A model generated the notes under the pieces. The model was not told where the DNA came from. It searched no databases and saw only the letters and a program-made list of their open reading frames with translations. Shown piece by piece: positions 1-64,000 of a stretch of DNA of 64,000 nt. A program made the position numbers and the translations under genes. Each line of letters starts with the position of its first letter. The first letter of the stretch is position 1. This DNA is from a virus. The stretch covers positions 1-64,000 of the IMG/VR virus record IMGVR_UViG_3300032289_002472; one strand, given 5' to 3'.

Positions 1-301
1 AAGTTGTACTGACCCAACCTTGAGGGGCTGGAAGCACTGTCTTGGTCTCCAACGGAATGGGGAAATAAACCCCCATACCCAAGTAGACCGCGCCAATGAT
101 CAAGACAGTCGCAGCTGTCTTGGCCAAGGTGAGCGAGATCTTCCCGATGACGTTGAACACACCTCCCCAGAGACTGGCATTGATAGACCAGCACCCCTTG
201 AAGAGGCTGGCGGTTGCGTTGTACAGCCCCTTGAAGAAGCTGACGATGAGATTGTACAGTTTCGTGAAGAAGCTGACAATGAGGTTACTGACTTTTTTCA
301 T
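1..301 (-). CDS. Partial small membrane-associated protein, cut by left edge
   Basis: Reading leftward from the ATG at 299-301, one frame stays open for 100 codons to the window edge, so the C-terminus is missing. The first 40 residues hold near-repeats (SFFTKLYN, SFFKGLYN, SLFKGCW) that look amphipathic. A hydrophobic stretch follows at about residues 57-78 and is probably membrane-spanning. The start is preceded by the AAACCACAACA leader shared by several genes of this region. The family is not recognised, and a membrane location is inferred from composition only. Confidence 0.6.
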   Translation of the reverse strand, partial: MKKVSNLIVSFFTKLYNLIVSFFKGLYNATASLFKGCWSINASLWGGVFNVIGKISLTLAKTAATVLIIGAVYLGMGVYFPIPLETKTVLPAPQGWVSTT

Positions 302-421
302 ATGTTGTGGTTTTCTCATTTTTACTCACTAGTGAGTACCCATGAGTGGGTTTGTTTATGTCGGATGTTTCTGGATTATGAATCCAACGGCCACCGACGT
401 TAACCGTGGCTACTTGATAGC

Positions 422-457
422 CAAAAAAGGGGTCTTGTGATATGCGGTCACAAGACC
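422..457 (-). terminator. Rho-independent terminator
   Basis: A 10-bp perfect stem (GGTCTTGTGA pairing with TCACAAGACC around a 7-nt loop) is followed on the minus strand by CCTTTTTTGG. It would end leftward transcription coming through the structured RNA at 518-739. Confidence 0.7.
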
Positions 458-517
458 TGGGTGTGTTCAGCCACATCTACTCGTCTTTTCTTTCGATGAC
501 TGGCCGCCGCAATCCCA

Positions 518-739
518 ATGCCAAACAGTTTTGACATGTTTTGTATCAATGTATTGTGACTGACCTCTGTTTTGTTTCAGTGATGACTAGTCACCTATCG
601 TGATACTCTAGGGGTCAACCCAGTGTTACACGATTAATCAGCGACCTGTGCCTATACAATCGCTGCCCAGGCTAACGGGTTTCATTAAACAGAAATCAGC
701 CACTTACATTGACACAAAACATGCCAAGCTGTTTGACAT
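518..739. ncRNA. Candidate structured RNA with a long imperfect closing stem
   Basis: No credible ORF lies here. The two flanks are complementary over about 45 nt. CAAACAG (522-528) pairs with CTGTTTG (729-735), then CATGTTTTGT with ACAAAACATG, TCAATGTA with TACATTGA, GTG with CAC, CTGA with TCAG and TCTGTTT with AAACAGA, with small internal loops between. The enclosed part can form ATCGTG/CACGAT (inner GGG/CCC hairpin) and CAGCGA/TCGCTG helices, giving a branched fold. A minus-strand terminator lies just downstream at 422-457, which favours leftward transcription. The extended rod with internal loops recalls 6S RNA, but that is only a resemblance. Confidence 0.55.
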
Positions 740-744
740 AGTGC

Positions 745-768
745 TAAAAAGAACGACTTTACTCGTCC
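745..768 (-). terminator. Possible terminator for the 29-residue ORF
   Basis: On the minus strand GGACGA pairs with TCGTTC around a 6-nt loop and is followed by TTTTTA. It overlaps the end of the small ORF at 759-848. Confidence 0.45.
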
Positions 769-848
769 TTAAAGCAAGTTAGCGATATTGCAAACATTCC
801 GACAAAGAATGTCATCAATCCGATAACTAATGTATATATCCATTTCAT
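759..848 (-). CDS. 29-residue single-pass membrane peptide
   Basis: The ORF starts at ATG 846-848 and ends at TAA 759-761. It encodes MKWIYTLVIGLMTFFVGMFA and nine further residues ending CFKDE. It is one hydrophobic helix with an acidic tail, like the other tiny membrane peptides of this window (45512-45604, 49239-49382). No Shine-Dalgarno sequence is obvious. The clean hydrophobic pattern and the following terminator support it, but so short an ORF could be chance. Confidence 0.4.
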   Translation of the reverse strand: MKWIYTLVIGLMTFFVGMFAISLTCFKDE

Positions 849-860
849 TATGGCTTAAAT

Positions 861-878
861 GGGTCTTTTTTTAGACCC
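861..878 (-). terminator. Hairpin downstream of the split tRNA
   Basis: GGGTCT pairs with AGACCC around a T-only loop on the plus strand. It lies 15 bases beyond the tRNA 3' end in the leftward direction and probably marks the end of that transcript. Confidence 0.45.
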
Positions 879-935
879 CCTCCCTTCTAAAATGGTGCCC
901 CCGCCTGGATTCGAACCAGGAACCAATCGATTATG

Positions 936-1686
936 CATACCACTTCGGCTTTCGCCGCCCTTTCGGTTTGTGGTCTGGACTTTATCTTCATCCATGCGTT
1001 TACATGGAGGCTACCGTCAAGTCTCTACACCTTCCGCCGTAAAGCGGCTTGGCTCGGGGTTGTCATCTAATAAAATAGAAGAGTTCTCCGAATTTGATAG
1101 CTTTAATTCATGAATTACTTCATGATTGACCCTAGACTATAATCATGTTAAGATTTCTCTTTATGAAATGCAATAAATGCCACAAAGAGTTTCCGACGTT
1201 TATGATAATTGACGGGAAACGTAGAAACCTACAAAGAAGAAAGTTTTGTATGAAGTGTTCACCTTTTGGTGAACGAAACACAATAGACCTGAATAAAAGA
1301 CCCGAAACAGTACACTGTGTTCAGTGCAATGCTGTTTTACGTTTTAATCAATTACTCTATTGTTCATCTTTTTGTAAGTCTACCCATTCCGAAACAGTCA
1401 ATCAATCTACTTATAAATGTCAACAAGGCAGAGCATTGGCTCGCAAAGTGTCATTTGTAAATAAACTCGGAGGTAAATGTGAAAAGTGCGGATACAACAA
1501 AAATCTTGCTGCATTAATCTTTCACCACCTCGATCCACGACAAAAAACAATTCCCCTGGACGCAAGAAATCTTTCAAATAGAAAGGAGTCAAAACTTCTT
1601 GAGGAATTAGAGAAGTGTTCACTTCTCTGTCAAAATTGCCATGCCGAAATACATTACCCATATCTTAATTTAGATCTAATCATTCA
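936..1686 (-). ncRNA. Group I intron in the tRNA anticodon loop, carrying an antisense HNH gene
   Basis: On the minus strand the 3' portion shows the group I core. A P/Q-like CCCCGAGCCAAGCC lies near 1055. An R-like GAGACTTGACGGTAGC covers about 1010-1025. A P8-like CCATG/CATGG hairpin comes next, followed by an S-like GAAGATAAAGTCCAGACC at about 973-990, giving the GACU/AGUC P7 pairing. The intron ends in G at 936. Its 5' part is filled by the HNH ORF on the opposite strand, apparently in a peripheral loop closed by ATGATT/AATCAT. Length is about 751 nt. Confidence 0.8.
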
Positions 1687-1708
1687 AGCCGACTGCTCTG
1701 ACCATTGA
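1163..1708 (+). CDS. HNH homing endonuclease, encoded antisense within the tRNA intron
   Basis: This is a zinc-finger-rich HNH nuclease of about 181 residues from the ATG at 1163 (an in-frame ATG at 1145 would add six). Two CxxC pairs lie near the N-terminus (CNKCHKEF and CMKC), with another in CVQC. The catalytic region has CEKCGYNKNL, then FHHLD, then CSLLCQNCHAEIH, the usual order for treble-clef HNH enzymes. It presumably cuts intronless tRNA alleles to spread the intron. It is transcribed opposite to the intron and tRNA, and its last residues are read from the antisense of the tRNA 5' exon (stop TGA at 1706-1708). Confidence 0.8.
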   Translation: MKCNKCHKEFPTFMIIDGKRRNLQRRKFCMKCSPFGERNTIDLNKRPETVHCVQCNAVLRFNQLLYCSSFCKSTHSETVNQSTYKCQQGRALARKVSFVNKLGGKCEKCGYNKNLAALIFHHLDPRQKTIPLDARNLSNRKESKLLEELEKCSLLCQNCHAEIHYPYLNLDLIIQADCSDH

Positions 1709-1709
1709 G

Positions 1710-1934
1710 CTACAAGGGCATTAAAGCTTTATTCAACGCCTTAAACCACTTCTCCTGTCTTTCTTGAGGAGTAATTCCAGTCATGAGAAACTCCCGTTGA
1801 TCGACATTAAGAGTGGGTAAAACATCTTTAATGTCTTTTCCGGATCGATACCACACTAAAACTTCCTCGTGAGTAACAGGAAGTTCCATTGAGTGCATCT
1901 TTCCCGAATATGAAGAACATTTTTTGAGAAGCAT
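1710..1934 (-). CDS. Small phage protein of unknown function ending inside the tRNA
   Basis: A 74-residue protein. Residues 47-56 (REFLMTGITP) resemble a short motif I recall from small phage-encoded proteins, but I cannot name a family. Its TAG stop is formed by tRNA positions 8-10, so the last ten bases lie inside the tRNA 5' exon. Its ATG overlaps the stop of the gene before it by one base (TAATG), which suggests coupled translation. Confidence 0.65.
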   Translation of the reverse strand: MLLKKCSSYSGKMHSMELPVTHEEVLVWYRSGKDIKDVLPTLNVDQREFLMTGITPQERQEKWFKALNKALMPL

Positions 1935-2125
1935 TATAGGGCCCTCCTAAAATAAAGCCTTATGTACTCTTCTTTCTCTTCTGGGCGAAGATAAAAATAC
2001 GCCGATCCCAGTTTACGACGTATTTGTTTTTCTGCTCTAGGCCTATCTCTGTAATAATCAGAGACAGAACCTATCGCATTGTTTTGTCCATTTACTTCAT
2101 GAACTATTTTTGTGTCGTATCCCAT
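1934..2125 (-). CDS. Small basic protein, unknown function
   Basis: A 63-residue protein with an Arg/Lys-rich middle (RDRPRAEKQIRRKLG at about 26-40) and a C-terminal helix rich in Glu and Arg. The start lies two bases after the stop of the 2128-2313 gene, and its stop overlaps the next start. It is part of a tight small-gene operon. No family is recognised. Confidence 0.6.
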   Translation of the reverse strand: MGYDTKIVHEVNGQNNAIGSVSDYYRDRPRAEKQIRRKLGSAYFYLRPEEKEEYIRLYFRRAL

Positions 2126-2127
2126 AA

Positions 2128-2313
2128 TTACAATTCAAACGGATTTACGTTGAAAAGATCCCTAAGGTCTTTAGCATTCTTGACCTCTTCTCTAAAATAA
2201 GAGACTAAAGATGGATCTTCGTTGTAATTAGCCAACTCTTCGCATTCATAAACATAAGAAGCGAGGGCCCTCCATATACGACCTTTGTCCTCTTGGGACA
2301 TTTTTAGTTTCAT
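2128..2313 (-). CDS. Small acidic helical protein, unknown function
   Basis: A 61-residue protein, predicted mostly helical, with no cysteines beyond C23 and no recognised motif. It is the first gene after two-hairpin module A (2326-2386). Its leader is AAAACAAAACC rather than the AAACCACAACA seen upstream of neighbouring genes. Confidence 0.55.
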   Translation of the reverse strand: MKLKMSQEDKGRIWRALASYVYECEELANYNEDPSLVSYFREEVKNAKDLRDLFNVNPFEL

Positions 2314-2325
2314 GGTTTTGTTTTG

Positions 2326-2386
2326 CTAGTCACACCGTTGCGACTAGACACATCAGTCCACTCTTGCGAATGGACTGAGGTGATTA
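2326..2386 (-). promoter_or_regulatory. Two-hairpin intergenic module A
   Basis: Hairpin 1 is CTAGTC...GACTAG (2326-2347) and hairpin 2 is TCAGTCCA/TGGACTGA (2353-2378). On the minus strand the module starts at the stop codon of the upstream gene as TAATCACCTCAG and continues to the next leader. Modules B-D repeat this plan with changed stem bases that keep pairing. Confidence 0.65.
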
Positions 2387-3217
2387 ATCTGTAGCTTTAC
2401 TGCTAACCGAAACTCTTTTTTCTTGATGCTTTATCTTTCTCTTTATCGTGCTCTTTAAGCTTTTTTGCGTCAAGGGCTCTCCATTAATATATGATTTAAT
2501 GGCTGTAGATGTCAGACAAAAATCTACCTTCTGCTCTTTAAAGCCTTTGGCAAATGGCCGTGTTTGATTTAAAGACTCTCGCAAAGCCAATATCGGAGAA
2601 TCATGAGAAAGCATGGCTCCAGTTAAATAGCTCTTGCAAAAATCTAAAACCTTTTCACTGTTGCTATGCTTATGTTCAGCCACGAAGGCTGCCATAACTG
2701 GCGCTTTTAGAGCGTTAAATCCATCTGCTTGATTTAAATAAGCAAAAGAATCTTTGACCTGCCCAAAAACATGTGTCACATCATCTGCAGTAGGACGAAT
2801 GCTTAAAAATGCCGGATCGTTTTCACGCAAACAAACGACGCAAGCAGATACGACCTTTCGACTCACCTTTTTACCGTCAATCGTCATGACGTCTGCGATA
2901 GAACGTGGTTTGCCACGATCCATTATTTTAATGGCCTCTTCAGGGAATCCATGCATCAATGAAATCATAATAGGAGGGTATCCTGCTTTAACCATAGCAT
3001 GAAGCCTGTGCATTCCATTGAGCGTTTTACCAGTATCGCTGACGCAAATAGAAGAGTCAGAAATCACCCAGCGCCCCAACTTCATGTCGCGAGCGTATCC
3101 ATTTACTGTGTTCATGGTCAGTGTGCGATTGGTGTCAATCATGTTTTCAAGCAACTTGTCAACAAGCTCTTTGGTGACGATAACAAACTCATGTTTTAAT
3201 TCGTATATTTTACTCAT
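2384..3217 (-). CDS. ParB-N-like / nucleic-acid-binding phage protein
   Basis: A 277-residue protein. Residues 45-80 read like the ParB/sulfiredoxin-fold N-terminal domain, with GRWVISDSSICVSDTG followed by the signature NGMHRLHAMVKAG (about 67-79) and a later MDRGKPRSIADVM. In phages and plasmids such proteins (no catalytic role proven) often bind DNA. The C-terminus is very basic (KSLKSTIKRKIKHQEKR), which fits nucleic-acid binding. The gene is flanked by modules A and B and has a CCCACAACA leader. Confidence 0.65.
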   Translation of the reverse strand: MSKIYELKHEFVIVTKELVDKLLENMIDTNRTLTMNTVNGYARDMKLGRWVISDSSICVSDTGKTLNGMHRLHAMVKAGYPPIMISLMHGFPEEAIKIMDRGKPRSIADVMTIDGKKVSRKVVSACVVCLRENDPAFLSIRPTADDVTHVFGQVKDSFAYLNQADGFNALKAPVMAAFVAEHKHSNSEKVLDFCKSYLTGAMLSHDSPILALRESLNQTRPFAKGFKEQKVDFCLTSTAIKSYINGEPLTQKSLKSTIKRKIKHQEKRVSVSSKATD

Positions 3218-3243
3218 GTTTCTTTTTTATGTTGTGGGTTAAG

Positions 3244-3303
3244 CTAGTCACACCATGTGACTAGACACATCAACCTGCTCCGTAGAACAGGCTGAAGTGA
3301 TTA
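3244..3303 (-). promoter_or_regulatory. Two-hairpin intergenic module B
   Basis: Hairpin 1 is CTAGTCACA/TGTGACTAG (3244-3264). Hairpin 2 is TCAGCCTG/CAGGTTGA (3270-3295). It begins at the stop of the 3301-3549 gene as TAATCACTTCAGCC. Compensatory changes relative to modules A, C and D keep both stems paired. Confidence 0.65.
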
Positions 3304-3549
3304 GGAATCTTCATCTTCACCAGCACCCCAAACTTCAGGACACTTACCCAAAGCTTCAACAGCTTCGGTTTGCTGCTTGAGAAAATCCTCAAAAGTAATT
3401 TTTTTGTATTGACAATTAAGGATTTGATCAAGCTCGTCCTGCAGCCAGTTAAGCAGTGATTGCAGATTTTTGTATTTGGGTTCTTGGCCAATGCCCTCGC
3501 ATGCACATGCTGCTGCATCAAGGGCAAGAATGCGTTGATTGATGGTCAT
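3301..3549 (-). CDS. Small helical protein, unknown function
   Basis: An 82-residue protein beginning MTINQRILALDAAACACEG and ending in an acidic tail (GAGEDEDS). The start at 3547-3549 overlaps the previous stop (TAATG) and has GGAG seven bases upstream, one of the clearer ribosome binding sites in the window. The frame is open further upstream, but that part overlaps the neighbour and is probably untranslated in this frame. Confidence 0.6.
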   Translation of the reverse strand: MTINQRILALDAAACACEGIGQEPKYKNLQSLLNWLQDELDQILNCQYKKITFEDFLKQQTEAVEALGKCPEVWGAGEDEDS

Positions 3550-3752
3550 TACCATTCTCCTTTCCCAGCATCCCATGCGTATATTGCGGTGTCGCTGATC
3601 TGAACATCGCGGACTCCGCTGCAAAGGAGTTGGTACTGGCGACGAGCACACGACAAAACCATGTCGTAAGCTCCATCGCAACGCCACTGAACTCCGTGGA
3701 TTTGACGATACTTCGCAAGGAACTTAATGAAGTTAGCTTTTTTCTTTTTCAC
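3549..3752 (-). CDS. Small basic Cys-containing protein, unknown function
   Basis: A 67-residue protein with a lysine-rich start (MKKKKANFIKFLAKYRQ) and aromatic-rich C-terminus (YAWDAGKGEW). It is preceded by an AAACCACAACA leader and module C, and coupled by TAATG to the 3301-3549 gene. No family is recognised. Confidence 0.55.
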   Translation of the reverse strand: MKKKKANFIKFLAKYRQIHGVQWRCDGAYDMVLSCARRQYQLLCSGVRDVQISDTAIYAWDAGKGEW

Positions 3753-3771
3753 TTGTTATGTTGTGGTTTAG

Positions 3772-3831
3772 CTAGTCACATTATGCGACTAGACACATCA
3801 ACCCACTCCTAGGAATGGGCTGAAGTGATTA
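3772..3831 (-). promoter_or_regulatory. Two-hairpin intergenic module C
   Basis: Hairpin 1 is CTAGTCGCA/TGTGACTAG (3772-3792). Hairpin 2 is TCAGCCCA/TGGGTTGA (3798-3823). It begins with TAATCACTTCAGCC at 3831 like the others, but no intact gene ends there. The stretch 3832-3908 holds only a 15-codon ORF (3853-3900) followed in frame, after a TAG, by eight codons to the module TAA. Confidence 0.6.
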
Positions 3832-3908
3832 CCTCAAGAAGGGCTTGTCGATCTACCGGCCTTCAATTAAAAAAATCCAGTCTTGAGTTTTCTTGCTCAT
3901 GAATGAAA

Positions 3909-4226
3909 TTAAACACTCATGATGTGACGCTGAATTTCCGAAAAAACGTAGTCATGGTTTTGACTAAAGATTTTCGTTTCAGGGTTGTAAAGAACACCAG
4001 CGTATTCTTGGTGTCCGTAAACAATTCCTTTATCCTTGAGAATGGCGACCAGCTTGCCGTTTTTAAAGACAAGAGTGTTACCATAAAACATGATATCTTT
4101 ATCTTTATCATTAACAAGCTGCCTGATCGTCTCCATGTGTTTCTCCCGTTCTTGGGGGGTATCCTCTTCAAGTTTAGGAAGAGGAACAAACGTAAGCCTG
4201 ACGTTAGGATTGTTGATTTTGAACAT
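3909..4226 (-). CDS. Conserved-looking small phage protein, unknown function
   Basis: A 105-residue protein starting MFKINNPNVRLTFVPLPKL, chosen because the AAACCACAACA leader lies about 15 bases upstream. An open frame further upstream would run through that leader. The C-terminal half is beta-rich (DIMFYGNTLVFKNGKLVAIL). No family is recognised. Module D separates it from the 4316-4786 gene. Confidence 0.6.
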   Translation of the reverse strand: MFKINNPNVRLTFVPLPKLEEDTPQEREKHMETIRQLVNDKDKDIMFYGNTLVFKNGKLVAILKDKGIVYGHQEYAGVLYNPETKIFSQNHDYVFSEIQRHIMSV

Positions 4227-4259
4227 GATTGTGGGTTTTGGGTGTTGTGGTTTTTTTGA

Positions 4260-4318
4260 CTGACCAACGAATTGGTCAGACACCTCAACCTACTCCTAAG
4301 AGCAGGCTGATGTGATTA
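4260..4318 (-). promoter_or_regulatory. Two-hairpin intergenic module D
   Basis: Hairpin 1 is a divergent CTGACCAA/TTGGTCAG (4260-4279). Hairpin 2 is TCAGCCT/AGGTTGA (4285-4310). It starts at the stop of the 4316-4786 gene as TAATCACATCAGCC. Hairpin 1 sequence is replaced while the stem is kept. Confidence 0.6.
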
Positions 4319-4786
4319 GTTATTCTGAAACAAACTACTGTAGTCGGACTCGGGTCTCTGCAGCCAAGCAGGAAAACCTTTCTTGGGTTTGTTATCCCAC
4401 TTGGGATTTTCGTCGTCGACCATAAGGCTTGGAAGCCTTTGCTTGACCCCATCAAGAACTTCTTGCATGTCAAAGAAATGCAATCCATTGAGAGCGTCAA
4501 ACAAGTTATCTCGACTGATGACCCCCAACTGAATTGCCCTAACCATAGCAATAGCTTTGCTAAGGTTCTCTCTGCAGATGTCCTTGTAGAGAATCCAGAT
4601 ATTCGATCCGTAGATTTCAAAGGCATCCAGATTTATGATAAATCCAAGCTCCTGAGAAACATTTTCCGGATCAATCTCAGGACTCTTTTTAAGAGAATCC
4701 GTCAAGACTTTGAGTGCTCCAGGATTGCCTTCGCTAACCGTAAAGATTGCGTCAAAGGCAGACATTCCTAACTTGATTTTTGCCAT
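4316..4786 (-). CDS. Phage protein with SEGNPGAL motif, unknown function
   Basis: A 156-residue protein with SEGNPGALKVL near residues 18-28, then GFIINLDAFEIYGSNIW and LYKDICRENLSKAIAMVRA. I recall related proteins in other large phages, all without assigned function. A hydrophilic, proline-containing C-terminus follows. It has an AAACCACAACA leader, and the 36-nt array 4880-5409 lies directly upstream in the same transcriptional direction. Confidence 0.65.
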   Translation of the reverse strand: MAKIKLGMSAFDAIFTVSEGNPGALKVLTDSLKKSPEIDPENVSQELGFIINLDAFEIYGSNIWILYKDICRENLSKAIAMVRAIQLGVISRDNLFDALNGLHFFDMQEVLDGVKQRLPSLMVDDENPKWDNKPKKGFPAWLQRPESDYSSLFQNN

Positions 4787-4814
4787 GGGACTTTAATTCC
4801 TTTCTGTTGTGGTT

Positions 4815-4862
4815 TTGCCCTGAGGTATGGTGCACCATACCTTGGAGAGGGGTCAGGGCGAC
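4815..4862 (-). promoter_or_regulatory. Hairpins between the array and the next gene
   Basis: GCCCTGA (minus strand, near 4860) pairs with TCAGGGC near 4820, enclosing the palindromic stem AGGTATGGTGCACCATACCT. No T-run follows, so this is more likely an RNA-processing or leader structure than a terminator. It lies between the array and the AAACCACAACA leader. Confidence 0.45.
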
Positions 4863-4879
4863 TCCCTAAATTGAAAATT

Positions 4880-5409
4880 GGTTCACTGAGTCGAAGTGGG
4901 TTTCTTTGCTATTTTGGTTCACTACAACAAAGTGGGTTTCTTGTGTCTGTTGGTTCACTCGAAAAACCTGGGTTTCTGGCATTAAGTGGTTCACTATTGA
5001 TTCTTGGGTTTCTTGAATACGCTGGTTCACTATGGGAGATTGGGTTACTTCGATGTATTGGCTCACTGACTTTGCGTGGGTTTCTCGTATTCAATGGTTC
5101 ACTAACAACTACTGGGTTTCTTTGTTGGTTTGGTTCACTGATTCGCCATGGGTTTCTTCAATGCAATGGTTCACTACAACAAAATGGGTTTCTTGAGCTT
5201 GCTGGTTCACTTACGTCGGGTGGGTTTCTTTGTTGGTTTGGTTCACTGATTCTCCATGGGTTTCTTCAATGCAATGGTTCACTACAACAAAATGGGTTTC
5301 TTGAGCATTTTGGTTCACTACAAAAAACTGGGTTTCTTTGTGACCGTGGTTCACTATTTTCCATTGGGTTTCTAACAATGACTGGTTCACTGCGGTAATG
5401 TGGGTTTCT
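4880..5409. repeat. TIGR-like array 1: 15 units of 36 nt with two alternating boxes
   Basis: GGTTCACT occurs at 4880 and then every 36 nt to 5384. GGGTTTCT occurs 18 nt after each, from 4898 to 5402. The two boxes are separated by 10 variable bases, usually ending in T, so boxes may be 9 nt (TGGTTCACT, TGGGTTTCT) with 9-nt spacers. The period is exact across all 15 units. Only two boxes vary (GGGTTACT at 5042, GGCTCACT at 5060). This layout (two short repeats, two short spacers, 36 nt) matches the published description of TIGR arrays. Neighbouring genes on both sides are on the minus strand, so leftward transcription is likely but not proven. No Tas gene is recognised nearby. Confidence 0.85.
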
Positions 5410-5460
5410 TTAGGTTCTTGGTAACCACAACACGGATGACACACGTCACCCATGAAAGTG

Positions 5461-5500
5461 TAAAAAATAAGGCTGGGGACAACATATGCCATCCCCAGCC
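5461..5500 (-). terminator. Strong terminator upstream of array 1
   Basis: GGCTGGGGA (5471-5479) pairs with TCCCCAGCC (5492-5500). On the minus strand the stem is followed by TTATTTTTTA. Leftward transcripts from 5698-6195 should end here, so array 1 would need its own promoter in 5410-5460 or beyond. Confidence 0.75.
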
Positions 5501-5610
5501 AAGTGAGCGGCCTTTGCCTGATAGTACGGTACTAAGATTAACGGACAATTGTGACCATGGCCGCATTGCCGTTAACCTATATAATGCCTAATGTACTACT
5601 ATTGTATTAT

Positions 5611-5646
5611 GGCCTAAAAAGGGGGTGTTTTAGACCCCCTAGGGCC
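5611..5646 (-). terminator. Terminator-like double hairpin
   Basis: GGGGGT/ACCCCC is nested in GGCCTA/TAGGGCC and followed by TTTTT on the minus strand. It stands in series with the terminators at 5461-5500 and 5655-5692, an unusually heavy block before the array. The rest of 5410-5697 has no credible gene. Confidence 0.6.
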
Positions 5647-5654
5647 TAATATTT

Positions 5655-5692
5655 AAAAAAAACACTACCCAATTAAGGATAGTGTTTTTTTT
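5655..5692. terminator. Bidirectional terminator after 5698-6195
   Basis: AACACTA pairs with TAGTGTT, with A-runs on one side and T-runs on the other, so the hairpin can terminate in both directions. It starts three bases beyond the stop of the neighbouring gene. Confidence 0.75.
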
Positions 5693-5697
5693 AGCTA

Positions 5698-6195
5698 CTA
5701 GGACCAAATGCGGTGCTTTTCAGCAACCCACTCTTGGCCATCGTAGTCCTTGATTTCCCACTCTATTCCAAATGGAACCTCTACGACACGAAGATTTGTG
5801 GCTTCAGGACCCAAAGCCTCAACTGCAGCGACCAATTTAGGGTCATCTCTGTTTATACCTTCACCATAGTAAACATCACCAGACAAAGGTTCGATTCCCA
5901 TATAGTTCTGCACAGCCTTTGACAGCTGGAACACCCCATAGGTGGTATATATTACCACTTTCTGAGGCTTGGGACCGATAGGCCTCACATATCTTGTGAT
6001 AGGTTCAACGAGATCGTCCTCGTCATTGGGATTCTCCCAATCGTAGACCAATTGATTCATGGTGGAAGCATCAAGAACGATATTAACATCATCGGACATG
6101 ATAACCGCCTCATGAACTGTAGAATTAGATTCCTCGTCCTTTCTATAAAGAACAGAGAAACCTGTGCATGGTTTTTGAATGTTTTCTAAGCTCAT
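5698..6195 (-). CDS. Phage protein of unknown function (165 residues)
   Basis: An acidic soluble protein. A region at about 82-105 (RPIGPKPQKVVIYTTYGVF) may be a beta-alpha unit, and the C-terminus is rich in Trp and charged residues. The start has an AAACCACAACA leader 8 bases upstream. It ends just before a bidirectional terminator, so it is likely a single-gene transcript. No family is recognised. Confidence 0.6.
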   Translation of the reverse strand: MSLENIQKPCTGFSVLYRKDEESNSTVHEAVIMSDDVNIVLDASTMNQLVYDWENPNDEDDLVEPITRYVRPIGPKPQKVVIYTTYGVFQLSKAVQNYMGIEPLSGDVYYGEGINRDDPKLVAAVEALGPEATNLRVVEVPFGIEWEIKDYDGQEWVAEKHRIWS

Positions 6196-6332
6196 AGTTT
6201 TTTGTTGTGGTTTAGATTGGATACTAAAAATGTATCCATTATATTATGGCTAAAATAGTCCTTGATTTTATGGGCCTTAATTTAATATTAGACACTCCAT
6301 TCAATATAGCGTAATTTATGGGTATACTAATT

Positions 6333-6827
6333 ATGAAAAGAAAATGGAGTCCAATATGGAAACTAGAAGAAAGTAAATTTATCGATCTAGTAAAAACATC
6401 TAAAAGAAAAAAAGACGTCTTATTGTATTTTGGGTTAAAAAACAAAGGAGGGAACAGTAAGACTCTACAAAAAAGAATTAACCAACTAAAATTAGAAACC
6501 TCACATTTTTTAAACTGTGGAAATTCTTCTTGGCTCAATAGACCCCCATTAACTAGGGAAAACGCAATTCAATATATTGAGCAAAAATTACAATGCAGAA
6601 AAAACATTAAAAAATATTTAATAAAATACGATATTATTCCTTATGAATGTTTTGTATGCAAAAACAATGGACTTTGGAACAATAAAAAACTTTCATTACA
6701 ATTAGAACACATAAATGGCATATCGGATGACAACAAAATAAAAAACCTTTGCTTTTTGTGTCCAAATTGCCATAGTCAAACATCAACATTTTCAGGAAAA
6801 AATCGCAAAAAATCCCCATTAGTGTAG
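6333..6827 (+). CDS. HNH endonuclease ending inside tRNA-Gln
   Basis: A protein of about 164 residues from the ATG at 6333 (an upstream ATG at 6318 adds five). The N-terminal part is basic and helical, with an FIDLVKTSKRKKDVLLYFGL helix-turn-helix-like stretch. The C-terminal part is a classic HNH with CFVCKNNG, LQLEHINGISDDN, then CPNCHSQT and FSGKN. It is a free-standing homing-type nuclease, and no target is visible. It is very AT-rich compared with its neighbours, which suggests transfer. Its TAG stop lies in the first 15 bases of the downstream tRNA-Gln. Confidence 0.85.
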   Translation: MKRKWSPIWKLEESKFIDLVKTSKRKKDVLLYFGLKNKGGNSKTLQKRINQLKLETSHFLNCGNSSWLNRPPLTRENAIQYIEQKLQCRKNIKKYLIKYDIIPYECFVCKNNGLWNNKKLSLQLEHINGISDDNKIKNLCFLCPNCHSQTSTFSGKNRKKSPLV

Positions 6828-6887
6828 CGGTAGCACAAACGGCTTTGAACCGTTTAGGCGTTGGTTCGAATCCACGATGGGGAGCCA
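6813..6887 (+). tRNA. tRNA-Gln (UUG)
   Basis: Acceptor TCCCCAT pairs with ATGGGGA. The anticodon stem AACGG/CCGTT encloses CTTTGAA, giving TTG. T-loop TTCGAAT, discriminator G and an encoded CCA are present. The first 15 bases overlap the end of the HNH gene. Confidence 0.9.
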
Positions 6888-6968
6888 CTTAACTAATGTC
6901 ACTACAGGCTATTCAGTGACGATAGTTAACCAATGCCAATAAATTTAACTATCTGGCAATAGTTAATC

Positions 6969-7040
6969 GGAACGGTAGCTCAACGGTAGAGCAGTGCCCT
7001 TTTAAGGCATTGGTTGTGAGTTCGATCCTCACCCGTTCCA
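6969..7040 (+). tRNA. tRNA-Lys (UUU)
   Basis: Acceptor GGAACGG/CCGTTCC. The anticodon stem GTGCC/GGCAT encloses CTTTTAA, giving TTT. The T-arm is GTGAG/CTCAC with TTCGATC. Discriminator A is present and CCA is not encoded. Confidence 0.9.
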
Positions 7041-7083
7041 ATCCTTGACACATTAGTGTCCTCCTTATAGCTTTGGCCCATCT

Positions 7084-7155
7084 TGCCAAGTAGCTCAGCG
7101 GTAGAGCAGTCGGCTGTTAACCGACCTGTCGTAGGTTCGATCCCTACCTTGGCAG
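7084..7155 (+). tRNA. tRNA-Asn (GUU)
   Basis: Acceptor TGCCAAG/CTTGGCA. The anticodon stem GTCGG/CCGAC encloses CTGTTAA, giving GTT. The T-arm is GTAGG/CCTAC with TTCGATC, and the discriminator is G. The ATG of the next gene follows within 10 bases. Confidence 0.9.
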
Positions 7156-7164
7156 CCTTAAATT

Positions 7165-7533
7165 ATGAACACCTATTGGGAATCTGAAGATAGGAAAATT
7201 AAAGTAACACTTGAAGAAGTTATCGAAGAATTAGATAAACAACTCATACCAACACTAGATATAGATATCAACAAACTTAAACCAATTATTATTAATAATG
7301 ATTACATTAAAGAGTCAAGGCATAGAGTGGCAAAAGCTGATTTAAGTTACCCAATACTTGTTATAATTAAAGATGGTAAATATAAGTCTATACTTGATGG
7401 AAATCACAGAGTTTTTAAAGCTTGGATCAATCGCATCAATACAGTAAAAGTGCGTGAAATTAATTTAGATTCCGACAAAATTCCTAAAGTATATAAGGAA
7501 TTATTTAACTACAACATCAAAACATTTTTATGA
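7165..7533 (+). CDS. ParB-like (Srx-fold) domain protein
   Basis: A 122-residue protein. The stretch YPILVIIKDGKYKSILDG followed by NHRVFKAW (about 72-98) is the usual ParB-N/Srx signature (substrate-facing DGNHRV). Such small phage proteins are annotated as ParB-like nuclease domain proteins, and their activity is untested. It lies right after tRNA-Asn and overlaps the next gene by four bases (ATGA), forming a three-gene plus-strand operon. Confidence 0.65.
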   Translation: MNTYWESEDRKIKVTLEEVIEELDKQLIPTLDIDINKLKPIIINNDYIKESRHRVAKADLSYPILVIIKDGKYKSILDGNHRVFKAWINRINTVKVREINLDSDKIPKVYKELFNYNIKTFL

Positions 7534-8117
7534 AAAACATTAAAACATTCATTGGCGACTGCGTACTTAAATACTCTAAGCATGGAGCAGATATTCACTT
7601 CAAGGCCCAGAAATATTTAAGGGAAGGGAAAATGGAGTATACTGGAGAAGCAGATAAAGATGGAATTAATATTGCCACAGGAGATGAATTAAGAACCTGG
7701 GTAGAGGTGTTTGTACACGAGACGTGTCACGTTGATCAACACCTTGAAAGACCGAAGTGGTTTGAAAGCACAGAAAAGGCCTTACAAAAAATATCTGATT
7801 GGTTGAGTGGCAAAGATGTTGAGGGAATTGGACGCGCCATTAGAAGCGTTCAAGCAATGGAGCATGATTGCGAAAGTAGAGCTATTGAAAAAATCAAAAA
7901 GAATAAGCTAGAGATAAATCTTAAAGAGTATATCCAGAAAGCTAACTCGTATTTAGTCAGCTACTCGATAACTAAAAAAAACAGGAAGTGGATTCCTGCG
8001 CCTTACAGCAACAAAGAGATTTACTCTAAGTTTCCAGTAAAACTCATGACATTAAAACAGCTACAAGATCCCGACTGGGTGTTTCTTGAGGAAATTAAAC
8101 TCTACGTTAAAAAATGA
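7530..8117 (+). CDS. Zincin-like (HExxH) protein
   Basis: A 195-residue protein with VHETCH at 62-67, matching the HExxH zinc-binding and catalytic motif. A later MEHDCESRA at about 111-119 could supply the third ligand. No signal peptide is seen, so it would act in the cytoplasm or virion. Substrate unknown. The gene overlaps both neighbours by four bases (ATGA). Confidence 0.6.
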   Translation: MKNIKTFIGDCVLKYSKHGADIHFKAQKYLREGKMEYTGEADKDGINIATGDELRTWVEVFVHETCHVDQHLERPKWFESTEKALQKISDWLSGKDVEGIGRAIRSVQAMEHDCESRAIEKIKKNKLEINLKEYIQKANSYLVSYSITKKNRKWIPAPYSNKEIYSKFPVKLMTLKQLQDPDWVFLEEIKLYVKK

Positions 8118-8410
8118 ATACAGAATTAATCAAAGAAATTGCAGGTATCATTATGACTGTCTGCTTTATGTTTTGCTACGTACCACAGATTGTTAAGATC
8201 TTTAAAAACAAATCATCCAAAGACGTATCACTGAGTTTAATCCTCATGTCCATTGGAGGATATATCTCAGGAATGGTTTATATGTTCCTGGGAACCTTTG
8301 GGCTGTGGTGGTTCCTCAACTATTGCGTAGGACTAGTTATGTGCTCAATCCTAGTATATGCGTGGCTTAAATTTAACCACACCGATCAAGACGATTGGTG
8401 GGACTACTAA
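8114..8410 (+). CDS. SemiSWEET / PQ-loop membrane transporter
   Basis: A 98-residue protein with three hydrophobic segments (about 7-24, 42-62 and 66-86). The first ends in YVPQIVKIFKNKSSKDVSL, the PQ-loop signature of the MtN3/SWEET family. Bacterial SemiSWEETs are of this size and move small sugars as homodimers. The presence in a phage suggests altered host solute traffic, but the substrate is unknown. The stop overlaps the stop of the convergent gene. Confidence 0.75.
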   Translation: MNTELIKEIAGIIMTVCFMFCYVPQIVKIFKNKSSKDVSLSLILMSIGGYISGMVYMFLGTFGLWWFLNYCVGLVMCSILVYAWLKFNHTDQDDWWDY

Positions 8411-9870
8411 AAATTTAAGTACTGAGAAGCACCCTGCTGCTGCTGTGGCTGTGTCTGTGGCGTGTTGATCTCAGCCGACTCTTCTACGTCGGTAAATAAG
8501 CGACGAGGAGTTGGGAAAGCCACCACTGATTGACTCATTTGAATTGGGTTGATGTATTCAACCTTATTAGTCTTACGATTCTTTACTGGGAAGTAAATAT
8601 TCCCATCATTGCCTTTTCTAGCAACCATTGAGAAACGTTGATCTACACCAATGTTCTTAGACTCAGAACTTCTAATAGGATCAATGACCATTACCTGACT
8701 AGGAGAAACATTTCTACTGGAAATTGGAATAGCATCAGAAGATGTAATGGCTCCCTCACCAGTCTGAACTACCCTCTTCTGATAGTCATAGATTTCAAGA
8801 GGATTAATTCCTGAAATGTGATTGCTCAAGCTATTGCCTACAATCAATCCTTCTAGCTGTGAAGTAAAATACCCAGGCCTCATTCCCTTGAGAGTCCTGT
8901 TGTACGTAGAACGATAAAGAAGATCTCGACTAAGACGGCCAGCATCTTTTTTTACTCTTTCGCTAAACAAATCTTCTGGTCCAACAAAGTTTTTATTGGC
9001 CATGCTGTCACGATCATCTTCTTCTTCTAAACCTTTTTGAATATTTAAAAGCTTTTGGCTGGCCCTTAAGATTAATCCAGGGCTGAGATTCTTTTCTGCA
9101 ACTCCAAGAGTTCTACTTCCAACCTCTGGATCAATCTCACTCTTCTTCAGCTCTCCTAAAAGATCGGTTACCTTGGTTTTTTCATCAGCATCAAGTTTGG
9201 CCTTACGCCCCATCAGCTTATCGTAAAACTTAGAGAATGATTTGTTGTCATCCTGGTCTTTATTGATGTCTAAAATTTCAGGGCCCCAATACTTCATGAT
9301 TTCATCATCTTGAACACCCATTCCTTTTAATACTGGATAAAGTTTAATGCGGCTTTTACCAATCATGACACGATACACACCAGTTTCTGGCTCCATAAAT
9401 ATACGCATACCTGCGCCAGTTCCTGCAACAGTGTTTACGTGACTTTCCAGTTCTCCGTTTTCTTTACGTCTAGCATAGATTCCAGGCTTTAATCTTTGCT
9501 GTCCTGCAACAAGGCTGTACTCACTGCCACCGTTGATAAAAGTTCCTCTGTGAGTCATCCAGGGCACCCTGGAGAGCACTCCCTCAAACTCATCTAATGG
9601 CTCCCCCGTTTTTTTATCTAACAGAGATATCTTACCCATCAAAGGTGCAGACAGCTTTCCTCCGGTGAGGATGGCTTTCTTCTCGTCAGCCAAGGTATAT
9701 GGCTTTTTAAGGTCGTATCTTAAATTAGACGCCTCGATACGAACCTTATCGTTTTCTATGGGAAACTTGTTTTGATAGGATTCTAAAACCCTATCCATTA
9801 TTTCCTGTCTTAGCTCGCTTGGATTGTCGAACCCACGGAGTTTAATTCCCTTGGGAACAATGGCGTCCAT
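8407..9870 (-). CDS. RNA polymerase beta-subunit-like protein (N-terminal part)
   Basis: A 487-residue protein. Residues 68-135 resemble the bacterial RpoB N-terminal region, with LTGGKLSAPLMGKISLLD, then RVPWMTHRGTFINGGSEY (101-118) and a Gln/Arg-Pro-Gly-Ile-Tyr stretch that recalls MTdrGTFIiNG...RSPGvy. The C-terminus is Gln/Pro-rich. Jumbo phages often encode split multisubunit polymerases. Its place beside portal-region genes suggests a virion-packaged or early-gene polymerase part. No catalytic beta' motif (NADFDGD) is in this window. Confidence 0.6.
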   Translation of the reverse strand: MDAIVPKGIKLRGFDNPSELRQEIMDRVLESYQNKFPIENDKVRIEASNLRYDLKKPYTLADEKKAILTGGKLSAPLMGKISLLDKKTGEPLDEFEGVLSRVPWMTHRGTFINGGSEYSLVAGQQRLKPGIYARRKENGELESHVNTVAGTGAGMRIFMEPETGVYRVMIGKSRIKLYPVLKGMGVQDDEIMKYWGPEILDINKDQDDNKSFSKFYDKLMGRKAKLDADEKTKVTDLLGELKKSEIDPEVGSRTLGVAEKNLSPGLILRASQKLLNIQKGLEEEDDRDSMANKNFVGPEDLFSERVKKDAGRLSRDLLYRSTYNRTLKGMRPGYFTSQLEGLIVGNSLSNHISGINPLEIYDYQKRVVQTGEGAITSSDAIPISSRNVSPSQVMVIDPIRSSESKNIGVDQRFSMVARKGNDGNIYFPVKNRKTNKVEYINPIQMSQSVVAFPTPRRLFTDVEESAEINTPQTQPQQQQGASQYLNF

Positions 9871-10922
9871 TATTTTTTGATATTCATTCCAAGAGCAAAG
9901 CTCTTGAGGATTTTATCCTTATGTTGTTCCAAGATTTTGAGAGCTTCTGGATCTAAAGCATCAATTGTAGAATTGCCCCCCTCAGTTAAAATAACATAAG
10001 TATTATCATCAATCTTTTGAAGATCTAACTCATCATCTACAACCTTTTCTTTTCTTTTAACAATTCCGTCATCCTCGGTTTTAGGTACTGATGGCATTTT
10101 GGAAACTTCTTCAACAATCTTTTGCATTGCTGCATCTTCCAGGAATGCCCCTTTCTCCAGAAGAAGCTCAGGATTGTTTTCATCAGCGTTATTCTTTACA
10201 GCTACTGGCTTTGTCACAACTTTGATATTTTCTGGAGTGCGCTTCATGCTTTCTGCCTCTTCCTTCTCAATCGCACGTTGAATATCTTTTTTGCGGTTGT
10301 AATAAAGATAGTGTCCACCCACCAATCCCGCAACTAAAGGTAGCCCAAAAAGAAAGGATGTAGCCACAGTCCCCTTATTGGCCTCAGGGGCTTGAGCTTC
10401 CTTTAACTTGATAACACTAAGTGCTGCAGTCTTTCTATTTTCTTCTACAGGCACAGACTTTACAGCCTCAACAACAGACAGAACTAAACCATCTAATGTT
10501 GGGAACTCTGTAGCTGACTTTTGAGGTGCCAGCTCTTGAGCAAGATAGTTACTATATTGCTTCTTAGTAGATTCAAGCTCTCTGTCCAATACTTCTTGTC
10601 TTTTCTTTCTTAAAATCTTATCTACAACATAATACCCTAAACCAAAGCCGCCAGCGATAGAGCCAGCAATTGCTGGTGTGTCTAACGCAATCCCCCAATT
10701 GGCTTTTTTAGATTCAGCTTGTTTAGGAACTGGAACCTCAATTACAAGCTCAGATGGTTTTTCTTTTACCTGTTCTTGTTTTTGCTTTTCCTTGTATAGA
10801 GAAATTAAGTGAGCAAGCCCCGCAACACCCGCCCCAGTAAACATGGTGGGAACGCCATACTGCTTAAATCTATCCAGTAAATATGATTTTAAATCCTCGG
10901 AACTTGCTTCTTTCTTAACCAT
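9870..10922 (-). CDS. Membrane protein with two glycine-rich TM segments
   Basis: A 350-residue protein. Hydrophobic Gly/Ala-rich segments at about 24-42, 80-100 and 188-208 are separated by long charged, coiled-coil-like regions. The C-terminal third is acidic and soluble. It is coupled by TAATG to the polymerase-like gene downstream. It could be a virion inner-membrane or injection protein by position, but no family is recognised. Confidence 0.6.
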   Translation of the reverse strand: MVKKEASSEDLKSYLLDRFKQYGVPTMFTGAGVAGLAHLISLYKEKQKQEQVKEKPSELVIEVPVPKQAESKKANWGIALDTPAIAGSIAGGFGLGYYVVDKILRKKRQEVLDRELESTKKQYSNYLAQELAPQKSATEFPTLDGLVLSVVEAVKSVPVEENRKTAALSVIKLKEAQAPEANKGTVATSFLFGLPLVAGLVGGHYLYYNRKKDIQRAIEKEEAESMKRTPENIKVVTKPVAVKNNADENNPELLLEKGAFLEDAAMQKIVEEVSKMPSVPKTEDDGIVKRKEKVVDDELDLQKIDDNTYVILTEGGNSTIDALDPEALKILEQHKDKILKSFALGMNIKK

Positions 10923-10967
10923 AGTATTTAAATTATATTGAAATGTTTCTGAATAGTCCAGTGTGGA

Positions 10968-11453
10968 CTATTTGTTTTTAGCCGCCTTGGACACTACCTT
11001 AAATCCGGTACCCTTAGAAACTAAATACTCTTCTGGCTTTGATGTTTTGATTGTAACGATTGCTCTGTATCCAGAACTGGCATTAGGATCAATCAAGATA
11101 ATTGGGTCTTTGATGGGTTCAGCCAAGATTAAACCATTCTCTGGATTAAATACCTGATCTAATATTTTTTCGTATTGTTCTTTGTTCTTCTTGTCTGTGA
11201 GATCAAAAACAAATACCTGGTTGTTTGTAAATTTAAGTTTTTTCTCTACAGGATCTTTTTTCTTAATAAACTCCTGTTGAGCGCTTCCACCCCCAAAGGC
11301 TGCTCCATTAAATTCTGGCTGAGGTAGGGAAAACTCTTCTTTAAAGGATTCAGGCCTATTCCCAACAATTACGTTAAGTGCGTCCTGAATGTCTTTTGGT
11401 AGTTCTTTAAATTCTTTTTCTGCGTCTTGTTCGTGTGTGGTTGTGTCGTTCAT
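10968..11453 (-). CDS. Virion-block protein, unknown function
   Basis: A 161-residue protein with an acidic N-terminus, a Gly-rich linker (FGGGS at about 52-56) and a lysine-rich C-terminus (KVVSKAAKNK). It overlaps the upstream gene by four bases. No family is recognised. Confidence 0.6.
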   Translation of the reverse strand: MNDTTTHEQDAEKEFKELPKDIQDALNVIVGNRPESFKEEFSLPQPEFNGAAFGGGSAQQEFIKKKDPVEKKLKFTNNQVFVFDLTDKKNKEQYEKILDQVFNPENGLILAEPIKDPIILIDPNASSGYRAIVTIKTSKPEEYLVSKGTGFKVVSKAAKNK

Positions 11454-11854
11454 ACAGATCCGATTTCAGATGTATCCTCAAGTCTATTCACTTGATTATT
11501 CTTAAGATCTTTAATCATTCTCTTGTAAGCTTCAAGCTTTGCTTTTGACTGCCTCATTTCAGGGTCGTCATTGTTCTCAAGGGTTTGCTCAAATTGATGT
11601 CTGGCTTCGGCAGAGCCTATTCCAAGTAATCCTCCCGCTGCAAAAAGACCAATTGGAATACCCATTGTCAGCGTTTTTGCCGCCCCCACTAAAGGATTGG
11701 CAATCTTAGCTAACACATCTTCAGCCTGTTTAGGTCTCAATCCGTATTCGCTCATGGCACGACAAAGACCCAGCTTAATGGATCTAGCCATTTGCTCAGA
11801 CTCGTTTTCTTTATTAATTTCTTCGATTAAAGTACTCATAAAATTAGTATACAT
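11450..11854 (-). CDS. Small membrane protein of the virion block
   Basis: A protein of about 134 residues from MYTNF (11854); MSTLIEEI at 11839 is an equally good start. One Gly/Ala-rich hydrophobic stretch lies in the middle (VGAAKTLTMGIPIGLFAAGG). A charged helix follows. The pattern of cell-membrane helix plus charged flanks is shared with its neighbours at 9870-10922 and 11844-13370. Confidence 0.55.
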   Translation of the reverse strand: MYTNFMSTLIEEINKENESEQMARSIKLGLCRAMSEYGLRPKQAEDVLAKIANPLVGAAKTLTMGIPIGLFAAGGLLGIGSAEARHQFEQTLENNDDPEMRQSKAKLEAYKRMIKDLKNNQVNRLEDTSEIGSV

Positions 11855-13370
11855 AATATCCGCCAGGTTGCCAAGACGGTCCACTCTTTCTTCCCATGCT
11901 TCCTAAACCTCCTCCAATGGCCATAGAAGCTACTGTGCCAAGAGGTCCAAATCCAACAAGCTTTGATGTTGCATAACCGATTAACATCCCAAGACCCATA
12001 CCCCTCAACTGATTGACATTTATAGAGCTCCCTGGAGCCTTCCTCAAAGCTGCTCTAGCTTGAGCAATAAGAACGTTTCTGTCTCCTTGAGTAAGTGTAG
12101 GGTCAGCCCCTAAAATGCTTTGAAGTGCGATAAGATCTACGGTTTGATTTCCAGAAGAAAACGCAAGCTTATCTGAAGATTCTTTAAGCATGTCTTGTTC
12201 ACTCAATGATTTATTTTTATCTTTAATTAATTTATGTGAATTAATTAATTGTGTTTCTTTTGTTTTTTCTAGATTTAATTGATTAAGCCTTTGAGCGTTT
12301 TGTTCTCTTTCTCTGGCTGCTCTCTGAACAGCTTCACGAGCTGCAACGATTTTAGGTGTTTCGGGAATTTGAAATGTGTTTGGCGTTGGTGGTGCGTGAG
12401 GAGTGCCCAATCTTGATGGAGTAGTTTTTAACTCAGCTCTACTAAAAGTGTTGGGCGTGGTTTTAAGTTCGGCTCTAAATCCCTCAAAAGCGTTCTTTTT
12501 CTTATGCGGCTGCAATGCATCGTAATAAGATGGGGCAGTATAAAATTTTGGATCAAAAATAAACTGTTTGCCTTGCTCCATATTATTTAAATGCCTGAGT
12601 CTTTCAGATTCTGCCATGTACTTTGGATCACCCATGTATTGAAATGCGGCAGATCCCAGTCCACCAATTCCAGCTCCCATCAATGCTTTTTGTAATATAG
12701 AAAACTGATTGTTTTCCTTGCCATATCTCCAATCGTCGTAAAGTCCTTTGAGTCCCCCTAAACCAAGTCCAATTCCTGCAGAAGCTAGTGCACCCCCAAA
12801 ACCTCCCGTAAGTGGATAGGTTAGTTTATTTACCATATCACCGACAGATGCCGACTGACTGGCTTTTTTGACATTATATTTCTCTGTAATATTTTTTACA
12901 AAATTTTGTACAGTAGTGTTTGGATGCTTTCGTGGAATGATAGACCATTTTTTGGGATTTTCTGAATCCCTTTCAAGCTGGAATGTCATGTTGGTTTTGC
13001 CTGTCTGAAATGTTCCAAGAATGTTGTCATTCTTTGACTTGTGAATTTGAGCTCTACCAACATACGAGTTTCCACCCACACCAAAATCATCTACTTCAGT
13101 ATCTGGAAGCCTTTTAGCAACAATAGGTTTATCTTTCTGGTCAGATTGCTCTAACTGAAAATTTAATGTTCTATTGTTAATCAAAAAAGACAGTACCCTG
13201 TTTCCATCTCCACCCTCAGTAAGAGAAAAGTCCCACATCTTAGAATTCTTAATCTCAGGAAAACCTGAGTAAGTTTCTCTAGAGCGGGTTTGAGAAGACA
13301 GGGCAAAAGACCCTAACTCAACAGGCTTGAGAAGGGTCTCTAAATCTTCTTTGTTCAGTGATTGATTCAT
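11844..13370 (-). CDS. Virion-block membrane-associated protein
   Basis: A 508-residue protein. The N-terminal 170 residues are beta-rich. Gly/Ala-rich hydrophobic segments lie at about 188-210, 228-245 and 455-490. Between them is a proline-rich linker with a duplicated FRAELKTTPNTF-like unit and an Arg/Glu/Gln coiled coil. The overall design suggests an internal or ejection protein that contacts membranes. This is inferred from composition and position only. Confidence 0.55.
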   Translation of the reverse strand: MNQSLNKEDLETLLKPVELGSFALSSQTRSRETYSGFPEIKNSKMWDFSLTEGGDGNRVLSFLINNRTLNFQLEQSDQKDKPIVAKRLPDTEVDDFGVGGNSYVGRAQIHKSKNDNILGTFQTGKTNMTFQLERDSENPKKWSIIPRKHPNTTVQNFVKNITEKYNVKKASQSASVGDMVNKLTYPLTGGFGGALASAGIGLGLGGLKGLYDDWRYGKENNQFSILQKALMGAGIGGLGSAAFQYMGDPKYMAESERLRHLNNMEQGKQFIFDPKFYTAPSYYDALQPHKKKNAFEGFRAELKTTPNTFSRAELKTTPSRLGTPHAPPTPNTFQIPETPKIVAAREAVQRAAREREQNAQRLNQLNLEKTKETQLINSHKLIKDKNKSLSEQDMLKESSDKLAFSSGNQTVDLIALQSILGADPTLTQGDRNVLIAQARAALRKAPGSSINVNQLRGMGLGMLIGYATSKLVGFGPLGTVASMAIGGGLGSMGRKSGPSWQPGGYYVY

Positions 13371-14159
13371 CTATGATGATTGAAACCACTGTGAATTACG
13401 TTTTCTGAGCTCCTTCATAAGGTCTTGCCCAACTGCCGTATTGTCCATCAAGAGTTTTCCACCGCCAGCAGCTGCCAAGCCACCCAAACCAGCTCCCCAC
13501 CATGGCATATCTTTGCCGCCCACCGCTTTGGTTGCTAATGCACCAGTCAATCCTATTGTGAGCAATGGGGCAATGGTGTGCATATTATCTTTAAGATAAC
13601 CCAAAGCCTTTCCACCAAAATCTTTAAGCGTGGTGCCAAGATTTCCAAAAGCAGAGCCTACATCATTCATGAATCCTTTTCTAGCCCCTTGCTGTACTTT
13701 GTTGCCTGCATACTCAAGCCCACTGTCCACAAGCCCCTTGACGGTTTTTCCAGCCTCAGAAACATTTCCAACAATATTTCCTGGAAGACGGTTGTAAACG
13801 CCTTTAATAGTATCCCATACTCCTGCCTCTTTCTGTCCAATCTCCTCAAGAGAAATCAACAATTTAAGTTCTTCAATTTTGTCATTGGCCAACTTTAATT
13901 CTTCTGACCAAACCGTTTCTGCGGCTACTTTATCAGAAGCATTTTCAATAGACCATTCCGCGCCTCGTTCGCAAATATGTTGAATTAAACCAAGGGCCAT
14001 AGCTGGTGATAAGTTGGCCTCTTTCTCTAAGAAATCTACAAAACCATTACACAAATCAATTTGTGCCTGCTTCTCTGTAAGGTCAAAGTCTTTTTGAGCT
14101 AACTGAGCTACTTTGTGGAAAACTTTAGACGAAAAATCTGGTGTAATCTTAAAATTCAT
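13371..14159 (-). CDS. Virion-block protein with Gly-rich hydrophobic C-terminal region
   Basis: A 262-residue protein. A helical N-terminal half ends in a coiled coil (ELKLANDKIEELKLLISLEE). A membrane-compatible Gly/Ala segment sits at about 195-240 (IGLTGALATKAVGG, AGLGGLAAAGGGKLL). It is immediately upstream of 11844-13370 and shares its Gly-rich hydrophobic style. Function unknown. Confidence 0.55.
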   Translation of the reverse strand: MNFKITPDFSSKVFHKVAQLAQKDFDLTEKQAQIDLCNGFVDFLEKEANLSPAMALGLIQHICERGAEWSIENASDKVAAETVWSEELKLANDKIEELKLLISLEEIGQKEAGVWDTIKGVYNRLPGNIVGNVSEAGKTVKGLVDSGLEYAGNKVQQGARKGFMNDVGSAFGNLGTTLKDFGGKALGYLKDNMHTIAPLLTIGLTGALATKAVGGKDMPWWGAGLGGLAAAGGGKLLMDNTAVGQDLMKELRKRNSQWFQSS

Positions 14160-14167
14160 ATCCTATA

Positions 14168-14241
14168 TAATGCACCAAGAATTGGTGCGTTTCTACCAAA
14201 AAATTTGGTTATTTGATGATCACGAAATTTGTTTCGTGATC
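14168..14241 (-). promoter_or_regulatory. Three consecutive hairpins downstream of the portal gene
   Basis: GATCACGAAA/TTTCGTGATC (about 14218-14241), ACCAAA/TTTGGT and GCACCAA/TTGGTGC (14171-14187) stand in series between the portal stop and the next start. No T-run follows. They may be an attenuator, processing site or mRNA stabiliser. Confidence 0.45.
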
Positions 14242-14243
14242 AG

Positions 14244-15977
14244 TTACTGAATTGGGACATTTTGTACCACTTCTGGTAATGCTTGCTGCATTCCCATAGA
14301 TCTAGCTTGATTTCTTAGTTGATCCATCTTTTTCAAGATAAGAGCATGCAATGTATCGTTGCTATTTCTAATGGCAGTTAACTGTCTACGTCTTTCCGTC
14401 TCTGGCATTTCTAACAACTGTCTAGCCATTTGATCTGCTTCCTGGTTGACGTTCTCAGGCGTTACTTGGCCATCTCCAGATTGTCCGTTTGGATCCTCTG
14501 GATTGATAAGCCCCATCTGAGACATTTCCATCTCTTCCTGCATTTTCTGAGACTCTTCTTGTTCTCTTCTTTGCTCTTCAAGGATTTTCTTAAACTCTTC
14601 AGTTGGATTAGGAATGCCCATTGGGGACATTGCCGTTTCCTTACTGATGAGATTGGCTGACATCGCTTGAAGCCTCCAGGCTTTGTTTTCAATGTCGTCA
14701 ATAATCTTAACCGACTCAAGTTCACACTCGTAATCTCCGCTACCCATATAGGAAGATATTTTAGATACACAATCTTGAGAAAGAAGGTTAAATCCTCTGA
14801 TAAGGTTTGACCAGCCACGTTCAAATACGCGAAGGCTAATCGGTGCAGCCTGAAGTGTCATGGTGCTGCGATAGAGTTCAGGGGGAATGCCTCTACCGTT
14901 GAGCATACGATCTTCCTCGTCACGAATTTGATCTACTGGTGCAAGGTTTCTGCCCTCTCCACCGACAGCTTGATAAGTAACTGGGAATGGGAAAAAGTTC
15001 CAGTCAGTTCCATCTGCTCTGTGCCTTACAACTGCGTCTTGCATTTGTTCGACCCAGTTTTTCATTAAATTGTTATAGATAGAATTTCCTTCAGTGTAAT
15101 TACCTTGCGCTGGGCTGATAATACGAATGGGAACGATGTAATCCATCATGAGAACTTCGTTGTAACGACGAAGAACCTGAAGTCTAAAAAAGTTTTTGAA
15201 GCTAGAGAGAATAGCAGGAAGTCCCCATCCACCGAGCCACAAACCAGAAAGGTATGGCTCTCTTAGGTGATGAACATGATTAGGCTTAAACTTAAACAAA
15301 GACTGTTTCTTGATTGCTTGCAAGAAAGGTAGTGGGGTGGTTTTAAGGTAAAACTCATCCCCACCTAAAACACCCGTTTTAATTTCCTGTGGAACCTCTG
15401 TGTAATACTCCGTGTGATGGGTCAATCTATTAGCCTTAATGGTAATATGTTTAGGGTTCCATCTGACTAACTTAATCCCCTTGCTATCCTTCTTTTTGTA
15501 GTCTTTGGCAAAGTGTTTAGTGTCTCCACCACACTTAGGGCAATAAGTCAGAAAGTTTCCGTCATTTGCGTCGTAAGAAAAGTTAACGTGCTCAATATTG
15601 ACTTCTCTGCGGCACTTAGAACAAATAAGCACTCTAGTAAAAGGAAGTGAAATAGTTGCAAATGAATTACCATAGCACATGAAGTCATTGCCAACCGCCT
15701 GAAGTGTTCCCATTAAGTCGAAGTCATTGTTAATGAGCTTTTCAAACTTCTTTCTTTCTTCGTCAGCTTGTCCACTAAACTTTAAGTCAGTGAGAAAATA
15801 GTTAACGATTCTTTCGCTAGCTTTTCTATATGTAGAGTCATTGACGTACAAGAATTCACATAGCTCCAGTGCGCTTACAATGGTCCTTGGAGCATAGCTA
15901 GAAGCAAGGTCGATCCATGGATTCATAAATCCACTAGGACCCGACCCCATATTATTGCCGAGTACGTCGATGTTCAT
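14244..15977 (-). CDS. Portal protein with zinc-ribbon insertion
   Basis: A 577-residue protein that forms the DNA-entry ring at the capsid vertex. Support comes from the length, the N-terminal fold typical of portals, SYAPRTIVSALELCEFL, the central PELYRSTMTLQAAPISL-like core and the Gln/Glu-rich C-terminus after a long helix. A Cys4 ribbon (C119, C122, C146, C149) is inserted in the N-terminal half, as in portals of some huge phages. The start overlaps the 15977-16141 stop (TAATG). Confidence 0.8.
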   Translation of the reverse strand: MNIDVLGNNMGSGPSGFMNPWIDLASSYAPRTIVSALELCEFLYVNDSTYRKASERIVNYFLTDLKFSGQADEERKKFEKLINNDFDLMGTLQAVGNDFMCYGNSFATISLPFTRVLICSKCRREVNIEHVNFSYDANDGNFLTYCPKCGGDTKHFAKDYKKKDSKGIKLVRWNPKHITIKANRLTHHTEYYTEVPQEIKTGVLGGDEFYLKTTPLPFLQAIKKQSLFKFKPNHVHHLREPYLSGLWLGGWGLPAILSSFKNFFRLQVLRRYNEVLMMDYIVPIRIISPAQGNYTEGNSIYNNLMKNWVEQMQDAVVRHRADGTDWNFFPFPVTYQAVGGEGRNLAPVDQIRDEEDRMLNGRGIPPELYRSTMTLQAAPISLRVFERGWSNLIRGFNLLSQDCVSKISSYMGSGDYECELESVKIIDDIENKAWRLQAMSANLISKETAMSPMGIPNPTEEFKKILEEQRREQEESQKMQEEMEMSQMGLINPEDPNGQSGDGQVTPENVNQEADQMARQLLEMPETERRRQLTAIRNSNDTLHALILKKMDQLRNQARSMGMQQALPEVVQNVPIQ

Positions 15978-16141
15978 TAGGCGTTGATGCTATCTATCAA
16001 TGCTTCCTTATCCAGCTTTTTTTCAGAACGGGAAATAATGGATTCTTCTCCCGTCTCTTGATCGTCGCATTCAAACGCCACCTTCTCAGAACTTTCTTCC
16101 GTAGGCGTTACATCTTCTCTAATAATTCCAAGCTTTTGCAT
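15977..16141 (-). CDS. Small acidic protein coupled to the portal gene
   Basis: A 54-residue acidic protein (MQKLGIIREDVTPTEESS at the start), with the stop overlapping the portal start as TAATG. It is short but fills the gap between well-supported genes, and its composition matches the adjacent 16143-16409 product. Function unknown. Confidence 0.6.
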   Translation of the reverse strand: MQKLGIIREDVTPTEESSEKVAFECDDQETGEESIISRSEKKLDKEALIDSINA

Positions 16142-16142
16142 A

Positions 16143-16409
16143 TTAAATTAATCCAATCTGTTGGGCTTTTTGTTCTTTGTCTTCGCGAGTTGGGCTTGGC
16201 TCTTTTTTTACCAAAAATTCAGTAATGTCTCCACCAATGTCTGGAATCTCTACATATCCAGGATCTGCCTTTGGTTTATTTTCTGGGACGCTTTCTGTTT
16301 CCTTGTCTTTAAGTCCTACCTCAACTGATCCTTGGTTTTCAGCCTTCTTGGAAAGTACCGATTCCAATAATTCTATTGGAAATTGAAAGTTTGGTATATT
16401 ATTTTCCAT
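16143..16409 (-). CDS. Small disordered acidic protein near the portal gene
   Basis: An 88-residue protein rich in Glu, Lys and Pro, probably disordered except for the first 20 residues. Spacing of one base to the next start suggests an operon with the portal. Unknown function. Confidence 0.55.
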   Translation of the reverse strand: MENNIPNFQFPIELLESVLSKKAENQGSVEVGLKDKETESVPENKPKADPGYVEIPDIGGDITEFLVKKEPSPTREDKEQKAQQIGLI

Positions 16410-16418
16410 ATTTTAAAG

Positions 16419-16967
16419 TTATACTTCTTCGTTGTTTTCGTCCATCACAAAAAATATGGACAATACAGAGTTAAGGGCTGTCACAGGGATGTAAACCCCA
16501 CTTGCATACAGGTGATAGGTTTGCCCGTTATAGATGGCATCAAGCTGGGCACCCCTTTTGGGCTTTATACGAACTCTATCTTCTTGAGGGCTTATAATTG
16601 AGAAAACAGTTTCATTAACAAATACTTCTGAAGCCAAGATCTCTACCTCAGTGTAGGGTGTAACAAAAACTACCGGTAATGTACTGCTTGCAATAGGAAA
16701 AATTTCTTCTGCTGTAGACTCTGCAACTTCCTCTTGCTTCACTCTCTTTTTCTCCTGAGCTTCTTCCGCGATCTCTACAATATTCTTGGGCATGGCAGTG
16801 CGCTTAGCCTTTTTAGCTGACTTGGAGGTATTGTCTACCTCAGTTCTGCTAAATGTTTTCAAGTCAAGAACCTCAAAGGTGGGTGGAATGTTATTGTGCC
16901 GCTCTGCAAGTTGTTGAGCGGCATTTTTAAGTACCGAGTATCCAGGAAGTGTGTTTGCAGATGCCAT
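16419..16967 (-). CDS. Virion-block protein, unknown function
   Basis: A 182-residue protein starting MASANTLPGYSVL, chosen because this ATG follows the upstream stop directly. A basic and acidic linker (SAKKAKRTAMPKN, EEAQEKKRVKQEE) separates it from a beta-rich C-terminal domain of about 80 residues. It may be a head or tail accessory protein by position. Confidence 0.55.
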   Translation of the reverse strand: MASANTLPGYSVLKNAAQQLAERHNNIPPTFEVLDLKTFSRTEVDNTSKSAKKAKRTAMPKNIVEIAEEAQEKKRVKQEEVAESTAEEIFPIASSTLPVVFVTPYTEVEILASEVFVNETVFSIISPQEDRVRIKPKRGAQLDAIYNGQTYHLYASGVYIPVTALNSVLSIFFVMDENNEEV

Positions 16968-16968
16968 A

Positions 16969-17211
16969 TTACCAAAACCAAATCTCAAAAGACGTAGCTA
17001 CCGTCTTAGGTTTATTAAACTGTTTAATGTCTTGAATCACTCTGGAAGAAACTATTATTTCAAAAGGATGTTTTATTAAGGAGTGTCGTACCTCGACTTG
17101 ATGAGTTCCACCCTCAATACCTCTTGTGTTGTCAGTTGAATAGGATCCTTTAACTTCAAGGTTTTTGCAACCTACCAATAATAAAGCAATTGGTAAAAGA
17201 TATTTTAGCAT
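16969..17211 (-). CDS. Small lipoprotein
   Basis: An 80-residue protein whose start MLKYLLPIALLLVGCKNLEV is a textbook lipobox (LVGC, Cys at 15), so it should be lipid-anchored in the host envelope. The mature part is short and beta-rich. It is one of four lipoproteins in the virion and lysis block. The role could be superinfection exclusion or lysis, but this is not determined. Confidence 0.65.
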   Translation of the reverse strand: MLKYLLPIALLLVGCKNLEVKGSYSTDNTRGIEGGTHQVEVRHSLIKHPFEIIVSSRVIQDIKQFNKPKTVATSFEIWFW

Positions 17212-17546
17212 CTTGTTGGATAGCGAAACGACCAGTCAAGTTGCCAATCTTCTTCTAGTTCATTGGTCGTTTCACTAAGGCCAAAACCATAGTCAAAGCG
17301 CATGCCTTCGTCAAACAAAGTTTCTCTAATACCATCAATCATTTTGCGCTGTTTATGGTCAGCAGGATAAAACACTACGTTACACCACTGGTCAGCATCA
17401 GCTCTTTCTAAGTCTTTAGGACTGCTAGATAGTTTTACATTTCCTGGAACCCTTGATGGGTGTATTACGGTTTTAACTCCCCACTTAGCAATATTCATTG
17501 CTGCTTCCATTGCCTTATTGTGTGCTTCATTCGAGGTCATATTCAA
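17205..17546 (-). CDS. Virion-block protein, unknown function
   Basis: A 113-residue protein starting MNMTSNEAHNKAMEAAMNIA (MTSN at 17540 is an alternative). The C-terminus is Trp/Asp-rich (EEDWQLDWSFRYPTRC). It overlaps both neighbours slightly. No family is recognised. Confidence 0.55.
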   Translation of the reverse strand: MNMTSNEAHNKAMEAAMNIAKWGVKTVIHPSRVPGNVKLSSSPKDLERADADQWCNVVFYPADHKQRKMIDGIRETLFDEGMRFDYGFGLSETTNELEEDWQLDWSFRYPTRC

Positions 17547-18267
17547 TTGTTCTTTGTATTGTTGCTTGATCTTGAACAGGAGCTTGTTCGTGCTTTGGTA
17601 TTTCTACCGCATAAGAGGTGGTAAAGCAAATTGGATAAGTTGGATCTTCAATAAATTTTGACAACCCACGCGAAGGAACAAACGAAAACAATGCTTTGCC
17701 CCAATCTAGTTCGTTCTTTTGAGCAAAGCCCCCAACAGTTCCCCACACATCTATGCCAAGCGGTGTCACAACTTGAATAGAGTTTATATCCTTCCACTTC
17801 ATTTCATTCTCACCATTTTTTAAGGTAGTAATATAGAGAATCTTTTTTATGTAAATGGTCGTAGGAGAAAACAAATTACCTGCCCAAAACTTACATCTCT
17901 TCTTAGATTCTGGATCTACCTCTGGTAGGGCAAATCCACTATCAGCCATAAAACGATCCTTGTTCTTTTCTATAACGGCAAGAAAGGACCTAAAGACGTG
18001 AGCCCTATTTTTAATAATAGTAGTAGGGCTCATCTTTTGCTGTGCTCCAGATTGATCTTTCTTAACATTTAAAGAATTGTCTGGATTCAGTATATCATCA
18101 TTCACCGGATAACTATAGACTGTTGTGTGATTTGATTGAGCCCATGGAATAGGGGTGGATGTCGTCGGATACCAACCTGAGATTGATCCATCTGAGGTTG
18201 TTATAGTTGTTGTATAATCTACCTGAGAGGAGAGCTGGCTATATCCAATGGTGTTGTTTGTGCTCAT
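17527..18267 (-). CDS. Virion-block protein, unknown function
   Basis: A 246-residue protein from MSTNNTIGYSQ. A Thr/Ser-rich N-terminus is followed by a globular half with KKRCKFWAGNLFSPTTIYIK and GIDVWGTVGGF. It overlaps the next gene by 20 bases. It may be a tail protein by position. Confidence 0.5.
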   Translation of the reverse strand: MSTNNTIGYSQLSSQVDYTTTITTSDGSISGWYPTTSTPIPWAQSNHTTVYSYPVNDDILNPDNSLNVKKDQSGAQQKMSPTTIIKNRAHVFRSFLAVIEKNKDRFMADSGFALPEVDPESKKRCKFWAGNLFSPTTIYIKKILYITTLKNGENEMKWKDINSIQVVTPLGIDVWGTVGGFAQKNELDWGKALFSFVPSRGLSKFIEDPTYPICFTTSYAVEIPKHEQAPVQDQATIQRTIEYDLE

Positions 18268-18277
18268 TTTGTTATTA

Positions 18278-19402
18278 CTATGGCACAAGAGTTAATCTAG
18301 CAAGCTTAGATGTAGTGGATCCATTTATTGTTGTAAAACTTCCACCTATTATAAGTGATCCAGTAGAATCAAAGCATGCACAAGTTATTTCTCCGTCAAT
18401 GTCGATATAAGTCAAACCAGTGTATACGCTTGAATCACTGTTTAATTGCACAAGTTTTCTGTACCAAAACGCATCATCAACCGTATTGAAATCACCCAAG
18501 ATCAATGTTTTACCATTAGACTCTTTAAGCGCTATGTTTGCTGGTCCATCAAAACTAGGAGAATACCCTGTATTTACTGTGCCAGTTTGGTAATTGATCT
18601 GAAATATACGTTTTCTATTAAGTGTGCCTACTTTTGTAAAATCTCCAATAAAGGTAACGACAGAGGGATTTGTCGTGCTGTCTACAAAAAAATCTTTAAT
18701 AATTTCGTTTGGTCTAGTTGTATTGTGGCCCCAAAAAGGAATAGAGTTTCCATAAGGATCTAATTTTGCAATGTATTTCCTGGGTCTGCCGCTAACTCTA
18801 GCAAACTTCCCACAAATTATTGTATACTGATCAGGAAGAACTAAAGCTTTATCTACAAAAGGTGGAGAAATGATTGGCAAAAAACTTGAGTCAATGACGC
18901 CACCTGGACTTAGTTTTACCATTCCCATTCTATTAAACCCATTAAATGATGAAAACTGACCAGAAACATAAATATTATTAAAGTAGTCTACTGTTATATG
19001 CTCAATCTTACCATTTCCAGCTGTTCCAATATTATCGAAAAATGCAGCGTCAAAAGTTCCATCTGAATTTAGTCTCAACATCCCCCCCAACGAAAATCCA
19101 AACAAAAACTTGCCATCTGACTGATGCAAAAAAGCAGTTATAAAATTTGCAGTAAACCTCGATCTATTTGCAGCAAAAATAGAGTTCATCATCGCAGTAT
19201 TCAAAGTGCCATTATTATTTAATATAAGCGCCCCATTGAATACAGTACCCGCAGCAAAATAGGATCCCGAATATGTAGCCAAAAACCCCCCAGTATTTAT
19301 TTTAAAAATTTTGTCGACTGAAGTTACGTCAACAGTGTCTGCTGGAGCGAATGTATTTACAGCATTCTGGCTAAAAGTCTGATCAATTGAATAAAATGGC
19401 AT
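18278..19402 (-). CDS. Delta-60-repeat beta-propeller-like protein
   Basis: A 374-residue protein built from repeats of about 50 residues with the style DGKFLFGFSLGGMLRLNSDG, NNIYVSGQFSSFNGFNRMG, IIGGSFTTINGSTTSKLARL. This is the pattern of delta-60 repeats found in secreted bacterial adhesin-like proteins. It is likely virion-exposed, in tail or host attachment. No signal peptide is seen. Confidence 0.65.
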   Translation of the reverse strand: MPFYSIDQTFSQNAVNTFAPADTVDVTSVDKIFKINTGGFLATYSGSYFAAGTVFNGALILNNNGTLNTAMMNSIFAANRSRFTANFITAFLHQSDGKFLFGFSLGGMLRLNSDGTFDAAFFDNIGTAGNGKIEHITVDYFNNIYVSGQFSSFNGFNRMGMVKLSPGGVIDSSFLPIISPPFVDKALVLPDQYTIICGKFARVSGRPRKYIAKLDPYGNSIPFWGHNTTRPNEIIKDFFVDSTTNPSVVTFIGDFTKVGTLNRKRIFQINYQTGTVNTGYSPSFDGPANIALKESNGKTLILGDFNTVDDAFWYRKLVQLNSDSSVYTGLTYIDIDGEITCACFDSTGSLIIGGSFTTINGSTTSKLARLTLVP

Positions 19403-19406
19403 AGCG

Positions 19407-20345
19407 TTAAATAAATATTTTTCTTTCGTTCATTCTCTTCAAAATAGAAGCAACCCCAATTTGACTGCTTGTAGCCGAAGGATCGTATTTTCCGTCCTTA
19501 ACATATTTCCCTCGATCCCAATATTGAGAACCAGACCAAAGGTAAGGACTATGATTTCCTTTGTACATTCTGTAGCCCCAACCATTGTACCTTTCAGCTT
19601 GATAAAGCATTCCAGCAATTGACCAATCGCTCCACTTATCAAGACCCTTTATTCTTAAGGCGTCTTTTGCGCTAAAATCCCAACTATACCCATTTATAGT
19701 GTCTGGAGATGCCTTAGGACGACCAGCGGGAACGTTTTTAGTTCTATACTTTAGTGAATCTCCATTGTGTAAATGTTTGATGAAATTTTGATTGGACTCC
19801 ATTTTGTGAATACATCCAATCCAGTACCATGGCGCGATTCCAACTTTTTCGTACTCAGTTTGATTGACAATAATTTGATCAATAATTTTATCAACCAATT
19901 GCTTGTCTTTAATTTTGCACACTCTAAACATATCTTCATACTCCTCCTTTATTCTAGGATATGATGTGCTTTTGTTGGGTGGAGGAATGCTCACTTGTTT
20001 TTTATATTTTGTTACTGGAAACTGTCCACCAGGGGAAATGTCGTGGATTGTATCTCCATCCTCTTGGTAGGTTTTTCTATAACCATTTTCCCAGAGTATG
20101 TCAGTAAAAAATGCAGCAATATCAAATATCTCCGACTCTTCCCATTCTGGAAATATAACGTGAAAAGTTTCGTGCAATAATGTATCAAGATAATCTTTAG
20201 GTGGCTGATAAGGATCAAGCTCAATCAGAGCATCTTCATCAAAAGAGTGTCCATAAGCACTACCCTTGGGCTTCAGGAGAAGATTCTTGTGTACCACCGT
20301 CAGTTTGTTGGGAAACTGAGCTTTGGGTTTCTTCGGTTTTGGCAT
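19407..20345 (-). CDS. Zincin domain fused to a lysozyme-like domain
   Basis: A 312-residue protein. The N-terminal 100 residues carry LLHETFHVIFPEWEE (HExxH at 58-62). The C-terminal half (about 165-310) resembles phage and bacterial lysozyme-like domains. It has WYWIGCIHKMES with a candidate catalytic Glu at 183, HLHNGD, VPAGRP, ERYNGWGYR and SPYLWSGSQYWDRGKYVKDG. It could be a virion-associated lysin. I recall the C-terminal pattern from endolysins of unnamed families. Confidence 0.65.
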   Translation of the reverse strand: MPKPKKPKAQFPNKLTVVHKNLLLKPKGSAYGHSFDEDALIELDPYQPPKDYLDTLLHETFHVIFPEWEESEIFDIAAFFTDILWENGYRKTYQEDGDTIHDISPGGQFPVTKYKKQVSIPPPNKSTSYPRIKEEYEDMFRVCKIKDKQLVDKIIDQIIVNQTEYEKVGIAPWYWIGCIHKMESNQNFIKHLHNGDSLKYRTKNVPAGRPKASPDTINGYSWDFSAKDALRIKGLDKWSDWSIAGMLYQAERYNGWGYRMYKGNHSPYLWSGSQYWDRGKYVKDGKYDPSATSSQIGVASILKRMNERKIFI

Positions 20346-20868
20346 TTTTTATTTCCTCCTGATTTGTTTCTAATTCTTCTGGCGAGTTTTTTGTTGTGGT
20401 GGGACCCCATCTGTCAATTGGGCATTTCTCTGTGGCAAGCCTCAACTTAGCTTGTGTAGAGCAACCACATTTTTGACAACGACCAGTATTACCAAAAGCC
20501 TTTGAATCCCAGAACTCGCACCTAGAGCAAATTTCTAGTCTTTCTTTTAGTTGCTCTTCGTCAACTGTCTTAAATCCAGATCCCGTCCATTTTAACATGC
20601 TTTGAGCAAATGACTGTACCATTTGCCCCGTACTGGGTAGTTCTACATTTTTTGAGTCTTGTATTACTTTTTTATTCTTATTATTTTTCTCTTGCCTCAT
20701 TATATCCTCGAATATTTTGTGCATATTCCTTGGATTAAATGGATTGTTTTGTACTTCTTCTGCAATTCTTTTTTGCTCCTCAATCGAGAGGTGTCCAAAG
20801 ACTTTTTGTGTGGGCCTCTCAGTAATTATTGGAGTATTTACCTTTTTTATAATTTCTTCAATATTCAT
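20260..20868 (-). CDS. Zinc-finger phage protein
   Basis: A 202-residue protein. A ribbon at about 112-152 carries CSRCEFWDSKAFGNTGRCQK, then CGCSTQAKLRLATEKCP, a Cys arrangement common in small phage zinc proteins near structural genes. The C-terminal 45 residues are acidic and disordered and overlap the next gene by 86 bases. The role is unknown. Confidence 0.65.
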   Translation of the reverse strand: MNIEEIIKKVNTPIITERPTQKVFGHLSIEEQKRIAEEVQNNPFNPRNMHKIFEDIMRQEKNNKNKKVIQDSKNVELPSTGQMVQSFAQSMLKWTGSGFKTVDEEQLKERLEICSRCEFWDSKAFGNTGRCQKCGCSTQAKLRLATEKCPIDRWGPTTTKNSPEELETNQEEIKNAKTEETQSSVSQQTDGGTQESSPEAQG

Positions 20869-20882
20869 AATTCACTAAATCC

Positions 20883-23800
20883 CTACTCATTTAAATTTGT
20901 TGTTGCAAAACTAGAATGTAGACATTTCGAAGAATTTTCTCCAGCGGATAAAGAAACGTTTATTTTTTGCTCAACTTTACCACCAGAAGATGAGCTATTA
21001 AAACTCCCTTTAGTTTCTTCATAAGTTACTCTTGAAGAGCAATCATCTTGATCAATATATTCGGCTGTTATAATTTGATAGTCAGTTGTATAGGTTTTTG
21101 ACTGAGGTACTCCTTGTGAGTTTTTTATTTCGGGAGCTTCAAAAGAAATCGTTAACTCTAAAGATCCAGAAGCAGACGACTTAAAATCTTTACCGATATA
21201 ATCGTAAGCGCAAGAAGGAGAACAACAATCACTAGCAGTCGCATTACTACACCAAGGCATTGGGTACCCCTTTGACATCTCCCATGTTCCATTTAATTCT
21301 GGGCTGCCTTCCACGACATTTTGCCAAGTATATGTAGCAGTACATGCACGAGCTTCATAGAAGCTAGAGCTTGCTTCACATGTTTGAAAACCCTCATCGG
21401 TAAAACTACCCTCACATTTTTCAGTCTCTGAATAATTCCAGGTTGATGAAACTGCGGTACCGCCAATCGTTGTAGATCCACTGTTAGTTGTTTTGGTTAA
21501 GCAAGATCCCTCAGTTGTTTCCTCTGAGTCGCTAAACGTACAGTTTCCTGTTCCGCAGGTTGGATCAACTTGTGAATCGAAATTACCAAAAGAAAAATAA
21601 TTACAGGGTATGGTTCGTCCATAGCCAGTTGATGTGCAACTTCCCTCCCCTGTACAATAGTCTAAATTCCATTTTGCACTCTCTGGATTAACCCTATTTG
21701 TACAACTCGCTGTATTAGAAGTGGTTCCACTCCCTTTGCGGGTTCCACTACACTCTTCTTGCGGTGGGCATCCCGCCGCCCAAGATCTTTTTATATTTCC
21801 ATTACTTGAAACACTAAGTGAATAATTGTTTGAAGCAAGACATTCTCCCTGCATTGGGTCGTAAAGTGCTGTACAGAGTGCACTGCCACCCCCTCCCCTA
21901 GAGTACGTACCGCTTGACTGAAAAGTTAACGCTGCATATTGCTTACAATCTGGAGCAGTAAAATAAACAGGTGTGCAATTATCTGGATACTTCTTTTCCT
22001 CTAGTATGCAGGTGCCCGATTGATTTGTTTGCTCTATACTTGTTGATATACTCGCACTTCCACAAAAAGGTTCTGCATATCTACGTGCCCCTGGTATTGA
22101 GGGGGGCTGTATATCGTGCGTCTCTCCCCTGCCTAAAGCAATTATTCTCTCTGTTTTAATTCCACTCTCATATTGCGTAATTTCTTTTATGGTTACTGGA
22201 TTAACGGCTTTTATCACAGACTTTACTCTATAAACCCCTCCTGCTCCCTTGGAGTACATAGCAAATGGTCCTGCTCCGCCACTCCACTGCAACACCTTAT
22301 TACCCCCATATCCAAGTAATACACTTCCAGCAACTCCCCAAGGTAACGACGAAAAACCAAATGAATTTAAGGCGCTGCTATTTCTTGAGTCTACATTTTC
22401 TATTGTATTTGGATTACTTAAAGACTCCATCGCTGTTTTTTGTATGGTTGTTTTTTTTTCTTCTTCTGAGTAGCAATATGCCGACTTTTCAGAAACGGTC
22501 ATTTCACCGCAATCCCACTCCCTGCTAGTGTCAGTACAAGATACTTCGGTTCCACCAGTTATTGCTGGTTCGCACAGCATAAAAACCCCTACGTCTCCAT
22601 CATAGCATGAGACGCCTGTCTCTGGATCAATAGTCCAGGTCCTAACAACATTTCTTTCGCTGGCAGAATATCCTCCACACGTTCCACCGATAATTCCTTG
22701 GCCACTGAAAGTGTATGTTAAATATTTATCATCAGGGTCTCCCCCACATAGTGGAGAATAACCATGAAGTTGAGAATAAGCAGATATAGTTTTTACCTCT
22801 ACCTCACAGCAACAACTACAAATGCTTAGGGGCCCAAACATTGTAAGGGTTTTTTCTGAATCGTCTTTGAATGCTGCCTTATCTCCGCCAATACAAAGAC
22901 AGGTGGCTCCAAGATATTCGTCTAATACACCATTGATATCATTAAAATTACAGGCACAAATCGGATTGCCTACATTCACTCTCTCGCAGCTAGTGCATGG
23001 TCCAGTAGAGTCTGGAATTTTCCTCTCCATGATGTCTGGAGAATCACCCTGGACATACATTGGAACAGAGTCTTTATACTTCCATTTCTCGTCCTTGTTT
23101 GTCTCGGGATGATACTTACATTTATTGTATTCGCAGTCTCTCAATGTCTGACCGCCAACCATACTATTTACTCTGTCCCATATATCCGTTAAATGAATAG
23201 CAGATATTTTCTGAGTGACCCACCCCTTAAACACGCCCCCCGTAATTGCGTTGTCGCAGCAAAAAAACGTTTCGTCATTAAATGGTTGTTGCTCATCCAA
23301 GGGGTTAGTTAATTCAACCCCCAGAGAAACCCACTTAAGCCTTCTTCTCCTATAGGGCCACGCACTCAGTGGGAGTCCAGCCGCAATAGCGCTTTTATTT
23401 TCCTCGCACAAAGAGTGATCCATGTATTCTTCTGTGTAGTGAGCTAAAGCATATTCATTACAGCAAAATTTTCGTGCAACGGTACAGGGCCTATCTTTAG
23501 GGACGCAAATTGGGCCTGAATAAAAAAGTCTTTTAGCTACATCACCAAATTTATTTTGATAATGCGGACTAGCTCTCCAATCAAAATTAAAGTGACAATA
23601 TTGCTGCCAATCACTGATAACCGTTCCAGATCCCGTACAGCTTGGCCAAATACATTGAGCCTTCCAAAGATCTGGATCTATGTTAAAGATTTCATTATCT
23701 TTGCACGTAATTCCACGAGGATACTCAATATCAAAATTTTGAAATCTAAATCCGGTACATCCATAGCAAGGGTCGTTTAAGTAAACAATCCAGGGGCCAA

Positions 23801-24158
23801 AATTAGTGCCCTGATTTCCCACGGTGTTGGCATAACTATATTGAGTCGATAAAAGATCTATTCTTCTGATTATGTCTCCACCAGTTATAACAAAATATAT
23901 TTCATCGTAATTTCCAGATTCATCAAATCTTACACTACAGAACCCTTCAATACTTGCCAAATTGTCTCTCTGTTCTTTTGCCCCCTCTTGCTGTTCTGTG
24001 ATATAGTTATATTTTAAGCCCTCTTCCCTATCTTCTTTCTTCAATAAATCCCAAAATTGATTAAAGCTGGTTCTAAGTTGTGTTAATTGCCACCACTTTA
24101 CACAAGACCCTTTATAAACATAGGATCCTTCCCATTCTTGATCCATTTTACAGGCCAT
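20883..24158 (-). CDS. Giant cysteine-rich virion-block protein
   Basis: A 1091-residue protein with about 60 cysteines, often as CC, CxC or CSCCC, plus many Gly, Ser, Thr and aromatic residues. There is a hydrophobic Gly-rich stretch in the centre (WGVAGSVLLGYGGNKVLQW). There is no signal peptide, so the cysteines may bind metals or form disulfides only in the virion or after release. Long Ser/Thr-Gly segments with Cys pairs in the C-terminal third look like extracellular repeats. No family is recognised. It sits between the lysozyme fusion and the lysis enzymes. Confidence 0.6.
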   Translation of the reverse strand: MACKMDQEWEGSYVYKGSCVKWWQLTQLRTSFNQFWDLLKKEDREEGLKYNYITEQQEGAKEQRDNLASIEGFCSVRFDESGNYDEIYFVITGGDIIRRIDLLSTQYSYANTVGNQGTNFGPWIVYLNDPCYGCTGFRFQNFDIEYPRGITCKDNEIFNIDPDLWKAQCIWPSCTGSGTVISDWQQYCHFNFDWRASPHYQNKFGDVAKRLFYSGPICVPKDRPCTVARKFCCNEYALAHYTEEYMDHSLCEENKSAIAAGLPLSAWPYRRRRLKWVSLGVELTNPLDEQQPFNDETFFCCDNAITGGVFKGWVTQKISAIHLTDIWDRVNSMVGGQTLRDCEYNKCKYHPETNKDEKWKYKDSVPMYVQGDSPDIMERKIPDSTGPCTSCERVNVGNPICACNFNDINGVLDEYLGATCLCIGGDKAAFKDDSEKTLTMFGPLSICSCCCEVEVKTISAYSQLHGYSPLCGGDPDDKYLTYTFSGQGIIGGTCGGYSASERNVVRTWTIDPETGVSCYDGDVGVFMLCEPAITGGTEVSCTDTSREWDCGEMTVSEKSAYCYSEEEKKTTIQKTAMESLSNPNTIENVDSRNSSALNSFGFSSLPWGVAGSVLLGYGGNKVLQWSGGAGPFAMYSKGAGGVYRVKSVIKAVNPVTIKEITQYESGIKTERIIALGRGETHDIQPPSIPGARRYAEPFCGSASISTSIEQTNQSGTCILEEKKYPDNCTPVYFTAPDCKQYAALTFQSSGTYSRGGGGSALCTALYDPMQGECLASNNYSLSVSSNGNIKRSWAAGCPPQEECSGTRKGSGTTSNTASCTNRVNPESAKWNLDYCTGEGSCTSTGYGRTIPCNYFSFGNFDSQVDPTCGTGNCTFSDSEETTEGSCLTKTTNSGSTTIGGTAVSSTWNYSETEKCEGSFTDEGFQTCEASSSFYEARACTATYTWQNVVEGSPELNGTWEMSKGYPMPWCSNATASDCCSPSCAYDYIGKDFKSSASGSLELTISFEAPEIKNSQGVPQSKTYTTDYQIITAEYIDQDDCSSRVTYEETKGSFNSSSSGGKVEQKINVSLSAGENSSKCLHSSFATTNLNE

Positions 24159-24159
24159 A

Positions 24160-24438
24160 CTATTTTGTATTCCTTAAAAATTTATAACTACCCTCAAGGC
24201 GTTGTTTGTCTCCAGTATAACCGTCTTTAAAAACAACTACGTCAGTATCAGTATATACATAAACGCTGTTAGGTTCGGGTATCCAAACCTTTTTCTTTTT
24301 GCCAAACTGATCTAATTCAACAATGGCAATGTCGTAATTAACTAGCTGTTTTTCACTGGGTAAACTTTCGCACCCAACCAAAAACCAAACCCATGCTATT
24401 ACAACAATGACAATTACAATGTTTTCAATGCGCTGCAT
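24160..24438 (-). CDS. Small lipoprotein or signal-anchored protein
   Basis: A 92-residue protein with an N-terminal hydrophobic helix (IVIVIVVIAWVWFLVGC) ending in an LVGC lipobox, Cys near residue 24. A short mature domain rich in Val, Asp and Tyr follows. It overlaps the papain-like gene by 25 bases and may belong to the lysis cassette. Confidence 0.6.
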   Translation of the reverse strand: MQRIENIVIVIVVIAWVWFLVGCESLPSEKQLVNYDIAIVELDQFGKKKKVWIPEPNSVYVYTDTDVVVFKDGYTGDKQRLEGSYKFLRNTK

Positions 24439-25097
24439 AAATGTGCCCCCTCTTCAAAGAGTTTCTCCATTTGATCAAACTTGATAAAAAATCTGCCATT
24501 GCGTCCATAAGAACTTCCCCAGCTATTTATGGCAAAGAATGTTTCCCACTTTGAATCAACGCCGTAAATGGTCCACGCATGCCCTCCCTCATAATTGCCA
24601 TGAACACGCACAAAACCATTAGGGTCTGGATGAGTCATTCCATAATACCATCTAGTTCCTGCAATGACCGGACCATTTTCATAGATAAATTTTGCGACAT
24701 CTTCTACGCTGTATCCCCAAACGTATGAAGAAATAATTCCTTTGTCTTTTAAGAACTTAGCACCAGCTCGTACGCTGGTTCCATAATAATCTGGCTCTTG
24801 TCCTGGCCATTCATCTATTTTTTGAGCCTCTTTGTATATTGCAGATGGCTGAGGTAAGTTATCAACCATCCCACCCCAAGGTTCTGTTCCAAGAAATTGG
24901 GCCCAAGAATATCCAACACAGTGGCTGGTATCCCCCTGATTTAGTAATGGTCCAATTTTCCAAGACTGCCTAATTGAATCGTCGAGCCTTGGTTTTGATC
25001 CATACATCATGAATCTTTCGTCGCGTTCATCGTGACTAAAAAGCAGTCCCTTTCCGAGCAAGGGATGCTCCGACTTAGCAGTATTAACTTTTATCAT
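24414..25097 (-). CDS. Papain-like (C1 family) cysteine protease
   Basis: A 227-residue protein with the C1 landmarks in order. Q54 and C60 lie in NQGDTSHCVGYSW, H173 in GGHAWTIYGVD, and N191 in AINSWGSSYGRNGRFFI. No propeptide or signal is seen. C1 proteases are uncommon in phages. It could process virion proteins or act in lysis, next to the amidase gene 25111-25698. The assignment is firm and the substrate unknown. Confidence 0.85.
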   Translation of the reverse strand: MIKVNTAKSEHPLLGKGLLFSHDERDERFMMYGSKPRLDDSIRQSWKIGPLLNQGDTSHCVGYSWAQFLGTEPWGGMVDNLPQPSAIYKEAQKIDEWPGQEPDYYGTSVRAGAKFLKDKGIISSYVWGYSVEDVAKFIYENGPVIAGTRWYYGMTHPDPNGFVRVHGNYEGGHAWTIYGVDSKWETFFAINSWGSSYGRNGRFFIKFDQMEKLFEEGAHLCSALKTL

Positions 25098-25110
25098 TTG
25101 TGTAGTTTGT

Positions 25111-25698
25111 TTATTTAAATTTTTGCTTTATTGCATCATATAATTTCACCCATTCCGTAGGATTCAAGTCATTTTTTCTGCCAGGACTCGCCTGTCTATG
25201 ATCTGTCATCCACGGCAAAGAAAATTTCCACTTTTCCCAACGAGGCTCCAACCAATCAAGAGCACTATTAATCTGATCCTCATTTAATAGTGCTCCAAAT
25301 TTTTCATTAGGATATGTATTTCCAGAAAACGCACACCCAAGCATAAATTCATTGCAAGAGTTTTTACCATTCCACTTAGATTTGCCTGCATGCCACATTC
25401 TCTTAGTGTCTTCTCCAAATACAACCCTGTCGCCATTCTGTTTAATTAGGCAATGATAAGATGCATAGATTCCTTTGGATGGATTAGAGGAATTCATGAT
25501 CCAACCAATGTCACCCTCCCAAGTTCCACAGCTATGGTGAAAAACTACCCCTAGGGGTTTAATAGAAATACCTTTGCTGTGGTTTCGAGTGACCATCACG
25601 GTCTCGGAATATTTTTTGGGAAAAATCATTTCTTCCTTAGGTTTATCTATTTTTGGATACTTTGCAAACAAACTCTTTAGCCACTTAAAAATGCTCAT
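25111..25698 (-). CDS. N-acetylmuramoyl-L-alanine amidase (PGRP/T7 lysozyme fold)
   Basis: A 195-residue endolysin candidate that cuts the amide bond between MurNAc and the stem peptide. Zinc-site elements are VVFHHSC (H54/H55), YHCLI (Y81) and DHRQASPGRKNDLNP (H167, with K175 in the T7-like catalytic position). The first 40 residues are basic and may contact the membrane. No signal peptide is seen, so a holin is needed. Next to the papain-like protease and upstream of holin candidates. Confidence 0.85.
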   Translation of the reverse strand: MSIFKWLKSLFAKYPKIDKPKEEMIFPKKYSETVMVTRNHSKGISIKPLGVVFHHSCGTWEGDIGWIMNSSNPSKGIYASYHCLIKQNGDRVVFGEDTKRMWHAGKSKWNGKNSCNEFMLGCAFSGNTYPNEKFGALLNEDQINSALDWLEPRWEKWKFSLPWMTDHRQASPGRKNDLNPTEWVKLYDAIKQKFK

Positions 25699-25751
25699 TT
25701 TTGTAAAATGTAATTTGACTCTATCTGTTTGTTAACCTTATATTGGAGCTC

Positions 25752-26246
25752 ATGAAAACACTATTATATCTAATCATTAGCTCAACCTTAATCTTAACAA
25801 CAGGATGCGAATCCCTACGTAAGTTTAATAGCGAAAACAGCAATGTCGGACAAGTAATTTCTGACTATATTGTTTACGTTAAACCAGTTGTTTCAACAGC
25901 TACATCCATCGTCTTCAATGTAGCTGTAAGCGCTCAAGATCGCGTTGACAAAGCTCAAGTCATCTATGGCTATGCTGTAGTGATCAAAAGATTAGCTCAA
26001 GGAACTACCCCAACTCCTCAAGAGCTTTCAGACGCACTCTATAATGTTTCCCCAAGCAAGAAGCATTGGACAATGTATGTGGAAAACATTAGTTCTTTGT
26101 ATTCAACGCTTTATGGCAAACTTAATGGTGATGCCAAGCTTATCCCAGTAATCCTTGGAGAGATTGCTGCAGCCATTGAAATGGCTACAGTTCAATACTT
26201 GCCAACACCAGCAGAATTGAAGCTGGAAGCTAAACAAAAGAAATAA
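25752..26246 (+). CDS. Lipoprotein on the plus strand, lysis region
   Basis: A 164-residue protein starting MKTLLYLIISSTLILTTGCE, a clear lipobox (LTTGC) for an outer or inner membrane anchor. The mature part is helical with a Lys-rich end. It is transcribed opposite to its neighbours and closes with its own terminator, so it is a single-gene unit that has probably been acquired or expressed separately (moron-like). The function is not recognised. An o-spanin or exclusion role is possible. Confidence 0.7.
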   Translation: MKTLLYLIISSTLILTTGCESLRKFNSENSNVGQVISDYIVYVKPVVSTATSIVFNVAVSAQDRVDKAQVIYGYAVVIKRLAQGTTPTPQELSDALYNVSPSKKHWTMYVENISSLYSTLYGKLNGDAKLIPVILGEIAAAIEMATVQYLPTPAELKLEAKQKK

Positions 26247-26265
26247 ACATTTCTCCCTAAAATTC

Positions 26266-26293
26266 AAGACCCTACCGAAAGGTAGGGTCTTTT
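26266..26293 (+). terminator. Terminator after the plus-strand lipoprotein
   Basis: AAGACCCTACC pairs with GGTAGGGTCTT around GAAA, followed by TTTT. A perfect intrinsic terminator. Confidence 0.9.
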
Positions 26294-26300
26294 GGTTTAA

Positions 26301-26324
26301 GCTGCCCCCCCGAAGGGGGGCAGC
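26301..26324. other. Second GC hairpin GCTGCCCCCC/GGGGGGCAGC
   Basis: A perfect 10-bp stem around CGAA lies eight bases past the terminator. It may terminate the converging minus-strand transcript or back up the first hairpin. The remainder of 26325-26420 has no visible gene. Confidence 0.5.
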
Positions 26325-26420
26325 AACTAACCACACACAATGAACGTACAACAACACCAAGTATTTCTACTTAGCAATAAATAATTTATAACAATTTTGA
26401 CAAACCGTCAACTGTTTATT

Positions 26421-26897
26421 TTAAACAATATGATAGACGGGATTCTTAAAAGAAAACTCCCCAATTATTAACTGAGGGAGAGGTGGTTTCCATCTAACCA
26501 AGAACAATCCATTAAGCTCAGGCTCGTGCATTTGATAGGGCTGGTGCTCAGCTGTCTCGGATACCCCATATACCTGTCCTGTCGTCTTTTCAATGATTTC
26601 CCCTTCAAGGACAAACAAAGATTCATAATAGGTATGGTAATGTTTAGGCATAATGCCAGAACCCTCACAAATCGCTCTAGTGCAACCATCCCTATCGTCA
26701 ATGAGCATGAGCTTAATTCCAGGAAAGATATTTATCCAAGAGCCTCGGTAAAGATGGGCTTCCATGATCTTATCTTCATGATCATGTGAAGCCATTACCC
26801 TAATGTCTTGGCCTATTTCCTTTGTTGCACGTTCAGCCGCTGCACGAAGCCTAAGGTGTGCAGTCAATAGTTCATTTTTAATTGCTGGAGCTGTCAT
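26421..26897 (-). CDS. Cupin-fold protein
   Basis: A 158-residue protein from MTAPAIKNE (26897), chosen because its ATG overlaps the upstream stop as ATGA. Cupin motif 1 appears as KHYHTYYESLFVLEGE (about 95-115) with the conserved His pair and Glu, and a His-containing motif 2 follows at EHQPYQMHEPE. Metal binding is likely, but enzymatic role unknown. An open frame extends upstream but overlaps the neighbour. Confidence 0.7.
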   Translation of the reverse strand: MTAPAIKNELLTAHLRLRAAAERATKEIGQDIRVMASHDHEDKIMEAHLYRGSWINIFPGIKLMLIDDRDGCTRAICEGSGIMPKHYHTYYESLFVLEGEIIEKTTGQVYGVSETAEHQPYQMHEPELNGLFLVRWKPPLPQLIIGEFSFKNPVYHIV

Positions 26898-27274
26898 GGC
26901 TTCTTGAGTGCTCTCTCTAAAAGACTGCACTGGTTAGCAATATGTTCTCTCAGTTGATTAATTGCTAATTCCAGGTTGTGCTTATTCTCCTGCGAACTAG
27001 CAGCAATAGCAGGAGCAATTGCTTCAACTACTTTTGTTAATGATCCCATCGTCGCAATGTTTTCTTTTGAAAGATCTAATAATTCTTTAGCACTAGCTCT
27101 TTCTTTCTCTTTATAGTCTTTTATATCCCTTAGAAGATAAAAAACCCAGAATAAAAGTACGGCAACCCCTAATCCAAATTTAACTGCTATATCAAAAATA
27201 GAGGTAAATGATGGGACATTCTCTACACTTGCCGTCAGATCGGGAGCAGCTAAAAGAAAAAACAACGTATCCAT
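26894..27274 (-). CDS. Small membrane protein with coiled coil, holin or spanin candidate
   Basis: A 126-residue protein with a TM helix at about 33-50 (GLGVAVLLFWVFYLLRD) and a long charged coiled coil (KEKERASAKELLDLSKEN to the end). This single-helix plus periplasmic coil layout is typical of holins and i-spanins. It lies in the lysis block. Neither role can be settled from sequence. Confidence 0.55.
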   Translation of the reverse strand: MDTLFFLLAAPDLTASVENVPSFTSIFDIAVKFGLGVAVLLFWVFYLLRDIKDYKEKERASAKELLDLSKENIATMGSLTKVVEAIAPAIAASSQENKHNLELAINQLREHIANQCSLLERALKKP

Positions 27275-27301
27275 AAAAGTTGAATTTCTATATATTAACC
27301 T

Positions 27302-27338
27302 AAAAACAAAAACGCGACTATTAAAAAATAGTCGCGTT
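27302..27338 (-). terminator. Terminator between lysis-block genes
   Basis: AACGCGACTAT pairs with ATAGTCGCGTT, with TTTGTTTTTA following on the minus strand. It ends the 27364-27816 transcript. Confidence 0.8.
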
Positions 27339-27363
27339 AGTGCTTTAGCTTAATTAAATTAAG

Positions 27364-27816
27364 TTATTTTTTAGATCCTGGTTTCTTAAACGCAGGTCTT
27401 TTGGGTGCTGGAGCTTTTTTAAGTGTATTAGTCTTTTTAACTGGAACAGCTTTACGAACCTCAACCTTGGCAGCGGGGAAGAAAGCCTCTGAAATGGCCG
27501 CAGTAGTCTTACTAAGGGCTAAGCCATCGACCTTAACTGGTTTTCCAGAAAGTACGAGTGCCTCTTGGATATCGCGACCATATCTTTTAATAATGTCTGC
27601 TGGAATCATGTTGTAAAGTGAGTCAATCACAACCCACAAGATCCCTGTGATTGCAGCTTCATTAAGATAAAGCTCAATACCTGGAATTTTATCTGCCAAG
27701 AAGGATACTAAATAGGCAGCAAAAAGAGTAATTCCTTTTTGAATATAAGGACCGCCTTTGCTAAGGGCAAATCTAACGATCCATGTTTCTAAGAATGCTG
27801 GTAGTTTTAATTTCAT
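27364..27816 (-). CDS. Holin-like membrane protein with Lys/Pro-rich tail
   Basis: A 150-residue protein. Hydrophobic segments at about 26-44 (GITLFAAYLVSFLAD) and 53-72 suit a class II holin. The 40-residue C-terminus is basic and proline-rich (KKTNTLKKAPAPKRPAF). It is close to the amidase and a strong terminator. It could be a holin or another envelope protein. Confidence 0.55.
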   Translation of the reverse strand: MKLKLPAFLETWIVRFALSKGGPYIQKGITLFAAYLVSFLADKIPGIELYLNEAAITGILWVVIDSLYNMIPADIIKRYGRDIQEALVLSGKPVKVDGLALSKTTAAISEAFFPAAKVEVRKAVPVKKTNTLKKAPAPKRPAFKKPGSKK

Positions 27817-27821
27817 AGTTT

Positions 27822-28028
27822 TTATTTGCTGAATCCTGAAGTTTGTCTCGAAGAGCGAAATCTGTCAATCATTGTTTGGACATTTGGTACGTATGATATT
27901 TTAATTTCAATTCTACCGTATTTCCCTATATTATCTCCAGTTGGGGGGATTGGAAAGCTGACACATCCAGAAGACATTAAAGCCAATAGAAGCAATACCC
28001 TATAAAGTATATTTGACAGTTTCTCTAA
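27822..28028 (-). CDS. Small lipoprotein, o-spanin candidate
   Basis: A 68-residue protein from MLEKLSNILYRVLLLLALMS followed by the lipobox SSGC, then a proline-containing mature part. An open frame extends to 28079 but the lipoprotein start fits best. Overlap with the preceding gene and the short proline-containing mature part resemble nested o-spanin genes. The host gene would be 28000-29121, which is a large coiled-coil membrane protein. Confidence 0.6.
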   Translation of the reverse strand, partial: LEKLSNILYRVLLLLALMSSGCVSFPIPPTGDNIGKYGRIEIKISYVPNVQTMIDRFRSSRQTSGFSK

Positions 28029-29121
28029 CATTTCTTTCTGGGTTGTCTTGTTTATTTTTGGGTTTTTTACGTTCACCACGAATCATATAAACAATCACTG
28101 TATCAACTATCTCTAATAGTATAGCTAAGGTCATACAAATCAATGCTGTGATTTCCCCCCTAAATAATGCACCAAAAGACAGTTGAATAATATTCTCTGT
28201 AGAGAACTTTACATATTCAGGCTTTAGATCGAGCTTTGAGCTAATTGTATTTATTGAAGCATTTAACTTAATTAGCTCATTTGCCAACTCATCAAATGTT
28301 TTAGCTTGGCTCACTTTAAATACCAATCCTTCGTCGTTTTGAGTAGTAACAAGCTGATCGATTGTATTAATTGCACCAGATAAACTAGTTTGTTTAGCTT
28401 CAAACTCTTTTTGTACTTTTTCTGTTTCTCTAGTTTTTTCCAGATCTATATTTTGCTTTTCTATGGTCGCTTCAGCCTGTGTTTTTCTCAGATTTGATTC
28501 TAGCTCTTTAGCCTTTGGTCCTTCTCCTGCTTTACCAGATGTAATCTTACCAGGGACCCCCTGAGTTTCATCAATGTAGAGTTGCTCAGCTTTGTTTACC
28601 TCAAGTGCCAGAACTTTTCTTTTTTCTTCAATCTGTTTGTATACGTTAGAAAGGGCTAGGGCTTGTGCTTTCTCTAGGGCTATTAGACTTTTACTAATTT
28701 CTTGCCGAGCGTCCTTGTCGAAATAATTAACTTTTTCTAATACCTCAAACTTGGTTTCAATCAAAGACTGCCTGACACTTGTCTTTGCGTAAAATCCAAT
28801 AAAGTCAAAGATAGTCGGTAAGATACTTACAGCTATGCAGAGAATAGCCATCTGAAGAGTAAATACCTTTCTACCGTATAGAATTATTTTAATGCAGTAG
28901 GGGAGTCCTACTACGGATAATGCAGACAGGAATACAATAATGAATGGCCAATCAATTAATATTAAACTTAATGCATAGTGGGCAAAAGCAATGGATACAA
29001 CCATCACAATCCCATAAACAATATTTAACGCCCTAGCAGCAACTACATTCTCTGTATCAAAGCCGAATAAAGTTTTGTAGCTGCTTTCTTCGCTATTTTC
29101 ACTTGAAGAAATTAACATCAT
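28000..29121 (-). CDS. Multi-TM membrane protein with long central coiled coil
   Basis: A 373-residue protein. TM helices at about 30-50, 55-75, 90-112 and 325-348 surround a charged coiled coil (residues about 120-300, such as KELESNLRKTQAEATIEKQN). The layout resembles the DUF4407 type of phage and bacterial membrane proteins. A role in lysis or membrane stress is possible but not shown. Confidence 0.55.
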   Translation of the reverse strand: MMLISSSENSEESSYKTLFGFDTENVVAARALNIVYGIVMVVSIAFAHYALSLILIDWPFIIVFLSALSVVGLPYCIKIILYGRKVFTLQMAILCIAVSILPTIFDFIGFYAKTSVRQSLIETKFEVLEKVNYFDKDARQEISKSLIALEKAQALALSNVYKQIEEKRKVLALEVNKAEQLYIDETQGVPGKITSGKAGEGPKAKELESNLRKTQAEATIEKQNIDLEKTRETEKVQKEFEAKQTSLSGAINTIDQLVTTQNDEGLVFKVSQAKTFDELANELIKLNASINTISSKLDLKPEYVKFSTENIIQLSFGALFRGEITALICMTLAILLEIVDTVIVYMIRGERKKPKNKQDNPERNVRETVKYTL

Positions 29122-29138
29122 TAATTAAGGTAATTGGA

Positions 29139-29576
29139 CTATTGATTCAATAAAGCAGCTTTCTCAGCTCTCTCAGTTCTTTCAACCTCAGTATTTACAA
29201 TCTTAGACAAGATGGCTCTATTGTTGCTGTTCCACATATAATTCTTAAACATCGAATCATAAACTAACACCCTAAAGCACACAACAGCGGTCAAAGTATC
29301 CCCCTGATTTATGCTAGTCTCAAGCGTATTTCTTGTTGAGTCAAAACCCTCTTTGCTAGACTCATCATTGGTTATAGATCTATCTGAAGTTGCTAAATTA
29401 GAAGAAGGAGTCGATGCACCAAATAGTGGAGATCCCGTAGGATTTGGTATTCTAGGAAGAGGCATTCCAGTGCATAACTCTGCCTTCATTTCAAGAGCGT
29501 TACACACAAACTCAAGTTCCCTTCTCGGCAAAGGAATATATTTTTCCTCAATAGAGGAGTCTGGAGATAGTGCCAT
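29139..29576 (-). CDS. Tail-region protein, unknown function
   Basis: A 145-residue protein with a Ser/Pro-rich middle (RIPNPTGSPLFGASTPS) flanked by helices. The C-terminus is ERTERAEKAALLNQ. Probable tail or fibre accessory by position, but no family is recognised. Confidence 0.5.
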   Translation of the reverse strand: MALSPDSSIEEKYIPLPRRELEFVCNALEMKAELCTGMPLPRIPNPTGSPLFGASTPSSNLATSDRSITNDESSKEGFDSTRNTLETSINQGDTLTAVVCFRVLVYDSMFKNYMWNSNNRAILSKIVNTEVERTERAEKAALLNQ

Positions 29577-29590
29577 TCTACACTAAAAGT

Positions 29591-30073
29591 TTAGGCATTC
29601 GGTGCATTTAGCTGCACAGATATTTCTTGGAGCGCAGCTTCAAATGTAGTTGGAGGTAATGGCCAATTAGTACGAGGGGATGGATCAGCTACATACATAT
29701 CCAAAATTAACTTAAAGTAAGCCTCTAATGAATCAAGCAATGGGCTTTGCCTGCCAAATGTTGTAAGCGTTTGTCGCATAAACAACAATGTTGGCTGTCT
29801 GTTGCTTCCAAGCCCCACAGACTGTAGCCATTCTTCTGCTGTCATTACCCTCAGTGGCAATTCTACAACCTCCCAAGATCTATTCAACACCGCTGAATCG
29901 AGATCGGGAACATCCGACTTTACAATTGTTTGAGTTGATGGATTGTAGGCAGGCTTCTCTGCTTCAACCAGGGTTAACTCAACAAGTGGTGCTTGCAATC
30001 CTTCGACTGCGTTTTCGTCTGCTCTAGGGTAATCTAGAATCTCTCCGGTTTCGGTATTATAAATAATTTTCAT
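29591..30073 (-). CDS. Tail-fibre-associated protein (assembly-chaperone-like)
   Basis: A 160-residue protein. The start MKIIYNTETGEILDYPRADE reads like tail-fibre accessory proteins that begin with a short beta unit, and a helical C-terminal half follows. Overlap of four bases with 30070-30792 and placement next to fibre genes support this. It is inference from context. Confidence 0.5.
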   Translation of the reverse strand: MKIIYNTETGEILDYPRADENAVEGLQAPLVELTLVEAEKPAYNPSTQTIVKSDVPDLDSAVLNRSWEVVELPLRVMTAEEWLQSVGLGSNRQPTLLFMRQTLTTFGRQSPLLDSLEAYFKLILDMYVADPSPRTNWPLPPTTFEAALQEISVQLNAPNA

Positions 30074-30792
30074 GATATTCTGTCAAACGTTATTAAACTA
30101 AATGCAGACACTGATTGTGTACCATTTAATTGCCACATAGATATATTTGCATACCCTCCAGGTGTAGCATTAAAGTTAAATAATACAAGCTTTGGACTTC
30201 CTTGGCGAGCAAGTTGAGTTGAAAAAACGGTATTAGTCGGATAAGCAAAAGCAGCTACATAATCTGGTGCATACTGTCCTGTAGCCACTGTGTCAACCGC
30301 AATTCCAACCCTCCATAATCCTCCGCCATTAAAAATTAAGTCTACTGCCACACCATAATGTGCTGAGGATGTGCCTGAAGGGCTATCAAATAAACCATTA
30401 TTTACGTTTACAGATATTCCACCATTTCTTACAAATTGTGAATTATTAGGATCTTTAAATGGAGGATACCCACTAAAATTTACATATTTTCCCTCTTTTC
30501 CAAAAACTAATAAATCGCTTGGAATTGACACATTAGACCTATAGCTCAATGGCAGCGTTGCACCCAGATTATTGTCTGTTGAGGCGTCTTCAAACACGGA
30601 AATTCCGCTTGTAGTAGCAACTGGACAAATCTGAGCATACCCAGACACTCCATAGCGATTGCTATTATTCAAAGAAAAAGATTTAGCAACACTAGAATCT
30701 GACCAAAAGGCTGGCGCTGTTTCAACTCCAACAAATGTTGGGAGAACAACAGATAAATCCGAAAAATAAGGATTAATTAAATGACTGCTCAT
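30070..30792 (-). CDS. Tail-fibre or receptor-binding-region protein
   Basis: A 240-residue beta-rich protein with many Ser, Gly, Asn and aromatic residues, no signal peptide. It is directly after 30793-31419 with a one-base spacing. The composition fits a C-terminal tail-fibre or tail-tip domain. Confidence 0.5.
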   Translation of the reverse strand: MSSHLINPYFSDLSVVLPTFVGVETAPAFWSDSSVAKSFSLNNSNRYGVSGYAQICPVATTSGISVFEDASTDNNLGATLPLSYRSNVSIPSDLLVFGKEGKYVNFSGYPPFKDPNNSQFVRNGGISVNVNNGLFDSPSGTSSAHYGVAVDLIFNGGGLWRVGIAVDTVATGQYAPDYVAAFAYPTNTVFSTQLARQGSPKLVLFNFNATPGGYANISMWQLNGTQSVSAFSLITFDRIS

Positions 30793-31419
30793 TTATGATT
30801 TTTGTCCAAATAAATACAACTTTAATCCACGCCCTCTTTCTAAAGTTCCAGCTTGAATAATTTGTACACTTATTTGAGATTCCTGAGAGAATCCATTCCA
30901 TACCATATTTGGATGGTTAGATGGTGTTGCAAAATACTTTGTCTGACCTGCGGGTATTTGCAACTTAGGATCATTTGCAGCAAAGATGCTTTGTCCATCC
31001 CTGAGGACATCTATAACCAGATTTGATCCTGTTGGTGCAGTTGTAACACTGACACCAAAACGAGTAAGGGTAAACGCATGCGGAGAAAGAAATCTTACTT
31101 TGACGCCAGCAGTCAATGCAGTAACTTCATCTGAGCATGCTGCAATTAATTCAGTTGGAGAGCTAGAAAGTTCCCCATAAGCACTACCACTAGAGCTCCA
31201 AGAATAAATTCTTCCAGTGTCACTTGCAACATAAACTCTGTTGACCTCTCCTGTGGCTGGAAAATTTGCAAAATTTGAATGAACTGAGAAAAAAGATAAG
31301 TGAGAGCGAACACCAGCAAGGTCAGATGTTAAAAGAGTTCTCGCAGATGAATTTAATGCTAACTCTTTCAGGGACCCGTCAGATTGCTCTTGTAATACTG
31401 TAATATCGTTGTTTGCCAT
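30793..31419 (-). CDS. Tail-fibre-region protein, unknown function
   Basis: A 208-residue beta-rich protein. It includes VYVASDTGRIYSWSSSGSAY, which is a common phage-fibre tip-like pattern (short repeated strand with aromatic residues). It is followed by an Asn/Pro-rich section. It lies four bases downstream of the long fibre gene. Confidence 0.5.
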   Translation of the reverse strand: MANNDITVLQEQSDGSLKELALNSSARTLLTSDLAGVRSHLSFFSVHSNFANFPATGEVNRVYVASDTGRIYSWSSSGSAYGELSSSPTELIAACSDEVTALTAGVKVRFLSPHAFTLTRFGVSVTTAPTGSNLVIDVLRDGQSIFAANDPKLQIPAGQTKYFATPSNHPNMVWNGFSQESQISVQIIQAGTLERGRGLKLYLFGQKS

Positions 31420-31423
31420 AATG

Positions 31424-34400
31424 TTACCAAGTTCCTAATTGGACCCTCCTCCATGTGTTATTACTGATGCAGATATAGAGAAAGTTGTTTGTGTAGGCTA
31501 TCTGCCCTGCCGTGCCGCTATTAGTTGGAGTAGATGGGACACTTGTCCAAAACAACGGAGCAGTGCTATTAGTGAGCCAAGTTGCACCGAGGCCGAGGTT
31601 AGTGAGAGCCGTTGATGCGTTTGTTGTAATGGCCCAAGAACCAAGAGTGTTGGTTAGAGCTATAGTTCCGCTCGCGTCAGGCAACGAGATAGACCTGTTT
31701 GTAGTAGCACTTCCTACGAAAGTGGTGCGTGTATTAGAAATGCCTAACTCAATCATTCCAGTTCCGGTTGTGTCTATTGAACCACCTCCTGACATTGTTG
31801 TAATTGATCCTCCTGATCTATTCCCTCCCCCTGGAACACTGCCAGCAGACATATTTAATGTTCCACCATTACGCCCCGAATAATCTGAGCCAGTAGAAAT
31901 TATAGAACCACCCTTTGAATATTGATCACCTCTTAAATCTATAGATCCTCCATGCCCATCGTCAGGTCCAGCACTCAAGTTGATGTAGCCGCCATCTCCT
32001 CCATCGCCATCGCCACCAGGAGCACCATTTAGATTAATATAACCAGCATTTCCTCCAGGCTCTATAGCGGAACTGTAGGCCACCGCATCCCCTCCCTTCA
32101 TGAAAAGAGATCCATTTGTGCCACCTGTTAACACCTCACCAGTGTTTGTGTTTGTAGTAGTTCTACCCATCGAAATGTTGATGGCGTTAGTATTTGTCAG
32201 CCAAGTCGCTCCGAGACCGAGGTTGGTGCGGGTGGTTGCAGCGCCATTAGTGTTATTTTGACTAAAACTTATTGCACCCTGTCCAGCCAGAGTAGTTCCT
32301 ATTTCAAGCCCAGTCGCAGTAATCGCAACCGGAAAACCCAAAACTCCAATCCCAAACCTCATCCTTGTTGATGGATTTGTTAATACACTTATCTCAGCAA
32401 TGTCAGACCCAGCAGCAGAAATAAAAGACAGTCTTCCATACTCACCAAGACGAAGACCGTTAAATGTCACATTGTCAGTTCCTCCAAGACCAAGGTTGGT
32501 TCGGGTCATAGCCTTGTATGACGGCATGTCCGGACCTACGGGATCAGTCACATTTAAAGGCATTCGAAAATCCCAAGTTCCTGAAGACCAACTTGCCACT
32601 ATTGAATAGATAGACGGGCCTCCAGTGACGATGTATTTGTTTGTCGTAAACATATCGTTCTGAAATGCCTCGCGGGTAGTGTTCGTAAGCCATGACGCCC
32701 CTAGACCGAGGTTGGTGCGGGTAGCGGCAGCATTATTTGTTGTCTCAAAAGATATTGGAACACCAAACTTAAACTCATCTCTACTGATACTTGCTATATT
32801 TAAGTTACCATTCTGTAATAATATTCTTGGAGTATATATTGGCTGTCCAGATATTGATCCGTTAAAATAGCTAGTGCCCTTGAATGATATAGTTTTATTT
32901 GTTTCTGCAAACTGCCCAGTATTAAAATTAATAAATGGTTCTGTGCCACCAGGACTATCATAAGTTATGTTTAAATTAATATCACGTGCTTCAATCTTTT
33001 GTAATACAGAATTTGGAGCCTCAAAATACCTTTCTGTATTTGTGGTATTTCCAATATACCTCCACCTGGCACCCCATACTCTCGATCCACTAGAGTGAAA
33101 ACTCCATTCGTCAGTTCCTGTGCCAGTACCTGCGGCACTATCCTTGATAAATCCACTATTAGTTTGACCAAGAGTTAAAGTATAAGTAGTTGAACCGAAT
33201 TGCTGAGCAAACCCTAAGTGCATTTTACTAAAAGTAACGTCACTTGAGTTACCCAAACCAAGATTAGTACGAGTAATCCCAGCACCAGTTGAATTAGTAG
33301 AAGCAAATGAAATTGCACCATTTGACCCAATCATTTCTATTCCTGGAGAATAAAATTTACCAGTACCGTCCATTTCGGAAATAACTTGATTACCAAGAAG
33401 AGTAAATTGAATTCTATTGTTAGTGCCCCCCCTTATAGCAAGAGTAGTGGTACCCATTGCATAAGCGTCTCCTTGAATAGCATTTGTAAAAAAAATGCTG
33501 CCAAATGTAACAGAACTTGATGTCCCTAATCCGATGTCGCTTCTAAAGTTCGTGACATTGTTGTTTGTCAACCATGCGGCACCCAAGCCAAGATTAGTGC
33601 GAGTAATTGCGGCACCTGTTCCTGAAAATTGTAAAGGTATGTTGCTTCCTAATTCTATAGAGGTTGGAAACATACTCATTACAGCAATTCCACCAGAAAC
33701 AGCGGTCAATCTTTCTGGGTCAGATATTGAGAAAAATCCTCTAGTTGCGGCTCCAATACTAATTCCAAGGTTTGTAAGACGCCCGCCTGTGACAGTTAAG
33801 TTAGAAAATGAAACAGAAGTTGCTGAATTAAAGCCAAGATTAACTCTAGTACTTTCAGCAATCTCTGGAGTAAAAAAATTAATTGGAGCAAAAGCTGTTA
33901 TTTGATTAGTGGACCAAGAAAGTGCCAAAGAGCCTCCATCAAGTAATCCACCCTGCTCTAAAGAAACTCCTTTATTCCAACCACTAATACCCGTCTCATC
34001 CAAAGTTGATTTATTGGCTGTGTTACTGTTGCTGGCAGTGACACTTAAAAAAGTCATGCTGTTAGTGACTCCCAACCCGAGATTCGTACGAGTAGGGCCA
34101 GCATCATTAAAAGTAATAGATCCTCCTACACCAATATTTAGAGTGGTTGCAGAAAATTCCGTTGCGGTAATTGGACCATTTGTGCCTATTGCCAGCGTAT
34201 TACCTTTATTGTTTATATACAGAATGTCTGTTGATGTAGCTCTATATAAACCTACATCATTTGTTCCAAGCTGAATTGCGTTTGCGGAAGAACTTCCAGA
34301 AGAAACAAGCAAAGTATTAAAGTTAACATTATCGGAAGAACTAAGACCCAAATTTACTTTTGCGCCACTAACGTTAGTTGCTCCCGTTCCTCCACTAGAA

Positions 34401-34756
34401 ATTGATAATGTGCCCGATACGTTTGTTGAACTTGTTGGAAGGTTAATAAAATTAGATCCATCGAGCGGAGACCAAGTAACTGGCGAAAGAGACGTTAGTC
34501 TGTAGAAGAGTCCTGTATCTCGAGCATACCCAAGAGAACCTATTTCCAGCCTGGAAGGTGGAATACTTGCCAAACCAGTTAAATCTGCTGCAGTAAATGG
34601 TCCACCCTTGATTTCATTTGCGATAGCCGTCGGAAATGTGTCCTGAACGGCAAAAGGACGTATTGGAGCCGTGACAAGGGTTCCGCCCTGATTGTTCTGA
34701 GCAGATACCGTGCTAACCAACAGCAAGGTTAATAAACTTAATAATCTTAATTTCAT
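31424..34756 (-). CDS. Long tail-fibre-like protein with signal peptide and TNLGLG repeats
   Basis: A 1110-residue protein. It starts with a signal peptide (MKLRLLSLLTLLLVSTVSAQ). A shared N-terminal domain follows (EIKGGPFTAADLTGLASIPP, then LGYARDTGLFYRLTS). A dozen or more loose repeats of about 70-100 residues follow, carrying TRTNLGLG or ARTNLGLGAxWLTN. The C-terminal quarter has Gly-rich GDGGDGGYINLSAG-type repeats and a final tip region. It is a fibre or appendage protein by architecture. A Sec signal on such a protein is unusual. The neighbouring 34760-36610 product is a paralogue. Confidence 0.7.
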   Translation of the reverse strand: MKLRLLSLLTLLLVSTVSAQNNQGGTLVTAPIRPFAVQDTFPTAIANEIKGGPFTAADLTGLASIPPSRLEIGSLGYARDTGLFYRLTSLSPVTWSPLDGSNFINLPTSSTNVSGTLSISSGGTGATNVSGAKVNLGLSSSDNVNFNTLLVSSGSSSANAIQLGTNDVGLYRATSTDILYINNKGNTLAIGTNGPITATEFSATTLNIGVGGSITFNDAGPTRTNLGLGVTNSMTFLSVTASNSNTANKSTLDETGISGWNKGVSLEQGGLLDGGSLALSWSTNQITAFAPINFFTPEIAESTRVNLGFNSATSVSFSNLTVTGGRLTNLGISIGAATRGFFSISDPERLTAVSGGIAVMSMFPTSIELGSNIPLQFSGTGAAITRTNLGLGAAWLTNNNVTNFRSDIGLGTSSSVTFGSIFFTNAIQGDAYAMGTTTLAIRGGTNNRIQFTLLGNQVISEMDGTGKFYSPGIEMIGSNGAISFASTNSTGAGITRTNLGLGNSSDVTFSKMHLGFAQQFGSTTYTLTLGQTNSGFIKDSAAGTGTGTDEWSFHSSGSRVWGARWRYIGNTTNTERYFEAPNSVLQKIEARDINLNITYDSPGGTEPFINFNTGQFAETNKTISFKGTSYFNGSISGQPIYTPRILLQNGNLNIASISRDEFKFGVPISFETTNNAAATRTNLGLGASWLTNTTREAFQNDMFTTNKYIVTGGPSIYSIVASWSSGTWDFRMPLNVTDPVGPDMPSYKAMTRTNLGLGGTDNVTFNGLRLGEYGRLSFISAAGSDIAEISVLTNPSTRMRFGIGVLGFPVAITATGLEIGTTLAGQGAISFSQNNTNGAATTRTNLGLGATWLTNTNAINISMGRTTTNTNTGEVLTGGTNGSLFMKGGDAVAYSSAIEPGGNAGYINLNGAPGGDGDGGDGGYINLSAGPDDGHGGSIDLRGDQYSKGGSIISTGSDYSGRNGGTLNMSAGSVPGGGNRSGGSITTMSGGGSIDTTGTGMIELGISNTRTTFVGSATTNRSISLPDASGTIALTNTLGSWAITTNASTALTNLGLGATWLTNSTAPLFWTSVPSTPTNSGTAGQIAYTNNFLYICISNNTWRRVQLGTW

Positions 34757-34759
34757 CGT

Positions 34760-36610
34760 TTAGTTAATTGTAATGGGTATGTTTGATCCAAACTGGATGT
34801 CGGTACTTCTATAAATATAGAACTGAGAAACATTACCCCTAGCATTAGTATAAGAAACTTGTGTATTTGTCCAAGCTGTATTTGGTGCATTATTTACAAT
34901 AAACGATGCTGTACCCCAGCTGACTGGGTACGCAAAGTAAATATATTGTCCACTACCAGAAATGCTTACACTTTTTCCTTTGCTATCCCTAAATTCTCTG
35001 CCTGCTCCTACGCCTGAACTTGTATGAAGATTTCTTATCTGGCTATTATCAAGAGTAGGAGTTGATGCAATCCCCCAAGATAAATAATGCCTAAATGCTA
35101 TTGATGTTTGAGCAGTTACGGTTGATCCTGGTAACCCTGTTCCATCATTTACAGTAAGAGTCCAAGTTGTATCAGTAGTAAATGGAGTATTTGGGAATCC
35201 AATAGGCCCAGGAATGAATGCTGTAGTCGTTCTACTATTAGTATTTATGGGGTTAAATGTTCCCTGAGAGGCAGAAATTGATTGTGAGGCTACTGGAGTG
35301 TTCGTGGGGGAAATTGACCACGACAAACTCACACTCATTATCGTTGAACCAATTTCAACGGTACCAGTCGTATTGCCAAACGAAACTGATGGAGCAACAC
35401 GAGTGAATAGCCCAAAGACATAAGCCCTAGTTGCCGCATCGTTATCATTTACTGGTGTAGCTAAGTTTGTAATTCTTTGCCCTTGAGCATTTAATGAATT
35501 TGAGTTGAATAATGCCTCTTGGAAGCCTGCAGCATTCGTGTTTGTAAGCCCACTCCACCTCAAGCCAAGATTTGTTCTAGTAGCGTTTGCGGCTGGCGCT
35601 AAAGTTCCGGCAGGAATTGGCGCAGCTGCGTTGAATGAAATTCCACTTGAAGATAAAGTAACGCCATCACTTGTCACAACACCAAGTGAACCGTTTGTAG
35701 AAATTGAATACCCATCTCCAACAGTAACCGCCTTAAAGTTTACGTTATTTGTTTCCCCAAGTTCTATTCCAATCCTAAAAAATAATGGATTAGTGTTGGT
35801 AAGGACATTCCAACCCAAACTTAAGTTTGTTCTTGTCTTAGCTGCCGAATCAGTACTAAATTGAATTCCAAATTCTGGATCAATAGTTATACCATCCCAC
35901 ACACTAGAGTTTAGTGTGACCGCACGAAAAGTAACACGATTGCTTTGCCCCAGCCCCAAATTTGATCTAGCTGTAGATACGTCTTGAGCTCCAGTTCCAC
36001 CATTTGCTAAGCTAATTGGATATGTAACTGCTGGATTAGTTCCAGACCCTGGGACATTGATAAAGTTTGACCCATCAATTGAAGCCCACGTCACTGGAGA
36101 AGTAGAGGTAAGTCTATAATATAATCCAGGAGATGTGGCATATCCAAGTGCGCCTACAGTAAGCCTTTCAACAGCAATGTTAGATAAACCCGCCAAATTC
36201 GACGAAGTAAATGGCCCACCTTTTATTTCATTGGAGTCTAACTGAAGAGCAGTCTTGAAAGAAGATGCATTCGAGTTAGTCAATCCACTCCAGGAGAGTC
36301 CGAGGTTAGAACGAGCTGTATCTGCATTGGTCGCACCCGTTCCACCGTTTAATAGTGATACTACCCCATTTGTGGATAGCTTTTGATTTAAAGCTGTTTG
36401 TAAGCCTGTAACATTACTAATAGTAATATTACTTATGGAAATGTTACTTAAGTTTAAAAATGGGGCTATACCAGTAGCTAAGATGTTGGCATTTGAGGTA
36501 GTCAAGAAACTTGATCTAACTTCATCATTGCCATCCAAGATATATTTAATGCTTTGTCCATACAGAAGATTGGGCAAAATGATTAAAAGGGCCAACGTTA
36601 ACTTACGCAT
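34760..36610 (-). CDS. Second tail-fibre-like protein with signal peptide
   Basis: A 616-residue protein. A signal peptide (MRKLTLALLIILPNLLYGQ) precedes repeated TNLGL units and a domain (EIKGGPFTSSNLAGL, LGYATSPGLYYRLTS) that closely matches the N-terminal region of the 31424-34756 protein. A distinct Ig-like C-terminus follows, with VSFGNTTGTVEIGSTIMSVS and SVSISGSGQYIYFAYPVSWG. It is upstream of the longer paralogue by three bases. The two differ mainly in the C-terminal half, as for fibres with swapped tips. Confidence 0.7.
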   Translation of the reverse strand: MRKLTLALLIILPNLLYGQSIKYILDGNDEVRSSFLTTSNANILATGIAPFLNLSNISISNITISNVTGLQTALNQKLSTNGVVSLLNGGTGATNADTARSNLGLSWSGLTNSNASSFKTALQLDSNEIKGGPFTSSNLAGLSNIAVERLTVGALGYATSPGLYYRLTSTSPVTWASIDGSNFINVPGSGTNPAVTYPISLANGGTGAQDVSTARSNLGLGQSNRVTFRAVTLNSSVWDGITIDPEFGIQFSTDSAAKTRTNLSLGWNVLTNTNPLFFRIGIELGETNNVNFKAVTVGDGYSISTNGSLGVVTSDGVTLSSSGISFNAAAPIPAGTLAPAANATRTNLGLRWSGLTNTNAAGFQEALFNSNSLNAQGQRITNLATPVNDNDAATRAYVFGLFTRVAPSVSFGNTTGTVEIGSTIMSVSLSWSISPTNTPVASQSISASQGTFNPINTNSRTTTAFIPGPIGFPNTPFTTDTTWTLTVNDGTGLPGSTVTAQTSIAFRHYLSWGIASTPTLDNSQIRNLHTSSGVGAGREFRDSKGKSVSISGSGQYIYFAYPVSWGTASFIVNNAPNTAWTNTQVSYTNARGNVSQFYIYRSTDIQFGSNIPITIN

Positions 36611-36684
36611 ATTAACTAATGGTATATTTTATTAAATAAACGAGCAAGCAAGTAATAGTATAATTGTCTGGTAGCTAAAAAAAA

Positions 36685-36882
36685 CTATTTATTGTTTCCC
36701 AAGAACTTTGCGAGCTCCTTCTTAATTGGTAGCTCATCAGAGATCATTGCCATCTTTTCCTGAATTGTATTAATTACGGCATTTATACTGTTGGTCATCA
36801 TCTGACTTCCCTCATTTAATTGTTGTTGCATGCTTTTCAGGTCAGCAGAAGACAGTCCTTCTTGTTTTTTTTCTTTTTTCAT
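36685..36882 (-). CDS. Small coiled-coil protein
   Basis: A 65-residue protein from MKKEKKQEGLSSADLKSMQQ (36882), with a helical coiled-coil body ending KKELAKFLGNNK. An open frame extends to 36921 but crosses the 36894-36930 hairpin. The start lies 11 bases after that hairpin. Function unknown. Confidence 0.5.
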   Translation of the reverse strand: MKKEKKQEGLSSADLKSMQQQLNEGSQMMTNSINAVINTIQEKMAMISDELPIKKELAKFLGNNK

Positions 36883-36893
36883 ACGTTTTGTGA

Positions 36894-36930
36894 TGTTGCA
36901 GCAGCTGGGGTTGGAACCCAATACTGCTGC
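36894..36930 (-). ncRNA. tRNA minihelix-like hairpin
   Basis: GCAGCAG (acceptor-like 7 bp with CTGCTGC) is joined by TA to a T-arm-like TTGGG/CCCAG stem with a 7-nt loop TTCCAAC, and followed by A-ACA. It has the geometry of a tRNA acceptor plus T-arm but no D or anticodon arms. It lies in the leader of the 36685-36882 gene. It could be a tRNA-like mimic, an mRNA leader hairpin or chance. Confidence 0.35.
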
Positions 36931-36945
36931 AAAATCAATAAGTGG

Positions 36946-37857
36946 TCAAGGAATCGATTTTATTTTTTTGATTACGCTTTTGAAGTTACCTCCAGCATAA
37001 GCAATGACATCGTTGCAGATGCAAAAAATCATTTCAATTTCTTTTATAATATCTTTAATATCAGTCTGTTGTCTTTCAGATAGATCCGAACTAGTCTTTT
37101 CAAGAAGCTTGGCTACCACCACAGATAACATCTGTGCTGCACCCTCTAACTCGTGAAGATACTTAACCGTCACTGGATTATCAAACTCTAAGACGATTCC
37201 AGGTGGTGTACCACTGGCTTCAAACAATTGGCGTTCATTAAACTCTGAAAGAATATGGTGCATACTTGTTAATACAGATAATGCTCCATAAATCAATTCA
37301 TGCTCCTTCATTTCTTCGGCAAAGTAATTAAACCCAAGAAACTGCTGAAGAAGATGAGCTGCCGCAGTATTGGCTCCGACACAGTGTTCGACAATCCTTA
37401 TCTGTGGATCGACCACAGGAAAATCTAAACCTTTAATGTAAGAAATTGTGGATTTAAAAAGCTCTGATTCGAATGAATAGAAATTTTCTGTCGCAACTTC
37501 CTCGCCTAAAACAGTTGGCTTTAGTTCATCATCAAACAGCACAAGATCATCGTCATCCAGAATTAAAAGAAAGTCTTCTACCTCTTTGATGATGTTCTCA
37601 ACCTTACTTAAATATTGAATATTATCTAACGTTTCTGGACCAACTAACTCTCCCCATCCAACGCCCATTTTTTCTTCTAGGGCCGTCAAGAAAGCATCAA
37701 AATCTTCGACCATGAACATTGGTATATCTACCAATAAATCTGTGGTCCAGTTAATGAAGCTTGATGCTGGTGGCGTAGATGGGAATGTTTCGTCAACCGT
37801 TGTCTTGATCAGCTCCAGTATCTCTGGGCGTGTCATTATCCCCGTGCTGTTGTTCAT
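36946..37857 (-). CDS. Helical protein, unknown function
   Basis: A 303-residue acidic, mainly helical protein; MTRPEILELIK at 37836 is an alternative start. It has no recognised motif. Strings of Asp (LDDDDLVLFDDELK near residue 100) and a C-terminal basic tail (KSVIKKIKSIP) are notable. Overlaps the 37793-38104 gene. Confidence 0.55.
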   Translation of the reverse strand: MNNSTGIMTRPEILELIKTTVDETFPSTPPASSFINWTTDLLVDIPMFMVEDFDAFLTALEEKMGVGWGELVGPETLDNIQYLSKVENIIKEVEDFLLILDDDDLVLFDDELKPTVLGEEVATENFYSFESELFKSTISYIKGLDFPVVDPQIRIVEHCVGANTAAAHLLQQFLGFNYFAEEMKEHELIYGALSVLTSMHHILSEFNERQLFEASGTPPGIVLEFDNPVTVKYLHELEGAAQMLSVVVAKLLEKTSSDLSERQQTDIKDIIKEIEMIFCICNDVIAYAGGNFKSVIKKIKSIP

Positions 37858-38104
37858 TGCGTATTTCTTGGTGCCTTAGTGTGCGTTTGTTATATCTATC
37901 TACTTCGTTCTGAACAGCTGCTACAATTTGAATTACTTCCGGTTCGTCGGCGACGATATTTTTATTGTCTTCGTCGACCATAGACCAGCTAGTCATCTTT
38001 CCATCTTCTCCTACAAAATCTATATATCGATAGGTTTTGTCTGAAAAGCTAACCTCGTACTCTTCCTCAATAAGGGTACGTACCGTTTTTGATTTAATTT
38101 CCAT
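37793..38104 (-). CDS. Small acidic protein, unknown function
   Basis: A 103-residue protein with beta-rich first half (YEVSFSDKTYRYIDFVGEDG) and a charged, disordered end (EQQHGDNDTPRDTGADQDNG). It overlaps the next gene by about 65 bases and abuts the preceding one. Confidence 0.5.
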   Translation of the reverse strand: MEIKSKTVRTLIEEEYEVSFSDKTYRYIDFVGEDGKMTSWSMVDEDNKNIVADEPEVIQIVAAVQNEVDRYNKRTLRHQEIRNEQQHGDNDTPRDTGADQDNG

Positions 38105-38394
38105 TATGTGTGTGCTTCTAAGTATGTGCGAGTTCTAGCTGCATCGCGTTCATATTCTATCCAGCTGTCGTGCAGCCGTTGCTCTGTTTGATAGTATGCT
38201 ATTTTTTCTGCTAATGTTTGTTTGTCTTGTTCAAAGCTAGATTGATTGCCAAACATTAACTTTGCCAAACTTTGGCCAATTTCAAATTCGCGCTCGACTA
38301 TTTCTTGCGCAACTTTAATTGCCAATGCATTTTTTCCTGCCATCTCTCCCAAGCCTGACTTGATGGCATCCACCAATAGATTGGATTTGTTCAT
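38104..38394 (-). CDS. Small helical protein, unknown function
   Basis: A 96-residue helical protein with EREFEIGQSLAKLMFG and a coiled C-terminal helix. Its stop meets the next start at 38104. It is the last gene before an AT-rich gap (38395-38501) with no visible gene. Confidence 0.55.
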   Translation of the reverse strand: MNKSNLLVDAIKSGLGEMAGKNALAIKVAQEIVEREFEIGQSLAKLMFGNQSSFEQDKQTLAEKIAYYQTEQRLHDSWIEYERDAARTRTYLEAHT

Positions 38395-38501
38395 TTATAT
38401 TTTATTATAGTTTGTAACGAACAGCGTGGATTAGTTAAAAAATATTTATAAGTAGTTTTATACCATAACCATACAATTAGTCAACAAACAATAATAAAAT
38501 A

Positions 38502-38681
38502 TTATTGTTCGTTGTCGGGGGGTTCGTCGTCTCTGACGGCGACGAACCACCCCAAACAAGTCAATGCCTCTTGAGCAGCATCCTCGTAACTAGACGCCTC
38601 AACCATAAAAATATGGTTGGGATCATCTTCGTTAACGACCCTATACTCCTTTATGGTCGTTCCTTGTTGCCCTGATGCCAT
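38502..38681 (-). CDS. Small acidic protein, not in most ORF size limits
   Basis: A 59-residue protein starting MASGQQGTTIKEYRVVNEDD at ATG 38679-38681, stop TAA 38502-38504. It has a beta-alpha-beta-like pattern (HIFMVEASSYEDAAQEAL, then GWFVAV) and an acidic tail. The overlap with 38651-38896 is 31 bases. Good codon pattern and the operon context support it. Confidence 0.6.
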   Translation of the reverse strand: MASGQQGTTIKEYRVVNEDDPNHIFMVEASSYEDAAQEALTCLGWFVAVRDDEPPDNEQ

Positions 38682-38896
38682 TGGAATATTTCATTCATTG
38701 CGGTAGAGCGGATTTGCTCTGCCACAAAAAATGCAGCTAAACTTTGACGAAGCTTGTCAACCTCTACTGGAAGCTGGGGGCCTCTTTCTATGGTTGACTT
38801 TAGGCTTTTTATTTTCCTTTTGAGAAGGAGATTTTCTTTTTTGAGATCTATTTTTTGAGCCTTGACCTTTTGAGGCTTTGTTTTTGTGCTTGGCAT
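38651..38896 (-). CDS. Small coiled-coil protein
   Basis: An 81-residue protein with a Lys-rich N-terminus (MPSTKTKPQKVKAQKIDLKK) and a leucine-rich coil. Function unknown. Confidence 0.55.
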   Translation of the reverse strand: MPSTKTKPQKVKAQKIDLKKENLLLKRKIKSLKSTIERGPQLPVEVDKLRQSLAAFFVAEQIRSTAMNEIFQWHQGNKERP

Positions 38897-38919
38897 TTTT
38901 AGAATTAATTTTGATAAGA

Positions 38920-39573
38920 TTAATTAGCTGTTAATATTGGTTTATCCGACTTTCTCCAAAAGCCTTGAATGCTTAACCTTGGTTCCGTCATGGAATTACT
39001 GCACATAGTTGTAGCATGCCAAACTGGTGGCACAAACCAACATAGCTGATTGTGTACAGGACACACCCATTTTCCATTAACTAAGCCTGGGGTCCCGCTA
39101 TATAAAAATAAACCACCCCAATCTGGGCTCCAGTTTTTATTAAGATATATTGTTGTAGTAAGCTCCTCCCACTCGGAGTTATGAATATCGTCATGCCAAT
39201 TTATCTGGCTGCCTGGCTCCCAAACATGCAAGAATAAGCTGTAAGGATAATACCCCTCAAACTGCGGAAGATTTTTCCAAACCTTCTCCTGAATTGTTTC
39301 GGCATATTCGTCAAGGGGAAGCATATACACAGGACCAAAGGATCCTTTCGCCAACCCCTTACCCCAGAATCCATAATGATTAATCCTGAAGGATGCTTTG
39401 TCTTTGGAAGCTTCGTATTTTTTAATTATAGAGTCTATGGTAGATCCATCCAAAAAATTGGGGATAAGATTTACCAATTCATCTTGATTTAACTCAGTTT
39501 CGGGCGCTTTATTCTCAATAGTAGAATTTTTAAGTTCGTCCAAAGCTTGTTGTATTTCTTCTAGTGTCTTCAT
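38920..39573 (-). CDS. 2-oxoglutarate/Fe(II)-dependent oxygenase (P4H-like)
   Basis: A 217-residue protein with the double-stranded beta-helix iron site. H127 and D129 lie in INWHDD, H186 in VPPVWHATT, and R199 in TEPRLSIQGF is the likely 2OG anchor. It is similar in pattern to prolyl-4-hydroxylase-type phage enzymes that hydroxylate proteins or bases. Substrate unknown. It is in a run of accessory genes. Confidence 0.75.
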   Translation of the reverse strand: MKTLEEIQQALDELKNSTIENKAPETELNQDELVNLIPNFLDGSTIDSIIKKYEASKDKASFRINHYGFWGKGLAKGSFGPVYMLPLDEYAETIQEKVWKNLPQFEGYYPYSLFLHVWEPGSQINWHDDIHNSEWEELTTTIYLNKNWSPDWGGLFLYSGTPGLVNGKWVCPVHNQLCWFVPPVWHATTMCSNSMTEPRLSIQGFWRKSDKPILTAN

Positions 39574-39873
39574 TTAATTTGTTTCCATATCTAACATTGC
39601 GGCTTTTAATGCTCTGCCTAGAGCAATTTTATTTCCAATCTTTCTGTTGTAGTTGTCTTTTTGACTGCAATACGATGCACCTACATACTCAATTCCTTCG
39701 GGTGAGCGCAACTCTATTCTTGTAAATTTATACGCTAACTCCAAAAACTCTAGGGGGTGTGTTTCATCAACATCACCATGAATTACCCGAACCTTCCATC
39801 CAAGCTTTCTTAAATCGTGAATGCTTGGATCATACGAAATAAATTGATGGTATTTGTGTACTAACTTTTCCAT
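39574..39873 (-). CDS. Accessory protein, unknown function
   Basis: A 99-residue protein with a mixed alpha/beta pattern (HDLRKLGWKVRVIHGDVDET, then LGRALKAAMLDMETN). Adjacent to the oxygenase gene with no gap. No family is recognised. Confidence 0.5.
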   Translation of the reverse strand: MEKLVHKYHQFISYDPSIHDLRKLGWKVRVIHGDVDETHPLEFLELAYKFTRIELRSPEGIEYVGASYCSQKDNYNRKIGNKIALGRALKAAMLDMETN

Positions 39874-39883
39874 ACGGGCATTG

Positions 39884-40219
39884 CTATTGAGTAGGGTTTA
39901 CGGTTTCGCTAAAGACTTTTTTGTCTTCATTTGTCCAAAGAGACATGAATTCTGATATATACTCTCGTGTACTATGAGCAAGTTTATTTTCTTCATTTTG
40001 TTCGTAATAAATAGACTGACACAGCTTCCAGGCTGCCTCCTGGTATTGACCTAATTTATACTCCAATTCATCAACCCCATGACAAAGAGTTTCATTGTTG
40101 TCTTTAGTAAGTCCCAAAAGCTTTTTGAGCTTTTGGTTTTCTTCTCGAAGTTGCTCAACCCTATTTTTATGAATTTCAATCGTGTCAGCAAACTGCTGAT
40201 AAGATGCTATTAGGCTCAT
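39884..40219 (-). CDS. Coiled-coil protein, unknown function
   Basis: A 111-residue protein with a strong coiled coil at about 15-45 (HKNRVEQLREENQKLKKLL). The stop of the next gene overlaps its start by four bases. Confidence 0.5.
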   Translation of the reverse strand: MSLIASYQQFADTIEIHKNRVEQLREENQKLKKLLGLTKDNNETLCHGVDELEYKLGQYQEAAWKLCQSIYYEQNEENKLAHSTREYISEFMSLWTNEDKKVFSETVNPTQ

Positions 40220-40398
40220 TGTTGATTTTTATATTTGTTATATGTTTTGTGTAGTTTTTCGCAATCTTCATACCATTGCCCCTTTGCCCAGACAGGCATG
40301 TATTCATCGATACCAAGATTACACCAGGCCATAACTATAGAAAGTACTTCTAGAAGCTCTTCTTTTTCCTTTTTTAATTTTTGTATTTCAGAGTTCAT
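40216..40398 (-). CDS. Small protein, unknown function
   Basis: A 60-residue protein with an N-terminal coil and aromatic-rich second half (VMAWCNLGIDEYMPVWAKGQ). Overlaps its neighbours by 4 and 11 bases. Confidence 0.5.
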   Translation of the reverse strand: MNSEIQKLKKEKEELLEVLSIVMAWCNLGIDEYMPVWAKGQWYEDCEKLHKTYNKYKNQQ

Positions 40399-40636
40399 TA
40401 TCTAGTTTGAGCCCATTATACATGACCTCTTGCCTCAAAAATTCTCTAACCTTTTCTAATGCATGTGCTGGGGTTGTCAATGAATCAAGCTTTACCCCAT
40501 CAGCAGAGTTATAGTGCAACATATTCCTAATCCATTGATCTACCTCTTGGACCACCGAATACCATTTGAATGCATCAATACACAGTCTGTAATCACTTTC
40601 TTCTGTGGGCAGTTCGAATTCTAGTTTAGCTTTCAT
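40388..40636 (-). CDS. Small phage protein, LEFELPTEE type
   Basis: An 82-residue protein. The start MKAKLEFELPTEESDYRLCI and the WYSVVQEVDQWIRNMLHYNS segment match a small protein type I recall from many phages, without known function. Overlaps by four bases at both ends. Confidence 0.55.
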   Translation of the reverse strand: MKAKLEFELPTEESDYRLCIDAFKWYSVVQEVDQWIRNMLHYNSADGVKLDSLTTPAHALEKVREFLRQEVMYNGLKLDNEL

Positions 40637-40848
40637 TGTTTGTATACGTAGTTGAATTCAACATTGTTTTCAACATTTAGATATCCCATTTTTGCCAAAG
40701 CTTTTTCATCCTTAGTTGAATTATCGTAAGGATTTAGGGCCATGTTAATTTCTTTGTGTGTCTTTATCTTTGGTATCGCAATTTGCGATAGCTCAAGCTC
40801 TATGGGTTGCCCCAAAGAGAGAGTTGCGTAAACAATTAAAAACTTCAT
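40633..40848 (-). CDS. Small protein, unknown function
   Basis: A 71-residue protein, beginning MKFLIVYATLSLGQPIELEL, which looks like a short strand rather than a cleaved signal. Overlaps its neighbours by four bases (ATGA). Confidence 0.5.
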   Translation of the reverse strand: MKFLIVYATLSLGQPIELELSQIAIPKIKTHKEINMALNPYDNSTKDEKALAKMGYLNVENNVEFNYVYKQ

Positions 40849-41018
40849 TTGGCTTTAGTGAACTCAACGTTTATCCACCATCCCTCTGGAAGTTCTCTTG
40901 TTTGATCTTTATCAAACAATCGAATGCTTGTTATACCCATTCTTACCAAATCTTTAATGGTTAGGTTTTGATCCAACTCCATTGTTTCGGCATGTTTGTT
41001 TTTAAATAACAGCTTCAT
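40845..41018 (-). CDS. 57-residue protein, unknown function
   Basis: It starts MKLLFKNKHAETMELDQNLT at ATG 41016-41018 and ends TGA 40845-40847 as ATGA overlap with the next gene. Alternating strands and helices, ending PEGWWINVEFTKAK. The coupled position supports it. Confidence 0.6.
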   Translation of the reverse strand: MKLLFKNKHAETMELDQNLTIKDLVRMGITSIRLFDKDQTRELPEGWWINVEFTKAK

Positions 41019-41019
41019 C

Positions 41020-41229
41020 TTAATATTTAATGTTGTTTACCCAAGATACTTCAAACAAGTATCCCATCCATGTAATTCCGCATTTACCCCCAACCTCCAT
41101 ACAGTAACCATCAAATCTAGGAACATATTTCTTATCGGGAAACGGCCAAAGGCCAAAGTTGTATTTGTTGAAAAGAAACCAATTGAAGTAGGGGCAACAA
41201 GGACAGTTTTTTTTACGGGATTTTTTCAT
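41020..41229 (-). CDS. Small aromatic- and Cys-rich protein
   Basis: A 69-residue protein with CPCCPYFNWF near the start and further Cys at GYCMEVGGKCGITW. It may bind a metal through four cysteines. Overlaps the preceding gene by 17 bases. Confidence 0.5.
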   Translation of the reverse strand: MKKSRKKNCPCCPYFNWFLFNKYNFGLWPFPDKKYVPRFDGYCMEVGGKCGITWMGYLFEVSWVNNIKY

Positions 41230-41467
41230 TTAGTTCTTTCTGTATTCTTTCTATGCGTTTGAGGAAAAAATCTACTTCTTTATATTTTTTGAAATAGATT
41301 GGTTTGCGTATTTTACTTTCTCTATAAACACACCAGACTTTTTTGGGAGCAGGACCACAACAGTCATAATCATCTGAACCAAATAAATATTCATCCGAAT
41401 TGTCAATTCGTTCTATTACATAACTACCAACTTGTTTTTTGTTTAATATCTTTTTTTTAGCTACCAT
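41213..41467 (-). CDS. Small basic protein, unknown function
   Basis: An 84-residue protein from MVAKKKILNKKQVGSYVIER (41467), just after the upstream stop. It includes a tripeptide DDYDCCGPAPKKVW and a Lys/Glu-rich C-terminal helix. Confidence 0.5.
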   Translation of the reverse strand: MVAKKKILNKKQVGSYVIERIDNSDEYLFGSDDYDCCGPAPKKVWCVYRESKIRKPIYFKKYKEVDFFLKRIERIQKELNEKIP

Positions 41468-41468
41468 C

Positions 41469-42146
41469 TTAAGAAAAGGGGGTGTTGCCAGAAGCATCAT
41501 GCCTGTCTGGAGAAAACCATTCTTTCTGCCTCATCTCTGCATGTATCTCTCCATAGCTTAGTGGGCTAGGAGCCTTCTCTATAGATACCTCTCTGTTATA
41601 TCCTTTCAGGATATAGAGATGTCCTACCTCACTTCGGCTAAGAGATCCATGCACATGCGAAAACAGCATCCAGGAGCCCTTGCCTTGCCCATTCCAAGAC
41701 AGAATAGGGTAATGGCTCATTACGATGGGCTGACCATTTACATAGGCTTCTAGGTAGTTAGGAACAAAGATTAGTTCCCCGCCGTGAGATGCCCTATAAA
41801 CATTCTGGTCAACTGACTCAAACAATTGTTTCCAGCCAGCCTGGTGATTCCCTGGCATAATATAGATCCTGGAATATTGAAGATTCTCAGCCAAAAACAA
41901 TAAATCGTTTGTGGCATTCCTTCCAAAAACTACATCCCCCAGTAGAAAACCAATGGTCTCATGACTGGCTTTATTGTTCCAGTTTTGAACTATTGCTAGG
42001 TCATGCTCTTCTGAGCTATTGAATCCACGCATTTTCCAAATGGGATTTTCCCACGAAGGATTGTGCTTATAATGAAGACATCCCCAGAATAGAACTTGAT
42101 GATTTTTAGCTGTCTCTTTTACTGGACTATAGAAGAGAGATTTCAT
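41469..42146 (-). CDS. Calcineurin-like metallophosphoesterase
   Basis: A 225-residue protein. Motifs appear in order: FWGCLHYKH (in place of the usual DxH), GDVVFG, PGNHQ, MSHYP and SHVHGS. The first Asp of the DxH motif is replaced, so activity could be altered. Such phage enzymes act as phosphatases or nucleases. It is one of three phosphoesterases in the window. Confidence 0.7.
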   Translation of the reverse strand: MKSLFYSPVKETAKNHQVLFWGCLHYKHNPSWENPIWKMRGFNSSEEHDLAIVQNWNNKASHETIGFLLGDVVFGRNATNDLLFLAENLQYSRIYIMPGNHQAGWKQLFESVDQNVYRASHGGELIFVPNYLEAYVNGQPIVMSHYPILSWNGQGKGSWMLFSHVHGSLSRSEVGHLYILKGYNREVSIEKAPSPLSYGEIHAEMRQKEWFSPDRHDASGNTPFS

Positions 42147-42508
42147 ACTTCTTTTATTGATAAATCAGGGTTTTCAAAAATGTTGCCCACAACTTCTATA
42201 GTCTCGGGCATAATTTTATCTAGTATTTGAAACTGATGCTTTGTTCCAAAATAGAATCCAGCATATTCTTCATCATAGAATACTTCTTGGTTTCCCCACT
42301 GGACAACGTCTACATCACTACTGTCTATCGTATAGTCACAAGAAAATGTAATGAGGTCACCTTCATAGACATCTTTTCCATTTTTATCTATGAGCCCCGT
42401 GAACTGTTGAATAATTCCTGGAATACCTGAATTGGTTCCTTCGTAGATATCAAAGTATTTAAATTGCCTGCTAAAGGTCAACCAAACTCTAAATTTTAGT
42501 TTTCTCAT
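42143..42508 (-). CDS. YopX-family protein
   Basis: A 121-residue protein starting MRKLKFRVW, with FTGLIDKNGKDVYEGDLI and a C-terminal IEVVGNIFENPDL, the standard YopX domain seen in many phages. Its biochemical role is unknown. Overlaps by four bases with the phosphoesterase gene and by 20 with 42489-43007. Confidence 0.8.
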   Translation of the reverse strand: MRKLKFRVWLTFSRQFKYFDIYEGTNSGIPGIIQQFTGLIDKNGKDVYEGDLITFSCDYTIDSSDVDVVQWGNQEVFYDEEYAGFYFGTKHQFQILDKIMPETIEVVGNIFENPDLSIKEV

Positions 42509-43007
42509 TTCTGCTTTCTAGTTGTTTTATTAACTGATTGATTAGCTCGTCCTGAGCCATTCTTTCTCTGCGCAATTTGGTGACTACCTCTCGTGCCCTA
42601 TATAAAGCCTTTTCTGTTTCAGTAATCTCTGGCTTGTCGGATAAAGCTTTTTCTAGTTCGACAAGATTATTATTTTCAATATCTTCGAGCGATTGATTAA
42701 ATGATTCTGGAATATTTTCAAACACATCCCCAATTACTTCTATATCCCATGTAGTCGTCGAAACAGTATCACCACAAGAATCACAGGGCTCTCTATCGTA
42801 TTCATAATCTGTATACTCAAAGATATTAACAATAGACATAAGATCTATTTGTTTGGTTCTATATTGTTCTTTTATCTTTAGCAAAAGATAGTCTAGGATT
42901 TCATCTTGTTCTTCTTGAGAAATCTCATTTAGATCTTTGTCGTTTACTGTGACCCCTCCAGCAATACACCCTTGGGTTTCAACTATCCTGAATTTTAGTT
43001 TTCTCAT
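42489..43007 (-). CDS. YopX-like tail with a different middle domain
   Basis: A 172-residue protein that also begins MRKLKFR and has IEVIGDVFENIPESF, the YopX end pattern, at about 111-125. Its central part is unrelated (EISQEEQDEILDYLLLKIKE) and contains PCDSCGDTVS, a CxxC pair. The C-terminus is a coiled coil. It looks like a YopX paralogue whose core was replaced. Confidence 0.55.
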   Translation of the reverse strand: MRKLKFRIVETQGCIAGGVTVNDKDLNEISQEEQDEILDYLLLKIKEQYRTKQIDLMSIVNIFEYTDYEYDREPCDSCGDTVSTTTWDIEVIGDVFENIPESFNQSLEDIENNNLVELEKALSDKPEITETEKALYRAREVVTKLRRERMAQDELINQLIKQLESRNEKTKI

Positions 43008-43013
43008 TTGTAT

Positions 43014-43256
43014 TTATTGGTGTTTGTTGAAGAATTCTAGGAACTTGCTTATGGGAAATACATTGTTAATGGACATACCCTGTTCAGTAATCCAGACAAC
43101 GCGAATCCACTCTGCAGAAAAATAAACGTCAATCAACTGCAAATTAAAACAAAACTGTGATTCAAATTCTTCTATGTTGTCTTGTATGCAGTCTTCCCAA
43201 GCTTTAAGCCCAGTTATCGTAGGATTATTGCTTGAGCGATTCCAACGTTTCTTTGG
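43014..43256 (-). CDS. Small protein, unknown function
   Basis: An 80-residue protein from MPKKRWNRSSNNPTITGLKA. Longer starts overlap the preceding gene heavily. The C-terminus has alternating hydrophobic strands (LIDVYFSAEWIRVVWI). Start not certain. Confidence 0.45.
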   Translation of the reverse strand, partial: PKKRWNRSSNNPTITGLKAWEDCIQDNIEEFESQFCFNLQLIDVYFSAEWIRVVWITEQGMSINNVFPISKFLEFFNKHQ

Positions 43257-43509
43257 CATACTTGATAACCAACTTGATAAATTCTGCGCTTGGCTCATCG
43301 TTTTCTCCATTGATCCAAGCTTCACAGTCTTCCACAATTAGTTCAAGGGCTCTACGCATCTTTCCATTTTTTTTATTTAACTCATCAAGCCTTTGAGCTC
43401 CCTCTAGGATAGCAGTATTTGCTATTCCATCTTCAGATTCAATTTCATTAGAAAGAATCTTCAACGCATGAATTAATATTTCTGTTTTAGTTCTAATTGC
43501 TGTTTCCAT
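43225..43509 (-). CDS. Helical protein, unknown function
   Basis: A 94-residue helical protein. It overlaps both neighbours by 17-32 bases. No family is recognised. Confidence 0.5.
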   Translation of the reverse strand: METAIRTKTEILIHALKILSNEIESEDGIANTAILEGAQRLDELNKKNGKMRRALELIVEDCEAWINGENDEPSAEFIKLVIKYAKETLESLKQ

Positions 43510-43822
43510 TAATATCTTTTTTAACTTCGTCTAATTGTTGTCGAACCATATAAGATTCTTGAAGATAAGACTGTGCTACTTCTAAGAGGTCTCTAAGTTC
43601 AGTACGCAGGTTATTGGCATAAACTGTGGCCCTATTAACGTCTTCTCTAGTTTTATCTATTCCAACTCGCAGCTCGCTAATATGAAATATTGCGGTATCC
43701 AAGAGCGACATCAAACTATCTTCATCGCTCGGCAACTCTTTTGATTTTACCTTTATTACAGCTTCAAGTAACTCAGGTACACTCATATAATCTTTTTTTG
43801 TTATTTCTTGTTCTGTGCTCAT
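43493..43822 (-). CDS. Helical protein, unknown function
   Basis: A 109-residue all-helical protein with a coiled-coil C-terminal half (VNRATVYANNLRTELRDLLE). Confidence 0.5.
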   Translation of the reverse strand: MSTEQEITKKDYMSVPELLEAVIKVKSKELPSDEDSLMSLLDTAIFHISELRVGIDKTREDVNRATVYANNLRTELRDLLEVAQSYLQESYMVRQQLDEVKKDINGNSN

Positions 43823-43837
43823 AATTTTTATGATTTT

Positions 43838-44038
43838 CTAAGAGGACATATAGTCACGAACTATCTTTAAAGCCTTTAAATACTTAGAGTGGCTCTCAAG
43901 ATCTTCTTTCTGAAACCATTGAAGTTTCTTTTTTCTTTTCAACTCTTGAATGTCTTTTGAGATGCCCTTAATTTCTGTCTTTAAGTGCTCAAAAACAATT
44001 TTGTCGACCATCTCATAATCGTTTATTTCAATTTTCAT
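43838..44038 (-). CDS. Small helical basic protein
   Basis: A 66-residue protein with a central basic run (ELKRKKKLQWFQKEDLE). Overlaps the 44035-44253 gene by four bases. Confidence 0.5.
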   Translation of the reverse strand: MKIEINDYEMVDKIVFEHLKTEIKGISKDIQELKRKKKLQWFQKEDLESHSKYLKALKIVRDYMSS

Positions 44039-44253
44039 TTTTTCTTTTTAGATGTTTCTTTTTGAAGCCTGTCGTGAAGTTTAAAGGTTTTCTTATTTAT
44101 TACTTGAAATGTCTTGTACAATTCTTTGTCAATAAAACAAGAATAGTTGTCTCCAAGATCTTGAGAGATATTAATGTCACCGACTAATTCGAGAGCAATA
44201 TCTCTAAGCTCGTCAAAAGCATCATCCAATTTTTGATTTGTTGTCTTTTTCAT
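44035..44253 (-). CDS. Small helical protein next to array 2
   Basis: A 72-residue protein with a basic tail (RLQKETSKKKK). It begins 28 bases left of array 2, so in the leftward direction it is the first gene after the array, as 4316-4786 is after array 1. Unknown function. Confidence 0.5.
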   Translation of the reverse strand: MKKTTNQKLDDAFDELRDIALELVGDINISQDLGDNYSCFIDKELYKTFQVINKKTFKLHDRLQKETSKKKK

Positions 44254-44280
44254 AATGTTTAATTAACGCTCTTCCTTAAT

Positions 44281-44758
44281 GGGTTTCTGGAGGAAAATGG
44301 CTCACTTTCTTGGGCTGGTTGTCTTTGTTGACCTGGTTCACTACACAAACATGGGTTACTTGGATTTTTTGATTAGCTGAATTCCTCTGGATTTCTACTG
44401 CCACAATGGCTCACTTGATAGATGTGGTTTGATGATGTTCAATGGTTCACTGGCTCTGTGTGGTTGTCTAGCTTTCGATGGTTAACTGGCGATCTTTGGG
44501 TATCTTGACTTACCGTGGTTCACTCTCATGCAGCGGGTGTCTAACGAATTCTGGTTAACTAATGTTCATCGGGTGTCTATCATCCACAGGTTCACTTATT
44601 CATAATGGGTTTCTAAAAACCAATGGTTCACTGGACCGGTCTGGGTTTCTCATTTGAGATGGTTCACTGATCTTCAGTGGGTGTCTACTTCATTTTGGTT
44701 CGCTGTCGTAATCTGGGTGTCTGCGATGCTGTGGCTCACTATGTCGTGTTGGGTGTCT
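44281..44758. repeat. TIGR-like array 2: about 13 units of 36 nt, more divergent boxes
   Basis: GGGTTTCT-type boxes occur at 44281, 44317, 44353, 44389, 44426, 44462, 44498, 44535, 44571, 44607, 44643, 44679, 44715 and 44751. GGTTCACT-type boxes lie 18 nt between them (44299 to 44733). Spacing is 18 nt except for two 19-nt steps (before 44408 and 44517). Boxes vary more than in array 1 (GGGTGTCT five times, GGTTGTCT, GGCTCACT, GGTTAACT, GATTAGCT). The variable 10-base segments differ from those of array 1. It lies between minus-strand genes. It may be an older or decaying array, or one with relaxed box constraints. Confidence 0.8.
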
Positions 44759-44779
44759 TATGATACAAGGTAAATTAAA

Positions 44780-45007
44780 TTAATGAGAGCAGCTACGAAT
44801 TGGACCATTACAACTTTCGCACCAATTAATAATGTCCGATACTCTTTGTTGCTCTGCTTGACTAAGGGGTCTCCCTGAGTCCATTTTTTCCATGGCACTC
44901 TCAAACACCCCATCTGTCTTTTTGTTGTTGCCCCCACTTGCCATAATAGCAATGAAAGCCAAAAACATTCCTGCGAACAGGAAGTATTTAATGTTTTCTT
45001 CGTTCAT
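44780..45007 (-). CDS. Small single-TM protein with Cys motif
   Basis: A 75-residue protein: N-terminal TM (YFLFAGMFLAFIAIMASGG), then a cytoplasmic or periplasmic tail ending NWCESCNGPIRSCSH with a CxxC plus C. It lies 22 bases right of array 2. Confidence 0.55.
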   Translation of the reverse strand: MNEENIKYFLFAGMFLAFIAIMASGGNNKKTDGVFESAMEKMDSGRPLSQAEQQRVSDIINWCESCNGPIRSCSH

Positions 45008-45011
45008 GTGT

Positions 45012-45149
45012 TTATTGTATGTCGTGCAATTCTCTTAAAATATCCTCTATGTATTCTTCCCACTCCTCTTTTGTGATAAGCACTTCATGGCCTTCACACA
45101 AGATGTCGTGGATCTCTTTGAGGAGATCGTCAGAGATGTTTAGCTTCAT
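45012..45149 (-). CDS. 45-residue acidic helical protein
   Basis: The protein starts MKLNISDDLLKEIHDILCEG at ATG 45147-45149 and ends TAA at 45012-45014. The start overlaps the upstream stop as TAATG. Two amphipathic helices with Glu-rich C-terminus. Unknown function. Confidence 0.6.
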   Translation of the reverse strand: MKLNISDDLLKEIHDILCEGHEVLITKEEWEEYIEDILRELHDIQ

Positions 45150-45499
45150 TAAAGCTTGGTAACGTAACTAAGACGGTAAAAAGCCATAGACTCTTTAGCG
45201 TCCACATCAACGAACTTTCCAGAAGAGTTGTCTTTTGAGATAGTTGTCCATTCTCCTGACTCAAGCGACAAGCACTTTTGGATATTTACAGGGTGACTGT
45301 ATCCAGTCCAAGTAATAGTGGTATACCCATCCTTGTGACTAATAAAAGTCTTGGGTGGAGTTACACTAAGGCTCTGAACCGATACAGGCCAATAAATATC
45401 CTGTCTGGGTTGAATCCTTGTTGAGTAGTGGTTGACCAGCAAAAAGCTGGCAATTAATAGCGTAATAAATGCTAAGTATTTTCTAATTTCTAGTTCCAT
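45149..45499 (-). CDS. Membrane-anchored protein with Verrucomicrobiota-style C-terminal domain
   Basis: A 116-residue protein. A TM segment (YLAFITLLIASFLLVNHY at about 8-25) is followed by a beta-rich domain ending SGEWTTISKDNSS, GKFVDVDAKES and MAFYRLSYV. This order (W-T-x-I, G-x-F-x-D, FYR) recalls a repeat found at the ends of secreted proteins of Verrucomicrobiota. The link is from memory, not from a search. Confidence 0.5.
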   Translation of the reverse strand: MELEIRKYLAFITLLIASFLLVNHYSTRIQPRQDIYWPVSVQSLSVTPPKTFISHKDGYTTITWTGYSHPVNIQKCLSLESGEWTTISKDNSSGKFVDVDAKESMAFYRLSYVTKL

Positions 45500-45511
45500 G
45501 GTGTTATTTTT

Positions 45512-45604
45512 TTAGTATTGGTAGTTCAGCCATAAAAGGCCCAACACTGAATAGATAATGATGGCTACTATGGCTACATAATATTTGTTAATTTTTGTTT
45601 TCAT
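45512..45604 (-). CDS. 30-residue single-TM peptide
   Basis: MKTKINKYYVAIVAIIIYSV continues to end in GLLWLNYQY; ATG 45602-45604, TAA 45512-45514. It is hydrophobic with a basic start. It lies between a membrane protein gene and array 3a. Small but well formed. Confidence 0.45.
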   Translation of the reverse strand: MKTKINKYYVAIVAIIIYSVLGLLWLNYQY

Positions 45605-45611
45605 AATTAAT

Positions 45612-45673
45612 GGGACACTTCACAATCTTGGGTTACTTGCGACTGGTGGTTCGCTGAAGCGGACTGGTTTTCT
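45612..45673. repeat. TIGR-like array 3a (short)
   Basis: Boxes GGGACACT (45612), GGGTTACT (45630), GGTTCGCT (45648) and GGTTTTCT (45666) are spaced exactly 18 nt. They follow the two-box alternation of arrays 1 and 2 but with degenerate first boxes. A trailing GGCTTTTG at 45684 may be a further decayed box. Confidence 0.6.
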
Positions 45674-45783
45674 AGCCTGTGGTGGCTTTTGTCGTTATAA
45701 ATGCGACGTCAAATTTATAACAAGTTCTAAGTATTTCTAGCTACTTTAAGTTAGAAATTAATATAGAATCACTAACAATATCT

Positions 45784-45936
45784 GGGTATCTTTCGTTCAT
45801 CGGTTCACTTTACGGAACGTGGTTTTCTAGGACGTACTGGTTCACTCGATCTGACTGGGTTTATGGGCATCGGTGGTTCACTCTTCAACTCTGGTTTACT
45901 TGGGCTTTTTGGTTCGCTGGGCACCCGTGGTTGTCT
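45784..45936. repeat. TIGR-like array 3b
   Basis: Nine boxes alternate at 45784 (GGGTATCT), 45802, 45821, 45839, 45857, 45875, 45893, 45911 and 45929 (GGTTGTCT). GGTTCACT is kept at 45802, 45839 and 45875. Steps are 18 nt with one 19-nt step. Array 3a and 3b are separated by 110 nt with short hairpins (GTCG...CGAC, TTTCTA/TAGAAA). Confidence 0.7.
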
Positions 45937-46064
45937 TTTATTTTTAAGCAAGGTTTTATAAAACCTTAAAAATAAAGCAGTTATGTATTCAGACATGTCT
46001 GAAGATGCAACTGCTTTAAATTGAACTACTTACAAAAAGTAATATTAAACTTTTGTAAGTAGTT
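45937..46064. other. Three strong hairpins flanking array 3b
   Basis: Hairpin 1: TTTATTTTT/AAAAATAAA with inner palindrome AAGGTTTTATAAAACCTT (45937-45977). Hairpin 2: AAAGCAGTT/AACTGCTTT with inner TTCAGACATGTCTGAA (45974-46017). Hairpin 3: AACTACTTACAAAA/TTTTGTAAGTAGTT (46024-46064). Together they suggest terminators or processing signals between the 46078-46431 gene and the array. Confidence 0.6.
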
Positions 46065-46077
46065 TATTTTAAAGTAT

Positions 46078-46431
46078 TTATTCAGTAGGAATATCAATTC
46101 CAAGCCTCATTGACCGAAATTTATCTAAACTTTCCTTAGCTGAATCTATCACTGGAATAGTCTCTACGCTTTCGTTTGTAGCTAAAAGCTCAATCATGCT
46201 CTTAAGGTCACTTGCTAACATATATGCAGCTTTCTTCCAGTTATCGGCTTCTGTCTCTTGCCTTTGAAGCTCCGCCAGCCGATCCATTGCTGTCATGTCG
46301 ACAATTGGTTCGTTATCTTTTTTTAGTATTTCCGAAACAAGTACCGACAAGTTTTCGGTAGTTTGTTCCAACTTTGATTCAAGCTCCTTAACTTCTTCGT
46401 TAAGTTGCTCTACTTCGTTTTCTTTTTTCAT
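46078..46431 (-). CDS. Coiled-coil protein, unknown function
   Basis: A 117-residue protein. N-terminal coiled coil (EVEQLNEEVKELESKLEQ), then a helical body. It lies to the right of the three hairpins and arrays 3b/3a. Not recognisable as a Tas (Nop-domain) protein. Confidence 0.5.
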   Translation of the reverse strand: MKKENEVEQLNEEVKELESKLEQTTENLSVLVSEILKKDNEPIVDMTAMDRLAELQRQETEADNWKKAAYMLASDLKSMIELLATNESVETIPVIDSAKESLDKFRSMRLGIDIPTE

Positions 46432-46469
46432 GAATTATTAATTAAAACATATTTTAATACAAAAGTGAA

Positions 46470-46507
46470 GAGGGGATAGCTACGGCGCAAACAATAGCTA
46501 TCCCCTC
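46470..46507 (-). terminator. 13-bp perfect hairpin, possible terminator
   Basis: GAGGGGATAGCTA pairs with TAGCTATCCCCTC around 12 nt. A T-poor stretch follows on the minus strand (TTCACTTTTG), so the terminator call is uncertain. The surrounding 46432-46528 has no other feature. Confidence 0.5.
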
Positions 46508-46528
46508 AATGCAGGCAGTCTTTTACAC

Positions 46529-46591
46529 TTACTTTTCATGTGTCAAACCAATAACACATTTACCCATAAGTGCCGACTGAAGTTCCCACAT
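46529..46591 (-). CDS. 20-residue ORF coupled to 46591-47331
   Basis: ATG 46589-46591 overlaps the upstream stop as TGATG, and the ORF ends at TAA 46529-46531. It encodes MWELQSALMGKCVIGLTHEK. The coupling is suggestive, but such a short ORF could be chance. Confidence 0.3.
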   Translation of the reverse strand: MWELQSALMGKCVIGLTHEK

Positions 46592-47331
46592 CAAACTATT
46601 TGTTTAGGTAATCTAGCTTGATTAGCTATCAACAAATTTTTCACTTTAGTGCTACCAAAAAATGCCAACTCAGAGAGCGTCTGAGCCTGCTTTCGGTAAT
46701 TAAGGGCACTTGTCCTATTTCTAGGTTTTAGCCCAATTGTTCTAGGCTTTGACAATATAGAAACCATACTCTTGTTTAAAAGAGGTCCATTATTGTGATA
46801 AAGATCAAGGACTCTATCTATCCACAGTACTTTCTCGCTGTGGTTCTTGGGAAGTATAAGTAACATTCTAGATGCCTTTGCCCATCTAGTGCCCCCATAT
46901 TGATCTTCCCAGGAAACACTCTTGAATGAATCTGCTATCTCTTCAAAGCTCCACTCAAGGGGAAGCTTAAAGACTTGCCGTAAGAACTGAAACTGATTGC
47001 GATACTTTTCTGGAAGATCCTCATACTCTTCAAATAATCCATTCTTGTTTACTTTAAATAAAACATTAACGGCTTTTGAAAGTCTTTTGAGTTTTTTAGA
47101 ACGACCTAAAAGGCCCTTACTGTTTAAATGTCTAAACTCTCTGAGTACGGCGTATTGTAAGGCACTCAACACCATTTCATAGAGTTCATCGACAATTTTC
47201 ACACATGTCTCAGAAACTCTTCTGCCTTTGTTAGCATAGTTCAATGTGGATTCTCCGCAGAATACGTCTAGGGCGGTAATAACATAAAAATCAAAAAAAG
47301 TTTTTAATACATTAATGTTATGATTGGTCAT
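46591..47331 (-). CDS. Basic helical protein of unknown function near the arrays
   Basis: A 246-residue protein from MTNHNINVLKTFFDFYVITA. It is helical and basic, with GLLGRSKKLKRLSKA at about 75-90 and a repeat of Arg/Lys near the C-terminus (KPRTIGLKPRNRTSAL). I looked for a Nop-domain signature or RuvC/HNH catalytic residues typical of Tas proteins and see none. It is the largest uncharacterised protein near the 44281-45936 arrays. Confidence 0.55.
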   Translation of the reverse strand: MTNHNINVLKTFFDFYVITALDVFCGESTLNYANKGRRVSETCVKIVDELYEMVLSALQYAVLREFRHLNSKGLLGRSKKLKRLSKAVNVLFKVNKNGLFEEYEDLPEKYRNQFQFLRQVFKLPLEWSFEEIADSFKSVSWEDQYGGTRWAKASRMLLILPKNHSEKVLWIDRVLDLYHNNGPLLNKSMVSILSKPRTIGLKPRNRTSALNYRKQAQTLSELAFFGSTKVKNLLIANQARLPKQIV

Positions 47332-47557
47332 CTTTCTTAATTTCATCTCCGTGATCTATATCTCGATAGGTCAGCCCCTCTATCTCTGCAAGTTTTCGAT
47401 AGCAGGAAAATAGTTCAGCTTGCTGTTCCCTAAGGCGGTTAGCTGCCGTTACCAAAAGAAATATTCCCTTAGGTTCTAGAACGTTCTCAAGCACTTTAGC
47501 AATGGTCTCAAGAGCTTCTGACAGTTCACCTACCTTAACGGAACTAAGATCATTCAT
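47318..47557 (-). CDS. Small helical protein, unknown function
   Basis: A 79-residue helical protein starting MNDLSSVKVGELSEALETIA. Overlaps both neighbours. No family is recognised. Confidence 0.5.
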   Translation of the reverse strand: MNDLSSVKVGELSEALETIAKVLENVLEPKGIFLLVTAANRLREQQAELFSCYRKLAEIEGLTYRDIDHGDEIKKDDQS

Positions 47558-48074
47558 TGCAAGAATCTTCCGAAACCGTCACTTTTTTCCTATTGTTGAA
47601 ATAACTAGAACCATAGTGAACAAAGATTTCTTGATCAGCTTTAATTGATTTTCTAGCCACTACATCTCCAATAAGGTTTGCATAATTAAACTTCCATTCA
47701 GTATTGGGGTCGTCTTGATGGTTGTAGATCATCCCGTACCCCAAGACCATAAACATGTGGTGTCCATGAATCTTGCAGCTCATACACTGACACCCTTTGT
47801 CGCTATATAAGTATTTAGTAATTTGTGGATCTCCATGATACTTGCTGCGCCAAGTCATTTGTATCATTGGACATCTTTCAATCAACTCACCAGCTTCGAT
47901 ATCTTCAGTGGCAAAAACTCCCAACCCCATTTGTGGGCTAGACATTCTTACAACTATTTTTTTGGGCTGAGAGTATTCGTTTTTTTCGAACCTCTCGTTT
48001 GGATTAAACTCAGGAGCTTTTTCCTCAGAAGGTTCGGACTTTGAAACTAATGTTTGTGTGTCTACGTTTTCCAT
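47550..48074 (-). CDS. SET-domain protein (lysine methyltransferase fold)
   Basis: A 174-residue protein from MENVDTQTLVSKSEPSEEKA. The SET core runs GLGVFATEDIEAGELIE, a CQCMSCKIHGHH zinc-like insert, GMIYNHQDDPN (the NHS/NH-like site) and IKADQEIFVHYGSSYF (the catalytic Tyr region). It methylates protein lysines in known relatives. SET proteins in phages are uncommon. The target is unknown. Confidence 0.7.
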   Translation of the reverse strand: MENVDTQTLVSKSEPSEEKAPEFNPNERFEKNEYSQPKKIVVRMSSPQMGLGVFATEDIEAGELIERCPMIQMTWRSKYHGDPQITKYLYSDKGCQCMSCKIHGHHMFMVLGYGMIYNHQDDPNTEWKFNYANLIGDVVARKSIKADQEIFVHYGSSYFNNRKKVTVSEDSCNE

Positions 48075-48079
48075 ATTTT

Positions 48080-48439
48080 TTACCACCAAGAGTCATAATA
48101 GACATTGTATCCACTTTCAATAGATTCTTTTGCCTTTTTAATGAAGTCTAGGTCATGTTTTTTCTCTTCATTATCTCCAAGGCTGTTTCCAAAAAAGAAC
48201 CCAGCAGTTTTGGGCAATATATCATTTTCAATGGCTTTTTTAAGATCATTAAGGTCATCTTCAAATAGCTGAAGAGGGACGCAATTGAATGAATCTTTAC
48301 CCCCTCTCTCTATATAAAGTTCCTCCATCCAACCATGAAGGTTGGGGTGCTTTCTCCAATAACTAATTTCTTCTTTATTGGCCTCAGCAAAATTAGTCTC
48401 AGAAGCTTTTACTCTGTATGCGTATTGATCTAATCCCAT
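48080..48439 (-). CDS. MGLDQYAY-type phage protein
   Basis: A 119-residue protein starting MGLDQYAYRVKASE. Small proteins with this start are widespread in phages and are of unknown function. It has ISYWRKHPNLHGWMEELY. Its ATG overlaps the TAG of the preceding small gene (48430-48579). Confidence 0.65.
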   Translation of the reverse strand: MGLDQYAYRVKASETNFAEANKEEISYWRKHPNLHGWMEELYIERGGKDSFNCVPLQLFEDDLNDLKKAIENDILPKTAGFFFGNSLGDNEEKKHDLDFIKKAKESIESGYNVYYDSWW

Positions 48440-48579
48440 AACGTTAATAATTTGGTTGATTGATGACAGAAAGGACAAAGCTCAAGGTTGGGCTCTGCTG
48501 GCTTACAGTAAAAGTAAATACCAACAGAAACCACAACCAGAGCAAATGCCCACCATATCAAGGCAGGCTTTGATTTCAT
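48430..48579 (-). CDS. 49-residue TM peptide with CPFC motif
   Basis: It begins MKSKPALIWWAFALVVVSVG at ATG 48577-48579 and ends TAG 48430-48432. It has one TM helix then PNLELCPFCHQS, a CxxC with His. The stop overlaps the next start. Small but with a clear gene-like pattern. Confidence 0.5.
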   Translation of the reverse strand: MKSKPALIWWAFALVVVSVGIYFYCKPAEPNLELCPFCHQSTKLLTLWD

Positions 48580-48854
48580 CCCTTGTAGTTTGGGCCATTA
48601 ATTGTTTGCATAGCCCACTCAACCCCAGACTCCCATCCATTCAAAAAGAGTGTTTTAGGCTCTGATGAAATAAAGAAGCTGGGTGTGATAGCCAAGTACT
48701 CAAGCCAAGCATCCTTACAAGCAGCGCTAGCTCCTTTTGGGAGAGTGCTATTGCTCTTAGGTTTTGAAGCTTTTTTCTTTGAGGCTGGTTTAATTGCCGC
48801 CTTACATCGGTAGCTCGTGCTTGAACCTTGGAGTTTCTTCTTCGTCGCTTTCAT
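48576..48854 (-). CDS. Small basic protein with Trp-rich end
   Basis: A 92-residue protein from MKATKKKLQGSSTSYRCKAA (48854; longer starts overlap the neighbour). It has a basic N-terminus (KKKASKPKSNSTLP) and a globular end with AWLEYLAITPSFF and GWESGVEWAMQ. Confidence 0.45.
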   Translation of the reverse strand: MKATKKKLQGSSTSYRCKAAIKPASKKKASKPKSNSTLPKGASAACKDAWLEYLAITPSFFISSEPKTLFLNGWESGVEWAMQTINGPNYKG

Positions 48855-49089
48855 TTGTTTCGGTAGGTGTTTCTTTCTTTTTAACATAAGACCAATTCCC
48901 AATAATAGGACCCTTCTTTCCGGCTTCACGATCTTCTTTACTTACATCTTGAACAATGAATCCATTGTTGCCGTATTGATTGGTACCTTCTCTGTTTTCA
49001 AACATTGCACCAAAGAGCCAAACTCCTTGCTCTCCATCCAATAAAAGTTTTTTGTCTACCTTACTTAAGTTTATTTTATATTTTACCAT
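48802..49089 (-). CDS. Small protein, unknown function
   Basis: A 95-residue protein from MVKYKINLSKVDKKLLLDGE. Beta-rich, followed by an acidic tail (TPTETNESDEEETPRF). Start is preceded by AAACAACAACAAAACT, resembling the leader boxes of the 300-6200 region. Confidence 0.5.
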   Translation of the reverse strand: MVKYKINLSKVDKKLLLDGEQGVWLFGAMFENREGTNQYGNNGFIVQDVSKEDREAGKKGPIIGNWSYVKKKETPTETNESDEEETPRFKHELPM

Positions 49090-49124
49090 CATAGTTTTGT
49101 TGTTGTTTATGTGTTGTTGTTGAG

Positions 49125-49195
49125 AGCGGGATGACGGAATCGAACCGACGTCTCCTGTTTGGAAGACAGGGGTTTTACCATTAAACTAATCCCGC
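49125..49195 (-). tRNA. tRNA-Gly (UCC)
   Basis: Acceptor GCGGGAT/ATCCCGC. The anticodon stem CCTGT/ACAGG encloses CTTCCAA, giving TCC. The T-loop is TTCGATT. CCA is not encoded. Confidence 0.9.
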
Positions 49196-49201
49196 AAGTT
49201 T

Positions 49202-49237
49202 TGTGGCTCGAATGCTGACTGTTACACCACGGGCCAC
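49202..49237 (-). pseudogene. tRNA remnant with internal deletion
   Basis: The minus strand reads GTGGCCCGTGGTGTAACAG, then a short gap, then TTCGAGCCACA. The first part looks like an acceptor plus D-arm and the second like a T-loop plus 3' acceptor (GTGGC with GCCAC), with the anticodon arm lost. It lies seven bases right of tRNA-Gly. Confidence 0.55.
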
Positions 49238-49238
49238 A

Positions 49239-49382
49239 TTAAAATCCTAAAAGTCTCTTTAACAAAAAAATCATTACCCATCCCATAAAAAAGAACCATC
49301 CCATTACCCATACAAAAAGAGTAATGTACACAGCTCTTACTATTAATAAGTCTTTCTTGTTTAGTTTTCCACTAGAATTCAT
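49239..49382 (-). CDS. 47-residue membrane peptide
   Basis: It starts MNSSGKLNKKDLLIVRAVYI at ATG 49380-49382 and ends TAA at 49239-49241. Nearly all of it after residue 15 is hydrophobic and aromatic (VWVMGWFFFMGWVMIFLL). It is the third tiny membrane protein in the window and lies between two tRNAs. Confidence 0.5.
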   Translation of the reverse strand: MNSSGKLNKKDLLIVRAVYITLFVWVMGWFFFMGWVMIFLLKRLLGF

Positions 49383-49395
49383 TTTTTATATTAAA

Positions 49396-49473
49396 TGGTC
49401 GGGATGGCGGGATTTGAACCCACAGTCTTTCGCTCCCAAAGCGAACGCGATAACCAAGTTACGCTACATCCCG
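49396..49473 (-). tRNA. tRNA-Pro (UGG)
   Basis: Acceptor CGGGATG/CATCCCG. The anticodon stem TTCGC/GCGAA encloses TTTGGGA, giving TGG. Discriminator A and encoded CCA are present. Confidence 0.9.
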
Positions 49474-49514
49474 TTTATTTTATTATAGTGTACTTTTCTG
49501 TGGCAATTTGCACA

Positions 49515-49564
49515 CAAAAATAAAATTAAATGACTTGGTCAATACTATTTGATCCCAAGTCATT
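49515..49564 (-). terminator. Terminator after 49575-50264
   Basis: AATGACTTGG pairs with CCAAGTCATT. On the minus strand the stem is followed by TTTAATTTTATTTTT. Confidence 0.7.
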
Positions 49565-49574
49565 GTTGTTTAAA

Positions 49575-50264
49575 CTATTTTAATGCATCAACATACATCT
49601 GCTTCAAAGACCTTAAAACACTAATTTCAATATTTTTCCTGAATCTGGAATCTTCGACCTTATCTTGCATATATGCTTGAATCTCGTCATCAACTACTCG
49701 GGCAGCATACCCCATCTCCATTACGTTTTTCTTGAGCTGCTTATATTGAGCGGGTAAACCTTTTTTAATTCTTTTTGTTACCCCATCAACAAGCTTCCTG
49801 TATTTTAGGTCAGTATAGTATTTGGCATGGCGAATCTCGTGATTGAATAGATCGCCCTCTGTCTTGTCAGTTCCTATAATATATCCATTCAGGCAGTTAT
49901 GATATCCGACCTCAATAGTTATATCTGCAAGAATATTAGACAATACTTCGTCGTAAGGGGTCTCATAGGTCTCAGTATTCTGTAATGGCATCCAGTGTTC
50001 ACTGTAACACTTCACAATAACTTCTACCGGAATATTGAATCCTGACCAGTCACCAGGATAACTAAATTTACTGTGATGATTTTTAGCGTACCAATCCATG
50101 TAGTCCCAAATTGAAAAACCTTTATCCCTAAATTTACGATTTGGAGATTCGTAAAATTCTTGAACACGGCAAAACGTCATACCGCGCTCATATTGATCTT
50201 TAATTACTACCGCAAATATACGGGGTTCGATAATGCTGATAGTATAATTAACCAAGTGTTTCAT
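49575..50264 (-). CDS. HExxH zincin-like protein
   Basis: A 229-residue protein. HEIRH at 142-146 is the HExxH zinc motif. The 60 residues before it (FSIWDYMDWYAKNHHS, GDWSGFNIPVEVI) form a conserved-looking N-terminal unit. Third metalloprotease-like protein in the window. Overlaps the RNA ligase gene by one base. Confidence 0.6.
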   Translation of the reverse strand: MKHLVNYTISIIEPRIFAVVIKDQYERGMTFCRVQEFYESPNRKFRDKGFSIWDYMDWYAKNHHSKFSYPGDWSGFNIPVEVIVKCYSEHWMPLQNTETYETPYDEVLSNILADITIEVGYHNCLNGYIIGTDKTEGDLFNHEIRHAKYYTDLKYRKLVDGVTKRIKKGLPAQYKQLKKNVMEMGYAARVVDDEIQAYMQDKVEDSRFRKNIEISVLRSLKQMYVDALK

Positions 50265-51262
50265 TAGTCTTTATAGTTTCTGTTAATTATTTTAAAGCTG
50301 AGGGGACGACCATTTCCTGAGGTTTTGTAGGTTACTGGACGAACTACAATACCTTCTGCTGGCGTTCCATGAAGCGTAACAGTTGAGTCTGCCAGCTCTT
50401 GAAGAGATTCAATACCAGACTGTACACCATCAAGGGTTTTGAACCCTATCAATGGCACCATATTCATTCTGTTGTTAATACAGAAGTCGGCCATCTCATT
50501 GAAGTCGTAATACTCATAGTCTTTTTCTTTGACCTGAAATACATACAACGTTGGCTGCATCAGCTTGAGTTGATTGCCCTGAATTCCAGGACCCATTAAC
50601 TCTCCCTGAATATATCCACTCCAATCTTCTTGTATTTCGAGCTTCTTGGCAGCAATCCAAAATGCATTTGTATCACTCTCTTTTAAAGAAAGCCTTCTGC
50701 TGCAAACCTGTGTTATTTTCCCCTTTTCAATAATGATTGTACAAGAGCTACCATCTAATTTTTGAGTAATAGTGACTCCACCCTCATTAACTTTGAGGAT
50801 TTCTTCAACTATATCAAAGTTAGAGAGACCATTGTCTTCGTCAGTAGAGGAAATTAAATAGCTAGGAAAAGGTCCTAGCACCTCTCCAGACAAGCAGGCA
50901 GGGATCTCTTTTTCGTATTTCTTAATTCCTAAAGCTCCACCTACGTCTGCTCCTATGTGCCAAGACTGAACATTCTCTGGTAGAACACTCAGTGGCAACA
51001 ATAAGCCTTGAGAGTATTGGCCACGCAACTTTATTGTTTTGAGCCTAATCGATTTTTCTGGATCGTTCTTGTGCGCCAAAAACTCAGACCAATCAGCTGC
51101 TGGGAGAATGGTGTCAATAACGACAAAGACAACCTTATCCCCCACTTTAAATTCGTTTTTTTTAACTATCGACTGCCATCCCAATACTTTAGCTATCTCT
51201 AAACTATCAGCATTGTTGTGTGGCACTATTTCTTTGACTACTTCAATTGAGGCAAGTTTCAT
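50264..51262 (-). CDS. RNA ligase (Rnl5/DRB0094-like)
   Basis: A 332-residue enzyme that joins RNA ends through a lysine-AMP intermediate. The nucleotidyltransferase motif I is KLDGSS (K168), motif IIIa-like GYIQGELMGPGI, motif IV EGIVVRP (about 303-309) and motif V LSFKIINRNY. An N-terminal domain of about 150 residues (OB-like) precedes it, as in the Deinococcus-type ligases. In a tRNA-rich phage it probably repairs host-nicked tRNAs. Confidence 0.85.
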   Translation of the reverse strand: MKLASIEVVKEIVPHNNADSLEIAKVLGWQSIVKKNEFKVGDKVVFVVIDTILPAADWSEFLAHKNDPEKSIRLKTIKLRGQYSQGLLLPLSVLPENVQSWHIGADVGGALGIKKYEKEIPACLSGEVLGPFPSYLISSTDEDNGLSNFDIVEEILKVNEGGVTITQKLDGSSCTIIIEKGKITQVCSRRLSLKESDTNAFWIAAKKLEIQEDWSGYIQGELMGPGIQGNQLKLMQPTLYVFQVKEKDYEYYDFNEMADFCINNRMNMVPLIGFKTLDGVQSGIESLQELADSTVTLHGTPAEGIVVRPVTYKTSGNGRPLSFKIINRNYKD

Positions 51263-51468
51263 TTCTTGTGTGTTTCCGTATTTATATTAAAGGTAGCATT
51301 CTTCCAGATTTTGATCTGTTCGCTAGTGAAGTGTTTAATGTGCCCTCCATCTTCTAATACAACCGCAAAGATGTCGTTTTCCCACATTCCACCATCTTTT
51401 ACATAAAGAACGTATCCAGGACCAATAGGAGTTACCACTGGGATTGGATTCCTGAACTCGTAGATCAT
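51259..51468 (-). CDS. Small beta-rich protein
   Basis: A 69-residue protein with an SH3-like strand pattern (GPGYVLYVKDGGMWENDIFA, VVLEDGGHIKHF). Overlaps the ligase gene by four bases. Confidence 0.55.
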   Translation of the reverse strand: MIYEFRNPIPVVTPIGPGYVLYVKDGGMWENDIFAVVLEDGGHIKHFTSEQIKIWKNATFNINTETHKK

Positions 51469-51481
51469 TGACGAAATCTAC

Positions 51482-51745
51482 CTAATTCAGTAAGTTTCGT
51501 CCAGCAGAAGAATCGGGCATCATAAAGCCACTGATAACCATGTTATGCTGGTGGGCATACCCATGGGCATCATTCCAATTATGAGCCCAAATTGTCACAT
51601 TCCATAGTGCATCATTAAATGTGTAATATGCATTAAATGGTTTTATCTTATCGTGTGGCCCCTCTTTAATGTCTTCGAGGTTTTCTTCGTCCTCAGTTCC
51701 ATCATATCCAAAGTGACCATATAGTCGGTTTGTGTTAATATTCAT
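51482..51745 (-). CDS. Small protein, unknown function
   Basis: An 87-residue protein with MNINTNRLYGHFGYDGTEDE at the start and His/Asp-rich middle. Divergent from the plus-strand genes that follow. Confidence 0.5.
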   Translation of the reverse strand: MNINTNRLYGHFGYDGTEDEENLEDIKEGPHDKIKPFNAYYTFNDALWNVTIWAHNWNDAHGYAHQHNMVISGFMMPDSSAGRNLLN

Positions 51746-51747
51746 AA

Positions 51748-51867
51748 ATGTTTGAAGATGTTAAAGATATTGTAAAAGGGATTAGATCATTCGGCAGTCG
51801 ACGAATACTAATATACAAGAATTTCACTTTTGATATTGCAAAAGACGCCAACAATACTGAAAAATAG
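51748..51867 (+). CDS. 39-residue ORF upstream of the phosphoesterase
   Basis: Starts MFEDVKDIVKGIRSFGSRRI at ATG 51748-51750, stop TAG 51865-51867, four bases before the next ATG. The start is two bases from the start of the divergent minus gene, which leaves no room for a promoter, so it may be a leader and not a gene. Confidence 0.3.
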   Translation: MFEDVKDIVKGIRSFGSRRILIYKNFTFDIAKDANNTEK

Positions 51868-51871
51868 ATAC

Positions 51872-52537
51872 ATGATACTTGTCATTTCTGACATTCATTT
51901 AGGTGCTCCAGTTTGCCAAGCAGAGTTAACTCTAAAGCTTCTTGAAGAAGAAGAGTACGACACACTGATTATATGTGGCGATTTACTGGACAGCTATCAC
52001 CTACACAGGCTTTGCAAGAAGCAATGGAAGGTGCTTTCCACACTTAGAAAGATTTCAAAGAATAAAGAGTGTATCTTCATCAAAGGCAACCACGACCAGC
52101 ACATAGAGACAATCACTGCGCTGCTAGGTTTTGAATTCTATGAAGAATTCATTAAGACCATAGGAGATAAAAAGATTCTTTTTGTCCATGGTGATAGATG
52201 GGATCATTTTGTGATGGCAAAACCAATATTGACAAGCATAGCCTCCTTTTTTTATCATCTGCTCCAATTATTTGACAGCAAACAAAAGCTAAGCAGGAAA
52301 TTAAAAAGAATCATTAAAACTTGGCACAATTCAGCCGATACACTCATGGAGCGTATCTCTAAGTATTGCGTCGAACACAAATATAATGCAGTATGCTTTG
52401 GTCATTCACACATCCCTAAAAAACATTTTTATCACGGCATAGAATGCGTAAACTTAGGATCTCAGTGCGATCTTCCAGTTACATATGCTGTGATAGATCA
52501 TATAGGAAACATAATTCTTAAAAACAAAGATTATTAA
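51872..52537 (+). CDS. Calcineurin-like metallophosphoesterase, LpxH-like
   Basis: A 221-residue protein from [13 protein letters not shown] (51872). All motifs are intact: D7 and H9, GDLLD, KGNHDQH, VHGDRWD and FGHSHIP. The body with helices after VHGDRWD ([18 protein letters not shown]) is like UDP-2,3-diacylglucosamine hydrolases, so it may act on lipid precursors or other phosphoesters. Plus strand, followed by two tRNAs. Confidence 0.8.
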
Positions 52538-52542
52538 TTAAA

Positions 52543-52630
52543 GGATAGGTGGCAGAGTGGTCTATTGCATCGGTCTTGAAAACCGAAGGGCTGAAAGGCT
52601 CCGTGGGTTCGAATCCTACCCTATCCGCCA
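52543..52630 (+). tRNA. tRNA-Ser (UGA)
   Basis: Acceptor GGATAGG/CCTATCC, long variable arm (GGGCTGAAAGGCTCC), anticodon loop CTTGAAA giving TGA. Discriminator G and encoded CCA are present. Confidence 0.9.
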
Positions 52631-52641
52631 CTTTAAAAAAT

Positions 52642-52714
52642 GCCCGTATAGCTCAGTTGGTAGAGCACCTCACTTGTAATGAGGATGTCGTTGGTTCGAA
52701 TCCGACTGCGGGCT
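52642..52714 (+). tRNA. tRNA-Thr (UGU)
   Basis: Acceptor GCCCGTA/TGCGGGC (T-G and A-T at the base), anticodon stem CCTCA/TGAGG enclosing CTTGTAA, giving TGT. T-loop TTCGAAT. Confidence 0.9.
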
Positions 52715-52727
52715 CTTTTTTAAATAA

Positions 52728-52880
52728 AAAGTACGGCTGCTTCTCATACAACCTTGCGGGTGAGAAAGCTAACGCGAGCCGTTCACGGGTCGATGGTGAC
52801 CATCCCCCTTATTACAGGCATGACCTGCTTCTTTTCATCAGTGGGTTCTGACTAGCGGCTCATTACGCCACAGCAACTTT
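52728..52880. ncRNA. Candidate structured RNA after tRNA-Thr
   Basis: No ORF lies here. Helices include GGCT (2735 region) with AGCC enclosing GCTTCTCA/TGAGAAAGC, GATGG/CCATC, CAGG/CCTG, TCAG/CTGA and GTGG/CCAC. The density of stems is higher than in other gaps. It lies directly after tRNA-Thr on the plus strand and before the convergent gene at 52883. Confidence 0.4.
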
Positions 52881-52882
52881 TT

Positions 52883-53743
52883 CTACTCAGCGGAAATCTT
52901 TGTAGAACACTTTCCTCCACAGCATTTCTTTCCCTTGCTCTCTTTGTCAATTTCCAATATAGCAGCAACGTGATTTTTTTGGACGTCAATACCTCCGCGC
53001 ACAAGAGCATCTGTTAATTCACAGACGGAAGGGCATCTACCAAGCTTTTCTTCAAGCTCCTCTGCTCCAAAGATAATGTTTTGAACACGTTGATGAAAGT
53101 TAAGGTTGATCATACCTTCTTCGGTTGGATCCTCCTCTTGGTTTTTCATTTCAACAACTGCTCTTACCTGGTTCTCAGAAAATGAAGAGCCGTAGCTGAT
53201 GCTTAAAAACTCTGCCATCGTACGTAAGTTAGGTTCAGTTCTAAATCCTAACGTCTGTTTTCTTGAGTTATATTCACTAATGATTCTTTCAAGCTTTGTG
53301 TAAACATTCATAGGAATGAAAGCTAATCCTTCATCAAACTCATCATTGGATTCATCATCAAAATCGCTTAAATCTTCGTTTGAATCTTCAGGAGTTTGAT
53401 AGTCATCAAAATCTTCCTCGTCTTCGTCAATGAATTCACCATCACGAGTGTATCCATTAATTTCTAAGAACTCTGCCAAGACGTCGTTGATGACTTCATT
53501 AACACTTACATCTTTCTCACAAGAAACTTTGATGAGATGTTCAAGAATGTCCCTGGGCCATTCTTCTGTCTCAAGCTCCAGAGTAACGAACTTTTCGAGA
53601 AGAATAGATCCGTCATTTTGATGATAAACGCTAAATTTATCTCCCTGATTCAATCCTAGGACTCCTAACTCCTCTTCCGTAAAGGAAATTAAAAGGTCTG
53701 TGGATTGTTGCAATTTCTTTGTAATAGTCTGTCGTTTGTTCAT
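52883..53743 (-). CDS. Protein with AbrB-like start and acidic middle
   Basis: A 286-residue protein from MNKRQTITKKLQQSTDLLIS. Residues about 15-55 (LLISFTEEELGVLGLNQGDK then SILLEKF) match a SpoVT/AbrB-type swapped-hairpin. A very acidic linker follows (DEDEEDFDDYQTPEDSNED), then a helical body and a Cys-rich tip (KKCCGGKCSTK). Regulator or DNA-binding is inferred from the N-terminus only. Confidence 0.5.
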   Translation of the reverse strand: MNKRQTITKKLQQSTDLLISFTEEELGVLGLNQGDKFSVYHQNDGSILLEKFVTLELETEEWPRDILEHLIKVSCEKDVSVNEVINDVLAEFLEINGYTRDGEFIDEDEEDFDDYQTPEDSNEDLSDFDDESNDEFDEGLAFIPMNVYTKLERIISEYNSRKQTLGFRTEPNLRTMAEFLSISYGSSFSENQVRAVVEMKNQEEDPTEEGMINLNFHQRVQNIIFGAEELEEKLGRCPSVCELTDALVRGGIDVQKNHVAAILEIDKESKGKKCCGGKCSTKISAE

Positions 53744-53936
53744 ATTTTTGCTTTTCGTATTGGTTGTATATTTCTTCCGCCTCAACAACCTCTGGTGAGA
53801 GCGGAATCCAGCAAGATGACAGAGAAGGAACGTGAGCGCCAGTTATTTTTTCGATATAGGCATGGTCCTCCTCCTCAATAGTTACTCTATTAAGAGCTTT
53901 AATTACTTGGGAGTTTTTAATTTTTACTTTTAGCAT
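53637..53936 (-). CDS. Small protein overlapping the AbrB-like gene
   Basis: A 99-residue protein from MLKVKIKNSQVIKALNRVTI. The first 50 residues (VTIEEEDHAYIEKITGAHVP) look protein-like. The last 35 residues overlap the 52883-53743 start, which is a large overlap and reduces certainty. Confidence 0.45.
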   Translation of the reverse strand: MLKVKIKNSQVIKALNRVTIEEEDHAYIEKITGAHVPSLSSCWIPLSPEVVEAEEIYNQYEKQKYEQTTDYYKEIATIHRPFNFLYGRGVRSPRIESGR

Positions 53937-54005
53937 ATTTTGGTTTGTCAAAAAAAGTAGTTGAATGGTGCCTTGAAATATGCAAAATGCATCATTGAAA
54001 GTAAA

Positions 54006-54078
54006 GGGGGTTTAGCTCATTTGGTAGAGCGTCTGCTTTGCAAGCAGAGGGTGAGGAGTTCGAATCTCCTAACCTCCA
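54006..54078 (+). tRNA. tRNA-Ala (UGC)
   Basis: Acceptor GGGGGTT/AACCTCC, anticodon stem CTGCT/AGCAG region enclosing TTTGCAA, giving TGC. T-loop TTCGAAT. Confidence 0.9.
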
Positions 54079-54098
54079 AACTAAAACACAAACACAAA

Positions 54099-54671
54099 AT
54101 GAGCGAAAAAGTACTAAAAAAAGTAATGTCTCCAAAAGACTTCATTGAACATAAAATCACTCTCGATCAATACAATTTAATTGAAGAATACGAGAAACAC
54201 TTAAGAAGAGAAATTGGTAATAGGAATACTCTATTTACTGATGAAAAAGATGACGCAAAACTTAAGGGTGCCGCCGTTGAGGTTATCTTAAGTTTATATG
54301 AAAATATGGTGTTTGGTGATGGGCAAGATTGTGATCTTTATTACAAGGGGTGGGGAGTAGAAGTGAAAGGTCAAGGATGCAACTCTAAACCAAGCATAGA
54401 CTTTGAAGTTTGGATGAAGAAATCCCAATCAATTATTACTCCTGCAAAACTATTGGTTGCTGCAAGGGTTTTAAATAGAAAGAACGAGAACGAAAGGCTT
54501 CACACAGCTTGGATATGTGGAATTATTCCAATGGAAGAATTTATATCAATTGCAGACTATATTCCAAAAGGAACAATGAAAAACTATGGCCCTGTCAAGA
54601 TAGATAAAATTGAAACGCCGTATAAAAATTTATACGCCCCTAAACAATTTTTTAGAGCGCGGTTAGCTTAG
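54099..54671 (+). CDS. PD-(D/E)XK-like endonuclease ending inside tRNA-Val
   Basis: A 190-residue protein from MSEKVLKKVMSPKDFIEHKI. GDGQDCDLYYKGWGVEVKGQ is the D...ExK core of the PD-(D/E)XK nuclease fold. A preceding helix with KGAAVEVILSLYENMVFG fits. It is between tRNA-Ala and tRNA-Val, and its TAG stop lies at tRNA positions 13-15, so the last 15 bases are shared with the tRNA. It looks like a free-standing homing-type or restriction-like nuclease, not known to me as a named family. Confidence 0.7.
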   Translation: MSEKVLKKVMSPKDFIEHKITLDQYNLIEEYEKHLRREIGNRNTLFTDEKDDAKLKGAAVEVILSLYENMVFGDGQDCDLYYKGWGVEVKGQGCNSKPSIDFEVWMKKSQSIITPAKLLVAARVLNRKNENERLHTAWICGIIPMEEFISIADYIPKGTMKNYGPVKIDKIETPYKNLYAPKQFFRARLA

Positions 54672-54728
54672 CGGTAGAGCAGGTCCTTTACACGGACAAG
54701 GTCGGGGGTTCGATCCCCTCACCGCGCA
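54657..54728 (+). tRNA. tRNA-Val (UAC)
   Basis: Acceptor GCGCGGT/ACCGCGC, anticodon stem GGTCC/GGACA-type enclosing TTTACAC, giving TAC. T-loop TTCGATC. The first 15 bases overlap the nuclease CDS. CCA is not encoded. Confidence 0.9.
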
Positions 54729-54729
54729 T

Positions 54730-54951
54730 TTAATTTGAAGCTAAAGCAGAAACTTGCTTTGAGGCCTCAAGCTCTTTAACTCTTTTTAAGTAAGTATATG
54801 GACTACTAGCAAAAACTCCATGAGTAGGACGAGTAAACAAATCCTTAATCTTTCTCTTGATTAAGCCGTATGCTGATTGATTACTTTCCCCCTCAGCATT
54901 TGCAATCTTAGAGGAAAGCTCAATCAAGTATGTTTCAGCATACTTATTCAT
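54730..54951 (-). CDS. MNKY-leader protein 1
   Basis: A 73-residue protein from MNKYAETYLIELSSKIANAE. The start shares MNKYxxxY with two neighbours (54953-55681, 55694-55912). The rest is basic and helical (LIKRKIKDLFTRPTHG). The common leader may be a targeting or assembly signal. Confidence 0.55.
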   Translation of the reverse strand: MNKYAETYLIELSSKIANAEGESNQSAYGLIKRKIKDLFTRPTHGVFASSPYTYLKRVKELEASKQVSALASN

Positions 54952-54952
54952 T

Positions 54953-55681
54953 TTAGCCCCCAACTGGATATAGTGGTGGTGGTGGTGGAACGGCTTTTCC
55001 TGTGTTGGGATCAATTTTATAGAAATTTTGTTTCATTTTATTTCCCAATGGCGTTACTGCATTGGGACCCGATACAGAGCCTGGGCCATAATTTGCTAAA
55101 TCCATCTGCCCCTCATTAATCATTTGCTGTTCTGAAGGCATGATCATTTGACCATTTGGAATTTTTTCAACCCTCAATTGAGGTAAACTATCCTTTAATC
55201 TCATTTGAGGTGCGGATGAATTAATGCTTTTAGCTGCGTTTTCAACCCTCAATTGAGGTAAACTATCCTTTAATCTCATTTGAGGCGCGGATGAATTAAT
55301 GCTTTTAGCTGCGCTCCCAATGCCTCCAAACATGGCCCCCAGGCCACCTCCAATAGCGCTTCCAGCTGCACCCAGAGCGGCTGCAGGATTAACCATAGGA
55401 TTAGTTGCCAAACCTTTTATGTTCCCAAAAGCAGAACTTACCTGGTTGCCAATTGAATTTGCAACAGAGCCTAAAATACTGGGCTGTGAATTACCCATAT
55501 AATTACCTCTTCTGCTTGGAGGAACACCACGAGAAACTGTTTTAGGGTTAAGCAACCCACCTCTTCCAACTAAGCCGCCTCTATTGCTATAGGGGACTCC
55601 CATAACAGTAGGAGGAGTATAAGGATCGGCTGCAGTCTTTTGGCTCAGCTCATTTAAATAGGTTTTTGTATATTTATTCAT
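54953..55681 (-). CDS. MNKY-leader protein 2 with Gly-rich body and 72-bp repeat
   Basis: A 242-residue protein starting MNKYTKTYLNELSQKTAADP. The body is Gly/Ala/Pro-rich (NPAAALGAAGSAIGGGLG), and a 24-residue unit AAKSINSSAPQMRLKDSLPQ plus LRVE occurs twice in tandem (72-bp direct repeats at about 55167-55240 and 55239-55312). Proline run near the end (VPPPPPLYPVGG). Possibly a virion protein. Confidence 0.6.
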   Translation of the reverse strand: MNKYTKTYLNELSQKTAADPYTPPTVMGVPYSNRGGLVGRGGLLNPKTVSRGVPPSRRGNYMGNSQPSILGSVANSIGNQVSSAFGNIKGLATNPMVNPAAALGAAGSAIGGGLGAMFGGIGSAAKSINSSAPQMRLKDSLPQLRVENAAKSINSSAPQMRLKDSLPQLRVEKIPNGQMIMPSEQQMINEGQMDLANYGPGSVSGPNAVTPLGNKMKQNFYKIDPNTGKAVPPPPPLYPVGG

Positions 55682-55693
55682 AGCTCAAATTAT

Positions 55694-55912
55694 TCAGTTT
55701 ACAGAAGTCCCCTGTGTTATAGCGCTAGCACTAACTTGTGGAATGTTTTTGGTCGGGTCCATTGTAGCTCCTAGGCCACGTGCTTCTCTACGCTCTTTTC
55801 GATAATCTGCGACCATTGTCATTAGCTTATCAAAGTTAGGAATTACTTTGGAAAGCAACCCATCTTGAGCAGCTTTAAGGTGTCCAAAATAAATATCTGC
55901 GTATTTATTCAT
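55694..55912 (-). CDS. MNKY-leader protein 3
   Basis: A 72-residue protein beginning MNKYADIYFGHLKAAQDGLL, then a helical section. Shares the first seven positions with its two downstream neighbours. Function unknown. Confidence 0.55.
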   Translation of the reverse strand: MNKYADIYFGHLKAAQDGLLSKVIPNFDKLMTMVADYRKERREARGLGATMDPTKNIPQVSASAITQGTSVN

Positions 55913-56686
55913 TTAATAAAGTTTAACAGATAAGACCCCATCGTCAACAACTCCATAATGCTTTTCTGTGTCCAAACACCAAGATTCATGTGCCTCACCT
56001 TGAGCATATATCTCTGGATCAACAAAGGTTGTGTGACCAAAGATTTGCTTACCAATATGCTTTGAAGGAGTAAACTCATGTCTTCCATCCAGCCAAAGAA
56101 GCCCACCTATTTGAGCGCTTCCATATCTGCATCGGCCCACATCGGTAATGAAGTAATTACGATTATGAGAAAAATTTCTAAAGTTTGACCAAACATCTGG
56201 CAATACTTTATCAATTAATTCATCAATTGATTCATTAAAATTAAGATGGTCGGGCATTATTCCAGCATGTGAATAAATAATACCCTGAGACTTGTAAGCT
56301 AATTTTATATTTTTTGCGAAGAATTCATCTCTCAAGTTGTTATCAAAAAACACCTTACGAAATTGCTTGGCTTTATTTTTGGTAAAGCCTGAACAATAGT
56401 ATTCTCTGACTGGAACAATATTAGTGTGGGAGTGAGCCTTGTTTAAATAGATATATTGTACGTCATGGTTGCCCAACAAGAACACGAACTTGTCCCTTTC
56501 GGGATGATCCGTCATTAGGTCTCGCAAGAATAGACAGGTATCTAAAAAAGACGCGACATGCGGAGGTTCAAAAAAGGAGTCAAACCAGTCACCCAGAAAG
56601 ACTACCTCATCATAGCTTTCTTTTTTAAGCACATCCTCAACCAAAACAACTCTTTGATGTATATCAGGGATTATTAAAGTTTTCAT
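55913..56686 (-). CDS. Calcineurin-like metallophosphoesterase
   Basis: A 257-residue protein from MKTLIIPDIHQRVVLVEDVL. Motifs: D8 and H10 in PDIH, GDWFDSF, LGNHDVQ, YSHAGIMPD and FGHTTFV. Third phosphoesterase of the window and the only one preceded by a long non-coding region. Substrate unknown. Confidence 0.8.
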   Translation of the reverse strand: MKTLIIPDIHQRVVLVEDVLKKESYDEVVFLGDWFDSFFEPPHVASFLDTCLFLRDLMTDHPERDKFVFLLGNHDVQYIYLNKAHSHTNIVPVREYYCSGFTKNKAKQFRKVFFDNNLRDEFFAKNIKLAYKSQGIIYSHAGIMPDHLNFNESIDELIDKVLPDVWSNFRNFSHNRNYFITDVGRCRYGSAQIGGLLWLDGRHEFTPSKHIGKQIFGHTTFVDPEIYAQGEAHESWCLDTEKHYGVVDDGVLSVKLY

Positions 56687-56699
56687 AAAAAATCGGCTG

Positions 56700-57144
56700 T
56701 CGTGTCTCAAGGTCTACGACGAATACTTTCGAACAGATAGGTCTATAGTTAGCGCCCTATCCTAGGTATATCAACTCGCCTCGCCTGAAGAAAGTCAAAT
56801 GAATGACTTTCTAACTCTCGGTGGCCGTCACCGTGCTTATGGTTACAACACCCCATTTTTGCGGAAACCATCCGCTTCTATCGTGAGTAGGATCTCACTA
56901 GAAGGCTAGTTATGCCCTCACGAATTAATTGAATGGCCCTAAACTATAACGGCGTCGGCTTGCGCTACTAACCTCTTTTTCTAGACTATGGTTAGTAGAC
57001 CATTCAAAGTAAAGAGACGGAAGGCCGTGTACTGTGGCACTCTATACTATAGGTATAGCGCCAAACCAGCTTCCCGAAATATATTTCGGGAACCCCGAAG
57101 CACCGCAACCTTCACCCATTTGGGCAGCTCGGTCTGCCGAATAC
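56700..57144. ncRNA. Large candidate structured RNA, about 445 nt
   Basis: No credible ORF lies here. Strong helices occur in series: GAAAGTCA/TGACTTTC (56790-56811), CGGTG/CACCG (56819-56833), GCGGA/TCCGC (56861-56875), TCGTGAG/CTCACGA (56881-56923) enclosing ACTAG/CTAGT, TTGAATGG/CCATTCAA (56929-57007) enclosing CTACTAACC/GGTTAGTAG (56965-56998), TATAC/GTATA (57043-57055) and the palindrome TTCCCGAAATATATTTCGGG AA at 57071-57092. Size, lack of coding and position next to tRNA and phage genes recall large ornate phage RNAs (GOLLD, ROOL), but no motif match can be claimed. Confidence 0.6.
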
Positions 57145-57324
57145 TCAGCAGCATCTCAAAGTATCTGTAACAAATTCATTCGGAACCCATAATGTCTGCA
57201 AAGTATCTTCATGATAATAGCAAACACAGCTTTGAGTATCACCTTTATCTAAGATAGATTGTAGCTGAAATTCTGTATAATCAGGAAATATACAAAACTT
57301 TTTAATTTGTGTATTTGTATTCAT
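57145..57324 (-). CDS. 59-residue protein between two structured RNAs
   Basis: ATG 57322-57324, stop TGA 57145-57147. Begins MNTNTQIKKFCIFPDYTEFQ and ends TDTLRCC. Four cysteines, two at the end. It separates the large ncRNA from the tRNA-like domain. No family is recognised. Confidence 0.55.
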   Translation of the reverse strand: MNTNTQIKKFCIFPDYTEFQLQSILDKGDTQSCVCYYHEDTLQTLWVPNEFVTDTLRCC

Positions 57325-57331
57325 TTTAAAA

Positions 57332-57410
57332 TGGAGGTGGTCGGAATCGAACCGACGTTATGAGAACTATTGATTTGTGTCAACACTCATACGAAGCCAA
57401 TGCACCCCCC
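57332..57410 (-). ncRNA. tmRNA-like tRNA domain without tag region
   Basis: Minus strand: acceptor GGGGGTG pairs with CACCTCC, T-arm GTCGG/CCGAC with loop TTCGATT, discriminator A. In place of a D-arm is CATTGGCTTCG, close to the tmRNA D-loop style (TGG-TTCG). Next is a closed P2-like hairpin: TATGAG/CTCATA with inner TGTTGA/TCAATA around CACAAA. No anticodon stem with U33 can be drawn. It looks like the tRNA-like half of tmRNA with the coding loop removed. A degenerate tRNA is the alternative. Confidence 0.5.
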
Positions 57411-57414
57411 TAAA

Positions 57415-57969
57415 TTAGTCTTCTTCGGGCACAGGAGTATAATCTAACTCTTTTGCCTTTTCGGAGCAAAGAGTTTTAAACCACCCACCCCTAGAGTGCA
57501 AGCTTCCAGGAGCTCCTGTCACTTCACACGTTCTGCCAGAAATATATTCGGCAAAGTCTACAGCGCTTTGAATTCTTTGATCCAATTGCCAGTAGTATGC
57601 TTCTACTTTATCTAAGTCTAATTTTTCCCTTCCAGGAAAGTCTTGTTGCATTGCCTTTATGTAAAAATAGACCCTAAGAGTAGCATACTTTTCTTTTATC
57701 TGTGTGAATATGACCTCAGGAGCTGGAAGATAAACTATATTATCTTCCCAGTGCTCTTTGTCTTTTTTATAAAACTCATCTTTGACCCCCATGGTATGAT
57801 TACTTGTAACCATGCGCTTTATATATCCACAAAGGTCATCAAGTATTTTATACCAACCATCGTCGCATTCGCACCCAAAACACATTAATGATTCTGTGGG
57901 TGGAAGTTTATGTCCTTGAAAAAACTCGGGGTATTTTTCAGTTAGTGACTTTTTTAGCTCTTCTTTCAT
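57415..57969 (-). CDS. Phage protein with C-terminal Cys motif
   Basis: A 184-residue protein. Three Cys near residues 30-35 (MCFGCECDDGWYKIL) and a C-terminal CEVTGAPGSLHSRGGW segment followed by KTLC. I recall the second segment from other phage proteins of unknown function. It probably binds zinc. Overlaps by four bases with the next gene. Confidence 0.55.
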   Translation of the reverse strand: MKEELKKSLTEKYPEFFQGHKLPPTESLMCFGCECDDGWYKILDDLCGYIKRMVTSNHTMGVKDEFYKKDKEHWEDNIVYLPAPEVIFTQIKEKYATLRVYFYIKAMQQDFPGREKLDLDKVEAYYWQLDQRIQSAVDFAEYISGRTCEVTGAPGSLHSRGGWFKTLCSEKAKELDYTPVPEED

Positions 57970-58214
57970 TTTTTCGAAGAATGGTTATTAGCAGACTTTT
58001 GCCAAACTTCATAATGTATTCCTACACACCCCTTCTTTTTTCTCTTTTTAATTCGTTGAACTAAAGCCGCATGTCGACAATTTCGTTTAACTTCGTCCAT
58101 GATTTTGTAAGCCATGGTCATCTCTCCTTCAAGAAAGGGACCAGCTAAAATGTGAAAACCATTAGACCTAGCCTCTTTTTCTGTAATGTATTTGTGATTA
58201 ATTAATTCGCTCAT
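57966..58214 (-). CDS. Small basic protein
   Basis: An 82-residue protein from MSELINHKYITEKEARSNGF (58214). The frame is open further upstream but runs into tRNA-Leu. C-terminus is Lys/Arg-rich (RIKKRKKKGCVGIHYE). Confidence 0.55.
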   Translation of the reverse strand: MSELINHKYITEKEARSNGFHILAGPFLEGEMTMAYKIMDEVKRNCRHAALVQRIKKRKKKGCVGIHYEVWQKSANNHSSKK

Positions 58215-58235
58215 GTTGTTGTTCTTTAAAATAAA

Positions 58236-58316
58236 TAGCGTAGGAGGGACTCGAACCCTCAAGACTTTCGTCGACAGATTTTAAGTCTGTTGTGTATGCC
58301 ATTCCACCACTACGCC
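58236..58316 (-). tRNA. tRNA-Leu (UAA)
   Basis: Acceptor GGCGTAG/CTACGCT (G-U at the end), long variable arm (TGTCGACGAAAGTCTTGA), anticodon loop CTTAAAA giving TAA. T-loop TTCGAGT. Confidence 0.85.
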
Positions 58317-58324
58317 CAAATTTA

Positions 58325-58465
58325 CTATTTAGCTATGCCCCGCTTTTGTAATCTCTTGAGTCTTGCCTTGCGAGCATATTTGCTCTCGTGCATTGGATCC
58401 TCTTCAAGCATTTTGCGACGACGTTCTTCTTTTTCTTTTTGTATCTGTTCTCGTTTCTTAGACAT
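58325..58465 (-). CDS. 46-residue highly basic protein
   Basis: Begins MSKKREQIQKEKEERRRKML at ATG 58463-58465 and ends TAG TAA at 58325. About half the residues are Lys, Arg or Glu, ending KARLKRLQKRGIAK, like a small RNA-binding or ribosomal-type protein. Nine bases downstream lies tRNA-Leu. Confidence 0.55.
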   Translation of the reverse strand: MSKKREQIQKEKEERRRKMLEEDPMHESKYARKARLKRLQKRGIAK

Positions 58466-58467
58466 GT

Positions 58468-59268
58468 TTAAAACATACGTGTAAAGGCGAGCGTCCCCAT
58501 TGGTATTTGAGGTACTCCATTGCCATAATTTCTCGATCCGTAATAGATGTGTGGGCTGTGAATATAAAAATGCCCAGCCTTGTTATTTGAGTTTGTCTCT
58601 GCCATTTGCCTGATCTCTAAAGCTAGTGCTTTTAATATATTTTTTGTGTTGGGGGAATAAGTATTCTTATCCACCCTTTTCCACATGTGATCATCATCAA
58701 CTTGTATATCCTTGAAGGTCGGTGTGTGCTCCCATTTACGAATTAAGTCCGCACAGAAATAAACAGAATTTCTAGACTTTAATCCAAGGGTTAACATCAA
58801 AACTGAACGAGGACCACTATTTATATCTTTAGACAAAATAGCGTTTATATCATTCATGACAGAAGGACAAACATAACCCAAATAATCAGCATAAATAATA
58901 TCAAAATGATGATCACTAGGAATACCTGTCTGTGGGCTTCTGATTAAAGCTTCTGACAGGTGTCCATGCTGATGGGTCATGTTGAATGTAGCTCTACCCC
59001 CATAATCGTTTGACAACTGTTCAGCCACAGAAGTAGCCATAGAATGAATACTAGGATTGTTTTCGCATCCCCAAAAACAAAATCTGTTCTCAGGAAAACT
59101 TTCAACAATGCTTCTTTCATGTGCCCACTCTTGGGCTGGTAGTGTCAGAAAATTAACTGTCTGTCCCTTTTCAAGGGCTGAAGCTAGTAAGGGAGCGATA
59201 AATCTATTACTGTAATCTTGATCCAATCTTTTATTACGATTCTTTTCTGGGCATGATACAAATGACAT
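58468..59268 (-). CDS. Protein of unknown function, possibly Rossmann-like
   Basis: A 266-residue protein from MSFVSCPEKNRNKRLDQDYS (59268). FDIIYADYLGYVCPSVMNDI at about 120-140 and FCFWGCENNPSIHSMA resemble the motif IV and I region of methyltransferase-like Rossmann folds, but no GxGxG loop is seen. It overlaps the macro-domain gene by 35 bases. Confidence 0.45.
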   Translation of the reverse strand: MSFVSCPEKNRNKRLDQDYSNRFIAPLLASALEKGQTVNFLTLPAQEWAHERSIVESFPENRFCFWGCENNPSIHSMATSVAEQLSNDYGGRATFNMTHQHGHLSEALIRSPQTGIPSDHHFDIIYADYLGYVCPSVMNDINAILSKDINSGPRSVLMLTLGLKSRNSVYFCADLIRKWEHTPTFKDIQVDDDHMWKRVDKNTYSPNTKNILKALALEIRQMAETNSNNKAGHFYIHSPHIYYGSRNYGNGVPQIPMGTLAFTRMF

Positions 59269-59677
59269 GTTTCTTTGAAATAGACTTGATGCATTTTTCA
59301 ATTTCTTTCCAGCTACACCCTTGAAGACTGCACCCAAGCTTGTATGGAAAATAAAGATTAATATTAGGAAATGCTTCGACGATCTTTGATAAAGATTGCT
59401 TAAATGCTAAATATTCAAACTTGTTTTGATTGTTATTGGGCATCAAACAATAAATATTAGCGACACTAAGCTCATCAGTTACACGAACAACAGAAGACTG
59501 ACCCAACACATCCAATGGAGATCTCTTGAGTGTAGTTTCAATATGTTCCTGCAAAACCTTAGGGAATTTTTTGGTAACCTGGAAAGAAAACCCGCCTGAC
59601 ATTTGATCACCGCAGCTCACGGGGTGAACAATCACCCCAGAGCTAACGGTAAGAACGTCTTTTACTACTGTAGCCAT
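59234..59677 (-). CDS. Macro domain (ADP-ribose binding/hydrolase) protein
   Basis: A 147-residue protein from MATVVKDVLTVSSGVIVHPV. GVIVHPVSCGDQMSGGFSFQ (macro first loop) and FPYKLGCSLQGCSWKEIEKC (second loop with GxxxGG-like pattern) define the macro fold. It probably removes ADP-ribose (Appr-1-p-type) from nucleotides or proteins. Upstream gene overlaps its start region by a few bases. Confidence 0.75.
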   Translation of the reverse strand: MATVVKDVLTVSSGVIVHPVSCGDQMSGGFSFQVTKKFPKVLQEHIETTLKRSPLDVLGQSSVVRVTDELSVANIYCLMPNNNQNKFEYLAFKQSLSKIVEAFPNINLYFPYKLGCSLQGCSWKEIEKCIKSISKKHVICIMPRKES

Positions 59678-59679
59678 GG

Positions 59680-60051
59680 TCACATAGCTCCAACAGTTTT
59701 GATTAGATCTTTCTGTTTGCCATAAGTGTAAACAGCATCCAGAGGAATAACTCCATTCTCAAGACCCTTTACCATGGCATTGAACCCTGTCGATTCGCGC
59801 AGTCTTTCATAAGCTAAAATCCAGATCTCTCTGGGCGTAAGCCTTTTTTGAAGCGCTATTGTTTTGATCATTTTGTTAAGTCGTTTGCGGTCAGAGTTGG
59901 TCTTCTCAGACACTAGCTTCTTAGCAATCTTCTTTTGTTGTTTAGGCAAATTAGATTGATAAATTAACTGCAGTGAATCAACAACCTCAGTCGAGGCATC
60001 AGAAAATTTTTTAATAGAATTATTTAAGTCTAGTAGTAGTTGTTCAGGCAT
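59680..60051 (-). CDS. Helical basic protein
   Basis: A 123-residue helical protein with a basic centre (KQQKKIAKKLVSEKTNSDRK) and RLTPREIWILAYERL. May bind nucleic acid. Adjacent to the macro-domain gene. Confidence 0.5.
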   Translation of the reverse strand: MPEQLLLDLNNSIKKFSDASTEVVDSLQLIYQSNLPKQQKKIAKKLVSEKTNSDRKRLNKMIKTIALQKRLTPREIWILAYERLRESTGFNAMVKGLENGVIPLDAVYTYGKQKDLIKTVGAM

Positions 60052-60112
60052 AATGTGTGTTTTTGTTTATTGTGTAGAAATTAGATCTTGGCGATAAGTC
60101 ACCAATAAAATT

Positions 60113-60565
60113 TTAAAAACACCCAACAATTTGGTTAGATATTTTAGGTATCTTTGTTGGATGAAGCTTTAAAGAAATCGATATTGGAGATTTCCTAGAA
60201 ATAGCTGTAGATATACTTGGACTAATTTTTAGTCCGGTTGGGCAAGTGACAATAAGGTCTTGGTTGCTATTCCAAAAACCTTGAGATAAAAAATTAATAA
60301 TTAACTTAGCCTTAGACTGATTAAAAAGCTCTGCCTCAGGATAATCAAAGGGATCTCCATCAAAGCAGTTAATGCTCAAAATTTCTCTAGGACTAATCTT
60401 AAAAGCTTTCTGCAAAAGATCTGCATTGTAAAAATGTGAAGACCTCCAGCCTATTTCGCTTGAAGAAACAAAAACCACCCATGGGGGTTTCCCATGGGTG
60501 GCATTAGAATCTTGAATCGCACGATTTAGACCTTGATAACAGATAGCCTGAATCGTTCTATTCAT
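60113..60565 (-). CDS. DSP-like phosphatase fold, probably inactive
   Basis: A 150-residue protein. DYPEAELFNQSKAKLIINFL followed by IVTCPTGLKISPSIS aligns with the tyrosine-phosphatase region before and at the CX5R loop, where C108 is kept but the Arg at +6 is Ile. Similar small phage and bacterial phosphatase-like proteins are known. Loss of the Arg suggests no normal phosphatase activity. Start MNRTIQAICYQGLNRAIQ is clear. Confidence 0.45.
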   Translation of the reverse strand: MNRTIQAICYQGLNRAIQDSNATHGKPPWVVFVSSSEIGWRSSHFYNADLLQKAFKISPREILSINCFDGDPFDYPEAELFNQSKAKLIINFLSQGFWNSNQDLIVTCPTGLKISPSISTAISRKSPISISLKLHPTKIPKISNQIVGCF

Positions 60566-60566
60566 C

Positions 60567-61580
60567 TTAGTAGTTAGACAATATATGATTTAGCAGAGAG
60601 TTAGATTCCGACTCATCCATCCTATGCATTGGAATAACATAGAACTGTGTCGTGGTGTCCACCTCGGGATTGTCTTGGCAATTTGGGAAGATAAAGAAAT
60701 CTCCCTTCATCTCTACCTGACAATAGTTTTCGTGATTTAGAGCGTCCTTAGATTCTGCAAGCAGAACCATGTCGTTTGTCTCACAAAGCCAATGATCATG
60801 TGAAACCCCCAACAACTCTCCAGATTCATATAGCGTGAAGTCCTCGCCAAGTCTGATTGGCTCTAAATTTAATTTAAGAGTAACACCTTCATTGGGTCCG
60901 ACCTTCAATGATCCAGCTGACTGATTCAAAATATGGCGAGTTGCCAAAGTTTTGAAATCATCAAGCTTTTCTTGAATTACTTCCTGAACAGTTATTGAAA
61001 GATCAGAAGTCTCAATGAAATCTAAGTACTTTTCTTTAATCTGTTCTTTCTGTTCAGATGTCAGCGTAAAACCCTTGTGCCTCAATTCAACAATAACATT
61101 TTCCCAAGGATTAAACATGCCGTAAACAATTGAATCAGGGTAGCCATCTTCAATTTCTTTGATCTTATTGTCAAATGCTTGAGATTCTGAAATATCTACT
61201 AGATCGGACCACTTGATTGGTTTAATCTCAAGATTTTCATCCAAATTCTCATGGACTGATTTTGACGAAATGAGATGTGTCCTAAAGTTGTCAGCAATCT
61301 GTGAAAGATCTGTGGTAAAAACCATCAACGACTTTTCAAAAGCTTCAGTAAGTTTAAAGTCACAAAGATTCTGTAACGAAATAATAATTCCTGATTCAGC
61401 TAATTTAGTGCTGATAACTGCTACAGTAGAAAGAGAAACTTCAGGAAATAATTGCTCAAATTTTTTGCTGTCAATTTCTTGCTCAAGAAATTCACTTTTA
61501 ATTTCCACTTCATAAGGAAGTATGTCTCTGGTTGTGTTCCAAAGCTGATTAAAAAGATAGTGTTTAATATTTGTTCTCAT
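60567..61580 (-). CDS. Unknown 337-residue protein
   Basis: A 337-residue protein from MRTNIKHYLFNQLWNTTRDI (61580). Predicted mixed fold, acidic, with no recognised motif. It lies two bases upstream of the phosphatase-like gene. A terminator follows the 61645 gene upstream of it, so it is likely its own transcript. Confidence 0.55.
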   Translation of the reverse strand: MRTNIKHYLFNQLWNTTRDILPYEVEIKSEFLEQEIDSKKFEQLFPEVSLSTVAVISTKLAESGIIISLQNLCDFKLTEAFEKSLMVFTTDLSQIADNFRTHLISSKSVHENLDENLEIKPIKWSDLVDISESQAFDNKIKEIEDGYPDSIVYGMFNPWENVIVELRHKGFTLTSEQKEQIKEKYLDFIETSDLSITVQEVIQEKLDDFKTLATRHILNQSAGSLKVGPNEGVTLKLNLEPIRLGEDFTLYESGELLGVSHDHWLCETNDMVLLAESKDALNHENYCQVEMKGDFFIFPNCQDNPEVDTTTQFYVIPMHRMDESESNSLLNHILSNY

Positions 61581-61585
61581 TTTGT

Positions 61586-61620
61586 AAAAGAAAAGGGAGG
61601 GGGACAAATGCCCCCCTCCC
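61586..61620 (-). terminator. Terminator between 61645-61848 and 60567-61580
   Basis: GGGAGGGGG pairs with CCCCCTCCC around ACAAATG, followed by TTTTCTTTT on the minus strand. A second palindrome AATCTTAATATTAAGATT lies at about 61627-61645. Confidence 0.85.
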
Positions 61621-61644
61621 CATTAGTTAATCTTAATATTAAGA

Positions 61645-61848
61645 TTATTCGGCCATTTCAGCTCCGCTCGGCTTTTTGCCTGGAAGCTTCATTTGAGCCC
61701 TTTTTAAAGGCTCAAAAATTCCGACCTTAACTTTTTCGATAATCTCATCAGAGATATCGTTCGCTTCGGCGGAATTAATTAATTCTTCGACGCCAGTCAA
61801 GGCAAGCTCGACTGAACCTCTAAGACTAGATGTTGATTTTTTTCTCAT
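61645..61848 (-). CDS. Small helical protein downstream of the JAMM gene
   Basis: A 67-residue protein (MRKKSTSSLRGSVELALTGV) with a helical body and a basic, Pro-containing end (KLPGKKPSGAEMAE). It lies six bases past the JAMM gene and ends at a terminator. Its size is similar to ubiquitin-like partners but I see no Ubl fold or C-terminal GG, so I do not call it one. Confidence 0.55.
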   Translation of the reverse strand: MRKKSTSSLRGSVELALTGVEELINSAEANDISDEIIEKVKVGIFEPLKRAQMKLPGKKPSGAEMAE

Positions 61849-61854
61849 ATTTTT

Positions 61855-63048
61855 CTAATAGTAGCCGTACATTCCGTCATAGCTTCGAGCCATTAAATAC
61901 TTGCGCTCGTTAATCCACGACTCAATTGTATCGGCAAGTTTCTCTTTTGAGATGCCCCATGTAGCTAAAATATTAGCGTCCACAGCGGTAAGCACCTCAA
62001 GTTTCGTTTCATCTAACTGATGGTCGAAAGTAGTCAAAATGTCACATAGCTCAGCTTGTGTCATCCTAAAGTTTCGACATATTTTATCTACTGACGGCTC
62101 CAATAGGTCTTTAGTTTGTTCCTCCCCAAGACCTAAAGAACCCTGATGGGGGCTTTGGGAATATCCCACCTTTTTCTTTTTTTTGTTTTTTTTTGAGGCT
62201 TTTTTGGACTCCCACCACTCCCAGTATGGATTTGTGGATCCAGAAGAATAATTGGAAGCATATTCAGAAGAACCTCCGTAGTTATTAACTACAGTAAAAC
62301 TCTTCTTTGGTGGCTCCACTCGATTCTTCATCCATTCTTCAATCAAGCCCTCTTCAGCCAACTCTTCAGTGTTTTGTTTCACCAAAAAATTAGTTGTATA
62401 TTCTTGAATAGCTTTAGGAGCCCTAGAACCAATGTAGTCACTGGGAATTTCGATGAAGTCACTCATCTTAACAGGACAGAAAAAGACTTGAGCTTTTTCT
62501 ACTGTCTCCTCCCCCTCCTCATTGACGACAATTTTCCCAGGAATAACTACCGTAAAACGAACGTGAACATCTACTTCTTTCTCGTCAATTTTACCAATAG
62601 TTATGTGAATACCTGGAGAATTTTGCTCATCGTTTTTGTCGGTTCCAGATTGGAATGCGCCCATATTACAGTGTGAGTGGCATGTCCCCCACTGATAATA
62701 TTTACCGCCCTCCAATACCTCATTCATTTGAGCCTGAAAGGTTTCATGGTCTGGCAACTCTTTAGTTGTCATTCCAGTATCCTTTTCTTGAGGGAAGGCC
62801 CAAGCCTTCCACTCTTTGGTAACATCACTATAAAAAAGCCTAACTTGTGCCTCAGCTTTTTCATCTTTATTTACCTTGCGAAAAAAGGAAGCAATTGTCC
62901 TCCATAGAGACAGCTTCATCTTTCCACATCTCAACTCCAATGCTGGATCTTCTTTTATTTCTTCATATTCCACAGGAAAAAACCCCGACAACTTATCGTT
63001 AATTTCTTTTTTGATTAGTGGCTTACCACTATGAATGAATAATTTCAT
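61855..63048 (-). CDS. JAB/JAMM-domain metalloprotease
   Basis: A 397-residue protein. The JAMM zinc motif HxHx7SxxD is present at 124-137 (CHSHCNMGAFQSGTD). The upstream stretch with E88 could be the catalytic Glu. JAMM enzymes remove ubiquitin-like tails or cut isopeptides; in phages and PRTRC-type cassettes the role is open. A Tyr/Lys/Ser linker with KKASKKNKKKKKVGYS follows, then a helical C-terminal domain of 90 residues (CRNFRMTQAELCDILTTFDH). Confidence 0.75.
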   Translation of the reverse strand: MKLFIHSGKPLIKKEINDKLSGFFPVEYEEIKEDPALELRCGKMKLSLWRTIASFFRKVNKDEKAEAQVRLFYSDVTKEWKAWAFPQEKDTGMTTKELPDHETFQAQMNEVLEGGKYYQWGTCHSHCNMGAFQSGTDKNDEQNSPGIHITIGKIDEKEVDVHVRFTVVIPGKIVVNEEGEETVEKAQVFFCPVKMSDFIEIPSDYIGSRAPKAIQEYTTNFLVKQNTEELAEEGLIEEWMKNRVEPPKKSFTVVNNYGGSSEYASNYSSGSTNPYWEWWESKKASKKNKKKKKVGYSQSPHQGSLGLGEEQTKDLLEPSVDKICRNFRMTQAELCDILTTFDHQLDETKLEVLTAVDANILATWGISKEKLADTIESWINERKYLMARSYDGMYGYY

Positions 63049-64000
63049 TTACTTTGATACTAGAGAGGTTGACTAGGATTTTTATTTCACCACTAGAACG
63101 AGTTTTTTGATGTGTCATCTCAGATGTCTTTTTGTAGCGATCCAATTGATACTCATGGATGTTTTCGTTAAAAGAATTGGCAACATACTGTTTCACAGCA
63201 GTCTCCCCCTTCCTAATCACAAACTCAGGAACCATGACTGATTGAGTCTCTTTAGGCTCAATTGTGTATCTCTGAATAACAGGTCTCTCAACGGTTGCCG
63301 AAAAACTCACCGAAACCTTTTTCTGTAAACTATCTTTAACATCGTTGGCGTTTATCCCAAAATGATAATGACCATACATGTTAGTAACTGCTGCTGATGA
63401 ACTAACCTGAAACCCAGCAGCCATCAAAGCCTTTTTGAAATAGCTACTCCACTTGTTGTTTAGCATAGTGTCGACACCCCAAAATAAAGGAGTGCCATCC
63501 TTAGCTGCTGCAACCGCAAACTCTGATAGCCAGTCGGAATGAACCTTGTCCAAAAGAACTGCTACAAGAGGAGAAGACTTTTTAGCCAAGGCAAGAGCGA
63601 ACTCACCAAAGGATGACATGTTTTTGTACTCTGTCGATTTTAGTAGGTTCATCTTGTATGGATCTAAAAACTCAGATTTAAAGTTTTTAGCTATCATACT
63701 CAACAGTTGAGATCGTGGTTGAACAGCTACACGATTATTGGTTATTTCAGAAAACGACCTAAAAGCTATCCTCAGTTCATCTTGATCCAGAAGCTTTGAG
63801 ATTCTTTTGTGTACCTCAATTTCTTTGCCATTAATTTCCAATAGACACGTTTTTTCCAGAAGAACCCCCTGGGAATCTGTGTCAATTTCTGTAAATTTTG
63901 TGCAAAAAGAATTTTTAGCCTTGCGACAGAACGTAGTGGAAACTTTAACAGTTTTCCATTTACCGTCATGCCACAGCCAAGTGACAGACCCATTCGGCAA
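63029..64000 (-). CDS. Unknown protein upstream of JAMM gene, cut by right edge
   Basis: At least 323 residues. The frame is open at the right edge, so the real start may lie outside the window. Mixed fold with WLWHDGKWKTVKVS near the start and a C-terminal beta-rich half (ATVERPVIQRYTIEPKETQS). It overlaps the JAMM gene by 20 bases and is probably its operon partner. No family is recognised. Confidence 0.55.
   Translation of the reverse strand: MPNGSVTWLWHDGKWKTVKVSTTFCRKAKNSFCTKFTEIDTDSQGVLLEKTCLLEINGKEIEVHKRISKLLDQDELRIAFRSFSEITNNRVAVQPRSQLLSMIAKNFKSEFLDPYKMNLLKSTEYKNMSSFGEFALALAKKSSPLVAVLLDKVHSDWLSEFAVAAAKDGTPLFWGVDTMLNNKWSSYFKKALMAAGFQVSSSAAVTNMYGHYHFGINANDVKDSLQKKVSVSFSATVERPVIQRYTIEPKETQSVMVPEFVIRKGETAVKQYVANSFNENIHEYQLDRYKKTSEMTHQKTRSSGEIKILVNLSSIKVNEIIHS

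What the first reader, a model, noticed from the sequence alone, without database searches (positions are those of the whole stretch)
4880..5409. Exact 36-nt two-box array that fits a TIGR (tandem interspaced guide RNA) array
Fifteen units alternate GGTTCACT and GGGTTTCT every 18 nt, each followed by 10 variable bases, with a perfect 36-nt period. This is not CRISPR: repeats are 8-9 nt and spacers 9-10 nt. It matches the published TIGR-Tas design of 36-nt guides with two spacers, a system found in phages. The array has strong stacked terminators on its right, an RNA leader gene on its left and no ORF of its own. If confirmed it is a guide array in a huge phage.
Basis: partly seen in the sequence, partly recalled or inferred. 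Interest (0 to 1): 0.95.

Follow-up and report, generated by a model that had tools for sequence, protein, structure and literature searches.

The report
TIGR guide-RNA array in a phage
This is a genuine TIGR array, a row of short RNA guides, in an uncultivated bacteriophage that also carries the matching Tas protein; it is a member of a system published in 2025, but here the guides lie far from the protein gene and are read from the strand opposite to the one first proposed.

Summary
The array is real: 30 boxes exactly 18 nt apart at 4879-5409 (28 of 30 perfect), plus a truncated box to 5427. It is a TIGR array. The same 113-kb virus record encodes, outside the window at 108284-109465, a 393-aa Tas protein: above the curated cutoff of NCBIfam TIGR_Tas_endo, and its AlphaFold model best matches solved TasH and TasR. 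It has no nuclease domain, so it is TasA-like. The repeats closely resemble those next to TasH of Salicola phage CGphi29, whose 36-nt RNAs are published. Unusually, none of the three is next to tas, whereas 69 of 76 related tas genes have an adjacent array. No guide matches the phage's own genome or related phages. Exploratory: in a sister clade, guides shared between phages differ almost only by synonymous codon changes if the two half-sites are 2 bp apart, so targets there are probably protein-coding genes. Novelty: new member of a known kind, with a split layout.

The parts
4879..5427 (-). TIGR array 1: 15 tigRNA units; edge AGTGAACCA, loop AGAAACCCA, 9-nt spacers, begins with a 5'-truncated edge (TGGTTACCA, 5427-5419)
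   Evidence: strand from relatives; repeats as in the Salicola phage array
44280..44758 (-). TIGR array 2: 27 boxes, more degenerate (edge AGTGAACCA/AGTGAGCCA/AGCGAACCA, loop AGACACCCA/AGAAACCCA)
45765..45936 (-). TIGR array 3, main part: 10 boxes
45595..45691 (-). TIGR array 3, detached degenerate piece of about 5 boxes
   Evidence: sequence read
5428..5500 (-). Leader of array 1 with two terminator-like hairpins (5500-5471 with a U-run; 5454-5431); probably insulates the array from the upstream gene
   Evidence: consensus scan; 4 found, 2.0 expected in shuffles; function inferred
4316..4786 (-). Small protein gene downstream of array 1 on the same strand (no PHROG match); not known to belong to the system
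5698..6195 (-). Gene upstream of array 1 on the same strand (PHROG 16527, unknown function); not known to belong to the system

Best explanation
A TIGR-TasA system split over the phage genome. Three arrays on the minus strand would be transcribed into precursor RNAs and cut within the edge repeats into 36-nt tigRNAs (half edge, spacer A, loop, spacer B, half edge). A dimer of the phage's nuclease-less Tas protein, made from a gene elsewhere in the genome, would bind each tigRNA through the box C (CCA) and box D (AG) motifs of edge and loop. The two 9-nt spacers would then pair with opposite strands of one DNA site, which is bound and bent but not cut, most likely to block a gene of a competitor element or the host rather than the phage's own genes. 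Shown: arrays, Tas gene, repeat-protein association, strand, absence of a detectable own-genome target signal. Inferred from the published family: processing, binding, targeting. Guessed: the biological role.
For: Array architecture. Tas gene in the same record: NF052498 TIGR_Tas_endo 7.4e-32, 111 bits against a cutoff of 100; profile of nine Tas against PDB TasH 6.8e-63 and TasR 9mty 4.9e-34; AlphaFold model best matched by TasH-tigRNA 9w03 (5.8e-7) and TasR 9mty (1.8e-6), then weakly by archaeal Nop5. Its Nop-like region starts near the N-terminus, with no RuvC or HNH domain. 69 of 76 related Tas loci have an adjacent array of this repeat family; all 68 arrays scoring above 60 lie on the tas strand. 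Distances in 12 sampled loci are 13-626 nt for the nearest array. Positive control: the array beside TasH of Salicola phage CGphi29 reads AGCGAGCCA / AGACAACCA in the tas direction and ends in a truncated edge plus terminator. No own-genome target signal.
Against: In this record tas has no adjacent array, and the arrays lie 62-104 kb away (about 8.6 kb for array 1 if the contig ends join); that the protein uses these arrays is inferred. No terminator of the published kind was found downstream of array 1. Expression, processing and binding are untested. No target of any guide was found, so the role is open.
Confidence: 0.93

Rival explanations
1. A protein-coding repeat: the frame GSLxxxGFLxxx (ORF 4871-5398 +) makes a repetitive protein.
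For: One frame is open for 175 aa because 36 is a multiple of 3 and neither box holds a stop in that frame.
Against: Only 3 of 67 related arrays of at least 15 boxes are open in any frame; over the full span 4879-5427 every frame of array 1 has stops, as has array 2. Related arrays contain 17- and 19-nt spacings that break the frame. The frame is antisense to the tas-based direction. The spacers differ freely.
Confidence: 0.02
2. A relic: the arrays are no longer used, because tas in this phage has lost its linked array and the guides have decayed.
For: No array adjacent to tas in this record; arrays 2 and 3 are degenerate.
Against: Array 1 repeats are nearly perfect (28 of 30) and the tas frame is intact. 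A second related phage (G008, 277 kb) also has an additional array about 143 kb from tas, so distant arrays are not unique to this record.
Confidence: 0.05
3. The guides regulate the phage's own genes, by pairing with leader or promoter DNA.
For: Several spacers (ACAACAAAA and the like) resemble the phage's A/C-rich gene leaders (read); one 16/18 match lies at the tas leader, but in the wrong geometry.
Against: With the derived geometry and gaps of 0-2, own-genome scores equal those of shuffled pairings in all eight records, and 636 guides show no excess in 1.49 Mb of tas-bearing phage DNA.
Confidence: 0.07
4. A CRISPR-like or other direct repeat unrelated to Tas (binding-site array).
For: Periodic short repeats can be protein-binding sites.
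Against: Two alternating boxes, 36-nt unit, non-conserved spacers, and strand-specific adjacency to Tas genes in 69 of 76 loci.
Confidence: 0.01

Closest known systems
SpTIGR-TasH of Salicola phage CGphi29 (HQ634153; Faure et al. 2025, PMC12045711)
   Same: Two alternating 9-nt repeats in the form AG....CCA with a 36-nt period; SpTIGR edge AGCGAGCCA and loop AGACAACCA are close to the window's AGTGAACCA / AGAAACCCA and nearly the same as array 2's; phage-borne; Tas proteins homologous.
   Different: SpTasH has an N-terminal HNH nuclease and its array directly follows the gene; the window's phage has a nuclease-less Tas and three arrays away from the gene.
TIGR-TasA systems (Faure et al. 2025)
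   Same: Solo Nop-domain effector, dual-repeat arrays, mostly in phages.
   Different: Published loci have array and tas side by side; here none of three arrays is adjacent to tas in the 113-kb record.
TaTasR (PDB 9mty)
   Same: Same Nop-domain fold and array layout; A-rich loop repeat and box C (CCA).
   Different: TasR repeats start with UG (box D), these with AG; TasR has RuvC.
IS110 transposases / box C/D Nop5
   Same: Weak fold similarity; Pfam Transposase_20 hits in relatives.
   Different: No DEDD domain, no bridge RNA, no L7Ae or fibrillarin partner sought or implied.
CRISPR arrays
   Same: Repeats with variable spacers.
   Different: 9-nt alternating repeats and paired 9-nt spacers; effector is a Tas protein. 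A cas-gene search was not run.

Membership tests
TIGR-Tas | Two distinct alternating repeats of 8-12 nt with about 9-nt spacers (36-nt unit) | tested here: met
   9-nt repeats, 9-nt spacers, 30 boxes at exactly 18 nt
TIGR-Tas | Tas protein with a Nop-type RNA-binding domain encoded in the genome | tested here: met
   Pfam Nop PF01798 itself is too distant to match
TIGR-Tas | Shared box D / box C motifs at the ends of both repeats | tested here: met
   Both repeats read AG....CCA, as in SpTIGR; box D is AG rather than the UG of TasR
[quoted passage not shown]
   TGGTTACCA at 5427-5419, minus
TIGR-Tas | Array ends with a 3'-truncated edge and a terminator (typical, not essential) | tested here: not met
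   Array 1 ends in a full edge, then a hairpin without a U-run before the next gene (none listed). Typical in the paper, not used as a definition
TIGR-Tas | Array next to tas (usual arrangement, not part of the mechanism) | tested here: not met
   No array within the tas neighbourhood; three arrays 62-104 kb away on an unclosed record. Related phages do have it, and G008 also has a distant second array
TIGR-Tas | Precursor transcribed and processed into 36-nt tigRNAs | not testable with these tools
   Needs small-RNA sequencing
TIGR-Tas | tigRNA-guided binding of both DNA strands | not testable with these tools
   Needs biochemistry; no natural target found
TasR / TasH nuclease subtypes | N-terminal RuvC or HNH domain | tested here: not met
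   Nop-like region begins near the N-terminus; TasH relatives L077-L079 carry about 80 extra residues there; hence TasA-like
CRISPR array | One repeat of 25-36 nt with spacers of similar size | tested here: not met

The most novel reading that the evidence does not exclude
Natural targets of these phage guides are protein-coding genes recognised as two 9-nt half-sites 2 bp apart. In the sister clade (G008, G005, G002, L071, L073) guides shared between different phages differ almost only at synonymous codon positions, as if they follow the drift of the same target gene (for example PEWxQA: 6 synonymous and 0 other changes across three variants; DGQxHR: 3 and 0). In the window's own phage the guides work in trans from arrays far from tas.
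Probability: 0.4. Interest if true: 0.8.

Novelty: new member of a known kind. Interest (0 to 1): 0.55.

Why it matters
TIGR-Tas is a recent RNA-guided system whose natural targets and role are unknown (PMC12045711 says so). This report adds a phage with three arrays apart from tas, a clean rule for the guide strand (68 of 68 arrays follow tas), and 76 Tas loci, most with arrays of one repeat family, in viral contigs. Guides shared between phages turn the target question into something sequence comparison can test: in one clade their differences look like codon drift with a 2-bp gap between half-sites.

Tried and rejected
Pfam Nop search of the record: no hit, too distant. Tas search with the window's own protein in viral contigs and in 50,697 isolate phages: no close relative. 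Own-genome targets with four geometries and gaps 0-2: no excess over shuffled pairing. A 16/18 match at the tas leader was in the wrong geometry and at chance level. Exact target scans: TTGCATTGA..GATTCKCCA in viral contigs (9 hits, chance-like); TTCGATGARRTTTTACAA with no gap (8 hits, one in a terminase, not convincing); the same with a 2-bp gap in viral contigs (15 hits, about 7 independent) and in 84,980 species genomes (73 hits, no coherent gene). Arrays of this repeat type: none in those genomes with the exact edge-loop-edge pattern. One search showed an apparent target excess caused by loci I had fetched with the same patterns; one search repeated it without them and found none. Codon signal outside the sister clade: absent (27 groups).

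Full report
Observation. The array is exactly as periodic as described. Thirty boxes, 15 TGGTTCACT and 15 TGGGTTTCT, alternate every 18 nt from 4879; 28 are exact. With the constant leading T, both repeats and spacers are 9 nt. The array ends at about 5427 in a truncated box. A box-chain model finds nothing in block-shuffled genome sequence.

What it is. The window is bases 1-64000 of a 113,067-base virus record. The exact box pair recurs in other viral contigs. One protein family is shared by these contigs and by the window's own record: L003:6284-7465, minus, which is record position 108284-109465 (start at the second Met). It scores above the curated cutoff of NCBIfam NF052498 'TIGR-Tas system RNA-guided endonuclease'. 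A profile of nine relatives finds TasH (6.8e-63) and TIGR-TasR (4.9e-34) in the PDB. Its AlphaFold model (mean pLDDT 75) has TasH-tigRNA and TasR as best structural matches, then weakly archaeal Nop5 and IS621. It lacks RuvC and HNH domains and is therefore TasA-like.

Strand and anatomy. A scan with four Tas sequences gave 76 Tas loci in viral contigs. 69 have an adjacent array of this repeat family, and all 68 arrays with a good score lie on the tas strand when read as AGTGAACCA / AGAAANCCA. Tas and all three window arrays are on the minus strand, so the guide strand is minus, not plus. The published Salicola phage CGphi29 TasH array, read directly as a control, has AGCGAGCCA and AGACAACCA in the tas direction and ends in a truncated edge plus terminator. 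That makes AGTGAACCA the edge and the A-rich AGAAANCCA the loop, with box D = AG and box C = CCA. Two more, degenerate arrays are in the window at 44280-44758 and 45595-45936. The open frame through array 1 is not a gene: 3 of 67 related arrays are open in any frame, and 17- and 19-nt spacings occur.

What is unusual. No array lies next to tas in this record, whereas 12 sampled relatives have one within 13-626 nt. The record is not known to be closed; if its ends join, array 1 would be about 8.6 kb from tas. A 277-kb relative (G008) has one array beside tas and another 143 kb away, so distant arrays recur.

Targets. From the published 8-nt 3' overhang and the C-5 rule I derived the target as A followed by the reverse complement of B, with a gap of 0-2 bp allowed. 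No excess of matches was seen in the phages' own genomes or across 1.49 Mb of tas-bearing phage DNA with 636 guides. Pattern scans of viral and genome collections for one or two guides gave chance-like hits.

Codon signal, exploratory. Some guides recur as A+B pairs in different phages with a few differences: 42 similar pairs against 1 with shuffled B. In the clade G008, G005, G002, L071, L073, 11 such groups show synonymous codon change if 2 bp separate the half-sites: score 19.4 against 2.4 +/- 3.2 for random changes, 0 of 1000 permutations; gaps 0 and 1 are weaker (p 0.03 and 0.003). The hypothesis came from the same groups, the gap was chosen among three, and 27 other groups show nothing, so this is a lead. 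It says that the targets there are probably coding DNA. The gap-2 motifs tested gave no convincing match in ORFs of the fetched phage DNA (three loose matches to degenerate motifs only), and the target gene was not identified. Only one pair of guides in the window array differs by a single base (TTGCATTGA with TGGAGAATC or TGGCGAATC), which is too little to test.

Distribution. Exact edge-loop-edge patterns: 0 in 84,980 species genomes, 14 viral contigs. The window's Tas has no tblastn match in 50,697 isolate phage records. The phage has no close isolate: DNA polymerase at most about 32% and terminase 26.5% identity among the listed records. The host is unknown.

Verdict. A TIGR-TasA system with arrays apart from the effector gene; membership is well supported by sequence, fold and context, and function is inferred from the published family (PMC12045711).

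Noticed in passing
window 954-1151 (-) and 1145-1708 (+): Group I intron by Rfam (63.6 bits) beside a free-standing HNH endonuclease gene (PHROG 2255); a second HNH gene lies at 6318-6827 (+) near the tRNA cluster.
   Followed up: no
window 57329-57409 (-): Marginal tmRNA match spanning the whole 374-position model in only 81 nt (48.8 bits, cutoff 47); ARAGORN finds no tmRNA there, so probably spurious or a remnant.
   Followed up: no
window 55164-55313: Nearly perfect tandem duplication of 75 bp (98% identical) inside a coding region.
   Followed up: no
L077-L079 (G018, G017, G014): Tas proteins with an N-terminal HNH (TasH) share the AGTGAACCA / AGAAANCCA repeats with nuclease-less Tas, so effector type and repeat sequence are not tightly coupled.
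   Followed up: partly
upstream of window genes at 4786, 6195 and 4226 (-) and of tas in L003: A/C-rich leader with AACCACAACA or similar before several minus-strand genes, and TATATTATGGC-like motifs; possible phage promoter or leader element.
   Followed up: no
L002:6641-8158: Protein with similarity to PHROG 2825 'polymerase' and weakly to reverse transcriptase PHROG 1423.
   Followed up: no
L003:10852-11067 (record end): The record ends inside collagen-like 27-nt repeats, which suggests an assembly break rather than a natural end.
   Followed up: partly
L253:3700-4010 (Microcystis phage Mvi-JY20): An isolated cyanophage carries a Tas relative followed by an unannotated array with repeats TGCGAGCCA / ACGAAACCC and a terminator: a cultivable TIGR phage.
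   Followed up: partly
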